From contig JAJEKV010000003.1 of the NCBI GenBank assembly GCA_021234155.1, forward strand, positions 18,088,386-18,152,385: a stretch of DNA of 64,000 bases. The letters are read 5' to 3'. A program made the position numbers and the translations under genes. Shown piece after piece: positions 1 to 64,000 of this stretch. Position 1 is the stretch's first letter. Every line of letters starts with the position of its first letter. The DNA comes from Isoetes taiwanensis (lineage: Eukaryota; Streptophyta; Lycopodiopsida; Isoetales; Isoetaceae). The notes under the pieces were generated by a model. That model did no database searches and was not told where the DNA came from. It saw only the letters and a program-made list of their open reading frames with translations.

Positions 1-1824
1 CTGAATTTTTTAATGAGTATGACAGACCCGCTGTATAAATTCAGCAAAAGAACTTGGATGATGATGATGGGGATAACAAACAAGCTGAAACAGAGAAAGT
101 AGCATATGAGAATGCAGAACAAGAGCATGAGGCAGTTGGGGATAACAAACAAGCTGAAACTGCGCAAGTAGCACATGAAAATGCACAATAGGAGCATGAG
201 ACAGTTCAAAAGGACAGAAGAAAGAGAAGAACCGAAGCTGAAAGACTTAGAGCTGATATGCTTGACCTTGATACAGGTGCTTTTGGAAGAACTAATGCTG
301 GAACAAGTAAGAGGTTAGAACATTATGACATTAATGAGATTCTTGCTCTATTAGAACCTAGTGTGCCTAAATCTTACTGTGAAGCAACAAGCTCTAGTGA
401 TTCTAGAGAGTGGAAACTTGCCATGGATTATGAAATGCAAACCTTTCAAAGAACAGGAACTTATGAATTGGTTAAAAAACCTTTGAACAGAAACATAGTG
501 GGAAATAAATGGATATTCAAGTTAAAAGTTGGACAAAATGGTGAGCACAAATACAAAGCAAGGCTTATTGCTCAGGGATTTTTCCAAAAGAAAGGTGTTG
601 ATTATGACGAGACCTTTTCTCCCATAGTCAAATTGACTAGCATAAGAGTGCTCTTGGCATATGCAAATGCTCATAATTTACTTGTACATCATATGGATGT
701 AAGTACGGTCTTTCTAAATGCTGATCTAGAAGAAGATATATTTATGAGACAAGCACAAGGATATGAGGAAGGAGAAGACATGGTCTGGAAGCTTAATAAA
801 CCTATGTGTGGGCTAAAACAGTTTCCAAGGCAGTGGTTTATATGTAAGGACAAGTTTCTAAGAGAACATGGATTTATGAAGTTGCAAAATGATGGGAATC
901 TGTATATATTCAAACAAGACAATCAATTTTGTATTATAGCTCTCTATGTGGACGATAATATTATGGTGTCTAATCACAGAGATTGCTTAAGTTATTGTAA
1001 ACAAGTTCTCAACAACAGGTTTAGAATGACAGTTCTTGGACAGAGATCAAGAACTGAAAACATTGTGGATAACTCAAGCAAACAATATATAAGGTATGTT
1101 AGTAAGGTCTAAAATGGCCGATTGCAAAACCTGCACCCTCTCCATTAGCACGTGGCCAGAAGCTATCTTCGGAACAAAGTCCTAAGAGTGAATCTGAAAT
1201 AATGGAGATGCAAAAATATCCATACAAGGAGCTGATTGGATGTTTATTATATGTGGCAAATTGTTGTAGGCCTGATATTGCATACAATGTTAACCTCTTG
1301 AGCAGGTTTTTGAATAACCCAGGAATCCAACACTTGAAGGCAGCAAAACGAATTCTAAGATTTATTAAAGCCACACAACTACAGATTTATGTTTACAGGT
1401 AGTGATCTGAATTTAACAGCATACTCTAATGCAGACTGGGGTGGAGATTTGGATTCTAGAGAATCCACTCTAGGTTATATTCTAAAACTTGGTGGTACTT
1501 GTGTAGCTTGGAGAAGCAAAAAACAAGCGTGTATAGCCATGTCAATTGCCTGAGGGTGAGTACAATGCAGCCTCTCTGACAGCAAGGAAAATTATCTGAG
1601 TGAGAAGAATCCTGGATGAGATAGGTATCTTGAAAAGTGCCCCTACTATTCTATATGACAGTCTCAATTTCTTAGCTATAACAAGGAATCCAGTGCTCCA
1701 TGAAAGAACAAAGCACATAGAGCGACATATGGTAGAGAAAAGAAAAATCCGGGTTGAATACATAAGCACTGAAGAACAAACAACAGAGGTTTTAACAAAG
1801 ATATTACCTGTGCACAGGTTTTAG
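1..1824 (+). pseudogene. Ty1/copia pol relic (linker, RT, RNase H)
   Basis: This is the 3' half of a copia polyprotein that would copy element RNA into DNA. The open part at 258-1112 holds the RT: the block NKWIFKLK, then YKARLIAQGF, then the MDVSTVFLNA motif, and the catalytic YVDD (YVDDNIMV, about 946-969). After about 1030 the frame shifts. 1202-1402 has the conserved PYKELIGCLLYVA and RPDIAYNV blocks. RNase H continues at 1405-1824 (SNADWGGDLDS, ending before PVHRF) with stops near 1551 and 1599. Gag, protease and integrase lie outside the window. It cannot encode a working polyprotein. Confidence 0.93.
69..206 (+). repeat. 69-bp tandem duplication in copia linker
   Basis: Two direct copies of a 69-bp unit lie at 69-137 and 138-206. 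The unit equals 23 codons, so the duplication kept frame and repeats an acidic, Asn/Glu-rich peptide just upstream of the copia reverse transcriptase. The second copy has an in-frame TAG near 188. It sits in the linker between integrase and RT, which tolerates length variation. Confidence 0.85.
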
Positions 1825-1892
1825 AAACTACAGTTACAGCTAGAAGTACAGAAAGTCAATGAAACGAAGGCAAAGATGCCATGATGGGGGAA

Positions 1893-2215
1893 TGTAGAAT
1901 AATCACGACATCTATGGAATCATAGCAACTAGGTATATGATGGTGAGATTTTGAAGCATTTTTAACCTAGGTAATATTTCGTGGCCCTGATACCGTGTGT
2001 GTGTAATTGAAATGTACTAGGGATCAAATAATAGAGTGATCCCTAGACGGCCAAACTTAGCATGATCGAAACCGACTCCATAGTTTATGGTAGTCGATCC
2101 TATAAAATTCAATGAGAATAGATCTGTGTAACTGGGATCACATCGGATTCTTTTTCATGGGGATCGATGCTTAATTCAATCTTGATTTGAGTTCCTAGCA
2201 AGTGCAAGAGGCTAC
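1893..2215 (+). repeat. Probable copia 3' LTR
   Basis: A purine-rich run ending GGGGGAA at 1885-1892 directly precedes TGTAGAATAATC, the layout expected for a polypurine tract followed by an LTR that starts with TG. The right end is a guess at a CA dinucleotide near 2215. No second LTR is in the window, so the LTR is inferred from position only. Confidence 0.5.
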
Positions 2216-2679
2216 AGTAATATAGTCAATGAAATTCGATTTGGTATTGACTGCATTTGCTATAATGTTTAATGGTTATATTTGAATTTACTGATATTCC
2301 TATACCTTGGTTGCATATTTAGATTGCTAGTTCTTAGTGCTTGAAATCAAAAGGTTAAACTATCATTAGAATTATATTAATATCAATAGCTTGTATAGGT
2401 ATGGATAATAGAAATTTTAATGTGGAGGAAGATTGGACATTATTCGAGTGCAGGAAACTAGTAGAGTCATTTAGCTATTATGCTGATTTTCAATTCTATT
2501 TGGATGCTAAAAAGATTATGCGTTGTGAATCTGCTGTGCAATGCAAGATGTGCAAGCCCCCGAGCACTCTAAGCATTGTAATCTTCTTGGATAATAATAG
2601 AGTAGGGGGCTGTTCATGATCAACGCCATGTAATTTCTGTCACTAAAGTGCAACAAATAAAAATCTTGAGAATACTGGT
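2216..2679. other. No recognisable feature
   Basis: AT-rich sequence between the copia element and the first LINE. A 72-codon ORF at 2401-2619 has no motif I recognise and no neighbouring support, so I do not call it a gene. Confidence 0.5.
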
Positions 2680-3611
2680 TGAATTCGGTATATACATAGA
2701 TGCGTTACAGGGTTTCATTGCGGAACAGCAAGGGGACATGGACGCCCCCACACTGGGGGACACCAAGGTACCTATTATGCTATATGCTGATGACTTAAGC
2801 ATGATGGCTACAAAAAATAAGGGTATGCATAGGTTACTACGGCTCCTAGAGACCTTTTGCGAAAGAACAAGGCTGACAGTGAACCTCAAAAACCAAAATA
2901 GTTACGTTTGGCACCAGGAACAGACACAGACCCTTCAGGTATATGGGGACAGAATTGAAAGAACCAATAGAATACAAGTATCTAGGATACGATGCACATG
3001 GCACAGGCAAATGGTCCAGGGGCGCGGATGCCAGGTTCCAGGCAGCCATTGGAAGCTACTTCAATATAAAAAATTTCTGTAATAGGAGCAGAATAATTGA
3101 CTGGGAGATCAAGTGCTACCTGTTCAATGCAGTGGTTGCGTCGACACAACTATATGGGACTGAGGCATGGGGACCCGGCTTATCAGACAAGAAATGGGAC
3201 AAGCAAGAAGGGATCTTTAGGCAATGGCATAGACAAGAATTTAGAGTGCGGGCAAGCACACCCCTGACAGGTATGGTATATGAGACAGTCCAGAAACCAA
3301 TGGAGGTAAGAGCATGGAAAAGGACTGTCAGATTCTTAATGAAAAACAACACAGGAGGCCATTCGGGGAAGCTATCAACGATTGCAATCAGTGAGTCAGC
3401 CAAGTCACACATCATCATAGGTAGTGGATGGTTCAGGGATGTAGCTATATGGACTAGACAGATGGGGCTGAATCTGTGTGATCTAGTAAATGAAGGGAAA
3501 TGGAATGAAGACTGGGCCGACACGGCCACACGAGCATGGTTGCAAAAACACGCCGGACCCAAAACACTCTGGCTCACAGCAGTCTTCAACCCAAAGCAAC
3601 AGATAGGATAA
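2680..3611 (+). pseudogene. LINE A reverse transcriptase, first segment
   Basis: 5'-truncated non-LTR retrotransposon ORF2. The RT catalytic box YADD is in MLYADDLSMMA (about 2781-2813), preceded by GIYIDALQGF. The reading frame changes near 2890 in an A-rich stretch: the second frame continues KIVTFGTR and then YKYLG, as in LINE B, where the same region reads KIMVIGTR and HYKYLG. The thumb region (LYGTEAWGPG) follows to 3611. The ORF is then cut by the antisense LINE B and resumes at about 5641. There is no endonuclease domain, so this is a dead copy. Confidence 0.88.
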
Positions 3612-5640
3612 CAGATATTTAATTTAATTTAATTTATATCTATTGCTCTCTTGGGCCTCGAGAGACCATGGAGCACATGAAACAATATTTTTACAGCTTT
3701 TGTAACAAGGAACGGTGTGCATCCACCGCCTTTATATATGGTCCTAATGTCAGTGGTGGAAGAGAAAATAATGAGTAAAGATCGACCACTTGAATACCGA
3801 AAACATGTCGGATATGTACATACTCTGGACAATGTAGGAAAACATGTTGTTCATCTTCAATGTCTCCTGTTTTGCATGATTGACAGACCCGGCCTTCTAT
3901 TGGGGTTTTTGACCATCTGCCTGTTTCTACTGCCAGTTTATGGGAACCTGTTCTGTATCTAGATAGCAACCTGCTTTGGAACCTTGGTAGGCATGCCTTC
4001 AAGTATTTCTGGCATTCATAAGTTTCCATGTGGTTTATGTTATTCTGATACTGTATCATCCTCTTCCCCGGATCTTCCCATAAACGGTCTACGGCAAGCT
4101 TATCTAACAGAGTTCTCGCTTCCTGTTTATCATGTGGCCAATTCGATTCATCTATACCCCATCGATTTGCCCATGTCATCAAGTCCTTCATCCATCCTGT
4201 GTCAGAATTTGTCATGGCCCGACGAGATAACCTGTCCGATTTCTGTATCTTGACCCTGTTAAAGAAATTAATCGTCTGGAATAGACCTTCCATTTCAAGA
4301 GGAAACATGCCTACTTCGGCTAACATGATGGCATAGGGAATTTGGGATCTAATTCCTAGTTCCTCCTTTAGGAACATCTTCTGAACTCCTTCAATCTGCT
4401 TCCACATGCGGAGCGAGATCCCTGGCCCCCAAATGGGGACACCATACAATGCCACTGTTTGTACCAATGTTTTAAACAGAATTTTCTTCAATCCCCATTC
4501 TGTAAGAGATGCTCGATTACATTTGGCCAGCATGCTATACAATGCTGCCTTCCCTCCTGCAGTTCTCCTGTTCACACAGATTTTCCAACTATAATTGGAA
4601 GCAATGTCTAGCCCAAGATATTTATAGTGCTCAACTGTTTCCACAATTTGCCCTTTGTATGTAAATTCCGGTCTTTCCCTGGTGCCAATGACCATAATTT
4701 TGAATTTAGCCAAGTTTACACTCATCTGTTTTGTTTCACAGAAACTTTCCAAGCTAAATAGATGGTCCTGTAGTATTTGTGGTTTTGCTTGCTAGTAACA
4801 CCACATCATCTGCATAGAGAAGAAGTTGGATAATGTATGTGCCCAACCCGGTGCACTGCTAGGGATCTAGCTTTCAGCCAATCATCTAACTCATCTATGA
4901 AGATTCGAACAAAGTCGGAGATAGGGGCAGCCTTGGCGTGCCCGATGGTGTTCGAATCAGGTGTGTCTCGATGAGATTTGGATCAAAACTTCAAAGATAC
5001 AATTGTGAAACAGCTCCTCTAATTTCTGGCGGGACCCCTAACTGCACCATTCTATCACTGAGTTTCTTGCGTGGGACTGTATCAAAAGCTTTCGTAAAAT
5101 CTATGAATGCCAGGTATAATGCTGCATTGGGTTTTTTCGCATCTTCAATTAGCGTTCTCGGGGTGAGCACATGATCCGATGTATTGTGATCTTTCCCGAA
5201 ACCAATTTGACACCTACGTGGCGTTTTTGCTGCTTTCCCAAGAGCTCGGTTTGCTTTCCAAAAGGCTGCCAAGGAGTTTGGCGAACACACTGCCAATTAA
5301 TATGGTTCTGTAGTTGCCAGCTTTTGTCCCCACACTTATGAATTGGATGAACACGGTTAATTCTCCAATTTGCTGGCATCCCCTGCATAAGACTTCTGTT
5401 CAGTACATCTGTGAGAATGGATATGGTTTTTTCTCCACCCCATTTGAATAGCTCTAAACAAAACCCATCTGCATCATGTGCCTTCCCATTTGCTGCTTTG
5501 GACAAACAATTTTGGACCTCAGATTCTGTAAATATCTTTTCTGTAGGAGCTATAATTGGCATGCATTCGCCTCCCTTTTCATAGATGCTTTTGACTAATT
5601 TAGCCAAGTCCTCCACGTCCAATGGACAATCTGCTAGGGA
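3612..5640 (-). mobile_element. LINE B, 5'-truncated, nested in LINE A
   Basis: Read on the minus strand: the N-terminal RT part (5622-5149), then the FIDFTKAFDTVPR block (ORF 5296-4991), then YADD (LLYADDVVLLAS, about 4790-4830), then a 353-codon ORF (4752-3691) covering the thumb and C-terminal Cys/His region (CQSCKTGDIEDEQHVFLHCPE). Several frame breaks make it inactive. Its 3' end is a (TAAAT)n tail, seen on the plus strand as repeated ATTTA at about 3616-3640. Start and end fit target-primed insertion with 5' truncation. I do not see a clean target duplication. Confidence 0.88.
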
Positions 5641-6222
5641 AGGCCAAGAGGGACGTCCTGGAAGATTTAAAATGGGGAGTCATGATCTAAGAATTGAAAA
5701 AGATAGATGGAGGAAAGTAGAAAGGGAGAACCGAATATGCAGAATCTGTAACACAGGAAGAGTGGAGGACGAGAACCACCTGCTTAACGAATGTACAGTG
5801 TATGAAGACATCAGAAACAAGTACATGAGTATAGGATGGGGGCAGCCAGTACATATCCTAATGGCAAGAGTAGACACAATAAAAGACCTGGCAGATGCAA
5901 TCCAGGAGATGATAACTAAACATCAGGAGATACACAAAGAAAGAGGGCTTAGAATATGAATCACTAGAGAGGTGAGGCATTGGAGCCCACAAAAGCTCAG
6001 CTAAAATCTGATGATAGCGACGCATCTTCGCACGGACCATGATGCCGATTATAAGCGAGGTGCCAGTATTAATAGAAACTAAGAAAAGCCCTCAGAAAGG
6101 GCTACAACATATCAGTGTGTTGCGCTAGTAGGACCCCTTTTGGGAGCTCGCCCATGCTACATCAGTCCAGGGGCCTCAGGGCACTAGGGGCAATAATTCT
6201 ATTCTATTCTATTTTATTCTAA
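5641..6222 (+). pseudogene. LINE A C-terminus, 3' UTR and tail
   Basis: Resumption of LINE A after LINE B. The segment RFKMGSHDLRIEKDRW...CRICNTGRVEDENHLLNEC matches, motif by motif, the C-terminal Cys/His region of LINE B (GSHKLAVETGRW...CQSCKTGDIEDEQ). The ORF stops at 5959. A roughly 235-bp 3' UTR follows and ends in a (ATTCT)n microsatellite tail at about 6195-6222, the mark of the 3' end of many plant LINEs. Confidence 0.85.
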
Positions 6223-6880
6223 ATCTTGATACTCTAAAATGCATATCAGCAAGTTTTGTTGAAGTTATGATCTTGGACAAGTTTCAGCAAGTTTTGTTCA
6301 TGAATTTAGTCAACAAGTTTTCTTTAAGAATTTTATACTAAGTTTTCTGAAGTTCAAAGGTTCAGTAAGTTCAAAGCATTTTCGAAATTCTCATCTTTAA
6401 AAGTTCAAGCCTTTCGATGAACTTGCTTTGTCCAAATTGGGTTTCAATCTGAGGAAGTGTCCATTGTTTTAAGTTTGTTTGGTTTCTGATTGCTTGTTCT
6501 ATGTTTCACTTGCTTCCATACTTCTGGGCAAAAGTATGTTGGTGGGGTGCAAAAATAGGCATCCGAACACATGCTAACAGCACTCATATAACACCCCATA
6601 TGGCAGTTTGTTTAGGGTGTTACTGGTACTAGCACATGGTAATTAGGTAATTAAAAGAAACATGTAACAATTCCAATTAGTGACAAGTGGAATACTATGA
6701 TAGAATAGTAGGTCCAGGGTGCTGATCTAAGTGCTGGGGTCGCATTTTGTTGTACCCCACCAGCATAGTTTTGCCCTTCTGAGTAAACCAAGGCCCATGA
6801 GCATATATGATGTGGATGTAATGAGTAACCTCTGTCTTACCCCAGCTGTATGTATGCATGTGTAAACTCCCTGACCACCA
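6223..6880. other. No recognisable gene
   Basis: AT-rich spacer. The phrase CAAGTTTTGTT recurs near 6250 and 6285. No ORF or motif supports a gene. Confidence 0.5.
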
Positions 6881-7701
6881 CTCTAAACCTGGCTATTTCA
6901 ACCTCAGTTAAATATGTCTTTTGTAAAAGGTTGTTCAAATTTGGCATTCCATGGTGTCACTTTTCTCACTGTACCATTCACGCCATCTGTCCTATCCCTT
7001 TCAGCCTCAATAAATTTCTTCCCAAATTTATAAATACCACCCTTAGCATTCTCAGGACTGCTCATGAAATGTCTAGCTCTAGCTCCACCAATGGATATCT
7101 TGGCTGGGATTGAGGCAGCTTTTCCATTACCTGACTTCTTGTGGTCTTGTTCCAGTTTGACACATCCACCATGCAAGCTTGCCTCAGACAATACCTTTTC
7201 AACCTGCTCAATGCCTTCTTCCCTCTCCTTATCCCCTCGGATGTTCCATATAAAACACTCCGAGTGATGTATTATCTTTTCCACAATCCTAACAAGTGCA
7301 TGAAGAGTGCAAATGTGCACTCTTTCTAGTGGTATTGGAGTATTGGATCAAAGGTGTCATCTTTCAAGTGACGATCAGGAGGCATGTTCTTATCATACTC
7401 AAGAGTGTTCTTGGACCCTTTCTTCTTCTTCTTCTCCTTCAATGTGTAGCAGCAATAAATACAATTTCCTTGTGGTCTTGGCACCTGAAGAACTTATGTT
7501 ATACATGGCATTTTTTGTCGTCAAGTCACATGCCAAATGGAAATTAACAATAAAGGAACCATGGCCTGCAACACTTAATTTCTCAATTTTCCATATATAC
7601 CTAGCAGCCTTGGGATGTCTGTCTGATCAAAAACCCATTTTAAAACGTTGTAGTTCTCTTTCTGAACCTGGAATATGCCGAACCACCAAGTATGGTATTT
7701 T

Positions 7702-8141
7702 TGTTAGCCCTTTGGGCTAAACATATGTATGAGTGGCATAGGCCACATGTATTTATCACATTGGACCACTTGATCTAGGGCCCAGATTTAGCCCACATAT
7801 GTGGTAGGTGGCATAGGCCACATGTATTTGTCATATTGGACCCCACAATCTATGGCCCAGATTTAGCCTAGATATGTGGAAGGTGAGATGTCAGTTAGGG
7901 TTAGGGTTTTGCTCTACTATTTAGAGAGAGCATTTCCTCTCATTGTTTAGGTTTTTGCTCACGTTTTGGAGCACCTCCTTTTGGAGCATCAATATGATTC
8001 TGTTTTGTTCATTCTTTCTCTTGTTCTTGGAGTTTCTTCCCACCTTTCTTTGTTGATCATGAGCATTTGTGGCAGCCTTGTGGCATCCGGCAGTCATGGA
8101 CTGCTGCTGCAAGGTGATGCCAAGAACCCCAAACATCAACA
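7702..8141. repeat. 5' LTR of LARD-like element (440 bp)
   Basis: Starts TGTTAGCCCTTTGGG and ends ACATCAACA. It contains 173 bp (7773-7945) missing from the 3' LTR, including a partial internal repeat of the phrase GTGGCATAGGCCACATG (about 7732 and 7806). Outside that block it matches the 3' LTR throughout. Confidence 0.93.
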
Positions 8142-8142
8142 C

Positions 8143-8162
8143 TGGCGCCTCATGCCGGGGTC
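8143..8162 (+). promoter_or_regulatory. Primer-binding site, tRNA-Asp-like
   Basis: TGGCGCC followed by GCCGGGG one base after the 5' LTR resembles the complement of the 3' end of plant tRNA-Asp (TGGCGCCGTTGCCGGGG), with a few changes in the middle. It orients the element in the plus direction. Confidence 0.65.
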
Positions 8163-9609
8163 TCTTTCGCTCATGATCATACTCTTGTTTTGTTTTCAAG
8201 CATCTCCAAAAGTTTTCAAGAAAAAATTTGGTTCTACATCGACCCTTTATTCAATCCTCATCTCTGATATCTATCTGCCCATATTTTAAACAGGGGCGAT
8301 AAGATTCTTTCCCACATTTGGGTTCATTATCGACATTTGGGTTCATTTTGGCTGTCCATACTCTCTGTCATCATTCCAGCAAGGCGCATATATTTATTCC
8401 ATTCATTTGGGTTCCTCATCGACACTACTTTTGCTATCCTGTGTTCTCTGTCTATACATTCAAGCCAAGGAAATTTTTGCAATATTATTTTGTGGGCGGG
8501 AGCTCTGTTTCCACAACGTTTTCCGTTTGTGTTCTTCGAAATGTTATCGGTCTCTGATATCTGCCCATACTCAGCACAAGGGGCACATTCTGGGGCAGTT
8601 TCTTTCTCTCAATCCTGAGTTTTTTTCATCGACATTTTTGCTTTGCCCTACGTTAATGTGCTATTTGTCCTTTCTTCTGTAAAGGGCACTACTATCCTGT
8701 GGTTTTTTCCTGAAATTGTTGTTCTTAATCTTCTATTGTTAGTTTGTGCTCAACGGGCAAGCTACGGAAATTCCAGAACAAGGATGTCCACCGACACAAC
8801 ATGCAATCCTTCTCAATCTGAGAGGCCCATCAGCTCTCTGCATAATCCTCTCTTTGCAAAACAGCCAAAGCAGAGCAAATCGAAACCAGCAAAGGAATGT
8901 CCTTCAGCTGGATAATCACCTCGGCGATCTGATCAAGCGCAGCACACATGCAACCTTTCAGGAAACCATGCCTGCAAATTCGGTGAATGCCTCTTCGTCA
9001 TTCATGGATAAGAAGCAAACATACCTCAACAATCGCTCTGTTGCGCGGCGTTCGACCGCGATGCAATCTCTATTCATCTTGAAGACCACACCCAGCTGCA
9101 AGATCAAGCAAGGATGACCTATTGTTCTTCACCGGGCTTCAATATAAACCACAGACAAATCAAGTTCTTCAAAAATAAGCTTAGAAAGTTTTCTCTGCCA
9201 CATCCGCTGAGCCAGCCCCAATCCTGCCAAGTATTTCGAGAGCATCTCGCCAAAACACTTAAATCCACTCCTTACGCCTTCAAAGGAGCGGGTCGAAGTT
9301 TGCAACAAATACCCCCAAAATCCGGAGCATCATGCGGGGGCTTATCAACTCACTTCTTTTCCGTCCAAGATCTTTACACGGTATGGCGTCCGCTATTTTA
9401 AATTTTTCAACTACATATGATCACGCTGGCACACAGCTCTGCATTTCTAAGCACCATCGTGAAGCCATCTTCCAGCGATAGCTGCAGTGATACACCCTCA
9501 GTATTTTCGTGGCAATCAAATGACCTCTTTTAGCAAAACCGATCTTACGGCAAAACCAGGGGGCACGAATTACGTTGCATTTACTCAAGCCTCTTGAAGA
9601 CACCAACTC

Positions 9610-10250
9610 CACGGCCCTCCACGGCGTGGTTCAATCTCTAGCTTTCACAAAATGGGAAGCGTGAAGCCCATCCACGGCTCTATGACCCCAAGCTTTCACA
9701 CAGAGCCCCCAAGCTTTCAAGAAATCACCACCTTCGCCTAGAGTTTTGCCTGTGCTTTCTTCAAAGGGTTTGGTTTTGCATCAACATAAGCCCACGGCCC
9801 ATCACGGCGTGGCACAAATTCTCTCTTCACGTCTCTGTCGTCACTCTATTCACATCCCTCTTGCAGAACTTCGCCCACGGCCCATCACGGCGTGGCACAA
9901 TTTCTCTTGTTGTAGCTCTGTTCAAGTCTCTAAACCCACGGCCCCTCATGGCGTGGCACACAGATGACAAGCGTGGTTTCACAGAGTCTCCACGACCTGT
10001 CTGCACCTTCACGGCCACAAAGCTACAAGAACGCAGCACTCACCACGCTCCCACGGCGTCACGGCATCCACGGCAGCGTGGCCTCCCACGGCGTCACGGC
10101 CTCCCACGGCGTGGGTCAACACAGAGCCCACGGCCTATCACGGGCGTGGCACCATGGGACGCGTGACCCACAACAGACAACAGACAGAAAAAAATATGCA
10201 ATAAAAAAAAATAATAAATGCTTCAATATCCACGGCCCCACGGCGTGGAA
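9610..10250. repeat. Interspersed CCCACGGC...GGCGTGG motif array
   Basis: A 25-bp phrase of the type CCCACGGCCCATCACGGCG-TGGCAC occurs at about 9791, 9874, 9935 and 10127, with shorter variants at about 9610, 10050-10110 and 10230. CCACGGC and GCGTGG are partly self-complementary, so each copy could form a small hairpin. It lies in the internal region of the LARD-like element, which is otherwise AT-rich. Function unknown. Confidence 0.75.
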
Positions 10251-10645
10251 AACATTGAGTTTCTTCTGAACTCTCTATTGTCAACATATTGTCACGATCT
10301 TTTTTCGAGGATATCTTTTATGATTTTTCTCTTTCATGGACCCTCAAGGTGTGATTTCAAGCACAACTTTCAATCAACTTTTGACGCAAGAAGTATCTTG
10401 AGCATATTTTTGGCACATTTTGGGGGACGCCTCATCTTTTGTCGCATTCTTGGAGATCTTCTTTGCACCCTTGTACCAACAAACCTCACACAGCCGGCGT
10501 GTGTAGGCCTTTTTTTCAGCAATCTTTCCTCAACATTCAAGCTTACCTCATCGACCCAAATGCAGGGCGTTTGAGAAACAACTTTTTTCAATCCATCTCG
10601 GTCGTCCATAATACATGGCGGTTGAGCCTCTTTCAAGCTCAATCA

Positions 10646-10961
10646 ATGGCGTGAAGATGACTTATGGCCTTCCGCCCCTTCAATTTCAAATCCTTCAAGT
10701 TCAACTATCTGCTCAAACTCTTTCAAGTTCAACACATGGCGTGAAGATGACTTAGGACCTTCCGCCCCTTCAACAATTTTTGTTTCCTCATTTTTTGTTC
10801 AACTCATTACAAGACACTTTGATTGGCGCATGTATTCGGAGCTCGTGGCAAGCTCTCTGAGAAGTGGTGACAGCCTTCTCAACATTCGGTTTGACTTCCA
10901 TGGATTTAAAGGAGCTCGTGGCAAGCTCAAGCGAAGTGGTGACAGCCTTCTCAACATCTCA
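10646..10961. repeat. Two short duplications in LARD internal region
   Basis: The phrase ATGGCGTGAAGATGACTTA with flanks is present at about 10646 and 10736. A second phrase, GGAGCTCGTGGCAAGCTC followed by GAAGTGGTGACAGCC, is present at about 10838 and 10911. Both are direct repeats close to the 3' end of the internal region. Confidence 0.8.
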
Positions 10962-11090
10962 TGATTTTTGTACTTCATCGACATTGGCATTTTTTGGTCA
11001 AGAATTTTTGGCGACATTATCGTTACCTCCCCTCCCTTTGGACATTGTTGTACATGTTTAACCTGATGTTATAAAGGTTCTACATAGTTT

Positions 11091-11107
11091 GGTGTGGTGG
11101 GGGGGAG
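11091..11107 (+). promoter_or_regulatory. Polypurine tract of LARD-like element
   Basis: The G-rich run GGTGTGGTGGGGGGGAG lies directly against the TG of the 3' LTR. This is where plus-strand DNA synthesis of an LTR element would be primed. Confidence 0.8.
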
Positions 11108-11374
11108 TGTTAGCCCTTTGGGCTAAACATATGTATGAGTGGCATAGGCCACATGTATTTATCACATTGGACCACTTGTTTAGGTTTTTGCTCACGTTTT
11201 GGAGCACCTCCTTTTGGAGCATCAATATGATTCTGTTTTGTTCATTCTTTCTCTTGTTCTTGGAGTTTCTTCCCACCTTTCTTTGTTGATCATGAGCATT
11301 TGTGGCAGCCTTGTGGCATCCGGCAGTCATGGACTGCTGCTGCAAGGTGATGCCAAGAACCCCAAACATCAACA
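11108..11374. repeat. 3' LTR of LARD-like element (267 bp)
   Basis: Matches the 5' LTR end to end except for a 173-bp internal deletion after position 11178 (...ACCACTTG joined to TTTAGG). A short TTG is shared at both sides of the deleted block. Followed directly by the target duplication ATTTT. Confidence 0.93.
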
Positions 11375-12456
11375 ATTTTGATTGCATAGAAAACCAATAT
11401 GGATCCCTAATTTTCTTCTTCTTGTTCCTTTCCTCATCATCATTGCTTGTGAAAGCCCTGTTCATCAGAGTTAAGGATACTCTCTCGTACTTTGTTCTGT
11501 GTGGCATCTCCATCTCATCCAGCTTCAAGCAAATTTCGAGTTGCCCATTCATCTGTGGTTCCTATATGTTAAAAAAACAACCATGAAACTTAAAATCTTA
11601 TCCAATTTAGACCACACGTTATTTTTGGCATGCAAGCCAAGAATATCTCTTTCATTACTTTTTGAGCCTTTTTTGGGATCTGTTTTAGTTTTTTTAGCGC
11701 CTTTACTATTCCTAACTGCAACTGAAGCTGCAAAAGGAAAACCACACTCCAGAGAATGCATGCTTCCTAAGATTTCACTTACAGAAATATTTATTCTCCT
11801 TTTGATTAGCTCTAAGTTGTAGGGTCTAGGGGTGACAATTTTCTTTGTGCTCAATGACTTCAAAGTATCATAAAATGGTTTGCACAGCAACTTGTAGCCC
11901 TGCCTACTAATCCCAGCAGTATCACAAACCTCTTGAACTTTGGATGCATCAATTTTAGAGTATATCTCGCCAACTACAAGTTCAAGCACTCTTTTCTTAA
12001 GGCCAATGTTTGAAGGGTCATCAAGCAAGGAAATTATCTCATCATTGTTAGCAATTGTCTTAACAATCTGTCCTACATTTTTCCTAACAACTTGCTGGTC
12101 ATTATGTGGCTTCTTTGTGTTTAACACATTCTCATTGCATAAATTCTTCTCTTGGCAACACCACACCTCATATTCAAGTTCTCAATTGGTTTTTTTCCTT
12201 TCTTCCTTTCTCGCCATCCAAGAGAGGTCCTCTTCATTCGGACCAATCTCTTCTCAATACATACAAGTTTTCTCTTCAAGTCATTTGCATGATTACTCTC
12301 TGCCTCAGATTCTCGTTGTGTTAATTTGAGCACACAATTAGCAAGCATTTTGCCACCTTCAAATTGCAATATGTCATTTCTTAATTTTGTGATTGTCTTC
12401 TCTTTCTCCTTCAATGCACTTGCCTGTTCTTGCTAAATTACAGAATTCTTCATTTC

Positions 12457-13530
12457 GTGCATGCATGCCATCGATCCGAGCCATCGGATCGGTATTCTCG
12501 AATAAGGGCTCGCATGAAAACATACAAAGGGCTCGGCTTTTCAGTCATCTTAGCAGGTTTTCTACAATGGTATAGAGTGGGTAGCTGCACATCGCAGGCT
12601 ACCCAAAAAATGAAAAACATAGGGAATATCTAGTTATAACATCTGGACCCCAAATAAAATTGTGTGCTACAGATGTTGTCCGGGATTTTAAAACCCCGTC
12701 CTTTTGGGTTTTTGAGGAAAAACCCTAGCGATAAAATCTCGACAAGGGGCTTGGACATGTCAAGGCTGCTAAACATTCCCACAAAAAAACCCAGGCTCCA
12801 CAGAGAATATCAAAGTCGCGCATTACCCCTGGACCTGCACATCACCAACAAAAAAACCAATAGAGAAAAAACCTCGAAAAAGCGAGGGGCTGGTCACATG
12901 TGCCACATGACAAAAAAAAACAAACATTTACAATAATATACGCATTAAGGGAGGGTGGGTGGGAGTCAAGGGAACTGTTGAGAGAGGAGAAAATGCCGAT
13001 GAGAAGTCGATGAAGAACCTGCAAGAAATAATGATCCCCAAATAAACCAAAGCCCCAAAAAATGCGTGCAATGCATGCATGCATGCATGGGAGAGATGCA
13101 TGCTCGCCCATTCGAGAATATCGATCCGATGGCTCGGATCGATGGCATTCTCGAATAAGGGCTTGCATGAGAACAAACAAAAACTCCTGACAAAAAGAGA
13201 ACTTCCTTATCAAAACGGGACCGAGGTCGAAGGTTGAAGGATGGCCAAAAAAGGGACAAGATCGGGGAAGAACATGTCACAACATGGAAAAGACACCAAA
13301 CTGTCAAACCAAGCAGGGAAAGCCCCTCCCCTGCCTGGTATCAAAGAAAGAGAGTCAAAGGAACTTCTGGGAGAGGAGAAAACTCTGATGAGAAGTCGAT
13401 GAAGAACCTGCAAGGAACAGGGATCCCCAAACGAACCAGAGCCCCAGAAAATGCATGCAATGCATGCACGCATGGGAGAGATGCATGCTCGCCCATTCGA
13501 GAATACTGATCCGATGGCTCGGATCGATGG
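12457..13530. mobile_element. TIR element with tandem second copy (MITE-like)
   Basis: About 42 bp at 12466 onward (TGCCATCGATCCGAGCC...) is the inverted complement of the end at about 13491-13532 (...GGCTCGGATCGATGGCA) with one or two changes. An internal right end at 13147 followed by TTCTCGAATAAGGGC at 13148 shows two units back to back: a full unit 12466-13147 and a partial one 13148-13532. The hexamer CATTTC at 12451-12456 and 13531-13536 is a candidate target duplication. No transposase is present. It sits in the minus-strand gene at 6880-14049. Confidence 0.75.
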
Positions 13531-14311
13531 CATTTCAGCCAACAATTGGCCACGTTCTTGCATCATGTCTGTGCAATATCCTAGCAAACCTGATTTACCT
13601 TCACAAGCAAACTTTACTAAGATGGCAACCGAATTAAAATTTGGATGATGTCCGGTCATAGGATTCCTTGGGTAAATCTCTCCTCTTGCCCAAATATTTG
13701 CATGCTGTGCTCCAGAATTGCGCAATGCATTCTCATCTTCAAGATGCCCTGTAATTAACCTATGCTTGTTTGCGGTTTGAGTATATTCTGCTGATGGAAG
13801 ATCAATTGTGATCTGAGCCATAACAGTGGAAGCAACAGTGTATGGAAAACTGCCCGGGCCATGACCCTATTGGTTTTTGATCGAGGTGCTAAGTTTGAAT
13901 TTATAAATTTGAATTTGAATTTCAAATGTGAAAACATCAAAGTCGATCGGATGGAGGAAGGAGTTACCTGATGGATCAGGTGCATATGCACGGCCGAATT
14001 TTGGATCCAAGAGGTCCAACACTCGGATTTGTTTGAGTTCGTCAGCCATCGAATTTTATTTCAGGGTGGGTTAGTAGATCGTAAACAAATGCAGACGGCC
14101 ATGGAGCTAAAGTTCACAAGAAGAGAAGATCTCCCCAGCTAACCCACATGAACTTGGCATCCATGTGGCAGTAGGGGAGCATAAAAAGAAATAAGAGATT
14201 TAAAATGGGGGTAGAAAAGATATCACAGATTTGCCTTATTAATGTCAAAAATTAATCCATAGCCTCATATTAGGGGCCCATAGACCGATTGGTCTCCGTG
14301 GACGATAAAAA

Positions 14312-14332
14312 TACCTTCCTTCCTTCCTTCCT
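14312..14332. repeat. (CCTT)n microsatellite
   Basis: Short run of CCTT repeats just upstream of the SWIM relic. Confidence 0.85.
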
Positions 14333-14355
14333 TTGGAGACCCCATATTTTCTCTA

Positions 14356-14889
14356 ATGCCTGCAGATTGGCCAGTATCTATAGGAATCAACCTCAGTAAA
14401 GAAGAATTGCAGATTTTAGAGAGAGGAAATTATAGTATTAGAGGTATCACTACACGCAATATTGCTTCTACTCATACAAATCAGGAGTTTGCAGGAAACG
14501 CATTCACATCAAGTAGAAGCATTGGACCTATGGAGCTCCTTGGAAAATGTATGAATCACCGAACCAAATTGGGAAAGGAGGCTGAAGTTAGGCTTGAGCA
14601 AGCTTTGCAATTGGAACATCGTCTAGTTTCTAATGAGGTAACTACGTCTTAGTTGGATATTGGTTACTATATTCAACGTCCTACTGCGACATATAGGGTC
14701 AGCATTTGCGAACATCCAGGATGCATGTGCCCCAATTTCATGGCTAGGGCAATCAAGAAACATTATGTTCCATGCAAACATTTGATGTATATATTTGTTA
14801 AAATCCTGGGTCTTGATCCAAGGGTATTCCTAGACACCATCCAACCAGTTATTACGGATGACGTGCTGTGCAGCATTCTTGCAGAGTAA
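14356..14889 (+). pseudogene. SWIM zinc-finger protein fragment
   Basis: One frame of 178 codons broken once by TAG at 14650-14652. The second half holds a SWIM finger, CxC-x14-CxH (C-M-C ... C-K-H, 14722-14781), followed by LMYIFVKILGLD. SWIM fingers bind DNA or protein and are typical of MULE/FAR1-type transposases and their host derivatives. The N-terminal half (GITTRNIASTHTNQEF) is not recognised. No upstream exons or transposase core are visible, so this is a fragment unless the TAG is spliced out. Confidence 0.65.
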
Positions 14890-17057
14890 CCAAATTCGTT
14901 GAAGCTTACTACATTATTTGAACCTTATCATATAGTAACCTAAATTATGTTCTATTGGTAATGGCTCAAAACCTTTGCTATGGATATTAGATACGTTTAA
15001 AAGACTCCTTGTATTGAAGATCTTTTTTATTTAGAGCTTAGAATTTGTATGTAGCTCCTTGTATTCAAGTTTCTTTCCTGCACTTTTTGTAATTGGATGA
15101 CACGAGAAAACCCTCTAAGCCAACATGAAAAAGACCCTCCAATTAAAAATCCTCAAGAGCTCACTTTTGAAACTTTAAGATTTTTAATTGAGCTGAGACA
15201 TATCATTTTCCAGCCATATGGTTTAGAAAAAGGGTATCTAATATTAGACTAAAGCACAATGGAGGTTATTTTTATAGTTTTATTATGTATGTGCTGAATC
15301 ATTCATACATGCCATAGATTAGAATACATGCAAACTGAGATATTGGCCTATTTTCACTAAGTAGTGAGCCAAGTTTATTCTAAGAAACCATATTGTTATC
15401 ATGAAAAGCTTTCTGAAAATAGTTGTAGATTTTCTTGTTGCAATAGACGAATAGCAATGGAAAAATATTCAACGTGTGTTAGTTTTATATGCATTCTATT
15501 ATACAGGCTCTTTTAAAGTGAAAATCTATGTTGTACTTAAAAGATAAATTAGGTATGGTTCCGCATGCTTATGTACAGACCTTGAAATAGGTAGAAAGAA
15601 TGATTACATGCAAGACATATGGTCTAAAACTTGGACATGCAAATTACACCGTGAAGTAAGTTATTGGGACTGAAGTAATAGGGCGTTTTTTAAAAATGGA
15701 ATAAAAGCAAAGGGTTAGATAACTTGATCATATGGAACATTTTGAACTTCTCTCTATAAAATACAAGGATATTTGAGTGATTACATATTGGAGGATGCCA
15801 TTGACCAAATCAAGCAATTGAAATTAGAGTTGAACACTATTATAAGTAATAATACTTTATGAAAAGTATAAGGGGAAAGTCGTATACATGCAGATATGCA
15901 TATTGTCTTACCTGCTTTAGAAAATCTTCCCACAGGACCTACATGCCATTTCGAATTGATTCCATGTAATAGTCCATTTGGTGGAACATACAGGTTGTAT
16001 AGATTATTGAACCAGTATTTTTTGAATGAATCCTAAAGTTATATAACTTTTTGACCATCATATGATGCGCCATCTATAGTTTGTTCAATTATTGTATGGA
16101 ATGATTAGGCTATTGAGGGATTGATCAAGATAGCTTGAACTGCTAGTAGAGTTGTTGCTTGAACTAGCTGTTCCGACTTGTTTTTAGATATTTCATTTCA
16201 TTGGTCTTATCTTATCTTATCTTTTGGCAGTTGAACGAGCAGAACTTTATATGTGAAAATGTACTAATATGGCTTATGCTATCTATTCAGGATGATGAGG
16301 CATAAACAGAATACAATCAAGAGTTTGTGCCACTTGTATAGAATAGGGATCTCGGACCTACGGGGTATGGTACAAGTAAGATCATATGCCCAAGTTACGT
16401 TATGCAAAAACTTTTGTATTGCATCAAGATCCCCAAGGCATATATGCTATTATTAAAAAGGGAAGCTCAGAGAGAACTAGACCAGTCGACTGCTATACTC
16501 CACACGTGCTTCTATGATTGGCTTAAGCTAATACCCAAAATAAGTAAGCATGGCTCAGAATGAGAAGATGCCGCCAATAAGATCATTGAAGAATTTTACA
16601 ATGATCTGCCCAATAAAGTCTATAAGTGGACCATGGAAGAGGATCAGACCAAGAGTCAACTTTTTATAGGTGTAGTGGCTCTAGAAAAGGCCAACAAAAT
16701 AAAGAATTCATGAAAAAGAGCAATGAATCAAAAAGCCACCTAGTAGCAAGGAGAAGATGACAAAGAATTTTATTTCGCATTGCATAACTGCCTCCTTTCT
16801 CCCATCATACCAAAAAGGTTAGTAGAGGGTCATGCTCTATTATGTAATCAGAACATCTGGCGCACAAAAACTTTGGTGCTCTGGCGCCTATTAGTAGGGA
16901 CTCCTGGATTATTCTAGTGGATATTACCCTTGACCAAGAGAAAGTAGCCAAAATAATAGTAGAAAGATGGAAAAACTAGTGCAGAAGGAGAGATTCAAGT
17001 TGAAAATAGATCATAGATTCTGATAAAAGATGCAATAGAGATAGATGCATTTACTTA
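14890..17057. other. No recognisable gene (2.2 kb)
   Basis: AT-rich, stop-dense in all frames. 16280-17000 is somewhat richer in coding-like words and may be a badly decayed 5' part of the copia relic that follows, but no motif can be named. Confidence 0.45.
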
Positions 17058-18163
17058 ATGCAGAAGGCCCACATGGCATATTCTACTATAACCAGGAATG
17101 TATACTACCCTAAGAGAGTGTGCCGAAGTATGTGGCCATACTTTAAGTGCATATGTGAGCGTAGGGCCAAGGGGAATGTATGGAAGGAAAACATGATGTG
17201 GTTGGACCACGCAGTCTGGTATATGTTGGGCTATGTTAGATCCCGAGTAGATCCTAGTCCCTATTTGAAGTTTCAAGATTACAAAGTTTCTATTATCCTT
17301 CTTTATGTTGATGATACGATTATGAATGGTAGTCTTGTTGCACAAACTAAAGCACCTGTTGCAGCTGATTTTGAGGTTACAGTCCTTGGCCTCATGCATT
17401 GTTGTTTAGGACTTAGGGGGTGGCAAACTTTCAAAGGTATCCATTTAACCTAACAAAAATATATCTTAGAAATTTGGAAAATTTCACATGATAGAGTGCA
17501 GAGCTATTCTTATCCCTCGGGATCCAAGTCAAAAGTTGACTCTTCGATCAGATATAAAGCTATTGATTCTAGTCTTTATAGGCAGTTACTAGAGTGCATT
17601 ACTCTATCTCACTATTGCACATCTACATATTACATATGATGTTGGGATTCTCACGAGGTTTATAATACATCCAAAACAATCTCACTAGATGGCAACCAAG
17701 CAAGTGGCTTTTTAATCCTAAAGATACTTAATATGAGGGTCTTTTCTAATAATGAGGTCTTTTCTATGCAAGTCTTGTTAGTCAGTGTTTTAAAACTCCA
17801 GGTACTATATAAGCTGAGTTGAAAGCCTTTAACAGATATTACTAAGGAATTAAAGCAGTTGTTTATCTTTATGATGATCAATCAAACCTGCTCACCTCTA
17901 TTGTGATAATAATGGCATCTCAAGGATTTCAAGATTTCCTTGCAAATTAAACATTCCAATATCAAACTCTATTTTATTTGGAGCAGTTGCAAACTGGGTA
18001 CCTTCTCTTTCGCTCCACCAAAGATCAGCTGGCCAATGGTTTCACTAAACCACTTTCAAATACATTGTTTAAACACATGAGAAGTATTTTAAGTCTTCAA
18101 TCTTGTGCTAGTCATCACGGGATATTGGAGGATTCCCATGTGGCTAGATACCATGCATGCTGA
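17058..18163 (+). pseudogene. Decayed Ty1/copia RT-RNase H
   Basis: RT catalytic box in [12 protein letters not shown] (about 17286-17325) followed by FEVTVLGLMHCCLGL, the copia block after YVDD. The RNase H end is LLFRSTKDQLANGFTKPL at 17978-18163. Stops and frameshifts separate the blocks. The YVDD segment is very like the copia copy at 35989-36315 ([26 protein letters not shown]), so the two probably belong to one family. Confidence 0.85.
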
Positions 18164-18342
18164 GTCAATTGTTGTTGCTGGCATGATATTATAAGCCACA
18201 ATCACCCTTCATCAATTAGTTGATTCTAGCTAGCATTCTAGATGTCAATGTATCTTCTTCATTCTTCAAATAATACAGCCCTATTCAGAATCTCTTGCTT
18301 CACCATCACTAGGTGGGAGAAGTGGGTGAGCGCAAGTCTCAT

Positions 18343-18373
18343 CGTGAATGGTGTGAATGGTGTGAATGGTGTG
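18343..18373. repeat. (GTGAATGGTG)3 tandem repeat
   Basis: Three copies of a 10-bp unit in tandem after the copia relic. Confidence 0.85.
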
Positions 18374-21300
18374 TCTCGCCTTCAATAAAAAGGAACAAGG
18401 TGCTGCGCACGGAGGGTTGCCCTCCAGTGGCCCGAGAGTGTGTTTTTTATGTTTATTGTTTGGTCGTTTCATGTTGAATTTTCTTTGTTTAATGTCGAGC
18501 CTTATTAATGTATAAACGCAGGGATTCGTTTTCTTCGCCCAAAAGTTCTTTTATTTATTTCATAAATTGTGGAGGTGTGACGAGCCTGCCGAGTTGACCC
18601 TCCGGGCAACTCGGGATCTTGTCTGACTTTCAACTAGATTTATGCACAGGTGAATTTAGGTGAAGAATTAAATCTTCCTTTGCAAATTAAATCCACAGTT
18701 TAGGCTCAACAAGCAATCCTGGTTCAGGCATTCAACATATTCATAAGCTTAGTATATTACAATCTCAAGTTGAGCAAGTAAGCATCTCAATATTTACAAT
18801 GCGTTATCATATACATGCACAATAGCACTGAGCAAATCAACAGAAACTGCTAGCTCGAGAACTCAAGCACGATTCCTGGCCACATTGCCACCATCAACTT
18901 GACCGCCACCTTGCGGGTTCACTGCACATGCACTCACCGGGTTAGTCCTCGACTAAGTGGGGATCCCATAGTCACGCCTTTGCATACATGGAAACACTCG
19001 GGCATCTTGGATAACAAGAACATAGACAATTCCAAATATACAAGAGACTATGTGCGGTGCTAGACAATGACAAATGTAAGAAATATCATAAGAGTCGAGC
19101 AAAGAACACAAAGCCAAAGTACCCAAAACAACATAACAAAGCTCCGACAATGGGAAGCTCACCACCTACATGCAGCCCCCATTAGCGCAGAAATGCCCGC
19201 CACCACATCCCGAGCCCCCGTTGGCGGAGTTGGTGGGGTGAACCTCGTATGCGCATACCCTTCCCAGCCCACGTCTCGTCTGGCGCTGGAGGACCTCTTA
19301 CCATGGAGTTCACAAGAGTTGACTGACGTAGCAATCCCGGCCAGGAGAACTAACGCCCGTCACACGAGCACGGTAATCACAGAGCATCACGGATGAACAT
19401 AAGCATGCCGGAGCAACCTAGGCCACCGAACCTAGAAGTCCGGCCGAGGTTCCAAGAGATAACGAAATACCATACAACAAAGGGACAATGCACCCACCAA
19501 GACATGTGAAGTTCATTAGAATGTTCTCTATACATGTGCCTAGACCATACTCTTGCCGATGTTGCACGTACAACTTACCCATGTTGAAGTAGCTAACTTA
19601 TCGATCCAAACCTTGTTGAGGAAGTCACAAGCCTAACTATCATTGATGTAGCTCCCATACCTATGTACTTCATCGAACAAGGAAAAACAACATTCCAAAC
19701 AATGCAAACTTACCTCGGAACCATTCTCCCATGAGGATAATCCATTAGCTTCCACTCCATAGCCTCATCCGGGATGATCCAATAGGCCTCATATAGCTCT
19801 CGATGCCCAACTTCTCATGATCTTTAAGGTTCCACCCTTTTATTTATCTTTTAACAATTGTTAGCTAAGGTTTTTAATATTCCATATTAAAAACCAACTT
19901 CCTTAGCTACTAATTTAATTGGCACAATTAATGTAAAACACGGAATTCCGTGACTTCCAACTTAAAAGTCCATAAGATCTCATGACCGTGAATCGCCTGA
20001 ACTTCCGTCAAGCCGCTCCCAAGGCAAGCCCCATCTCTGAGCAAGCATTTCCACACTTATTTTAGCTGTCTCATCATGCATTAGACATTTATTCTTTTTA
20101 CATGCAATTTTCAAGCAATATTAACATTACTCATATATTTCCGCCCGAGATCTTTAGCATTTGCACCGGCTTACCCTACTGATACCCATGTCTATCCCAG
20201 ATTACCCTCTGAATAATCTATACTTCGTCTGGGGTTCCTTATACTTCCTATTTCCCTGAACCACCACTTGTTAATTATTAATTAAACATAAGACAAAAGT
20301 AGCAACAACAAACAAAACCAGAATTAACAAAAGGGAACAAAATACACAGACCCATTTTCAGGTCCGGCTTTCGACCCCTGCGCATTGGGGGATTTTTAGG
20401 AACAACCTACCGACTATGCATGGCCATGAACTTCCGAGGCCGGATCGGCCCCTTCAACAGCCAAATCGGCCCTCAAATCCCCCACTCAGCTCTTTAGGAG
20501 CAATTTCGCCCCTTCCAGGCCCAATTTCGGCAGCTCCAAGAGGCCTCCCTTGCCTCCGATTCACCGTGTCTGGGCTAGATCGGCCCTTCTAAGGCCCCCC
20601 CATCCGCCTTCTCCTCCAATTCCGACTGATTCAACTGATTTGTTGCCTCAACCAACCAAATAACAAAGCAACAAGCTTCGATTCATCACGCCCTGGTCTG
20701 GCAAAGGCTTAATCAAGGTAAATCGGTGCTTTATCTTCCCAAATCACCGTTTAGAAGCAATTCGACTGTTCCTATCCCCTCGATTCTATCAAATTAACAC
20801 TATATTCTCGCAAATCTAGCTATCTCCCGATTCTGGATCGGTTCTTCCATGCCCTCTTGCAATTCCGATTTCATATTTCGAGTTTTATTAACACAAGCTT
20901 TGCCTCGGATGGATTCATGATAAAGCTTTATAAAATAGCAATCTTCGAGTTCTTACTAACCACGATAGCCTTACAAATCTTTAATCCTCGCCAAAGATAT
21001 GCAATTCCATGGAATCCATCAATTGAAACCAAACCCCACCCGAGAAATATATTGATGCAGCTTTTGATGCAGTCCCAAGCTCCTACGTTCTTTCTTGCTT
21101 CGACAATCCTCCCAAAGGCAATCCTTCCAAGCTCCCCGCCTCCTCATAGCTTCACGTTTGCAAAAGCCCTTTTCCCAAATCTATTTCTATGCAAAATCTT
21201 TGTTCATATTTGTCACATGTTTGCATGTATGCCAAGCATGCATATACGCACATAAATACGTTATACTAAACCAAAGTGGCCAAGACCGATTCAGGAGGTT

Positions 21301-23037
21301 AATTCACACAACCCGAGGAGGAAGGGGAAAGCATTGATAACTTCACCCAGAACTAGGCCTTCACCAATAGGTCTTGCCTTAAACTCGACTCAAGGAATCT
21401 TGCAACCCCCACTTAGCCTACACCAAATAATCTAAGAAGCTTCAAAACAAAATACCCAGTTTGCACAATTCTTGCAAGATTTATTCACGAAACTCCAAGA
21501 TATTATTCCGACCGTCGGGGAAAAGTTTGATCCCGCACCTTTAGCATTTTCTTTCCCTTTAGGATCACGATTTAAATGGGGAGAGGCCATGGCCATGGCG
21601 ACCATTCCATTCCGTATCATGGTGAAATGTCTTTTTGTTATTGAGGACTATTAGCTGGAAGCTTCCGCTATGGCGCTTATCTCAAAATGTTGTTTCACCG
21701 CATGCACAGCATGTGGCCGATCTCTGCATGCCCATTCCTCGTGTGGGCGCCAAGGCGGAAACCTTATTTTTAAAAGTGTTAACAATCTGCATGTCTTTGT
21801 GCATGAACCGAGACCCTATAAAGCTTGATCTTCAAGTCCGACATGCTTCCACCAAGATGAACTAAGGGATCCCAGACTCTTCTATTATACCGACCAGAGA
21901 TCCATGATTGGCTTCATTATCCATTCCTTGATCTTCGTTGATATCGAGGTAGAATCATATTTTTCGCAGCTTATTCATATGGACCGATGGAGCTCTAATC
22001 CGCCTTCTTGCGAGATATCCAAATAACAGCAAGAGTCGGACTACGAATCACCGGCGTGATTATTTATGGGCGATGGAGTCCGGTCACATTAAATATGGTG
22101 GAAGCAATCGGGAAGCGTGGATCGAAAACGCAAGAGCTCCAAATTCCTTCTAAAAGATGAGTAAAGTGTGAAAAGTTGCTTCATCCCCTTTTGGTTTATT
22201 TCTAACCGAGATTATCCGATTGCAGAAAAGAAAAGAGCTACAAACAAAGCGATGGAGCCAGATAACCGATAAGGCATAGGAAGAATCTTCGAATAGGGGA
22301 AAGCATGCCTAATGCAACCCAAATGTCCGTTCTTAAAGCCCTGCATCTTCTTTTGATATTGAACTCAACTAACTCTTTGCATGCGTGCATGGCGTTGGAT
22401 TTTCCAAAACTTTGGTCGTGGGACTCGCTATCACGTATAAGAGAACCTTCTTTATGATGCCGCTTTCATTTTGCACTAATTAGACTGATAAGATCTTATT
22501 ACATGTAGCTGAGGCATCGGAAAATCCTTGATCCGACTTGATCAAAAGATAAGCGAATCTACCCCTTGCCCATTTCTGATGTTTACTCTTTATTCTGGTG
22601 CCTTAATCTTTTCGTTTTACATGCAGAAGATTGGTGGCTCTGCAACAAGAGAAAGGAGGGCAGAATCCGAGGAGGGCTGATAATGGGGCTGGATGACCGA
22701 GCATTTACAGGCAGCAGCCAGTTTTTAGCAATCATCAGCATATGCTAGGTATATGCCAGCATATACTTGAATATGCCCACATACCCACATAAACGAGGGT
22801 TTGCCCCCCTAGGGGCAACCCAAGAATCGACTTAAAGCTACCTCCGATGCCGCACTTGGGTTTTGAGAGTCAGCAGTGGCTTTGATCCATATCGACCATT
22901 TCAAACATTTATTGTAGACTAATTAATTTGTTAAACAACTTATTGTTCTAATTATTTGTTAAACAATGTTTTGAAACCGATATCCATGTGTTCAGTCCTA
23001 ATAGCTGCTGAAAGTTTCATTCAATAATTCCGGTTAT
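18374..23037. other. No recognisable gene (4.7 kb)
   Basis: Mixed, partly GC-rich sequence with no ORF carrying a known motif. A TGTGACGAGCC at about 18575 resembles the first bases of the gypsy LTR at 53634 (TGTGACGTTCC), so part of this stretch may be an LTR or LARD relic. I found no PBS, partner LTR or pol motif to prove it. Confidence 0.4.
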
Positions 23038-23503
23038 TCAGCTAGGATCAGTGCCATTGAACAAGGGCTCATCTTCCACATGCCAATGATTTGACTGAAA
23101 CCAGCCAAAGATCAACATATAAGAGGCAGCTCCAACTAGTGCCAAAATTTCATGTGGATCAACCCACGTAGACTGCCTTTGCCTTTCCTCTGTCTCATTC
23201 CTGCAGCAATAATCATCTCATAAATAGCAAAATATAACACATCCATATTACATGTAGACATCATAAAGCAATTTCACCATAACGCATAACTTCAGCAGAA
23301 GCTAATCCTTTGATCGGTATTATAAATGAAGGTATCACTAGGAGGAGTGTAGAAATAAATATGCATTAGGCTGAACACTTCCAATCAATTGCATCACTAA
23401 CCTAATACTAAAGCACACCTCCAGCAGCTTTCCACCATCCTCTCTTTTACGATCTCTTCATTAAGGACTTGCGCTTCTGGTTCAATAATTAACCTTTCGA
23501 TGC
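23038..23503 (-). CDS. Two putative 3'-terminal exons, unknown protein
   Basis: Minus-strand exon 23503-23419 (IERLIIEPEAQVLNEEIVKE) ends AG|GTGTGC. Exon 23200-23038 begins after CTGCAG and encodes TWVDPHEILALVGAASYML..., ending with TGA. The junction phases agree (AG plus G gives Arg), which favours a real intron. The last exon holds a hydrophobic stretch, possibly membrane-associated. It lies just downstream of the GT47 gene on the same strand. It could be the end of a neighbouring gene or an alternative GT47 C-terminus. Product unknown; no first exon identified. Confidence 0.4.
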
Positions 23504-23568
23504 CTTATGCCCGTTCTTGTTGCAGATTGGTGAAGGAAATCCATGTCATTTGTCAATGGTGTCAAAAC

Positions 23569-26350
23569 TCAAAACTGAGATTGTGTCGAATTAGTAACTC
23601 GGCAGTCACAACTGCAAAAATTTCGTGCTCCTTCGACCATCCTTTGTTTGCGCCTTATATGCAAGTTAATAGAGACCATTTTCCCAGCTATCTGAAACAA
23701 GCAATATATCTCTTTTACAGCTCACATATGAAATATGGCTTGCGCATCTGAGCTTATCAAACAGACCATAAACCAAATGCAAAGGAAAGAACTTTTAACC
23801 ATTTGCCAAGTGAGATCTTCTGGACCAAGCACTTGTGCAGGACTTGAATATTGAAAATGCTTCGATATCTGACAACAAATAGCTTTAAATAGCTTTAGAC
23901 AGCGATGTAAGAAAATGGAAAGTAGAAAACACGAGAAGTACCCTGGCAATATGCGTTTGCATCTCAGATATTCTGTTTGAGCTCATGCCTCGCAAAAAAG
24001 ATACAAGCCAACCCTTCTCCAATGCTTGAAAAGAAGAGAGAAACAAAGCAAACTACAACAACAGAGAAATAAGACATTAACCTAATAGTGCTAGACTACT
24101 TCACAGAGCACCGAGTTCTCAAAGTCTCAACCTTCCGATAGTCAAGAATGCCTTCAAATGGAGGTTCCAGTTCATCACTGACAACTACCGGAATGCAACC
24201 ACTGACAATTGCATCAAAGAGTCTAGCTGATGATGGAGTATCTCCAGCTGGACTTAGGCAGAAAATCGAACTGTCAGCATAGCAGAAAGAAATATATTAC
24301 TAGAACTCAAGGTATACTCATAAGAAAAACTGGAAAGGAACTTCTAACAGAATCTGCAACTATTGGAGGAAATCATTTAAAACCTCCGCATTCCATGTTG
24401 TGCAGCTTGCTTTCCAGCATTTCCTATCGTTCCTTCCTCAATGATAACACCCGCCTCACCATCCAAAATGGCTGCTAATCTGTTGCGAATCTTTCCCCCC
24501 TAAAAATGTGTATTTTATTTGTGTTAAGAATTTGATATTAACTGACATGCATAAATGCAATAGAAAAAAAGTCGAAGTACTGCATTGCGTTTGATGCGCC
24601 CCCGGAAGAAGAGCAATGTTTTCCGCTGAGACCAAGAATGCGTCAAACATGAAAGGTCACAAATGTCCACATTAGGAGCATATGGAAGCACCACGTCTTT
24701 CTCCAATGAAACCTCGCCAGGTTTATACCTATAAGATATGAACAATGAGAACAAGTAGTTGAAGGATATGAACAATGAGAACAAGTAGTTGAAGCTATGT
24801 CATCTGCCAATGTATTCTTATTCTAGCAGCTAATGTTCTAACAAACTTTCACAAAGAAAAAACCGTAACAAGACCTTTGAAACAGCATATGACAAGATGA
24901 CAGCATGTTGACAAAAGACTGACCAGTTTCCTGTAGAATCCAAGTCTGGAAGAAGCCAGATTGCAGACTTCATGAATCGCCGGCGAGACTTAAAGGACCA
25001 TGGATGGTGAACTGGAAGTAGATGATCATGCCCGCCCGACCTCTTCCAAGCTTGCTGGTTTGTGACCCAGTTCAATGCCTCCTGACGTTGAATAATCAGT
25101 ATATCGTAGAGCTAGCGAATTAAAGGAAGGTTATAAAACTAAGAAAATTGGACACACCCACCTGGTAGAGTTGCTTGCACTGCTGTTTTTCTAGAAGAAA
25201 GTAACTTATAGTTGTGAAGAATGGAATATAAAATACGTCCGCTTCATTTTGATTCAGTACTCTTTGCATTGTCCTGATGAGCCTTTCAGGTTCTGGAGCT
25301 AGCAAATCCGCATACAACCAGAAATCTATGGAGTGCTGTATTATAAAAGAGAAAAGCTAAAATATTAACACTGCGTTGATGGTAAAGCAAATTGCTATAA
25401 GGAAAAGAAATGGTGAATCACATGAAACACAGTAAAACATCAGTAAATATAGTAAAGATAGAAATATAAAATACTTTTCCACTCCTATTGGGTTATGCAC
25501 ATCTTCAATTGGCCACGGAATTAGTAACAAGGATTTTCTATGTAGATGTGGTTGTTCCTTGGTATGTCAAGAAGTTTTACATCCCTCACCTATATGCCAC
25601 TAAGAACAGCAAGAGACATGCAAGAGCATTTGCCGAGTGGCCAAGACTTTTTCAATGTTCAGAACCCAAGTTAAATGGAAGAATTTAAAAAAAAGTGTTT
25701 TACATAGTAATCATGTTCATAGTTTGGAATCATCCTAATGGGATTCTTAAGATCTATTTTCTCGGAATAGGACCCTCGTAGCTTGAACTGAAACTTGATC
25801 GATTACTACAACATGAACAAACAGTTACTCCGTTCCATTCATGTTCAAGAAAAGCTGACACAGAGTACAGGCTAAGGCAAAATGATAATAATTGCATGCA
25901 ATGTGGGCAACTTACTTGCTCTATAAGCCGATGAACAGGACTGCCATTAGATGTCAGATTACTAGTCTCGTGGTAGGTGTCCCAAAATAGTTGAAGAAGA
26001 TCATACGTGAACTTGGCAGGCATATCATATACATAAACCTTTAAGGGCAATCCAGAGTTTCGCTGCGGAAGCTTGATATCATCTAAATCTTGGACAAATT
26101 CCAAGCTAGAGGTCTTCCCAAAGTCACTGCGTTTGTATTTGGATAGAAACACTTCGAGAGATCTAAGGAAACTCCGCTCTGGTGGGGGCACTTCTTTGAA
26201 AGCAGTAATAGAGAGGAATGTGGTGGAAACTGGAGAAGTGAAGAAGATGAAAAATGAAGCAACCAGCAAACATAGAGCTACCCAGATGAATATGGTACGT
26301 AATGTAAGGGGGCTTGACATCCCACCGGACTTGGATCTCGCCATGAACAC
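23569..26350 (-). CDS. GT47 exostosin-family glycosyltransferase
   Basis: Type II Golgi-type glycosyltransferase, probably acting on cell-wall glycans. Exons on the minus strand: 26350-25916, 25335-25162, 25081-24924, 24728-24581, 24499-24384, 24270-24132, 24052-23942, 23868-23800, 23691-23569. All have GT-AG borders and matching phases, giving about 490 aa, normal for GT47. A transmembrane anchor is at about residues 19-37. The exostosin fold starts at KVYVYDMP and runs through [33 protein letters not shown] (the nucleotide-sugar end) and [10 protein letters not shown], ending with the family tail CSCDC. Start: ATG at 26350 or 26344. It looks intact. The substrate cannot be told; plant relatives include ARAD-type and other GT47 clades. 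Confidence 0.93.
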
Positions 26351-26494
26351 AGGCCTCTCTCACTCTCAGACCCCCTGTAAAACAACCCTCACCCTCACCC
26401 TCACCAAAATCTCACCCTCGGCCTCACCCTCATTGTCACCCAGTTCACGAATAGGCTTATACCGGGTACCTGTATCAACGATCAACGAGCAACA
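26351..26494. promoter_or_regulatory. Short divergent (bidirectional) promoter region
   Basis: Only 144 bp separate the start codons of the GT47 gene (minus) and the helicase gene (plus), so both 5' UTRs and the core promoters must overlap here or extend into the genes. The stretch at about 26386-26445 is made of CACCCT repeats; the minus strand reads (GGGTGA)n and could form a G-quadruplex. No clear TATA box is seen. Confidence 0.7.
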
Positions 26495-29400
26495 ATGGAT
26501 ACGGAAGGGAGCATTCTGGGTGCACCTCCACAAGGCCTTGCAAAAAAATTGCGATCAGCTGTTTCAGGAGCAGAATGGCAACAGGCTTACATTGCAGCAA
26601 TGACCAGAGGCAATCCCAAGCTCCTCTTGACGCAATGTCCACTTTTCCATGGCTTCACCCCGTCTCAGCTCCCATTTGTTGTCCAGAAACTGGGACCTGA
26701 TCAGCTTCAGGAAGGTGAAGTTGTCCAATATGAAGGTCGCATTCGATTGGCTCTTCCGGTAACTTTGTAACTTTTCTGTGTTGAAAGCTCGTTCTTTCAA
26801 AACAAAAAAAAAAACTTTTTGCGTTGAAGGTGTTTGCAATGGTGTCTTTTAATAATGATCGTACTAGGCAACGCAGCTAGCTGATAAGAGATTGATATTA
26901 GTTGTTGTTTGTCGTTGTCTTTTTCGCGGGGACAGAATGGAGATGAAACTTGGGGAGTTGGCAGGGCTCGTACAAAGAAGGAAGCAGAACGCTTTGCCTC
27001 CATCGATGCTATAAAACAGTTGAACGTCTGTTCAAGTCTCAGTTTCTGTTTCGCTAATACTCTTTAAGCTAACAGTCTGACTTGGCCTCGTAGGAGAGAG
27101 GACTGCTAGTTGCGAAGGCTAAACATACAGAGGCATCTGCCACGTCTGAATGGGGAACGAACCCAAAGAACTTGTTGACTGCAAATTCTGTGTTTAAAGA
27201 TAAATGGTGCACAAGACTTCCTCAGCCACTGCCAATTACTTTAAGTTCTACAGGGCCAGATCATTCAAAGGTTTCATCCATTCTGTGCCGTATATGCAGT
27301 TTGTTGATAATTCAATTTTTACATTTGTAAATGGTCTGTGCAGCTGTTTATTGCGGAATTGCCTGTCCCTCTTAGCGATAATGAGTTGTTTGTAGCTGTT
27401 GGAAGAGGCAGCAGCAAGGCGGAAGCAGAACGGAAATGTTGTATATGTGCGTGTGAAAGGCTTCATGAAGAAGGTTTATTACAGAAGCCAAGAACACTTG
27501 CTATTACTTGTCCTGATATCTTTGGCATGACATTGCAAGTTCAGCAGGTAGCTGCAATAATAGATGTTTTTTGTTTCTTGTGCTTCAGTGGAGTTAGGTT
27601 TTGACATCCTCCTTCAATTAATAAAGGCATGTTTCATTTTATAGCAAAACGAGGATCCAACTGTTGTTGATCTACAACAAAATGAACTTGCCATGATAGA
27701 GCATATTCTGCAGACAGTGCTTATTGAGAAAATATCAGAGCCAGCAACCACCGCTGGCACAGAAATTCTCCCGCATGATGCGAATGTAATGAATGGGGCT
27801 ACGGACGAAGTTGCTGCAACAAATGCTATGTTACACACAAATGCAAAACACAGGATGTCATCTCCTGAATTCTCTGCACAACTTCGAGCACGCCAATCCC
27901 TGCCTGCCTGGATAAGGCGTGAAGAAATATTGGATGTAATCAGGAATAATCCCGTGACCCTTTTGACAGGTGAAACGGGCTCTGGAAAGACAACACAGGT
28001 TTGCATCCAACTTGGAGACTGGAAAGAACAGTATTTGTTCACCGCATGATTTTTGGATGGGATGTGTATTTATTAGGTTCCACAATTTATACTGGAAGAG
28101 GCTGAACTACAAGGTTTTGGTGCAGACGTCCATATTTTGGTGACCCAGCCTAGAAGAATTGCAGCGATGAGGTAGTTTCTTTACAACTCAAGTACATTGT
28201 GATTAAATTTTAAGGCACTTTCGTTAAGTACCAGGAGGAAGGACCAGGTAAAAAGGATTGGAAATTATTCAACCATGATGTTTGGGTTCTTTGTTTGCAC
28301 CTCATAGAGACTCTGCACATGGGGTCCATATAAAGCTGCAAATTTCCGCACTGTATCAAATAGGAGCAGCTTTTAGTGAACGTTCTGGAAGTGGATTTGG
28401 AAGCAGTTTTTTAATTGATGTATTTTTTAGCAAGTCTACATTGGGCAGCATTTCACAACTTAAAGGAGGACCCGAGTCTTATGCATTTTTCTTTCCCTCC
28501 GGATGTTTAAGCATCACATGCATTAGAGGGTTAGGCCTTTCAGCTCCCCTATAAGATCTATAGCACCTTGAAGCACCACTTTACTCATCATATCCATTGC
28601 ATTACTTCTGTGAATCGCATGCTCGTGCAAAACAGTTGTAGCCATTGCCGTTCCATACCTTTCCCTTTTATGGCCGTCCACTACGATCTTAGGCGTTTTC
28701 CTTTTGCTTTACCTTCACTGTCCACCTTATTTGTTTATTGTCCAGAGAAGAGAAAGCTTTTAGTTTCTGTTGCTTCTTCATTCCACAGTTTTATTACCTT
28801 TGTAGATGTTAAATACAGGATAGCTTGCTCTAACATGATGATGATGTCTGGACCATATTATGCGACGTCATTGCCTCTGACTTAAGAGTGCCATGTCATC
28901 ATATGCCTCTTATAAAAGTCAGACATTAGTTCACTTTTTCTCTACACTACTTTCCATTTTGGTTCAATCAGTCTGAGCATCCTAGTGGTTTGTGTTGTCA
29001 TAATTTTCTGTTCACCAGGGAAGATATCTCAGTAGACCATTCCTTGAAGCATTTGGGTATCAAGGTTTCACCATTCTTCTGCAAAAGGAAAAGATGTAAG
29101 AACACTGTTTTTTCAAAGAAATCATCAATAATCTTTAAATACCGTTTTCTTCCACATTCAGATTGGAGGAAGGATGGGTTGGTTTTGTCCAGATTAGCAT
29201 GATATCACTCGATAACTGCTCTGTCAAGTTTTTTCAGTAGGATCTTGGAAGATTTGGCCAGTTTTCTGAAGATTTTTTCAGGTTTTGAAGGTGAATCAGT
29301 ATATTAAATCAAGAAGATCGATCTAAACAGGAACTATTGTCAATATTATCATGTGAGATCTCAAGAATCATGGGATTATTCGACCCATGGAAATTGGATG

Positions 29401-32400
29401 CAGTGGATGGCACCGATTATTTGAGGTCTATGTAGACCTTGTAGATCTCAAGTGTGTTCTCAAAGCAATATGGAAAGCCACAGACGCTCCACCCAAGGAT
29501 AAGAAGGCTTTGAATTATCTCAAGGCCTTGGTAGACTCTGAATTAAGGCACCAATTGCAATCCTACGCCACCTCTGCAGAAGCTTGGAAATATCTTGAAT
29601 TTTGCTGCCGGTTGACTCATTTAGGCAAAGCAATCTTCAATCAAGGAACAACTTGAATGGCTTATTCTAGACCAGCATTAGCAAACTTAAATCTCCTAAG
29701 GATTCAATAGGTGCAGGTGGAGATCTTAAAGAGCAAGTTCTGATCATTCACTTCCTAAGAGACTGGGAAATCAATATTGACACATCCCAGGACCTATTAA
29801 ACACACAAAAAACAGGTATATGGATGAGCTTCTTGAAGCAGAGTGACAAAATTGAACGATTCAACTATGCTACTTTTGATAATTTTAGAAACAAAGCAAA
29901 CAAGAAGATAAACCAAAGAAAGGTAGATCATATGTGACCTGCTAGCAGTGTGGTCTTAAAGGCCAATTTTTTATCACAATGTCCAGAGTTCAAGAAACTT
30001 ACGTAGACTGAATCCTCTACTTCCCAGAAAGGTCAGATCAGTTCGGGGATCTAAGCAGTAGCAAATTTACCTTTATATCTATTGATGAATAACATGGATA
30101 CTGAAGCTTATTTTCCATCAATTCTCAAATATTGTACGATGGATTTATTATAGCACACCCCACAAATCTTAGAATGCTTTGTCTTTTATGAGGATCTTGG
30201 TGTAAAGGTTACACATGCTAAGTTTCATTGTGATAACAGTGGAACAATTCAGGGTTTTCCGGTTTGTTCATATTGAAGGTTTGTTTTATCAGGGAGCAGC
30301 TCGATAGTGGCATTACTGCAATAATAATGGCAATATTATTTTGCATTATTGCAATAAAAATGGCATTATTGCTTTACATTTCTGTCCTATAAAAATCAAG
30401 TATTAGATGGTCTCACAAAGCTTTTGGGGCATGTTAAAGAAGTATTCGATTTTCTGCCCTTAAATATGCACTCACTAATGTTTTTGATTAATTAGCTGAT
30501 AGTGCACGTCCTCGGACAGGCGTTAAGAATGTTCAATGCTGTACACTATTCATCTGAATTGTTGCCTGAACATACATCTGACACATTGACACCCTTTTTT
30601 TAGTTAGTTCATTTTTTCCTGTCTGTGTGTGGCTCCTATTTTGGTCACCAGCTAGGATATATGCCTTCTGGATTTTGGGCGAAGCTCTATAGCAGCTTAT
30701 GACCAAGATATGTTCTACTAAAGCTGTGCATTTGGAGCTTTGTTGGTGACAAATGTAATGTGTATAGCTTAAGGGCATTTGACAAAATTACCATATGCAG
30801 TGCTCCTCCTGGACGTATAAAAAAACAAAGGATAGCAGATCGCATCAAATACATATTCATTGGTTATCCTTCATTGCAGAATGATTGGAAATTTTATGAT
30901 CCTTTCTAGAAGTATTGAGTCTGTAGAAGGCAACTGTTAGCATTTAGATGCACACGTGTCTCTTATGAGCTGATGTGTCATGTGGATGCTATAGTCAGTC
31001 CGAGCTTAATTAAATGTTAGTACTTAGCTGCATCCGTGTCTCTTGTATGTTGTCACCTGCTGATGTGTCATGTGGATGACATGGCATGCCTATATAATTC
31101 ATAGTCAGTTCTAGCTTAGTTAGTTAATTTTCTTGTGGGAGTTTTTGACAGTACCCCAGGATGCCTACAATCTACTACTCAAATTTAGTCCTCCCCCTAT
31201 CGCAACCAGCTCCAAGCTCCAGGAGAGAGAGCTCTAATTGCAGCTCCAGCATCAGCTCTTGCTGCCGCTGAAGAAGTCTGTGGACTGCAGCTAAAAGACT
31301 GTTACGTTATCATTGGACTGCAGTTAAAAGAGCATTACCTTACCTATAGGGCACACAAAAAAATGAATGGCCTCATTATACTTCAAATTCTAATTCTCAA
31401 CTCTGTCTATATGCTGATTCAGATATGGCTTCAACTGATGTTCAGTGCAGAAAATGCTTATCGGATATGTGTTATTTTTTGCTAGGAACCCTAGTACCTG
31501 GCACACCAAAAAGCAATCAACTACTAGCTTGAGTACTATTGAGGCCAAGTTACAAATCCTTATGTACAGCAGTGAGCGAGATTTAGCTGTTACGACTTCG
31601 CCAGCATCACTACTTTATGATAATCTTGGAGCCATTTCACATGCTAAGGACTATCACTGGCATCCTCAGCTGAAACATATAGACATCAAGGCCTGCTTTG
31701 TCACGGAACATCTTGAAAATGGATATATTATTGTCCCTCACAGCACCAAGCAGCAAATTTGCTTCACCAAACCAGATTCAGAAAGCAAGTTCAATAACAT
31801 GAAATAAAAAAATTCTATTTCTTCAAGAATGTTTAACAGTCATCAGGATGGGTGTTAGTACTTAGATCCACAGGTGTGCCTTATGATGACGTCACACTGC
31901 TGATGTGTCATGTGAATGACTCGGCCTTATATATAAGCTTTAGTAAGTCCTAGCTTAGTTAGATGTTAGTACTTAGCTGCACAGATATCGCTTGTGATGA
32001 TGTCACATGGTGATGTGGCATGCCTATATAAGCATAGTGTAAAACCCTTTGCCATTAGTCTGGTCTTGTGCTTGGAAAGAGTTCCATTAGCATGATACTT
32101 AGTTCGATATACTCATCCCTTTGCAACAGTATTCTGGTTTTGAGGCTTTGGAACTAAATCCCAAGTGTTGGAGCGCGTCTATCTCAGCTGCCATGGCTTG
32201 ATTCCAATGATCCTCGTTGGAAGCTTTTGAACAAGTTAACTAGATTATGTCGAGATAAAACTGTGGTCATAGGTGCAAAATTACAAGACTTAGCTGTAGG
32301 TAGTAAGCCAGCAATCCTTCTTGATCTCCTTGGTTGTGATGGTGAAGGATCAATTGGAAAGGCAAAAATTTCTGCAGCATTTTGTGTGGCACGGGCAAAG

Positions 32401-35400
32401 GTTAACGGGTGGAGATAAATTGGAATATGGAGAGAATTAGGTAAAAGAATTTCGGAGACCATACTTCTAAATGCAAAAACCTTCCTAATAGTTGGATTTT
32501 AACATTTCCATGCTTTCATATTGGCAGGATAGGGAATGAAAATGACTTTTTTAGGAAGGAGAATTTTCAATGGAATAGTAGCAATACCCTAAACAATTAA
32601 ATAGTCTTTAAGTGTGAGATGTTACTTTAATTCAACGAAGAGCCTTTAGGTGGAAAGCTTTGTAGATGCTCTGTTTGATAAAACAGCTGCTGCCCAAAAT
32701 TTAGATGCCAGCTGCTTATGCTTTAATACACTCCTTGCTAGTTCCAGAAAGTCCTATTCTTGTGCTCTGCCAACATCATTTTGTGCATGAGCGGAAGGTA
32801 GAATTAGCTGTCTAGAATGCCCTTAGCATCAGCACAATCGTGAAACTCTTTGGCTGAATATTCTCTTGCATGATCTGTTTTAAGAACCTAATTTTGGTTA
32901 GGTCCAACCTATTATGATGACTCAGCAAGCACCTTTTCCACATGTGTTGGTGACGTGGCCTATCTGTAAAGGCCATAGTCACCTGTGGTTTTGACCATTC
33001 ATGCGTAGAGCCCCTTTTTCCCGTCATTCTCTGTTCTTTCAATTCACTCAGTTATAGAGCGCTTTTGGTATCAGGCAAACCCTGGAATCCTCTCACCTCT
33101 GCAGACATAAAGAAAGACTTCTATATGCCCTCAATCATTTGAGAGCATGTGTATCAATAGAATTCATGCGTGATATCAGAGATCGAACCTTTTAAACTAT
33201 TATTCACATTGCATGTGTTTATGCAGGTGAGGTGATGGAAAGCAGCTCTCTCTTCAAGGGAAAATGAATAATCTCTCTTCAAGGGTGAGTAATAAGGCTG
33301 CAAGATTGCACAAATATGAGAGACCATATTCAACAATTGAAGGCTTTAGAAGAAAAAGTATTATGGCGCAGGTGGGACTATGGATGAGATCAAGCCCATC
33401 TCATAAAATAAAAAAAATAACATTGGTCGGAGTAGAGAAGCCCATCTCATATGCCTTGAATGGTTTATCCAAAGATTATCAGCATGTTAAGGGTTTTTTT
33501 CAACTGCAACTAAGTATCTTTTTCATCAGTTAGAGGAGCAACTATTTGATGCTGAAATCGAACACAAGTCAGCAAATGAAAAATCAACATGCTATTCAAA
33601 AGCTGAATATTCTCGTGCTTCAGACAATAAATATGATAAATTTGAAAAAAGATACTCGAGTAAGTCTTCATCCGATGCTGTTGCTGATTGTAGCTCCAAT
33701 CATGCTGGTATTGTGGCAATCAAAGGTCATATGAAGCGTGACTGCAGGAAATTAAAGAGAGTTTGCTCAATATTGCAAAACTCATCCATCTCCTCATGCA
33801 CCAGTAGAAGAACAACCCACTTCAATAGAAACTACTGCTGCTTATCCTGCTCATGTATCACAGATTGACATTGACATTGACATTGACATTGTCATTCTGG
33901 AGACCCAATTTCTCAATCTGACCTTAGCAGCTGATGATGTCTGGCTCATTGATTCTGGAGCCCCTTGCTGCTCATGCTGCTCGTGTATCATATATTGACA
34001 TTGACATTCTAGAGACCCAATTTCTCAATCTGACTGTAGAGGCCTTGTAGAGACTTTAGCAGCAGATGATGTCTGGCTCATTGATTCTGGAGCCACTAAA
34101 CACCTAGTAGGGAATTCAGATCTTGTTCACAATCTAAAGTCTTATTATACGACTCTAGTAAGATCACATGGAAAATTCAGCAGCCAAAGGAGCTTCTATC
34201 CTTCAAACAGAAAATTGTCTCACTTTTTGAAGTACTTTGGCCTGCTAATTAAGTTACTCAGTGTAAGTGAATTCGATAAGAAACTAGGACTCTCCTTGTT
34301 GTTCACCCATGGGGTCGTTCACATCTTGCAAAAGAATCCTCTGGCCTATGTTGATCTTCAAAAGCTAGGACCTATAGCATTTCTCAACAGGGAAGGATTG
34401 TATGTGCTTCAAAATCGCTCTGCCAACCAAACAAGAAAAAAGCAAATTCAAATATGACATCAGCTCAAAACCACTCAAGGATCACTATGGCATGCAAGGT
34501 ATGGACATGCAAATCTTTCTGCTCTATTTACTGCATTAAAGTGTCAAATAGTAAAAGGCTTACCAGTTCTCAAAGAGCAAGATCTTCATTGTGCTGCATG
34601 CAGGCTTGGCAAGCAAATCCAAGCTCCATATGTGGATCAAGCACAATATCGCGCAGATAGACCACTTCAATTGATACATTCTGATATTTGTCATTTGCTA
34701 ATATGCTCTTCATTGATGACTTCACTCGGTACACTTGGATTTATCCCATCAAATAAAAATCTTTAGCTTTTTCCATTTACCAGAATTTCAACAGCCTTGT
34801 TGAGAATCAATTCTCAACCACTATTAAGACATTAATGTCTGATAATGCCAGAGAATACTTGTCTCATGACTTCGACAGATAATACTTGTCTCATGACTTC
34901 GACGACTTCCTACAGTCCAAAGGAGTTCAAAGGGAATTAATAGTCCCATATGTCCATTCTCAGAATGGCATAGCAGAGCGCAAGAACAGATCATTATGGA
35001 TCTCACATGGAGTATGTTAACGCATACACTTCCACCAAACTTCCACCAAGTTTCTGGGCAGAGGCAGTTGTCATAGCAGTTTATATCTCCAACACTAAAA
35101 TCTTGATACTTTAGATTCCATTTGAAGCTTTGTTTGGGAAAAAGCCACACTTCAAGTGTTCGGATATCTAAGATATGTCACCTATCCTAGAAAAATTTTG
35201 CAAACGAATGGAAAGCTTGCTGGCAGATCTTAAAATGCATTTTTATAGGGTATGCAACCAGCATAAAGGCATGGCGCTGTTATGATCCTATTGCTAAGAA
35301 AGTCTTCTCTTCTAGAAAGACTTCTCTTCTAGGAGGATGGTCTTTGTGGAAGATGGCATATACTCTTCCAACTTCTATCACCGTGATCGGATAGGCTATG

Positions 35401-38400
35401 ACAAGGTAATATGCAACCTGCTTGATAATTGATTTTGTGATTCACAAAATGGAACCCATGGTCACTGACAAATTCCGTAGGGCATCCAAAATGCGTGAAG
35501 ATGTACGTGAACGTGAACAGAATGTGAACTTCAAGCACGTGAACCTGAACAGAACGTGAACTTCACAGTACACGCGCGGTGCACGGTGCTGACCTCCTTA
35601 TTGCCTAGAACACAGGCTTCAGCCCATTTTGTAGCATAATAATCCGTGAGGACAATAATGTATCGAACACGTGTATTTCGAGCAGGAGGATCAATAGGTC
35701 TAACAAAATGAATCCCCCATTTGCTGAAAGGATGTGCCATAGCAACAAATGTTAACGGGAGAGCATCAAATGCCATGGGTGGTCCTACCCATTGGCAAAC
35801 ATCACACTGATGAGCATAAGCGTGAGTGTCTTTGTATAGCATGAGCCAATAACATCCTGCAAAGACAATCTTATGAGTCATGTTATAAGCCTGCCGAACA
35901 ATGCTCTAGATTTCATGTCCTTACCCTTTCTATACAGATGGAGATGGCCTGGAACCATAGTGTAGTTACAAACTTCTTGTAGGAACTATTGACGATGAGC
36001 ATGTATTTTCTCAAGAAACTTAAGAAAAGCATATATGATCTGAAACAGGCACCAAGATGTTGGAACATGAAGATGTCTAATGCATTTCTCATTGATATGA
36101 AATATCAAAGGTTGGGGGCACATCCTAGTTTATGTTATAAGTTCCAGAACACGTTAGTCTCCATTATTTTGCTATATGTAGATGACACCATAATGACAGG
36201 GGATGCTGAGGCACTCATACACTCCACCAAAGCTAGCCTCAATGTTCGTTTTGAGGTAACAGACTTAGGGGTCTTGCATTACTGTCTTGGCATCGAAATT
36301 GGCAAACCTCTATAGGAATTTTTCTATCACAACAGAAGTACACAGCAAAAATTCTTGAGAAGTATCAAGGTCAGATTGTACAGCCTCACCAAATCCATCT
36401 GAACCAGGCCAACAACTAATATTACACATTGGGGATGAAGATGTTGATTGCACATTGTAGGAGTCCTCTCTAGGTTCGTGACGCATCCTAAAGAGATTGA
36501 TTGGAATGCAACAAAGCGAATCCGTCAATATCTCAGAGGAACTGCTAAAGAAGGACTGAGTTATACAAGAGTGTTGAATCCTCAACTAGTTCTTTACTCT
36601 GATTCAGACATAGCATCAACAAGCATTGACTATCGCGAATGTCTATCAGGGTATAACTCCTTTTTTGGAGGAAGTCCCGTTAGTTGGAAGTCACAAAAGC
36701 AAGAAACTAATAGCATTAGCACAACTGAAGCTGAGCTCAAAGCTTTCACACTTAGTGTTCAGGAAATGCTATGGCCAGTACACCTATTTGAAGATCTCGG
36801 CATTCTCACAACTCCTGCAATGATTTATTGTGATAACATTGCGGCTATTCAGCATGCCAAAGACCAGATGCATCTTCAAATTAAGCACATGGACATCAAA
36901 CTCTGCTTTGTTCGAGAACAGCTATACAAAATGGACAGTTCAATCTCTCTTACTGCTCAACCAAATCTGTAATGACCTTTGATACCGCATCTCCAACAAG
37001 GTGCATGAGACCTGTCCTTTGCGGGGTTACAACTGTCATGTTTGAGCTTACCATTTGTGTATCAGAAGTTTCATAACTCAATCGAACCCTATGTTTTTGC
37101 TCAGCTTCAACCAATAAGTTCTGAATTTCTGTAAATGTCCAGGTAACCTTTTTCTGAGTTCGAAATGTTGTAAATGTTCAAGAGGTGGGTAATCATACCT
37201 TCTGCTCTAATAGCTCCCGCTTCTGCTATTAATTCTTCTTTGAGAAGTTGCAACTGAGCTTGCATTTTTTCCTTGTAAACTCCGACACAGCTTCGAGCAA
37301 TGAGTTCTGAACTTCTGTAAATATCTAGGTGACTTCTTTCTTAATTCCATCCATTGTAGTATGCAAATATTGGATAGTCATAGCTTCTTCTGTAATAGCC
37401 CTTTTAAATAATCTCCCATGCTTCTGCATTGGTCAAGATTCTAGAGTGGCCTAACACTTTCAAACTAGGATGGTGCATAAAGATATCATTTATGTCTTGG
37501 CCAAACGATGCATTATGCATTTTGGAAAATTTACAACAGAGACTGATTCTATGCTTTCCTGCTATACAGTGTCGCTGAACGCGTAGCATGGGAGAGGGGA
37601 GAAGAAATAGGGAAAAGTGTTGGATATATTATCCGATTGGAGAGTGCAGAACCAAGGCCTCATGGAAGTATTCTTTATTGCACAACTGGTATTCTGCTCC
37701 GACGTCTGCAGGTAAGAATCTGCAAGCTTGCCCACATACATCAACCTTCGAAAATGGCCATAGATTCGCCCATGCTCCAGCTTTATTTTTGTGACTTGGG
37801 CAACTAAACATGAGGTCTATACCCCGAATAAGAACATTGAAAAACATTAGTAATGTAGATAACCACAGGGAAAAAGGTACACGGTTATAGGTTTGACTAT
37901 ATAATGATGGTGACTCTTTCTTGTATGCTTGGCAATATTTATCTGCTGCCAGCTTGTAGCTGCTAGATCTGCATGCTCCGTGGCAGGTATTTCTGTCCCC
38001 TGTTAACACTATATGGCTTACTGCTGCCAGAAATTGGACCACTTTAATGTGCCTGTGTACACTTGTTTTTGAGAAAGTTCAACTTTCTGCTCCGATAAAA
38101 CGTGTGCCATGCATCATGCCATTCTGTGTTTTTAAGTGGATAGCATTCATATGCTGTTACATAGTAGAATAGGTTCTCCTTAGATAATTATTTTCTGTTC
38201 GGCAAAATATTTCGAACTTGGAACATGTGGAAGTAGCATGGTTTATATCTTTGACATATAAAGTGATTTGTGCCAAATATCTGTGGTAGAGAGCTGATGG
38301 ACTTGCCAATGTTAGTCACCTGATAATTGATGAAGCACATGAGCGCGATGTGCACACAGACTTCTTACTTGTAGCAGTGCGTGAAATATTAAAATCCCAT

Positions 38401-41108
38401 CCGTCGCTTCGCCTGATTATCATGAGTGCAACTATTAACGTGGACCTTTTTACTAGGTAATTAATCTGTTTGGTGGTTTTTGTTTGGACTAAGTGTTTTC
38501 TGCACATGATCCTAATGGTCTGCGTCTGCAGATATTTTGTCGGATGTGCACACTTGAACATATCTGGGAAGTCTTTTCCTGTAGAAGTGTGCTTCCTGGA
38601 GGATATCCAATCTTTCCTTGAACGACATGGTGTTCCAGCATCGGCAGTGGAAAATATTCAAACTTCTGATGATGACGAAGTCGATATTGATCTTGTGTCT
38701 AACGTTATATTATCTGTCTCGAGTTGCCTTCCCAAAAGTGATGGTGCCATATTGTGCTTTCTGCCTGTGAGTCTTTACGAGCATAAAGCAAGGAGCTTTT
38801 ATAATCAATAAATGTGCTCTCCCATGTCATTTAATTTGATTGTTTTAATCAGGGTTGGGATGCCATATTAAAAGTGAGAGACCGCTTGAGAAAGCTAGAG
38901 GGGACCAGAAAATCTTTGATGATCGTTCCTCTTCATTCTTTACTACCAAGTGATGAACAAAGACTTGCATTCTCTCATTCTCCTGTTGGCCTGAGGAAGG
39001 TGCGTTGCAGAAACTGGTCAGTGTATAAGCATTTTGCTCAATTCCTGGTATAAATGGTTCCCCTTTTCTGTTATCAGGTGGTTCTGTCAACGAATATAGC
39101 AGAGACAAGTATCACAATCGATGATATCATATGTGTTATTGACTCAGGGAAAATGAAAGAGAAGAAGCACGAGCCATCTCGTAATATGGCAACTTTGAGG
39201 ATGCAGGTAGTTGATAAAAAGCACCTTTACCTGCTGTTGGAAATTTTAATCTTGAGCATGTATGTAATCTTTCACGCAGTGGATATCACAAGCCAGTGCA
39301 CGCCAACGACAGGGCAGAGCGGGCCGTGTCCAAGCAGGGTTTTGTTTCCGCCTTTACACAAAAGAGGTAGCTCAGCTTTTATTATATTGCATAGGAAAGT
39401 TAGTTTTCTAATGACTAGAAGACATAGAAAACATACGTTTCTAATGACTAAGAAGACATAGAAAACATACGTGTTTTGCTTTACCAAGAATAATTCAACT
39501 TTCTATGACTCGAGAATCATAACCGTATCATTAATGGGAATTCATTTTTAATGGAGACTTAAATATTCTAACGATTTGGTTTTGTGTGACTCTGATTATA
39601 GATCTAACCATACAGTCATTGTGCATGTGACTTTCTTGCATGCTTGCCATTTCTTCGAAGGATCTTATGTGTGCGTTTCATGAAGTTTGTTAAGTATGAC
39701 CTTTATGAAACATGTCTGCAGCCAAGTATTGTGGGAGTATTAGTAAGAAGCCTTTAATTGTCTCTCTTTCTTAACGTTGTTATGGATGTTTCTGAATGCA
39801 ATGGCGGCCAAATTTACCAGACATATCAGAGAATGGATGAGCATCACAAGCCCGAAATACAACGCATACCACTTGAAGAGTTGTGCTTGCAAGTGAAAGC
39901 TTTTGCTCTGGCTAATTTGGTAATTATATTTTGTAAGTTGGGTCCTGCTAGAAAATACTTTTTCTCATAATTATTCACCCCTACAGGTTAGCATTAGAAG
40001 ATACCATCAGGGTAATGAAATAGCACTTGCTTCAATAGGAGGTCTTACTGATGACGTTGCTGTATTCCTTTCAAAGGCATTAGAACCACCTCAAGCTGTT
40101 GCCGTGGAAACTGCTATTCACGTGCTCCAGCAGATGGGTGCTATGGATGAGTGGCAGAATTTGACACCAATAGGAAGAACCTTGGCAAAGCTGAATGTAC
40201 ACCCTCGGTATGGGAAAATGCTAATGTACGGGGCTCTGTTAGGTTGCTTAGAACCAATTTTGACCATTGCAGCAGCTGCATGTTACAAGGACCCCTTTGC
40301 TGTATCCTTTAATAAGAATGGAAAGGCCGGCAAAACAAGGCAGAAGTTTGCTGTGCTTTTTGCATATGGCAGTGATCATCTATCTCTGGTCACCACCTTT
40401 GAGCAATGGATGGCAGCACATGAAGTTGGGGAAGGACATTTATTTTGTGAAAAAAACTCTCTCTCCCATGTTGTTATGAAGCTTATTGCAGGTACAAGGG
40501 AGCAGTTTAGGTTGGCACTGAAGGAAGCAGGATTCTTAGTTGGTGAGAGCAGGAATGCTAGCGCGGAGGCCAATGCACATCTTGCAAGATGTGTCCTTAT
40601 GGCTGGACTGTGCCCAAATATTGCAAAGTCTGAAATTTGCAAACAATCCAAGGGTGCAAAGCGTTCAACTTACCGCTGGACATTAGGATTTCGTGTCCAC
40701 AATGGTCGTGTACTCATGCATCCTGGTTCTATAGTGCAGGAAAAAGAGCTTGATGCAGGTTCACATCACTTCCTTGTTTTTGATGAGAGGGTCCAAAGTG
40801 TCCAGTATTTTGCTCAAGGATGCACACTTGTGCCATCTCTTGCCATCATTCTTTTCGGGTGGAAACTAACTGAATGCAGCAACTGTACAACCAGTCGAAT
40901 GTTACTAGAAGTTAATGACTGGTTGAAGTTTGATGTAGATAGGGAAGCTGGCGCACTCTTATTACAGCTTCACAGAACCTTTAATGATGTATTGTATAAA
41001 TGGATAGCTACAAACCAGCGTGCTGAGGCTGAAGTTAAGCTTGTGAATGTGGTTATTACCTTGTTGGTATCAGCAAGCACCCGAATGCTTCTTGGGACAG
41101 GTCAATGA
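26495..41108 (+). CDS. DHX9/MLE-like DEAH RNA helicase with two dsRBDs
   Basis: ATP-dependent RNA/RNP helicase. Exons: 26495-26758, 26936-27025, 27094-27270, 27344-27547, 27645-27998, 28077-28171, 37570-37711, 38290-38456, 38532-38766, 38853-38999, 39078-39206, 39280-39366, 39821-39919, 39987-41108. All phases fit, giving 1103 aa. Domains: dsRBD1 about 55-122 ([18 protein letters not shown]), dsRBD2 about 165-230 ([12 protein letters not shown]), Walker [11 protein letters not shown] ending at 363, [14 protein letters not shown] 456-459, SAT 488-490, QRQGRAGR 677-684, then HA2 and OB-fold. RFES-type [17 protein letters not shown] and [10 protein letters not shown] resemble animal RHA/DHX9 rather than DHX36. 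The donor after exon 2 (GTCTGT) is weak, and exon 13 could instead start at 39830. It appears intact; the 9.4-kb intron 6 is full of retroelements. Confidence 0.92.
29380..30480 (+). pseudogene. Copia gag and RNase H scraps
   Basis: ORF 29387-29656 resembles a copia gag ([21 protein letters not shown], then [18 protein letters not shown]). A decayed zinc knuckle ([16 protein letters not shown]) lies near 29950. RNase H scraps follow near 30190-30260 ([20 protein letters not shown]) and 30400-30470 ([11 protein letters not shown]). Protease, integrase and RT are missing between them. Confidence 0.65.
30935..31130. repeat. Copia LTR-like repeat units
   Basis: Two units starting TGTTAG (30935 and 31015) share GTGTCTCTT, CTGATGTGTCATGTGGATG and a following TAGTCAGT with AGCTTA. 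The second unit contains a TATA-like GCCTATATAA. The same unit recurs twice at 31853-32045, so these are probably LTR fragments of the intron's copia family. Confidence 0.65.
31445..31807 (+). pseudogene. Copia RNase H fragment
   Basis: 120 codons with copia RNase H blocks: [19 protein letters not shown], then [27 protein letters not shown], then [11 protein letters not shown] short gap and a purine-rich GGATGG precede the LTR-like units at 31853, the expected order for a copia 3' end. Confidence 0.85.
31853..32045. repeat. Probable copia 3' LTR fragment, two internal units
   Basis: Units at 31853 and 31964 both begin TGTTAGTACTTAG and share the CTGATGTG(T/G)CATG(T/C) core; the second has CTATATAAGC. 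They match the units at 30935 and 31015. It follows RNase H directly, so it is likely the 3' LTR of that fragment. Confidence 0.65.
32180..33060 (-). pseudogene. Antisense copia integrase/linker relic
   Basis: On the minus strand, about 32870-32650 gives integrase words in broken frames ([15 protein letters not shown] and then HKNRTFWN, the AERKNRT block). 32462-32184 gives the linker [12 protein letters not shown]. Orientation is opposite to the copia pieces on either side, so it is a separate insertion. Confidence 0.6.
33843..34094 (+). repeat. ~132-bp duplication containing the copia protease active site
   Basis: The block from the ATTGACATTGACATT run through GATGATGTCTGGCTCATTG and TTCTGGAGCC occurs twice (active-site words at 33933 and 34065). 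Both copies encode WLIDSGA. Only the second goes on to TKHLVG as in a normal protease. Confidence 0.85.
34846..34900 (+). repeat. 27-bp tandem duplication in copia integrase
   Basis: ATACTTGTCTCATGACTTCG is present twice in a row and introduces a TAA between the copies of YLSHDFD. Confidence 0.8.
35420..35900 (-). pseudogene. Antisense Ty3/gypsy integrase fragment
   Basis: On the minus strand, 35881-35531 encodes the zinc-binding end (HQCDVCQ) and the first catalytic block ([12 protein letters not shown], then [13 protein letters not shown]). ORF 35538-35329 continues with [17 protein letters not shown], the second Asp block. Between them GTGAAC-type repeats (about 35506-35570) disrupt the frame. 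It replaces the RT start of the sense copia element. Confidence 0.85.
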
Positions 41109-41754
41109 ATTTTTACACCTTTTTGTGCTTGGCATAGAAGGTTCATAGGCGTGCTTACATAGAATCTGTGTGACTTTGACGTGTCATCTGCACCATTTGA
41201 TTGAGTAGGACCCCGCAATACCACACGACATAACGCCTTGTTCCTTGAGATGGCATGAAATTTGGCTATCAAACACATCTGGGAAACCTGTAAACAAGAT
41301 GCCTTCAGCCCAAGGTTCTCTACATATCAATTTCTTCTGATAACACCCAATGCTCCATTAATCGCGCCGCACTACCTCCACAAATCCGCTTTTAATTCGG
41401 ACTTTAAAGCGAATTACCCTGATTCGCTTAAAAGAGAGGGACCTTTATTTTTCATAATTGTGAAAATACGCCAAACTTTTGAAATTGTAAAAAATACCCT
41501 AATTTTGGGCTGCCACTACTTGGCCGTGTGGTACTCGATGCAAGGTTCAAAAATAGTAATATGTTTAGCCATTACAAGAAATTTATTGTGGCGGCTAAAG
41601 ATGCCACAAACTTTTCTCTTTCGCGACTTTAGATAGCCGACACATCTCACTAATCAACACATCTCACTAATCAAAGGCTATTTTTACACCACCTATTTGT
41701 ATTCTAAGTCATATATAATGTATATATATCTTTCATAGGCAATCATTGAATATC

Positions 41755-41866
41755 TAGCATTATAACAGGGGGTTACTTTTGTATTTTTGTACGTTTTTTA
41801 CTAAGGTTTTGCTATGATTTTGTGGTGTATTTCAATTGACGTACTAATGCGTACATCTAGAGTGCG
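41755..41866. repeat. Dispersed repeat copy 1 (inverted mate at 49330)
   Basis: About 112 bp running from the AACAGGGGGTT phrase to GCGTACATCTAGAGTGC. The reverse complement of 49330-49447 matches it with scattered changes. Confidence 0.75.
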
Positions 41867-43971
41867 CATACGCTTTCATTGTTTTTTATGGCACTTAGAC
41901 AATGGTCTAACCCCTTGAAAAAAAAAATGTACTATATTGAAAAAAAAAAAATTTGAATATGGCATGCAAGGCTCGAGAGGTGTTACTTTAGGGTTCTTCT
42001 GGAATTAGGGTTCTCCTGGAAAGACCTACTGAAGCTCTGTTCTTCTGCATTACTAACAAGTTTCGAATTTCATCCTCTCTTGATGGGCTTCAGTTTTCAT
42101 CAGGCAAATCCTTATAACAGATCCGAGAACTTAATGTCTCCCATTGCGTAATGTATTCCATTGTTTTTGCAAAGCACACATGGTCGGAACTTGCAGGGAT
42201 TTCAGGGCTGTGACAAGCTATATGACCCTTTCTATGCAAGGACAGATGTAGATGTGTTTAATCGTCAGGTGGGCAGGTGGGCAGATAGATGATCCAGGAT
42301 TCAGGGCGTTTTTGTCTGCAGCAGAATCTAGTTCAAAGCATTCAGAACTGATGTGGATAATCTAGTTAGAGAACGCATCAAAATCAAACAAAGGGTTTGT
42401 GCAGATAGATGATCCAGGGTTCAGGGCATTTTTGTTTGCTGATATGAATTCGCAAGCATCAATATTGTAAGTCATATCCATCTATTTCTATCCTTCTCGG
42501 GATTTGTTTTAACCAGGTACTGCTCTGAAAAGCTCCTTTACAATGCAATTGATTGTTAGCCAAATAAGGTGCGTCGTATGCAACGGCGTTTAGCCCAGGG
42601 GATTTGCTATGAAGCTGGAGACCATAAGAATCGTGACTCTAGACTTACCCCAGGTCTGTACTCTATCTCTTTGATGGATAGGGTGCGTTCTCATCTTTGG
42701 AAAGCTTTGCCTTCACAAAGTTTTTGAAGGCAAGAAACAACCGATTTATGTTGGTTAAAGGTGTGCTTAAAGTTCTCATTGTCGCCAGAAGTTTGATTGC
42801 TTGGGAGATGATTCCTAAAGAAAATTTGGTGCATCGTCTTCTCCGCTTTAATCGGGTTGTACTCCCTTCTCCTCGGGGCATCCGTATGCAAAAAAAGTTG
42901 AGTTAGAAGCAAAATGTAAGCATGGGCCATTTTATATTGCTCCGGGGCGTGTTTTTTGAACTGTTATGGCTACAAATGGAAGTGCCATTGCCAATGGCGA
43001 GTCTTCAATGTCAATCGTAAGTTGCTTCTTTGCTCTGTTTTTTGTAGCATAAACAAATTGTCTGGTAAGAACTAGGGATCAATTATCAAGTACATTCCAA
43101 AGAACTCAATGTTTGATGAAAAATAAACTTATTGCGTGCAAAGATTTCAGATATCACATCGCCTTATCGCCTTGGGGCGGTTCTAGTTTTCTGTGGTGTT
43201 TGGTGAGCACAATTTCCATATTCTTAAGCTTCATGCATGCCTTGTTCTAAAAAGGCTGTGGAATATAGAGAGAGGCTCTCCCCTGGTTTTGGCAGTGAAT
43301 ACCTCTAAGATTATCCTGCAAAAGTCATATTAAGTCTTTATGCAGCTCATAGCTTGTCCTATATAAGGTTGACACTGAATAGGTGAAGACATTAAGTAAA
43401 ATCAATCAGGTAATATAGGTAATATACAGACTCAATTTTCTGAATCCATGGCTAGTTGCTGTACAAATATCAAGATGGCCCATTGACCCATGAATCATAA
43501 ATGTATTGTGTGTGCATTTAAATCAAACATCATTTGTACCAAGTGATTTGTTGTTGCACTTGTGATTGATTACATAGTTTGTTGTTTTGCTTTCCTACAT
43601 TCCTTCATTGTAGTTCGACTATCGTGATAATCGATGGCTTCGTTATAGTGGATGCCTTCACCCTCAAGTTGCAATACCCAACTCATAGTCTATGTGAATA
43701 AAAATGTGGATAGCTTGCTTGAATATTTGTGGTACTTTGCATCAGTTTGAACCAATACCTCGTGAGATGGTATTGGTTGTGGCCATTTTGTAATTGGCCA
43801 TGATTGGGATGTGATTACCTTGCATATTTCTTTGAATGAATATGAGTCTTATTATCATGTTGATGTTTATAGTTCTACACAAGATATGTTGCTATTTCTT
43901 TGTTTCTCTCTTGTTGATTTCTTGTTTGTTTGTTTGTTAGGGCCCGAAGGGCCCAAAAAATTTTTTTAATG

Positions 43972-44424
43972 TAAAAACTAATATATAACTACCATTGACA
44001 TTAACAAACACAAACCATTGCATCCAACATATTTAAATTTAAATCCCCAAAAAAACCCTTGGTTTGGGTGCATATTCACACGGGGGGTTCGTTAGGGCGG
44101 AGAGCCCCAAAAATGATACAATACATGTACAAAATTAACACCATTCAGTACATTTCTCAAAACCTTATAGTATTTTGCAAACCTCAATATATTGTATACA
44201 AAAACTTGTACAGGCATACCCCACAAACGAGGATCGCTATGTACGGTCCAGATCGAAGAATAAAGGGCAAATATGCCCATCCGACAGCTCTCGATGCCCG
44301 GAGTAACCCCCCGTGTGAATATGCACCCAAACCAAAGGGGGTTTCAGGGGGATTTAAATTTAAATATGTTGGATGCAATGGTTTGTGTTTGTTAATGTCA
44401 ATGGTAGTTATATATTAGTTTTTA
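43972..44424. mobile_element. 453-bp long-TIR (fold-back) element
   Basis: The left arm starts TAAAAACTAATATATAAC (43972) and runs to about 44090. The right arm (about 44302-44424) is its inverted complement, including the words GGATTTAAATTTAAATATG and CATTGACATTAACAAACAC. Arms are about 120 bp with few changes, and the loop is about 210 bp. No coding capacity. This fits a MITE or fold-back element; target duplication is unclear. Confidence 0.8.
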
Positions 44425-44614
44425 TATTAGTTGGACAGGAGCTTCCAACTGCCAATGTTTTGTTTGCCTCCCAAATCTTCAGAGAATCATGAATATGAGT
44501 TGCTTGCTCTAAACAGGCCGATAGCTTTGTCATGAACAGATCCGATTTGCAGCAAAATTACAATATGTGGCAACATTTTTGGCGAAGCTAGTGCGATAAT
44601 AGAATCAGAGGCAT

Positions 44615-44795
44615 GGGAAAACTACCAAAATACCCTTATGAGTTTGTGTAATTACCAAAATACCCTTATGAGTTTCAAAATTACCAAAATGCCCTTGTGT
44701 ATAGTAGGTTTGTGGGGGCATTTTGGTAATTTTAAAACTCATAAGGGCATTTTGGTAATTACACAAACTCATAAGGGTATTTTGGTAGTTTTCCC
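44615..44795. repeat. 181-bp near-perfect hairpin with internal repeats
   Basis: The sequence from GGGAAAACTACCAAAATACC to GGTATTTTGGTAGTTTTCCC is an inverted repeat: arms of about 78 bp and a loop near 44693-44717. Each arm also carries two to three tandem copies of a roughly 30-bp phrase around TACCAAAATACCCTTATGAG. A transcript of it would fold into a long, almost fully paired stem, similar to precursors of hairpin small RNAs. Confidence 0.85.
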
Positions 44796-47010
44796 TTTGA
44801 GCATCTGATAAGGTGATTTCACCTAGGGTGAAATCACATCTACATCCAAGCAAGTTTTTAAAAATCCAACAGCCAATAAAATTTCATAAATCATGTTTCT
44901 TGGGTGCAACTGCTATCACACTACGGTTGGCCTGGACATAAAAAAATCTTTGGCAGGCCCCAAAGTTCTCGACACCCTCCCCCGAAGTTTTTAGCCACCG
45001 CTAGCTCAATGCCACGTTGAAGAAAAATATCAAAAGAAAAAAATTAAGGTTCTTGGAACCCCAGATTAACTTGTGTTAATATGATTCTAACATCGAATTT
45101 GCTATTTGTGAAAATAAATTGGTAAAAACCACCAATTTGCGGAGTATTGGAGTCTAACCTAAGATTATTTGGACCGTTTTGAGCAATTCTAGAGTATGCT
45201 ACTCTAATCTGAGGCCATTAAGAGCGGTTTGGAGTAATCAATAGCCTAATCCAGAGATAAATTATCATTTCTTTTTCTTCTTCCAAACCCACAAATGTTG
45301 GATATGGCAAACAGATTTTGGGTGTTAATGTGATGCCTCTGCCTAGGATAGGAAAAAAACACTTTATGGGCATCTTGTAGTGCGAAAATTTGATGGCTTT
45401 CATGCCCTTTTTTTGCTATTTTTCTCATCAAAACGGGCAAGAAAAAAACATGCCCTGCATATAAAGGCCATCAATAGTTAAATGCCTGTCATACGTCATT
45501 TGAAGGGCTAAAATGTAGATTTGCCTGTCAATTTTTCCTGTAGTCCATCCACAAAATATATTTTATGTAATGTGGTTTGAGTATGGTTTATACTTGTATT
45601 TTTACATGTAACATTATATATAAAAATATTTAGGAAGGTCCATGGTTTGGTTAGTGGTTATTATAATATTTGATATGCTTGCTTCAAATTTTAACACCCG
45701 TCAAGCACCGAGTAGGCATATTTAAAAATTTTGAACACTTCTTGTATTTTGTATCCACGGATTTTTTGGGTGGGAAAAATTGGGAAACAGCTGAGTGACT
45801 TGTGCCAAATCAATTGTATTGCTGAGGCTTTCAAATCTTTCGATCCAAAACCTTTCGATTGTAGTGGGATTTAAACAATTTACATGATTATAACAGCCGA
45901 AAGCAAGTCGAACAGATTACACTAGGTCGTAGATGTAGACAGCCGAGGTCGTTGTTTTCATACCTAGCCAGGTCGCATTCTCCATAAACCCATGTAGCAT
46001 GAGCTAGACATGTTCTACCAAACATTCTAAGCGAAAACACAAGAAAATGCTCACTCTCCAGCATTTTCTTATGTTACTTGAGATTTTAGGGACACTCTTT
46101 ATGTTTCGGAGTGTGTAACATAAGCTTAAATATTGTTTGTATGCCTTGCTTTTGGGGGGATAATACATCAAGTGATGTTGATAGTGAATCTTTGGGTTGT
46201 TTTTTAGTGTCTACTTTGATCATTAAAGTTCCTCCTTTATATTTTTTATTCAAATGCATCAGTTTTTGCTTGACAATGGGATTGGGGAGAGATTTGTGAC
46301 CAAATAAAATAGTATCCTTCGTTTGAAGCTTGATGGAAGACGTACAGCCAGGTGGATATCTACAACTTTCATTAATTCATAAATTTCTCTGATGTTTTTT
46401 TTTTTCTATTCATAGGAGTAGGTCCATCCAATAGAGAGAAGGAAAGCAGATCATTGTAGGTCTATGCTCTCTTTTTATGAATTGACTCAAACTTAAGTTG
46501 TTGTTGTTTTTTTTTCCAATTGTTGTTCAATGCTAATCAAAAGAATTTAATGTCGTTCACTAGTAGATTTGTAGATCTCAAAGTGATTGAATTTCAGGAG
46601 GTCATTAAAGATACGATCAATGCTCGTGAACGCGGGGTTATAGGTTTAAGCTCATACCTAAGCTAATTAGCCAAAACACGCTACGCTGCAAACCGTGACA
46701 TGTAGAATTTGGAGATGATGAATTTGCCGCGATTTCAAATCCCATGGTTTTTCGTAGTTCATGCTTGTCGCGTTTTCTTTTCCTGTCTGGCTTGTCATGG
46801 TTAGGGTAGACATTGGATCAAGGTATCAGCAGTGACAGTAAGATTGCAGGGCGGCATCTCAATTGCGGAAAAAAAACAGGGGGAACCGAGAAGCTTGAAC
46901 ATCTGACGGCTATAAGCAGGGTATATTGCAGGGGAAATCGTGCATTCTTGTGCATGGCGTGCTTAGGGTTTTGGTCTAGGAGCTGAGCTATCTAGAATGT
47001 GGATTTAAGA

Positions 47011-47820
47011 ATGGTTGTATCAATGGAAGAATCAGATTTTCAGAAGTTGTTGCAATCACTGGTGGACCTCGTAAATGGAATCTCAGCCCTGGGAGACACA
47101 ATCAAGCTGTATAGAAAAGATTGTGCTCAATTAATAAGAAGGATCAAGTTGCTAGCTCCCCTGTTTGAGGAGGTTCGGGACTCCAAAGTTCTATTACCTG
47201 ATGATGTTGTACTACAGTTCAGAATCTTCAAAGATGTGCTGAGCGAGGCTAAGCAGCTGCTGCATCTTTGCCACGATGGGAGCAAATTGTATATGGTATT
47301 ATTTCTACCGTAGCTCATCTAATGGACCTGATAATGTAGCATAATTTTAAGCATAGCCATGCTAATTTTAATGCGCGCAGCATGAATAAATCAGGCAACG
47401 TTATAGCTTCACAACTCATAGGCCTATATAAAGCAATAGCTCATGATGCTTGAAATATGGGTTGATTTTTTTATTCTTGATTATTTACCCATGCATCTGT
47501 CAAGCATGCAACAATTTTATACTTTATCAATACATAGAATTAGGCAACTTAACTCTGAAATTTGGCTAGAATATGTGATTCCTGGAGCGCAAAACTTATG
47601 TGGTAGCAAGAGTTCTGAACATGAGTTGATGAAGAAAGATGGGTTGCATTGAATTTCTAGTATATGGTTGTAACTTATTCTAGTACCACTGTGATTACAA
47701 GGTCCTGGAACGGGATATGATTTTTTCTTGAGGTTTCAAGTGATTGCAGCAGATCTTACTCGTGGACTGAATACATTGCCATATAAGTTGCTTGACATCT
47801 CTGATGAAGTCCGTGAACAG
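47011..47820 (+). pseudogene. Plant U-box (PUB) N-terminal domain fragment
   Basis: Exon 1, 47011-47295, encodes LVDLVNGISALGDTIKLYRKDC followed by IRRIKLLAPLFEEVRDS and SKLYM, the UND domain of plant U-box E3 ligases of the PUB4/PUB13 type. Exon 2, about 47702-47820, reads VLERDMIF and then ADLTRGLNTLPYKLLDISDEVREQ, the next UND block. Between MIF and the following residues the frame is off by one base in a T-run, giving TGA. No U-box or ARM repeats follow before 50 kb, so the ubiquitin-ligase part is missing. Start is ATG 47011 or 47023. Confidence 0.82.
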
Positions 47821-49180
47821 GTCTGTTTCCTTGCTCTATTTTCCATAATTTTGCTCAGCTTGGCCTGGAGATTTGTACTTAATATTTCTATGCAACTAGA
47901 AGAATCTCTTCTTTGGACACTTGGAATAGAACAATAGAAGCAAGTTTAGCAAAACCTTTAACAAAAGGAGTTTAAGTTTTACATACTTAAATAATTCTCT
48001 AATAATTCTCTGGTGTTGTTTGTCAAAATGACTGAGTTTTATGTAAATCACACTCCATTTTTGAGCTAACTGAAGATGCTTTTATGTCGCAACATGAAAA
48101 AGATCATCACGGCTGTAAACAATGTACGGGACTTCTGGTTCATTGATCTCTATGTTCTTGGGCGGTTGGACCTTTGTTGTCTTTGTTTTTGGGTGGTATT
48201 TCCAAGAGTGGTGAATGCTCTTAGGTAGATGTTCTCTTGTCAACGGAATTAGTAGAAAGAGAGATGCTCTCTTGATTAAGCCCAGTCCCAAGCATAAGGC
48301 CCCCACTCCTCCTTGAAGCTTCAGACACTTCTAATTATGAGGTCTGCTTTGGTTTTGTGGCTATATCCTGGGATTGCATCAATCAATATAATTTGATTGG
48401 CCCAACACCCGCCATATCGAACATGTCAAGGAACAAGTCAGGAAAGTTATAGAAGCATGGAAGAGAGAGGACACAAACTGCTTGATTTTCATGTTGTCGA
48501 AGACCCAAAATGGTGCATCAAAGAAGGTCCATGTTGGAAAAGTAAACGAGTTCAGGAAGGATGGCTTATTCTTAAGGCAGAATTCTTGCTGCTAATTCAT
48601 TTGATGTCTTCTTCCTAGTTTGTTCTGCTGTTAACCACTTAGGGAAGGAGATAAGCAGCAACTGTAATAGAGTTGTAAACTGCAATGCCACATTTTAACC
48701 TCTAAATATTGAGAAAAAGTTATCAGCCTGATATTTCGTTTGTCACAGAAAAAATAGAATCAAACTCTAATAGTATGATTCTAGATGTGCCATGAAGCTA
48801 ATACATCCAAGTAAACTTCAGGCGAAAAGAACCTAGTGTATGTACAGAATCCTCAAGATCTAGAAGCCTCAAAATCTAAAAATGCATGGTAATTTTTTGC
48901 AAGCTTCATTTGGAATGAGCCATAAAACAATATCCAATAGCGCAATTCTGTATTAATCAGCTATGCGAAAGCCTACCAAACCCAGCCGAAAACTTGCTGT
49001 TTTAGCATAGATAACTTAACCAAACATATCCATAGCATACACTATCAAAAAAATCTCGGAGAGAGCTTTCCAATGCAATAAAAACCATCTCAAACAGAGC
49101 TCTGGATCAAAATTTATGATAAGAAATGTGTTGCCGGCGGGGAAACTGCACTACATGCGCCCTTCAAGCCCTTCATGTGC

Positions 49181-49297
49181 CCATTATGCATCACACACAC
49201 AAAAAGAGGGCTTTTGTTGTGAGCCATTGGTTGTTGACCATTATGCACCACACGCACAAAAAAAAAGGCTTTTGTTGTGAGCCATTGGTTGTTGACT
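49181..49297. repeat. 58-bp tandem duplication
   Basis: Two copies (49181-49239, 49240-49297) of a unit with GGCTTTTGTTGTGAGCC and ATTGGTTGTTGA, differing mainly in A-run length. Directly upstream of the dispersed repeat at 49330. Confidence 0.8.
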
Positions 49298-49329
49298 ATT
49301 GAAAAAAAAAGGCTAAAATCAATGGCTCA

Positions 49330-49447
49330 GAAATGGTGCACTCTAGATGTACGCATTAGTACATCCATTTGAATACATCACGAAATCATAGGAAAACCTT
49401 AGTGAAAGCCGTACAAAAACACAAAGAAAACCCCCTGTTATTATGCT
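49330..49447. repeat. Dispersed repeat copy 2 (inverted)
   Basis: Reverse-complement relative of 41755-41866: it starts GTGCACTCTAGATGTACGC and ends near AACCCCCTGTTATTATGC. Confidence 0.75.
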
Positions 49448-50149
49448 ACATATTCCCTCAAAAGACATGCAACTTCCCGTATCCTTTTTTTCTGATCTCC
49501 ATTGATTATGTTGAGGGCCATCTCTTTGTCATTGTAAACTATTGTGTACGAAGTAGTACATCAGCCTCTCTTCAAAAATCATCAATTAATTCAGACGGTT
49601 TATAATGCATGTGTTCCCAATGTATATTTCATTGCCAAAAAAGCTGAAGGACACTATGGCAAGCGTGCTCTCCAATTGCACGAATTTCACATCTCGAGCC
49701 ACCGCAGATTACAGAATCAAATAAAGTCTATGAACATTCTGAGTCCTTGCATTGCAACCTGTATCTACACTTGTCAGACTTCATCATTGTGAATTCATGT
49801 TTGATGCAATAGCATTTGCCTTAACAGCATTCTTAAGATTCCTTTTATCATTTCCATCACCAATTTGAGAAGCAAAAAATTATTTTTTGTAGCAGCAACA
49901 GTATTTATTAAATTAAATCCTGAAGAAAGACTATTCTGAAATAGAGATTCAAAGAGGAATTCAAGATGAAAATTTGCTTTTTTCAAAGAAAAGGTACATG
50001 TCTGTGAAGTAGGGCCTCCAAAAGTTCCATTCAAATGGAAGAACGGTGCTCAAAGCTAGTGGTGGTGGTGGTTCAGATCCAAGAACGATGCTCAAATTGG
50101 TGGTGTGATGCTCCCAATGCAACAATGGTGTTGAAATTGGAGCCAAAAG

Positions 50150-50151
<2 letters not shown>

Positions 50152-50219
<68 letters not shown>
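50152..50219. repeat. (TC)34 microsatellite
   Basis: Uninterrupted 68-bp TC dinucleotide run 330 bp upstream of the Harbinger transposase start. It creates artefactual Ser-Leu and Arg-Glu repeat ORFs that are not genes. Confidence 0.97.
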
Positions 50220-50222
<3 letters not shown>

Positions 50223-50549
50223 GGCCACATGCTTGCCAAAATACCCGTCTCTCATCCTATACGACTCCTCTCAGATTTGTACGTATTTTTCTGGGAGGAG
50301 AGGAGAGAAGGTTGTCTCTCGAGGTCTAACAGCGTCCTTTAGGCCTCAATTTTTGGTTTCCCGCCAGAGAGCTACTTCATCGAATCATTCCAGTAGGTCA
50401 AGTTTTTGTGGGATAATTCCCCTCCAATTTTGAATCGGCCTCCAAAATATGGGATATTTCTTCTCCTGTTCCTGCTGGTAGGTAAGCTTTGTGGGATATT
50501 TCGTTTGCTGTGTTCTTTGCATAGGGTTCCATTTGTCGGCCGCTCTATC

Positions 50550-51906
50550 ATGGATCCAGTGATTCTCGGAATGATTGCCATGCTGTTGCGTGCTCTTACA
50601 ATCGGACTCGCATTCCAAAGGTTCTGTTTGCAGCTTCTTGAGCTAAACAAGCTCGAAGACCCAATGAATCTATTCGATGACGATGACTTGCAAGAAAATG
50701 ACAGTCTGTTCTTCTGTGCTGCCTCATCTTTGATGTTAGCTGGATCATGCCGGGTTAGAAGGCCACCTAGAAGATTTTGGATTGCTCTGAGACAAAGAAC
50801 ACAATGGGATAATATAGATAATCACGCATGGAATTGTATAGCTTCTTTTGAAGATGATATGTGGCATCAATTTTACAGAATTAAGAGGGCCAGCTTTGAG
50901 AGACTAGTCGGGCTTGTTGTCCCTTATTTGATTAGGCCAGGGGTTAAGGTTAGGCCCCTTGTTGATCCCAGGAAAGCTGTAGCCATGGTTCTTTACTTTC
51001 TGGCATACGGTGACATGCCTTTGCATGTGGGTCAGAGATTCTATGTTGGAAAAGCTACAGTGCAGAAATATACTAAAAAAATAACACTAGTGTTGGCCTC
51101 GAAGACAATGCTTTACAAAAGGTTTGTAGCCATGCCTTCTGGAGCAAGACTAACTCAATGTATAAAAGAATTTCATGATGCAACAGGATTGCCAAATGTG
51201 TATGGTGCTGTTGATGGGTCCCATATCTTTTTATGGAGGAAACCCAAGAAGAGTGACAAAGCCTGATGACTATTACAGTCGACACAAAAGGCACTCATGT
51301 CTTCTGCAGGGTATTGTCACACACATCAGGCTTTTTATAAATGTCAGTGTGACAAGAACTGGATCAGTCCATGACTCAAATCAGTTCAAGAAGAGTTCCA
51401 TATACAACAAAATTGCATCCAAACTAATCTTGAAAGAACCAGTTGTAACCTTGAGTGGCAGAAAATTGAAGAAAGGCCAACCCACTGAAGACCAAATCCA
51501 GGTTAACATTCCTCCACTTTTACTTGGTGATTCTGCCTATGCTGCCAGACCCTTCCTCTTGAAAGTTTTTCCACAGAATCATGGACCTTATGGCAAGTTT
51601 AATAAAAGGATTTGCAGGGGTAGAGTTTGTGTGGAAAATGGGTTCGGGATTGTGAAAGAGAAATTCAGAATTCTTAAACATCTGCCTGTGCATGTTGGCA
51701 AGGCATCCAAGATTATACATGCTGCTTGTGTGCTTTGGAACTTCTGTATTATGGAAGACATGGGATGGGACATGTTGCCTCTCGAAGAAGAGCCTGATCC
51801 AGTTTATTACTATGAGACTGAAGCTATGAACAGAAGTCTAAAGAAACAAGGAGATCAGATGAGGCATGTGATGTTTGAGAACTTGGATGGGCATGTGCTG
51901 TTGTAA
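50550..51906 (+). pseudogene. PIF/Harbinger transposase, one frameshift
   Basis: DDE transposase of the HARBI1 type, about 452 codons across two frames. Start ATG 50550 (MDPVILGMIAMLL). An N-terminal helix-turn-helix region (FERLVGLVVPYLI) is followed by YFLAYGDMPLHVGQRF. The catalytic triad is present: first Asp in YGAVDGSH, second Asp in LLGDSAYAARPF, Glu in CVENGFGIVKEKFR. One extra A in AAA near 51258 shifts the frame: the sequence would otherwise read DKPDDYYSRHK. Everything else is open to TAA at 51904. The second Harbinger protein (Myb-like) and TIRs were not found. It decayed recently, or a sequence error is possible. Confidence 0.9.
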
Positions 51907-52241
51907 TATTTGATGATTCTGTCAGCAAATTTGTTTCAGAATTTGTTCTTTCTTTCTTTCTTGTTATCGAATATTATTGATTTCATGTTATCTGGACATG
52001 TATTAAGAAGCATGATTTCATTAATTGGAGAAAATAACGCAATTTTGAGAATTTTAAGCACACCTAATTTGCTCAAGCACAAATACTTTCACCTAGTTCT
52101 CGAGCCCAAGAAACATGAGGTAATTAACATACACATATACATACAAATTATGTGTTATACTTGTACGTGTACATGATACTTGTAGAAGCCCAATAATAAC
52201 CCTACATTCTACACCAATAATTCACATCAATAATTTTACTT

Positions 52242-52252
52242 CACTATAAAAA
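52242..52252 (+). promoter_or_regulatory. TATA box of small gene 1
   Basis: CACTATAAAAA 36-46 bp upstream of the ATG at 52288. The surrounding 125 bp (about 52128-52251) is duplicated upstream of small gene 2, including CCAATAATTCAC and ACTTCACTATAAAA. Confidence 0.7.
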
Positions 52253-52287
52253 CAGCTCGACTCGGGGGTAGAAGTCATTCATCTTCC

Positions 52288-52497
52288 ATGGCCTCCTCGA
52301 TGCCTCGTCCAGAGCACATCCGATCTTTCAAGTGCTACTTGAGCTACAACGATCTGAATGAATGCGCAAGAAATGGTGTTAATCTTGATCCATGGCTCCA
52401 ATCTAAGGCTGATGGTCCTGCTAGTGCTTGCAAGAAGCTCACTCGTGTTAAAGTCCACATTTACTGGCTTCCTCATCAGGAGATCTATGAGCTTTGA
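52288..52497 (+). CDS. Small unrecognised protein, family member 1
   Basis: 69 codons from ATG (TTCCATGG context) to TGA. The protein begins MASSMPRPEHIRSFKCYLSY and ends VHIYWLPHQEIYEL. It aligns along its whole length with the ORF at 52810: shared H-I, K-C, D-L, Cys, L-D-P, a K-A-x-G turn, a second Cys, R-V and WLP. No signal peptide, membrane segment or named domain is visible. The matching promoter, equal TATA-to-ATG spacing and protein-level similarity argue that it is a real gene. Function unknown. Confidence 0.6.
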   Translation: MASSMPRPEHIRSFKCYLSYNDLNECARNGVNLDPWLQSKADGPASACKKLTRVKVHIYWLPHQEIYEL

Positions 52498-52528
52498 TGT
52501 TGATGATGAGTGAATCTGTATCTGCTAA

Positions 52529-52643
52529 GGATATAATAATGACATGAGTACCTATGAACTATGTATTATACTCAATGTTATCAGTGATGACTACTGTATT
52601 TGTTTATGATATAATAATGGTATGAGCACCTATGAACTATGTT
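52529..52643. repeat. 78-bp-period direct repeat after small gene 1
   Basis: GATATAATAATG then ATGAG then ACCTATGAACTATGT occurs at 52529 and again at 52607 with two or three changes. Confidence 0.8.
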
Positions 52644-52763
52644 TTAAAAGCATACACATATCCATACGAAAGATGTATTATAATTGTATGTATACAACAG
52701 TCTTATACACACGCAATAATGGCGGTAAGTCTACCCCAATAATTCACCTCAATAATTCTACTT

Positions 52764-52774
52764 CACTATAAAAG
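52764..52774 (+). promoter_or_regulatory. TATA box of small gene 2
   Basis: CACTATAAAAG at the same distance from its ATG (52810) as the TATA box of small gene 1. Upstream, the CAATAATTCACCTCAATAAT block matches the first promoter. Confidence 0.7.
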
Positions 52775-52809
52775 CTTCTCACTTCGGGGCTAAAGTTCAC
52801 TCATCTCCC

Positions 52810-53088
52810 ATGGATTTCTCGCCTTCATCAGTTCACCACATCGAGGCGATCAAGTGCTCAATGAGCCACTCCGATCTTGTTGGTTGCCTAGACAGGCATC
52901 TTCTTCTTGATCCCTACCTGCGAAGAAAAGCTTTGGGCGCTGAGATTCGTTGCCCTGCGTCAATTCGTGTTATGATCCATCTGATTTGGCTTCCTGAGCG
53001 CATGTCAGAGCATCTGATCTGCGTAGCAGAGTCGAGTAGTTACCGAATAGAGCATCAATATCATCGTGTGTGTGACCCACCATCATGA
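52810..53088 (+). CDS. Small unrecognised protein, member 2, 3' end replaced
   Basis: ORF of 92 codons. The first about 67 (MDFSPSSVHHIEAIKC... to LIWLPERMSE, ending about 53010) are a diverged copy of small gene 1. After that the reading frame runs into sequence that is antisense to the DUF7869-like ORF, so the last about 25 codons are chimeric and the original stop is lost. The tandem period is about 522 bp. Function unknown. Confidence 0.5.
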   Translation: MDFSPSSVHHIEAIKCSMSHSDLVGCLDRHLLLDPYLRRKALGAEIRCPASIRVMIHLIWLPERMSEHLICVAESSSYRIEHQYHRVCDPPS

Positions 53089-53633
53089 ACCCGAGCTGTA
53101 TTTGCTCAAAAACACCCTGTGAAACAAGATAGGAAAGGTAAGAGAAAAGATATCTATTTTTATTCTGGCCAGCACAATTGTCTAATTGCAAGTAGAGCCT
53201 CCTGAAGAGCTTTTTATGCTGCACCGGTGGTAATGGTGGGGCCACAAAAGCAATGCATGTGTTGTTGACCTTTTTGGTCTTCAAAGCAGTAGTGTTTAAT
53301 ATTGTAGCACCCCATTCGCATTCCGGAAGGGATGACTCCCTCAAATTGCCCCAGTTGTCCAAAGAGGCATCCTCCATAGTTTTCAATATATGGTTCAATG
53401 ACCCAATATGAAAATTAGAGTCATCTTTCCAAAGGTCAAGTGAGAAATGCCCCAAGGCACCTATGCCATGGCCATGCACCAGTGCACCAGTCAAACTTAC
53501 TTTCAAACGCTCTCCCCTCCACACTGACTTGACTAACTTCTCAAGTCTAGGCAACATTGTCTTATTCTGGTCCATTTTGTCGTGTATGATTGTGAGTGCA
53601 TGCTCCGGAGAACGGTGTGAAAGAGCTCTCCAT
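52970..53633 (-). pseudogene. DUF7869-like protein fragment
   Basis: Minus-strand ORF (53575-52970, coding sense back to about 53615). It holds the strongly patterned block LYLQLDNCAGQNKNRYLFSY and then GFMMVGHTHDDIDALFG, which I associate with DUF7869, an RNase-H-like domain found in multicopy, probably transposon-borne proteins. The recurring D, N, H and D residues look like a metal-dependent active site. The upstream end is cut by the gypsy LTR at 53634; the downstream end runs into small gene 2. The family name is from memory and needs a profile search. Confidence 0.65.
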
Positions 53634-55261
53634 TGTGACGTTCCAAGTATTTATACGGTATAAGTATAAATATGTTGACACGTCACCAGGAATACATACG
53701 CCACATGGGGTATGGGAACCTAGGTGGTTCACTTAAAAAGGATTAAATTAGCTATGCTAATTTAATTATTAACAATAATAACCTATAACTAAGGAACTAA
53801 CATTTAAAAACCATAATTAAGTTAATTATGGTTTGGGAAGGCGCCACGTGGCCACCCTCGATTGGTTAGCATGATAATGCTAATTGGGGTCAATAGGGTG
53901 GATCACCACCCCCATATCAGCCACAACTCACCTTGAGCAAAGGGAGCCACCTTTGTGACCGAAATGAGCCACCTTGAGCAATTGGGCGCCACCCTTCTTG
54001 CACAATGTGAACACCCGCACCAAGAAGATGGAGATCCCCAACGACAATGGGTCGAAACAAAACACGTGGGTGGCTAGTGTAGTTGTGAATTCTAGGATAA
54101 AGCCCCACAGGGCACCCTTGGGTTGCTTTGGTCTATTCTCTCTCGTGTTACTTTCGTAGGAACTAACCCTTGATTGTAAAGGTAGGTTCTCTATGTATTT
54201 CGATTCTGGTTTTGCTTGTAATGGATGGACCGGTGGTTGTTAGCCTAGTGTTACTCAAAAATGGGGAATTAAGGGGGTAGAGACCTCGTGAGGCTATTTA
54301 TTGTAGTATGCTCCTAGATAGAGCCCCGTATTATCCCGCTAAATGCGGCTGTGCACAAGAGCCCACCGGGTCATAGATGCTATGGTACCGGGCTTAGCAC
54401 CGCATAAGGAACACAAGTGGTGAAGTGGAGGTGGGGTCTTGCACCGAACATAAAAGGCTCCCCGGACTCCTATAGCGAGCTAGACCTCGATGGCCGGCCA
54501 CGAGGGGCCGTATGGGTCCGACACTCCCCCCGGTGGGAAGGTGTGACCCGTATGGGGCACCTTGCACTTTGAGTAGATTTAGGGCGCAGTAAGTCGGCAC
54601 GGATGCGGGGGTCGCCGATGCGCACGCATTCTCTAGCTCGCCCATGGAGCCACCGTGGATTCCGAAGGGGACGCTTCCCGACCTGCCTCATCGCACCAGG
54701 ACTTCATGAACCCCGGAGTAGGCTCGGCCAGTGGGTGATGCCTCGAGCCCGCGTCTCCCAAGGCTATAGCGACGCCATAGCGTGAATTGACCCATCCGCA
54801 AGTGTGCAATGGAGGGGCGGATGGAGTGGACAACCCTAGCCAATGTTCTATGCCAGCCAACGCCATGTCAAGATTCTCATGCGTTGATCTCTTGAGGCCT
54901 AGCCGCCGACCGATCCTCACCGAGAGTCCGAACCGGGTAGAACCATGGGTTTGGGGTGTTTTCTTAGGTTTAGATGCATATTCTTTGCCGTTGGTATTTG
55001 GATGGATATGCCACCCCTCGAGGTGGTTATTTATATGTGATTTATGCTGTGTGCTAACCCTTGTATTCACGCTTCCGCGACGTAGGAGCCCCATTGAAGG
55101 CGTGGGCCGAATGACCCCTTCGTGTCCTTCTTTCGGGCATCATATTATAGATGGCCCGGAATAGACGGAGGGTTTCCCGCCATGGCGAAGTTGGTCGCCA
55201 TGGGAGGGAAAGTCCCCGTATGTATACGTCCGAGGGTCGTATATGTTCAGGGAGCGTCACA
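53634..55261 (+). repeat. 5' LTR, 1628 bp
   Basis: Begins TGTGACGTTCC and ends GGAGCGTCACA, so its termini form an 11-bp inverted repeat with one mismatch. It ends one base before the PBS. The same start (TGTGACGCTCC) is found at 63939. Confidence 0.92.
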
Positions 55262-55262
55262 G

Positions 55263-55275
55263 TGGTATCAGAGCC
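55263..55275 (+). promoter_or_regulatory. Primer-binding site, initiator tRNA-Met
   Basis: TGGTATCAGAGCC, the standard plant PBS complementary to the 3' end of initiator tRNA-Met, one base after the LTR. Confidence 0.95.
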
Positions 55276-55895
55276 GTGATTTCGGTTACTCGAAATCATA
55301 GCACTGACCAAGCCCTAACTCGTTAGTTCGGTAGTTAGGAGGGAGTTAAAGCGAGTGTGATTGTTTAGCTCTTTGATGTTTGGTTTTGTGCTAGGTTGAT
55401 ATAGTAAATTGTAAGTCTTTAGGAAGTTTAGGGCTTAATCGGATGACTCAAGTTGGAAAGTGCCATAACTTTCCTCGTGCAGCTTCGAATCGGAAAAGTT
55501 TTGTCTCATTAGCGTCGGGGGACCCTTGAATTAGTCTAGGACACCGCCAGTGAGCGAGAAGTGGTGATCGAGGGGCGAAATTTAAAATAGGCGACTTGGG
55601 TAAATAAGGGTTTATTTTGGCGATTTTAAGGGCCAAAATACCCAAGTCCACGGGTTTGACCAGGCGCTGACCTAAAAAAAAAAAAAAAAAAATTTAATTA
55701 ACGAGGCTTAAATTTAACCACCGGACGTTTTTAGGGTTTTGGCTCACCTACTCCTTTTAGGGTTCCGCCTCCTCACCCGACCGCCAAAGCCCATAGTCAG
55801 CCGTGATTTGTCCCTACCGTTTGACCAACCCTTTTTTGAGCGCCCTAGTCAGCCGACTTCCAAATCTCCGGGCCGCCCAGCTACATTGAAAAGAG
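55276..55895 (+). other. Leader between PBS and histone-fusion ORF
   Basis: 620 bp with no ORF of note. It contains an A-run at about 55674-55692 followed by TTTAATTAA. It is the 5' untranslated part of the element's transcript. Confidence 0.6.
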
Positions 55896-57080
55896 ATGGC
55901 GAGAACCAAGGGCACTAAGAGCTTCTCAAGCTGCGATGTTGTCCAGCTCTTCTGTTTGCTTGGGGACTACATCGGAGATACAGAAGAAGGGCCAGAGAAG
56001 ACTGAACTCCTCCTAGATCAACTAGTGTTACGATTCATGGAGGGGGATCGGATACCATACCCGGTTTTCCATTTGACAGAACGGTTCTTGCTAAAGCTCA
56101 ACGCTGAAGGGATGACTTATACCTTGGTGGAGCAGGAGGACCAAACCCTAACCTTAGTTAAATACTACCCTGCGGATATGGCCCCAGATGCTGCTGGAGC
56201 CGAGGCTCAGAGAGTAGCCACCGACACAATGGCCATGGCCCACGAGGAAGATCTTAGGGAGGCAGCTCGTGCAGACCCGGCTACAAGGGGTCATGAGTAT
56301 CAGTATTTGGGACGGGGTAGAGCCATAAGCAGGGGCCACAGTTTTGTAATACCCCCATACTACTACGATGAGGATGCCCAGTTCTTTATCTGGGAAGATG
56401 TTAACCCCTCGTTTCCTGAGGAAGAACTGATGGATGTGGAACTTGACATGGCGGCCCGACCGGACCGATATCTTGCAGAGATCCGACGACGGACGGCCGT
56501 ACGCTTGTTAAGGGAGCAGCACGCTGAGCAGCAAGCAGCTCGGATACTAGTAGCCGAGACGGATACTCGGGTTAGGGAGCCCCCTAACCGTTTTTACCGG
56601 CGGAAGAGAAAGACCACCAGCCCAACTCGCCTGGGGTCACAATACAAGACCCAGCTCGAGGCGATGGGTGGGGTTGCGAAGAAGAGAGGGGATACCCGAA
56701 GGGACACCTTAGTTGAGCGAGCCCGACATTCAGCCACAGGAGGGAAGAGACTTCCTCTTGTTCCCCCTCCTCGACCGAGGAAGCCCCACCGGTTTAGACC
56801 TGGGACGGTGGCCCTGCGGGAAATCCGCAAGTATCAGAAGTCTGCGGAGCTTCTCATTAGGAAGTTGCCGTTCCAGCGTCTTGTTCGGGAAATCGCGCAG
56901 GAGTTTAAGACTGACCTCCGGTTCCAGACGCATGCCATCTTGGCCCTACAGGAGGCGGCTGAGGATTATCTGGTTGCGCTTCTTGGCGACGCGAACCTCT
57001 GTGCTATACATGCTAAGCGTGTGACCATCATGCCCAAGGATTTGGCCTTGGCGCGTAGGATTCGTGGGGAGAGGCCTTAA
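55896..57080 (+). CDS. Histone H3-fusion ORF inside a gypsy element
   Basis: Uninterrupted 394-codon ORF. Residues 296-394 ([15 protein letters not shown] to ARRIRGERP) align without gaps to histone H3 37-135. I count about 12 changes from plant H3.3 (T58A, D77E, S86T, V89I, A98D, G102A, F104L, E105G, T107A, I124L, Q125A, A135P). His87 and Leu90 are H3.3-type; K56, K79, C110, H113, R116 and D123 are kept. The ORF begins MARTKGTKS, like the H3 tail ARTKQTARKS, and residues 276-284 (ARHSATGGK) resemble H3 26-36. So about 265 unrelated residues seem inserted in the tail; they include acidic (173-195) and very basic (about 228-270) stretches. It could deposit into nucleosomes, mimic H3, or bind integrase or chromodomain. 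Its role is unknown. Confidence 0.93.
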
Positions 57081-57397
57081 TTGTCCTCAATTTTGTAATA
57101 TGTGTTGTATCTTTTTGTACATCCTGTTTTGATATTAATATAAAGTGTTATCTTAACATCATATTCTATTCTCGTATTTGCATCTTTGTCTATACATGAC
57201 AAACTTTCAAATCGAAAAAAAAAAAACAACAAAACACCATTTTTTTTTTCCAATAACCGAAATAATAATAAATTATTTCACTTCAGGGAATATTCCCTCA
57301 CTTTTTCTTTAAACGTACCCCTTTCCTTTTAGGGTTTCCAATCTTGTGATAAGCTCTTCCCTTTTCCTATCTTCCTCCTCCTCCTCCTAGTACTGCT
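57081..57397 (+). other. Spacer with A12 tract and UTR-like sequence
   Basis: After the H3 ORF comes AT-rich, 3'-UTR-like DNA (AATATAAAG near 57138) and a 12-bp A-run at 57214. Then comes pyrimidine-rich sequence with (TCC)n just before the next ATG at 57398. It reads like the end of one gene and the 5' UTR of another, not a typical gag-upstream leader. Confidence 0.5.
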
Positions 57398-58443
57398 ATG
57401 GACCATACCCAAATCGGCAATGGGTACCACGATGGAGAGCGATGGGATCCTGAAGTCCCCTTTGAGCAGCTCCATCCTTATTTGTTACAAGAGGTGGATC
57501 TTATCGCCAATATGGAGACCCATCCCGACTATGCCGATTTCTTGCAGTTTTACATTCAAGAGATGGTGCCCCAAAGCACACTCAGTGATGGCGATCCTCC
57601 TCGCCTTTACCTCCACAGATCCGTACTTATGCAGATGCTTGGGGATGACAAACATGCCGAGGATACACTTAGGGTATTCAGCCGTGCTCGCATGCTCCTA
57701 TCCTCCGGTTTTGGGACGCAATGAGACCTATTTTGAGGTCCGCTTTGCATTGGCCATTCTTATGGACCAATATGTGGAGTTCGATTACACTCCATTGGAA
57801 AAAGGGAAGTTACCTATTGCTGATGATCCAGAGGAGGATGAGCGCATCAGCCATACAGATTTTGTTCGATGGAAGCAGCTCGCCACCAACCGCCTCGTTA
57901 TGCGAGGCCCGCGACCTGGCCGCAAGCTTCAAGGGTTGGATGCCCTTCCCCAATCATGCACAATGGTCGAGTATCTCCTCCTCGATGATATCATGTGGGC
58001 ATATCACGCCATCGCTAACCTTCCACACATGACCAAGGACCTCGCCCCCTGCACGAGCTCGGCCGAGTATTGTCGATGACTTCCTTGACTTCTCCCTTCC
58101 CCGATTATCCCGCGAAGTCCAACGGCTACTTGGGTTTCACCCAGAAGACCTTGCACCTGTTGAGACCTTGCTACAGCTAAGGCAATTGATGCTCCAAGAT
58201 CCCCCTTCTCCGCCACCTGAGGATGCTTTTGCTGCTATGGGACCTCATGTCCCTAATATTAACGAGGTGGCCATACCAATGGAGGAGGATGAACAGGGAG
58301 AAGAGTTGTGCGATAATCAAGACCATCTGAAAGAAGATAAGGAAGAGGCCTATGCGGAGCAGGTACATCTCAATCTTGAAAGGGAGATAGCGACTAGCAG
58401 AGATCCTGACGTAGTAGCTTTTTCCAATGTAATAGTGTTTTGA
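57398..58443 (+). pseudogene. Second extra ORF, unknown, frameshifted
   Basis: Starts MDHTQIGNGYHDGERWD. The frame moves at about 57715 (to NETYFEVRFALAILMDQYVEF) and again at about 58050 (to IVDDFLDFSLPRLSREVQRL), then stays open to 58443. Summed, it would be about 345 aa, acidic at the C-terminus (PMEEDEQGEELC). No motif recognised: not gag, protease, histone or a known nucleic-acid fold by eye. It occupies the place where some gypsy elements carry an additional 5' ORF. Confidence 0.55.
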
Positions 58444-58589
58444 CTTTTAATCGAAAGCTTTTCTCTTGTCTTTTCGTATTCACTCTTTCTTCGATACTAC
58501 ACAAATGATCTTGTTATGGGACTTCATGTTGTTCTCTTCTTGTGAGACTTGATGTAACTCTGCTTATAATCTTCTTCTGCTCAATATAG

Positions 58590-59700
58590 ACGGTGCACGC
58601 AACGCCGCCTGGCAGACACCCTCGAATGCCAGCCGGTTAACTCCTGAGCAGGAACTCCTGCTGATGAAAAGGCAACTAGTTGAGTTGCGTACTTATGTGT
58701 GAATACCAACCCACCGCAAAGATGCCTGGGAGGATGGACCGGAGTTACCTCCATCGACAAGTCCCCACCACAAAGAACCTTCTCTACCTGAATCCGATCC
58801 CCGCCTCAGACATCAAGAGGCACCGCCACAAACGCCATCGAGGTTCCTCTAAGGACAAGGCCACATCTTCTCGCCCGGGCGACTTCGAGTCCTCTGACTC
58901 GTCTATGTCATCCGGTGGCCATGCGCATCGTCGGGATAAGGAGTACCGAAAAACAGTTGATACCGCCATAACCAGCATATGGAAGAATAGGAAATTGGCT
59001 CAATTTGATGGAAAATCTAGAGGGGGGCTGAATGCAGAGTCCTGGCTCGACGAGATGAAGGAATTTGGAAAATCCTATGGCATGACTGAAAAGGATACAG
59101 GAAAGGTTGCCACCACAAACCTTACCGGAGCTGCCCGTATTTGGTGGAAGGGCTATGCCGGAGCCAAACATCTGGACAGGAGTAGATGCAACTTCAGAAA
59201 GTTTGCCAAGGCCTTCAAATCGCATTATGTGCCTCGTGCACATAAATGCCAACAGATCCGACTTTCTACAGTTGGAGCGAAAGAGTATGTCCGCATGTGC
59301 TTACACGGATGAGTTTATGCGCCTGAGACTGTATGTACCTGGAATGAATGAGAAAATGGCAGTGGAGGGCTATATTGAGGGTTTGGCACCATCGATTAAA
59401 CGGATGGTTAAGGCCATCGACCAAATCGATTCGGCCGAGGCTAAAGCATTGAGCCTCGAGGAGGACATACCAAGGAATCGATCCGCCAGCGTCCTGCTCC
59501 TTACTCGCAGCCCGCGGCGTCCACACCTTACAAACCCCGCTCTCCAAGTCCGGGGCCCTCTCGTAAACTCTTACGGTCGCCAGAGAAGAAAGTCGCTTTT
59601 AGCACGCCGGATAAGCGTAACAATGCCGGTAAGGAAGTTCAAACCTCTTACCCATTCCTAAAGAGGCGGGAGAACAACCGCTACGGATAAGGCATGTTAC
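58590..59700 (+). pseudogene. Gypsy gag
   Basis: Coat/nucleocapsid precursor in two frames. 58680-59312 contains the Retrotrans_gag core: KLAQFDGKSRGGLNAESWLDEM is followed by TNLTGAARIWWKGY and the AFKSHYVPRA region. 59107-59661 continues with EFMRLRLYVPGMNEKMAVEGYIEGL. A frameshift lies near 59270. A degraded zinc-knuckle-like CMRPDTSCNCPY is near 59700. Confidence 0.88.
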
Positions 59701-59879
59701 AGTGTATGAGGCCCGACACTTCATGCAATTGCCCATATGTTACCCAGTGACGCCTACCGCCATGGCCGAATTCGGATCGACGATATTGAGTCAACATTAC
59801 CTCCGACGAGGGCGCCCCGAGTACATTCACGGTGCGTTTCATATTCTTGCAGCTATAGAAAACCGCAATGCTGAAAGTC

Positions 59880-60110
59880 AACTGTTGTCATTTCCACCAT
59901 AGGCCAAGTAGACAAGAAAGCCTTTTGTAATTCTTATGGATACACGGGGAGTACACATAATTTTGCTTCTCCTAGAATGGCCCAGGTCCTACAACCGAAA
60001 CCCTAAGGTCACGACCGAGGCCCATCACTTTAGCCCGATGGTAAGGTTAGACATACTCATGGTCGCCGATCAACCTTAAGATGCACGATTGCCAGCGCAC
60101 CAGTTGCTAT
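59880..60110 (+). pseudogene. Gypsy protease remnant
   Basis: Broken frames with the retropepsin active-site region recognisable as LMDTRG..HI (about 59935), where intact relatives have MDTGAS-H. Downstream HHFSPMVRLDILMVADQ fits the protease C-terminal half. Not functional. Confidence 0.55.
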
Positions 60111-60275
60111 GGGTGCCGAAAGTTAATGGATATTGGCAAATACGACCTCATTGTTGGAATGGAATTCTTAGCATCTCGCAAAAAGCCAACATAGATCAGC
60201 GAGAAGAGAGAAGTTACCTTCAACGCAGCTAATGGAGCCCGCGTAACTATAAAAGGTGAACCATTCAACCCTATC

Positions 60276-61780
60276 ATGCAGTCTATGTCCATTCGACAGT
60301 TAGATAAAGCTATACGCAAGCAAAAGCTCCTCTGCGTTATTAGACTTGCTTCCATTGAGTCAGATGCTAAGCAAAACCAAGTAATCAACACCTTGCCACG
60401 GGGGATTGCCAGTATTCTCCATGAATTTAGCGATCTTTTCCCAGACGAGATCCAGAAGCTTCCTTCTTTTAGAGGGGTAGAATGTGAGATAGCTTTAGAG
60501 CCAGGTACTAAACCCACCAGCAAGGCCCCGTACCGTATGAGTCCCCCAGAGTTGGCAGAGCTTAAGAAGCAACTTCAAGAGCTACTAAACCTAGGTTTTA
60601 TTCGACCTAGCGTTTCGCCCTTTGGTGCCCCTATTCTTTTTGTAAAGAAAAAGGACGGCTCCTTGAGAATGTGTATTGATTATCGGCAACTCAACAAGCA
60701 TACCATCAAAAATCGCTATGCTTTGCCGAGAGCAGATGATCTAATGGATCAGTTGCAAGGGGCCAAATATTTTTCAAAGATTGACCTTCGCTCGGGATAT
60801 CATCAGATAAGGATTAAAGAGGAGGACATCCATAAATCTGCTTTTCGCACTAGATATGGGCATTATGAGTTTACCGTTATGCCTTTCGGATTAACTAATG
60901 CCCCCGCAACGTTTATGCGGTTAATGAACGATGTTTTCCGACAATACTTGGATGATTTTGTTGTCATTTTCTTTGACGACATTCTCATCTATAGCAAGAC
61001 TCTAGAAGAGCATGAGAAACATCTTAAATTGGCCCTACAAAAGTTAAGACGTCATCAGCTTTTTGCCAAGTTCTCTAAGTGCAAGTTTGCCACTCCAAAG
61101 GTTGACTATTTGGGCCATATCATTTCTGCAGAGGGAATTGCTTCTGAGATCCAAAGAAAAATAGAGGCCGTAAGGGAATGGCCTATTCCAGAAAATGTCT
61201 CCGAGGTCCGAAGTTTCTTGGGGCTAGCAGGATATTACCGAAAATTTGTAAAGGATTTTGCAAAGATTGCAGTCCCTCTTACAAATCTGACCAAGCATGA
61301 GAAGGTAAAGGATTGGATGGAGCACTGGAAGACTAAGGTTCAGGGAAGTTTCCAGCAGCTTAAAGATGCCTTAACCTCAGCACCCGTTCTCACGCTGTCC
61401 GATCCCGATAAGGATAAACTAGTGGCCACGATGCCGATAAAATCGCCAATCGGTGGGGTTCTAATGCGAGAGGGAGGGTTATTGCTTATGATTCAAAGAA
61501 GATGAACGAGACGAACAAATATATCCTACCCATGACCAGGAATTGCTAGTCGTTGTTCAAGGCTTTAATATGGAGACACTACCTCCTTGGTAGAAGGTTC
61601 CAGTTGGACACAGATCACCAAAGTCTCCGATATTTGACCACCCAACCCAATCTCAACCTCCGTCAGAGGAGATGGATGGAATTTCTTGAAGAATATGATT
61701 TTGAGATCATGTATAAGCCCAGAAAGCACAATGTGGTTGCGGATGCATTATCACGCCATCCCTTGGTAACCCAACCCATT
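60276..61780 (+). pseudogene. Gypsy reverse transcriptase-RNase H
   Basis: 409-codon open RT (60276-61505): [15 protein letters not shown], then [19 protein letters not shown], then [30 protein letters not shown], and the active site [10 protein letters not shown] (second Asp pair intact). The RT domain is complete. RNase H breaks after [13 protein letters not shown]: its frame shifts near 61430, 61480 and 61530, then continues at 61553 with WRHYLLGRRFQLDTDHQSLRYL and KHNVVADALSR. RNase H would be inactive here. Confidence 0.94.
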
Positions 61781-62560
61781 GTAATGCGATTTCGACACTC
61801 ACAAGTGAGTTTGGTAAATGAGATAGAACAAACTTTAGCCACCGATCCCGAGTTCTATGAAATTTGGAGTAGTCTAAATAAGGAGGCACGCATTACGGAT
61901 AAAGAACGTGGCGCTTCCGGTCATATAGGAAAGAGGGCAATTTGTTGTATCACAAGGACAAGTTGTGTGTACCTCATACTTCCGGTGCGTAAGTTAATCC
62001 TCCATGACACGCACAACAGCCCTATAGCCGGACATGCCGGTTTTATGAAGACCTACTTTAAAATCCGCTCCGCTTATTTTGGCCTTCGATGAAGAAGGAC
62101 ATTGCCGTACATTAAGCGATGTCGGGTATGTCGCCAGACCAAGGCGAACAATTAAGGACTCGGTGAGAATTGCAACCTTTGGATGTGCCCAACGCTAAGT
62201 GGGAAGTGATAACCATGGATTTTATAGTGGGCCTTCCACGCATTCTCTCGTGGATATGATCGTTAATGGTCGGTGGGGTCGACAAATTGTCAAAAATGGC
62301 TCATTTCTTGCCATGTCGCACCACGGACACCGCCTTTGATATTTGCTTCGCTTTTTGCAAAAGAGATCTTCGGGGTTGCACGGAATGCCACGGGTCATTG
62401 TATCCGACAGATCCCAAATTTGTAAGTGCATTTTGGAAAGATTTCTTCACCACCATACAAACCAAGCTTGCTATGAGTACGACTTATCATCCTCGGGACG
62501 GATGGTCAAACAGAAGGCACCAACCGTGATCATAGAGGATATGCTACGGTTATGTGTGGA
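61780..62560 (+). pseudogene. Gypsy integrase
   Basis: HHCC zinc end: NSPIAGHAGFMKTYFKIRSAYF then CRVCRQTKA (about 62010-62145). Core blocks in shifting frames: MDFIVGLP (about 62216), VDKLSKMAHFLPCRT (62278), VSDR...FVSAFWKDFF (about 62400-62450) and STTYHPR then GWSNRR (62476). Stops and frameshifts make it inactive. Confidence 0.9.
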
Positions 62561-63323
62561 GTAAGCAATCCCAATGGGCTGACTATATTTATCTAGTAGA
62601 GTTTGCCTATAACAGTATGAAACAGGAGTCTTCCAGAATGTCTCCTTTCATGATAAATTATGGTTATCAATGCCTTACTCCTGACACATGGCACAACCCC
62701 GTGTCGAAAGTGGAGGTTTCTCAACAACTCCTCCTGGAGATGCAAGCTTTGGTCGAGGAAGTACGTGGTTACTTGCTAGCTGCACGCAAATGTCAAAAAG
62801 AGTGTAGCAGATAAGCACGGGACCCCCACGAGTCTTCCAGTGGGTGAATCGGTTTTGGCTTAAGATTAAGGTAAAACAAGCCAAGCTTAAAATTGGTAAC
62901 TGCAAGAAGTTGGCACCCAGATGGGCTGGACCGTTCAAAATCACTGAACGTATTGGGGAGCAAGCATATCGCCTGGACTTGCCACCCCGCTTAAAGATCC
63001 ACAAGGTTTTTCATGTGAGTCTTCTAAAGCAGCACACCCCTGATCCAGAGGAGGTTTTGGAAACCCCAACCCTCCTGGAAATGACAGAGGAGCAGCTAGA
63101 GATAGTACCTGAAGCTCTTCTTGATCAAGCTTATAAACAGACCAGGAGGACTCAAATGCTACAATACTTGGTCAAGTGGAAACACTTGACAAAGGAGGAT
63201 GCTACGCGGGTGATGCAAACGGATCTTGAGAAGCACTACCCGGATTTCATGCGCGCGAATCTCAAGGTCGCACCATCAACGATGCTATCAACCCCACTCC
63301 GGGCAGTAAGCTTGAAGACTTGA
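62554..63323 (+). pseudogene. Integrase C-terminus with chromodomain-like tail
   Basis: 62554-62814 has WADYIYLVEFAYNSMKQESS, the end of the core. 62844-63323 has LAPRWAGPFKITERIGEQAYRLDLP and KIHKVFHVSLLK (GPF-type module). The tail is EALLDQAYKQTRRTQMLQYLVKWKHLTKEDAT...LEKHYPDF, the layout of a chromovirus chromodomain. The usual TWE aromatic is replaced (DATRV), so the methyl-lysine cage looks damaged. Chromodomains of this type steer integration to methylated H3, notable beside the H3-fusion ORF. Confidence 0.85.
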
Positions 63324-63926
63324 TTCACGAGAATCGATAAGAGGGGTAGATGCATCGTAATTAACAACGGTTACCGATGATGGGATCACCTTTGTGTTCC
63401 TTAGGACGTGGTGTACTGTCAATGTGGACATGACCGCGAACTGCTTGTAAAGCATGTACTTCATAGCCGCATTCATCTTGGCTATAATAGGAACCTGACC
63501 ATTCCTTACGCCACAATGAACTGCGAACCATAGGCATGATAGCTTCCTTCTAGATAAATTTTCTTTCATTTTTTTATAGGGGGTGGACCCTTCAACCACA
63601 ACCTAATTATTTTATCTATATAAACTGATATATTACCATGTGCGGTTGAGCTGAGCGGACGTGACTGTCCCATGTTAGGGGTTGCTTGATGACCCGATTT
63701 CTTCGCTTTATGTTATCTACATGTTCTGTTGTTGTTAATCTTGGACTTTGGTCCTTGCACTTTTTAATTATGATAAGGATGTGAATTGTACTTTTGCTGC
63801 TTAAACTGTTGTAAACTTGAAAGCTTTAATATATTACCTTCTGAAATAAGGAATTACCTTCCTTCAGAATGTCATTTATTATATCCATGATCGAACCCCA
63901 ATGCCGAGGGGAAAGCATTATTTCTA
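63324..63926 (+). other. 3' untranslated part of gypsy element
   Basis: AT-rich region between the integrase stop and the polypurine tract. An antisense ORF at 63599-63288 has no recognised motif and is taken as chance. Confidence 0.55.
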
Positions 63927-63938
63927 AGGAGGGGAGAA
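63927..63938 (+). promoter_or_regulatory. Polypurine tract of gypsy element
   Basis: AGGAGGGGAGAA immediately before the TGTGACG start of the 3' LTR. Confidence 0.92.
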
Positions 63939-64000
63939 TGTGACGCTCCAAGTATTTATACGGTATAAGTATAAATATGTTGACACGCCACCAGGATACA
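63939..64000 (+). repeat. 3' LTR start (cut by window end)
   Basis: 62 bp matching the start of the 5' LTR at 53634 with a few differences (GTT to GCT, CGTCACC to CGCCACC, AGGAATAC to AGGATAC). These differences indicate that the insertion is not brand new. Confidence 0.93.

Follow-up and report, generated by a model that had tools for sequence, protein, structure and literature searches.

Plant LTR retrotransposons with a captured ORF beside gag and pol are already known in kind, including in the Ty3/gypsy group. The nearest analogue of the element described here is a set of orchid Ty3/gypsy elements in which a captured host domain, an AlkB-like 2-ODD, forms an extra ORF (PMC9289625). That ORF was kept while subfamilies diverged, as the H3 ORF of this report was kept through its lineages; it encodes an RNA demethylase domain, whereas the Isoetes ORF encodes a histone. 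The same study screened 121 angiosperm genomes and found 15 unusual domains, and no histone domain is among those discussed in the relevant section (PMC9289625). Plant LTR retrotransposons with additional sense ORFs (aORFs) beside gag-pol have likewise been described (PMC7264820). Most described aORFs are situated downstream of pol, ahead of the 3′ LTR, and they include env-like ones and ones of unknown role, in contrast to the Isoetes ORF, which lies before gag and encodes an H3. Chromoviruses, including the Tcn1-like elements of non-seed plants, are Ty3/gypsy elements with a chromodomain-like integrase end, to which the below-cut-off Chromo match of the element studied here may correspond; a legend refers to an additional ORF of unknown function, and the passages on these chromoviruses mention no histone ORF such as that in Isoetes (PMC2864245). 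Their chromodomains are described as reading histone marks (PMC9289625, PMC2864245).

Selfish elements that encode core histones are likewise known among giant DNA viruses, and some of the viral histones are reported to form nucleosome-like particles (PMC11500106, PMC9145170, PMC11222145). Giant viruses carry several histones or histone repeats, whereas the Isoetes retroelement carries a single H3 with an unrelated N-terminal part fused to it. Judged by titles and the starts of abstracts in a library of open-access papers, no retrotransposon-encoded histone was found, and a captured core histone under selection is, to our knowledge, without precedent in retroelements. Gypsy elements make up 10.7% of the Isoetes taiwanensis assembly (PMC8566536), and neither the I. 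taiwanensis genome paper (PMC8566536) nor that on Isoetes sinensis (PMC10541799) uses the word histone in its main text. The locus analyzed here lies in a 64,000-nt stretch of I. taiwanensis contig JAJEKV010000003.1, which we call the window.

Organization of the Element

The window holds, except for most of the 3′ LTR, a Ty3/gypsy element of ∼11.9 kb (Table 1), of which both ends are present, as seen from the continuation of the 3′ LTR beyond the window and from TCCAT on both flanks. The LTRs form a TG...CA pair with a short target-site duplication (TSD), and they are adjoined by a polypurine tract (PPT) and by a primer binding site (PBS) that we take to be the complement of the tRNA-iMet 3′ end. 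Pfam identified pieces of gag, reverse transcriptase (RT), RNase H, and integrase in this order in the window copy and a protease (RVP_2) in another copy, L023, giving the Ty3/gypsy order of gag, protease, RT, and RNase H before integrase. The gag matches of the window copy begin at 58577 or 58680, and RT begins at 60276. As in the original prediction, an intact 394-codon ORF (ORF1) lies between the PBS and gag of this element; it reads from ATG to stop at exactly the coordinates in Table 1, and PBS, gag, and LTRs agree with this placement.

Table 1. Features of the window element, in window coordinates
Feature	Position	Strand	Remark
Left copy of 5-bp TSD, TCCAT	53629..53633	.	Right copy beyond the window
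5′ LTR (TG...CA), 1,628 bp	53634..55261	+	92.3% identity to 3′ LTR continued in L029
PBS TGGTATCAGAGCC	55263..55275	+	Exact 12-mer upstream of ORF1 in 13/20 further (fetched) copies
ORF1, H3 fusion protein, 394 aa, intact	55896..57080	+	
ORF1 codons 1–7, MARTKGT, cf. H3 N terminus MARTKQT	55896..55916	+	45 starts compared
N-terminal part, lineage-variable, ∼290 residues plus basic, proline-rich linker	55917..56780	+	No Pfam family above cut-off
H3 core, H3 residues 37–135	56781..57077	+	Pfam, phmmer
ORF2 remains, three frames, broken	57413..58491	+	No Pfam family
gag (capsid) and following part, broken	58577..59956	+	Pfam
Pre-RT region and RT (RT ORF 60276–61505)	59997..61505	+	Pfam
RNase H and integrase start	61553..62092	+	Pfam
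Integrase remains in shifted frames	62260..62811	+	Read by eye
SH3-like C-terminal part of integrase with chromodomain-like end	62844..63323	+	SH3_Tf2-1, 3e-21; Chromo, 3.7e-5
PPT GGAGGGGAGAA	63928..63938	+	Motif also precedes the 3′ LTR in the three other copies where this LTR was found
3′ LTR start, cut by window end	63939..64000	+	Continues to window-equivalent 65572

ORF2, gag, and pol of the window copy are split over several frames; ORF1 is intact. The identity of its two LTRs was measured over 1,658 columns with 73 mismatches and 41 gap openings. Some of these indels may be assembly errors, in which case some of the frame breaks would be doubtful too. The Chromo match at the integrase end, in this decayed copy, scored 24.0 bits, under the cut-off of 25.1. 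Ogre/Tat elements have an extra ORF before gag and no chromodomain; the extra ORF of the window element has this position, and its chromodomain-like end, a match below cut-off, may set it apart from them.

ORF1 Ends in a Histone H3 Core

The H3 assignment made from the sequence alone was confirmed by profile search: Pfam Histone (PF00125) matched ORF1 with E = 2.1e-41 and 141 bits (cut-off 26.4). A phmmer search against solved structures returned H3.3 (E = 2e-51), with residues 296–393 of ORF1 aligned on the H3 core free of gaps. From this ungapped alignment, ORF1 residues 296–394 correspond to H3 37–135, so that the predicted gap-free match of the C-terminal 99 residues holds. It may even understate the likeness, as an H3-like start is also seen at the N terminus in several lineages. 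The element cores are identical to two host H3 proteins at 79–87 of 99 residues. This gap-free identity to canonical host H3 rules out a CENH3, a histone with a diverged core and a longer loop 1. Compared with host H3.1, H3.3, and CENH3, the element H3 has most of its tail replaced by ∼290 residues and carries six fixed core differences.

Single-sequence AlphaFold models of ORF1 had a pLDDT of 38.9, and of 59.5 for the first 96 residues (low confidence), and no Protein Data Bank fold was found at E ≤ 0.001. We found no H4-like ORF in the element pieces scanned. No relatives elsewhere appeared in phage records at E ≤ 1e-5 or among 22 pattern hits in viral contigs. The prokaryote genomes gave one match, of 22 residues, on a bacterial MAG contig that is perhaps a eukaryotic contaminant.

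Copies in the Genome

We searched the genome from which the window comes (1,658,258,908 bases in 1,110 contigs). At least 144 matches were obtained with full ORF1 as the query, for which 105 of the 10,245 first-look candidates were scored. A canonical H3 query, with 150 of 9,022 candidates scored, gave at least 15 host-type H3 matches (96–98% identity over residues 1–136) and at least 135 element-type cores (71–86%). Merging both queries yielded at least 219 distinct element-type loci, whole or partial, on 97 contigs, 20 of them common to both. An open frame of at least 390 codons without an internal stop was found at no fewer than 49 of the 135 element-type cores listed (51 loci minus 2 with an internal TAG). 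Many element copies are broken.

Twenty further copies were fetched for their long open ORFs, and intactness in this set is therefore no estimate for the family. Besides the PBS 12-mer (Table 1), gag matches downstream of ORF1 were present in 16 of them; the same ORF is thus found between PBS and gag in many copies, against the one-off insertion that would have refuted the original prediction. Both LTRs were sought in five copies (window, L018, L022, L015, and L023), and four proved complete, with LTR pairs of 92.3, 94.9, 95.4, and 92.8% identity and TSDs of TCCAT, CCAAG, TAAGG, and CCGGC. The three other complete elements measure ∼13.1 kb each, as worked out by hand from their places; no 3′ LTR turned up in the stretch obtained for L023.

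A query with the window copy's RT ORF gave at least 102 matches (102 of 35,559 candidates scored). At least 23 of these 102 have an H3 core among the listed matches 0.5–12 kb upstream, 19 of them at 4.4–5.6 kb. A less biased sample consisted of 6 of the 79 RT matches without a listed H3 core, for which ∼5 kb upstream was read. ORF1 with its H3 core was present in five of the six: as a long open frame in L053 and L055, broken before the core in L050, frameshifted in L051, and reduced to the last third or so in L054. The sixth, L052, had no ORF1, ORF2, or ORF3 in the ∼5 kb read. Most copies sampled therefore carry the extra ORF, as in elements of the aORF type. Loci found by the N-terminal part alone gave a similar picture, with an H3 match in the 1.6 kb read at 9 of 12; the core was nearly whole in four (L060, L062, L063, and L068) and partial or damaged in five, and L065, L070, and L071 had no H3 match in that interval. 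Together, the RT-copy and N-terminal-query samples indicate that the N-terminal part and the H3 core usually occur together.

Several loci have starts such as MARTKST, MALTKST, MAHTKGT, and MACTKST (L060–L062, L066, L069, and L070), which suggests lineages beyond the five grouped below.

Lineages and Selection

Thirty full-length ORFs were grouped by eye into lineages A (7, including the window copy), B (5), C (16), D (1), and E (1). Left out of this set were, from the 28 loci L001–L028, L002 (the same place as L009), L027 (a longer ORF), and L003–L008 (broken ORF), and, from L037–L048, L043 and L046, each with a break within the sequence obtained. The other four lineages are 34–40% identical to the window copy in the N-terminal part and 80–92% identical in the H3 core. 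Across eight representatives, 63% of core positions are invariant vs. 3–20% in other stretches.

As judged from codon comparisons, both the core and the N-terminal part are under purifying selection. Median dN/dS (Nei–Gojobori) was 0.045, 0.049, and 0.043 for the core in lineages A, B, and C and 0.176, 0.129, and 0.120 for the N-terminal part, taking unsaturated pairs only (21 of 21 in A, 8 and 9 of 10 in B, and 120 of 120 in C). Core values for single pairs reached 0.20 (A), 0.08 (B), and 0.97 (C). The yardstick values for gag and RT, window copy against others, were mostly 0.05–0.2 and up to 0.37. The H3 core is thus about as constrained as the enzymes that the element needs, and transposing copies must have kept H3 for a long time. 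Between lineages, median silent divergence lay beyond saturation in 9 of 10 pairs. These results support the view that selection has maintained an H3 of its own in this retrotransposon lineage.

At 68 of the 99 core positions, the host state is found in at least 29 of 30 copies. Differences from four host H3 proteins are fixed at positions 86, 89, 102, 105, 107, and 135, including T107A in all 30 copies. At position 77, lineages A, B, D, and E mostly have E as in the host, and lineage C mostly has Q.

Origin of the Core and Loss of the Tail

In a tree with four host H3 proteins and three typed reference cores, the element cores form one clade beside these sequences (support 100/98); 4 of 26 inner branches of the core tree are well supported. 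A single capture of a host H3 gene is the simplest account. Position 87 is H or F across elements, with H in lineages A and E as in the host H3.3-type L033. The core sequences point to a plant H3 as the source, perhaps an H3.3-like one. The host genes L030–L033 are uninterrupted, full-length H3 genes, of which at least 15 are listed in the genome; three of the four fetched have A31, Y41, and L90, and L033 is H3.3-like (T31 and H87). We also considered L034–L036, whose matches start at H3 residues 3, 12, and 11, as tail-bearing intermediates. They proved to be decayed copies that resemble lineage C in sequence and lack an H3 tail.

The start of ORF1 may retain traces of the H3 N terminus. Among 45 ORF1 starts, MARTKGT occurs in 9 and MARTKST in 1. 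After the initial M, K stands fourth in 42, T third in 35, R second in 18, and Q fifth in none of the 45. The commonest start, MAITKSA (10 of 45), is also that of the commonest lineage in the sample, and the start of lineage E matches H3 at one of six residues. A random start would match H3 at five of six residues after M with a probability of 3e-6, for a test conceived after the sequence had been seen and with 12 of the 45 starts coming from a MARTK-type query. From this low probability, we think that the original H3 start was itself kept and that the ∼290 residues were inserted into, or grew within, the tail. When the first 20 residues were compared with the H3 tail, 2–12 of 1,000 shuffles did as well for four of eight representatives and 77–487 for the other four.

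The rest of the tail has left less. The ORF1 alignment contains no convincing counterpart of tail lysines 9–27, and at position 36, lineages A, B, and C have R, and lineages D and E have K. An H3 tail with K4, K9, K14, K27, and K36 is thus lacking, with a K4-like start in several lineages only. The 50-residue linker resembled the H3 tail at below 5% of shuffles in one of eight representatives. Because the linker is basic and resembles H3 28–34 in some copies, a likeness that is only suggestive, the lost tail may have been rebuilt in part.

Possible Roles of the Element H3

From these sequences, we infer a mechanism that acts on chromatin. In a single ancient event, a Ty3/gypsy lineage would have captured a host H3 gene, which became its own first long ORF. 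H3 works with H4, and the ORF1 protein would pair with host H4, enter the nucleus via host histone chaperones, and be laid on element DNA, either cDNA or a new insertion. In plants, silent retrotransposons bear H3K9 methylation. Nucleosomes or tetrasomes formed with the ORF1 protein would have an ARTK-like start in several lineages and be without K9 and K27; with the tail that holds these lysines missing, no silencing marks could be set there. The faster-evolving ∼290-residue part could serve as an element-specific tether or effector. This account, in which one old capture gave rise to an element-specific H3 variant that sits with host H4 on element DNA and escapes K9/K27 marks, is the one that we tentatively favor, at somewhat short of an even chance. 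A slightly more doubtful proposition is that such nucleosomes, with an ARTK-like start and no K9 or K27, label element DNA or protect it from host silencing, the faster-evolving N-terminal part fitting them to an element protein.

If this proposition is true, the element carries a selfish histone of a kind for which we found no description in retrotransposons. The family also places a further class of genetic parasite with a core histone beside the giant DNA viruses. Plants silence retrotransposons partly via H3-tail marks, which lends interest to a tail-poor element H3. An H3 that a family has kept, without most of its tail, for long enough to saturate silent sites allows a direct test of whether mobile elements can build or hijack chromatin, perhaps so as to spread or evade silencing. 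It also offers a natural experiment on the parts of H3 that still count when the tail is gone.

The strongest competitor, although we regard it as unlikely, is that the H3 core acts as a ticket into chaperone or chromatin-assembly complexes. It would bring the preintegration complex to the nucleus or to replicating chromatin and thereby direct integration, stable nucleosomes not being the point. The strong conservation of the core and its fixed changes at 86, 89, 102, 105, and 107 would fit such a role (we take 87–90 to be the chaperone-specifying patch of H3 variants), and Gag or integrase could be the binding partner of the large, lineage-specific N-terminal part. However, positions 63, 72, 83, and 116, presumably H3 DNA contacts, retain the host state in 29 or all 30 of the copies, which goes beyond the needs of a tether.

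A conserved DNA-binding core would also suit a protein that condenses the RNA or cDNA of the element in the virus-like particle, alone or together with H4, by analogy with giant-virus histones, which package viral DNA, and no other long ORF comes between the PBS and ORF1. We consider this reading quite improbable: gag of L023 has a capsid domain and zinc-knuckle matches, the latter under the curated cut-offs, and H3, which binds DNA poorly without H4, would need H4 for good binding. To a similar degree, we doubt that the protein enters host chromatin broadly, dilutes H3K9/K27 marks, and derepresses many elements in trans. A canonical-like core without the tail lysines would be suited to this; the cost to the host speaks against it, and the sequence does not separate host from element DNA as the target.

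A captured host fragment carried along without function could explain the many broken copies and the lack of ORF1 in one of six RT copies read upstream. It is very improbable given core medians of 0.043–0.049 for dN/dS, silent saturation in 9 of 10 lineage pairs, retention in five lineages, and presence in the other five RT copies. An artifact or isolated event, whether fortuitous likeness, an assembly error, or an insertion into a host H3 gene, could be argued from the many indels, some perhaps assembly errors, between the LTRs of the window copy. It has a negligible probability and is refuted, as is a one-off insertion of host DNA, by the Pfam score (E = 2e-41), the at least 219 loci on 97 contigs, the TSDs around four complete copies, the clade apart from host H3, and ORF1 in five of six RT copies.

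ORF2, ORF3, and Neighboring Sequences

Between the H3 ORF and gag lies ORF2 (∼480 aa), which was matched in 19 of the 20 fetched copies (L009–L028). ORF3 (∼166 aa) was found in 13 of the 20, at ∼6000–6530 of several oriented loci (e.g., L018 and L023); it was not found in the window copy or in the 7 others, including L010, L011, and L025. In L025, gag-pol follows directly after the H3 ORF, with neither ORF2 nor ORF3. We rejected both ORFs as further histones: neither matched a Pfam family, and the single solved-structure match of ORF2 had E = 0.89. No link among the ORF1 parts, ORF2, and ORF3 was detected by hhalign. In lineage-C copies, ORF3 begins directly after TTGCAG, which resembles a 3′ splice site, so the downstream ORFs may come from spliced RNA.

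When the window copy was compared with lineage-C copies, silent divergence in RT was 0.3–0.9 among the comparisons listed, over short stretches of 63–116 codons, and ORF1 silent divergence between lineages A and C was saturated in most pairs. From these figures, pol may have been exchanged between lineages by recombination.

Elsewhere in the window, an ORF at 52970–53575 (−) matches Pfam DUF7869 (E = 2.3e-36), and begins at a distance of 58 bp from the 5′ LTR; the element inserted next to or within this other gene, which is perhaps mobile too. Two overlapping ORFs at 50406–51906 (+) resemble, on inspection by eye, a PIF/Harbinger-type transposase interrupted by a single frameshift. Read in the same way, 27693–28049 and 39054–41108 (+) appear to be exons of a DEAH-type RNA helicase with very long introns, and an ORF at 258–1112 (+) appears to be a Copia reverse transcriptase fragment.
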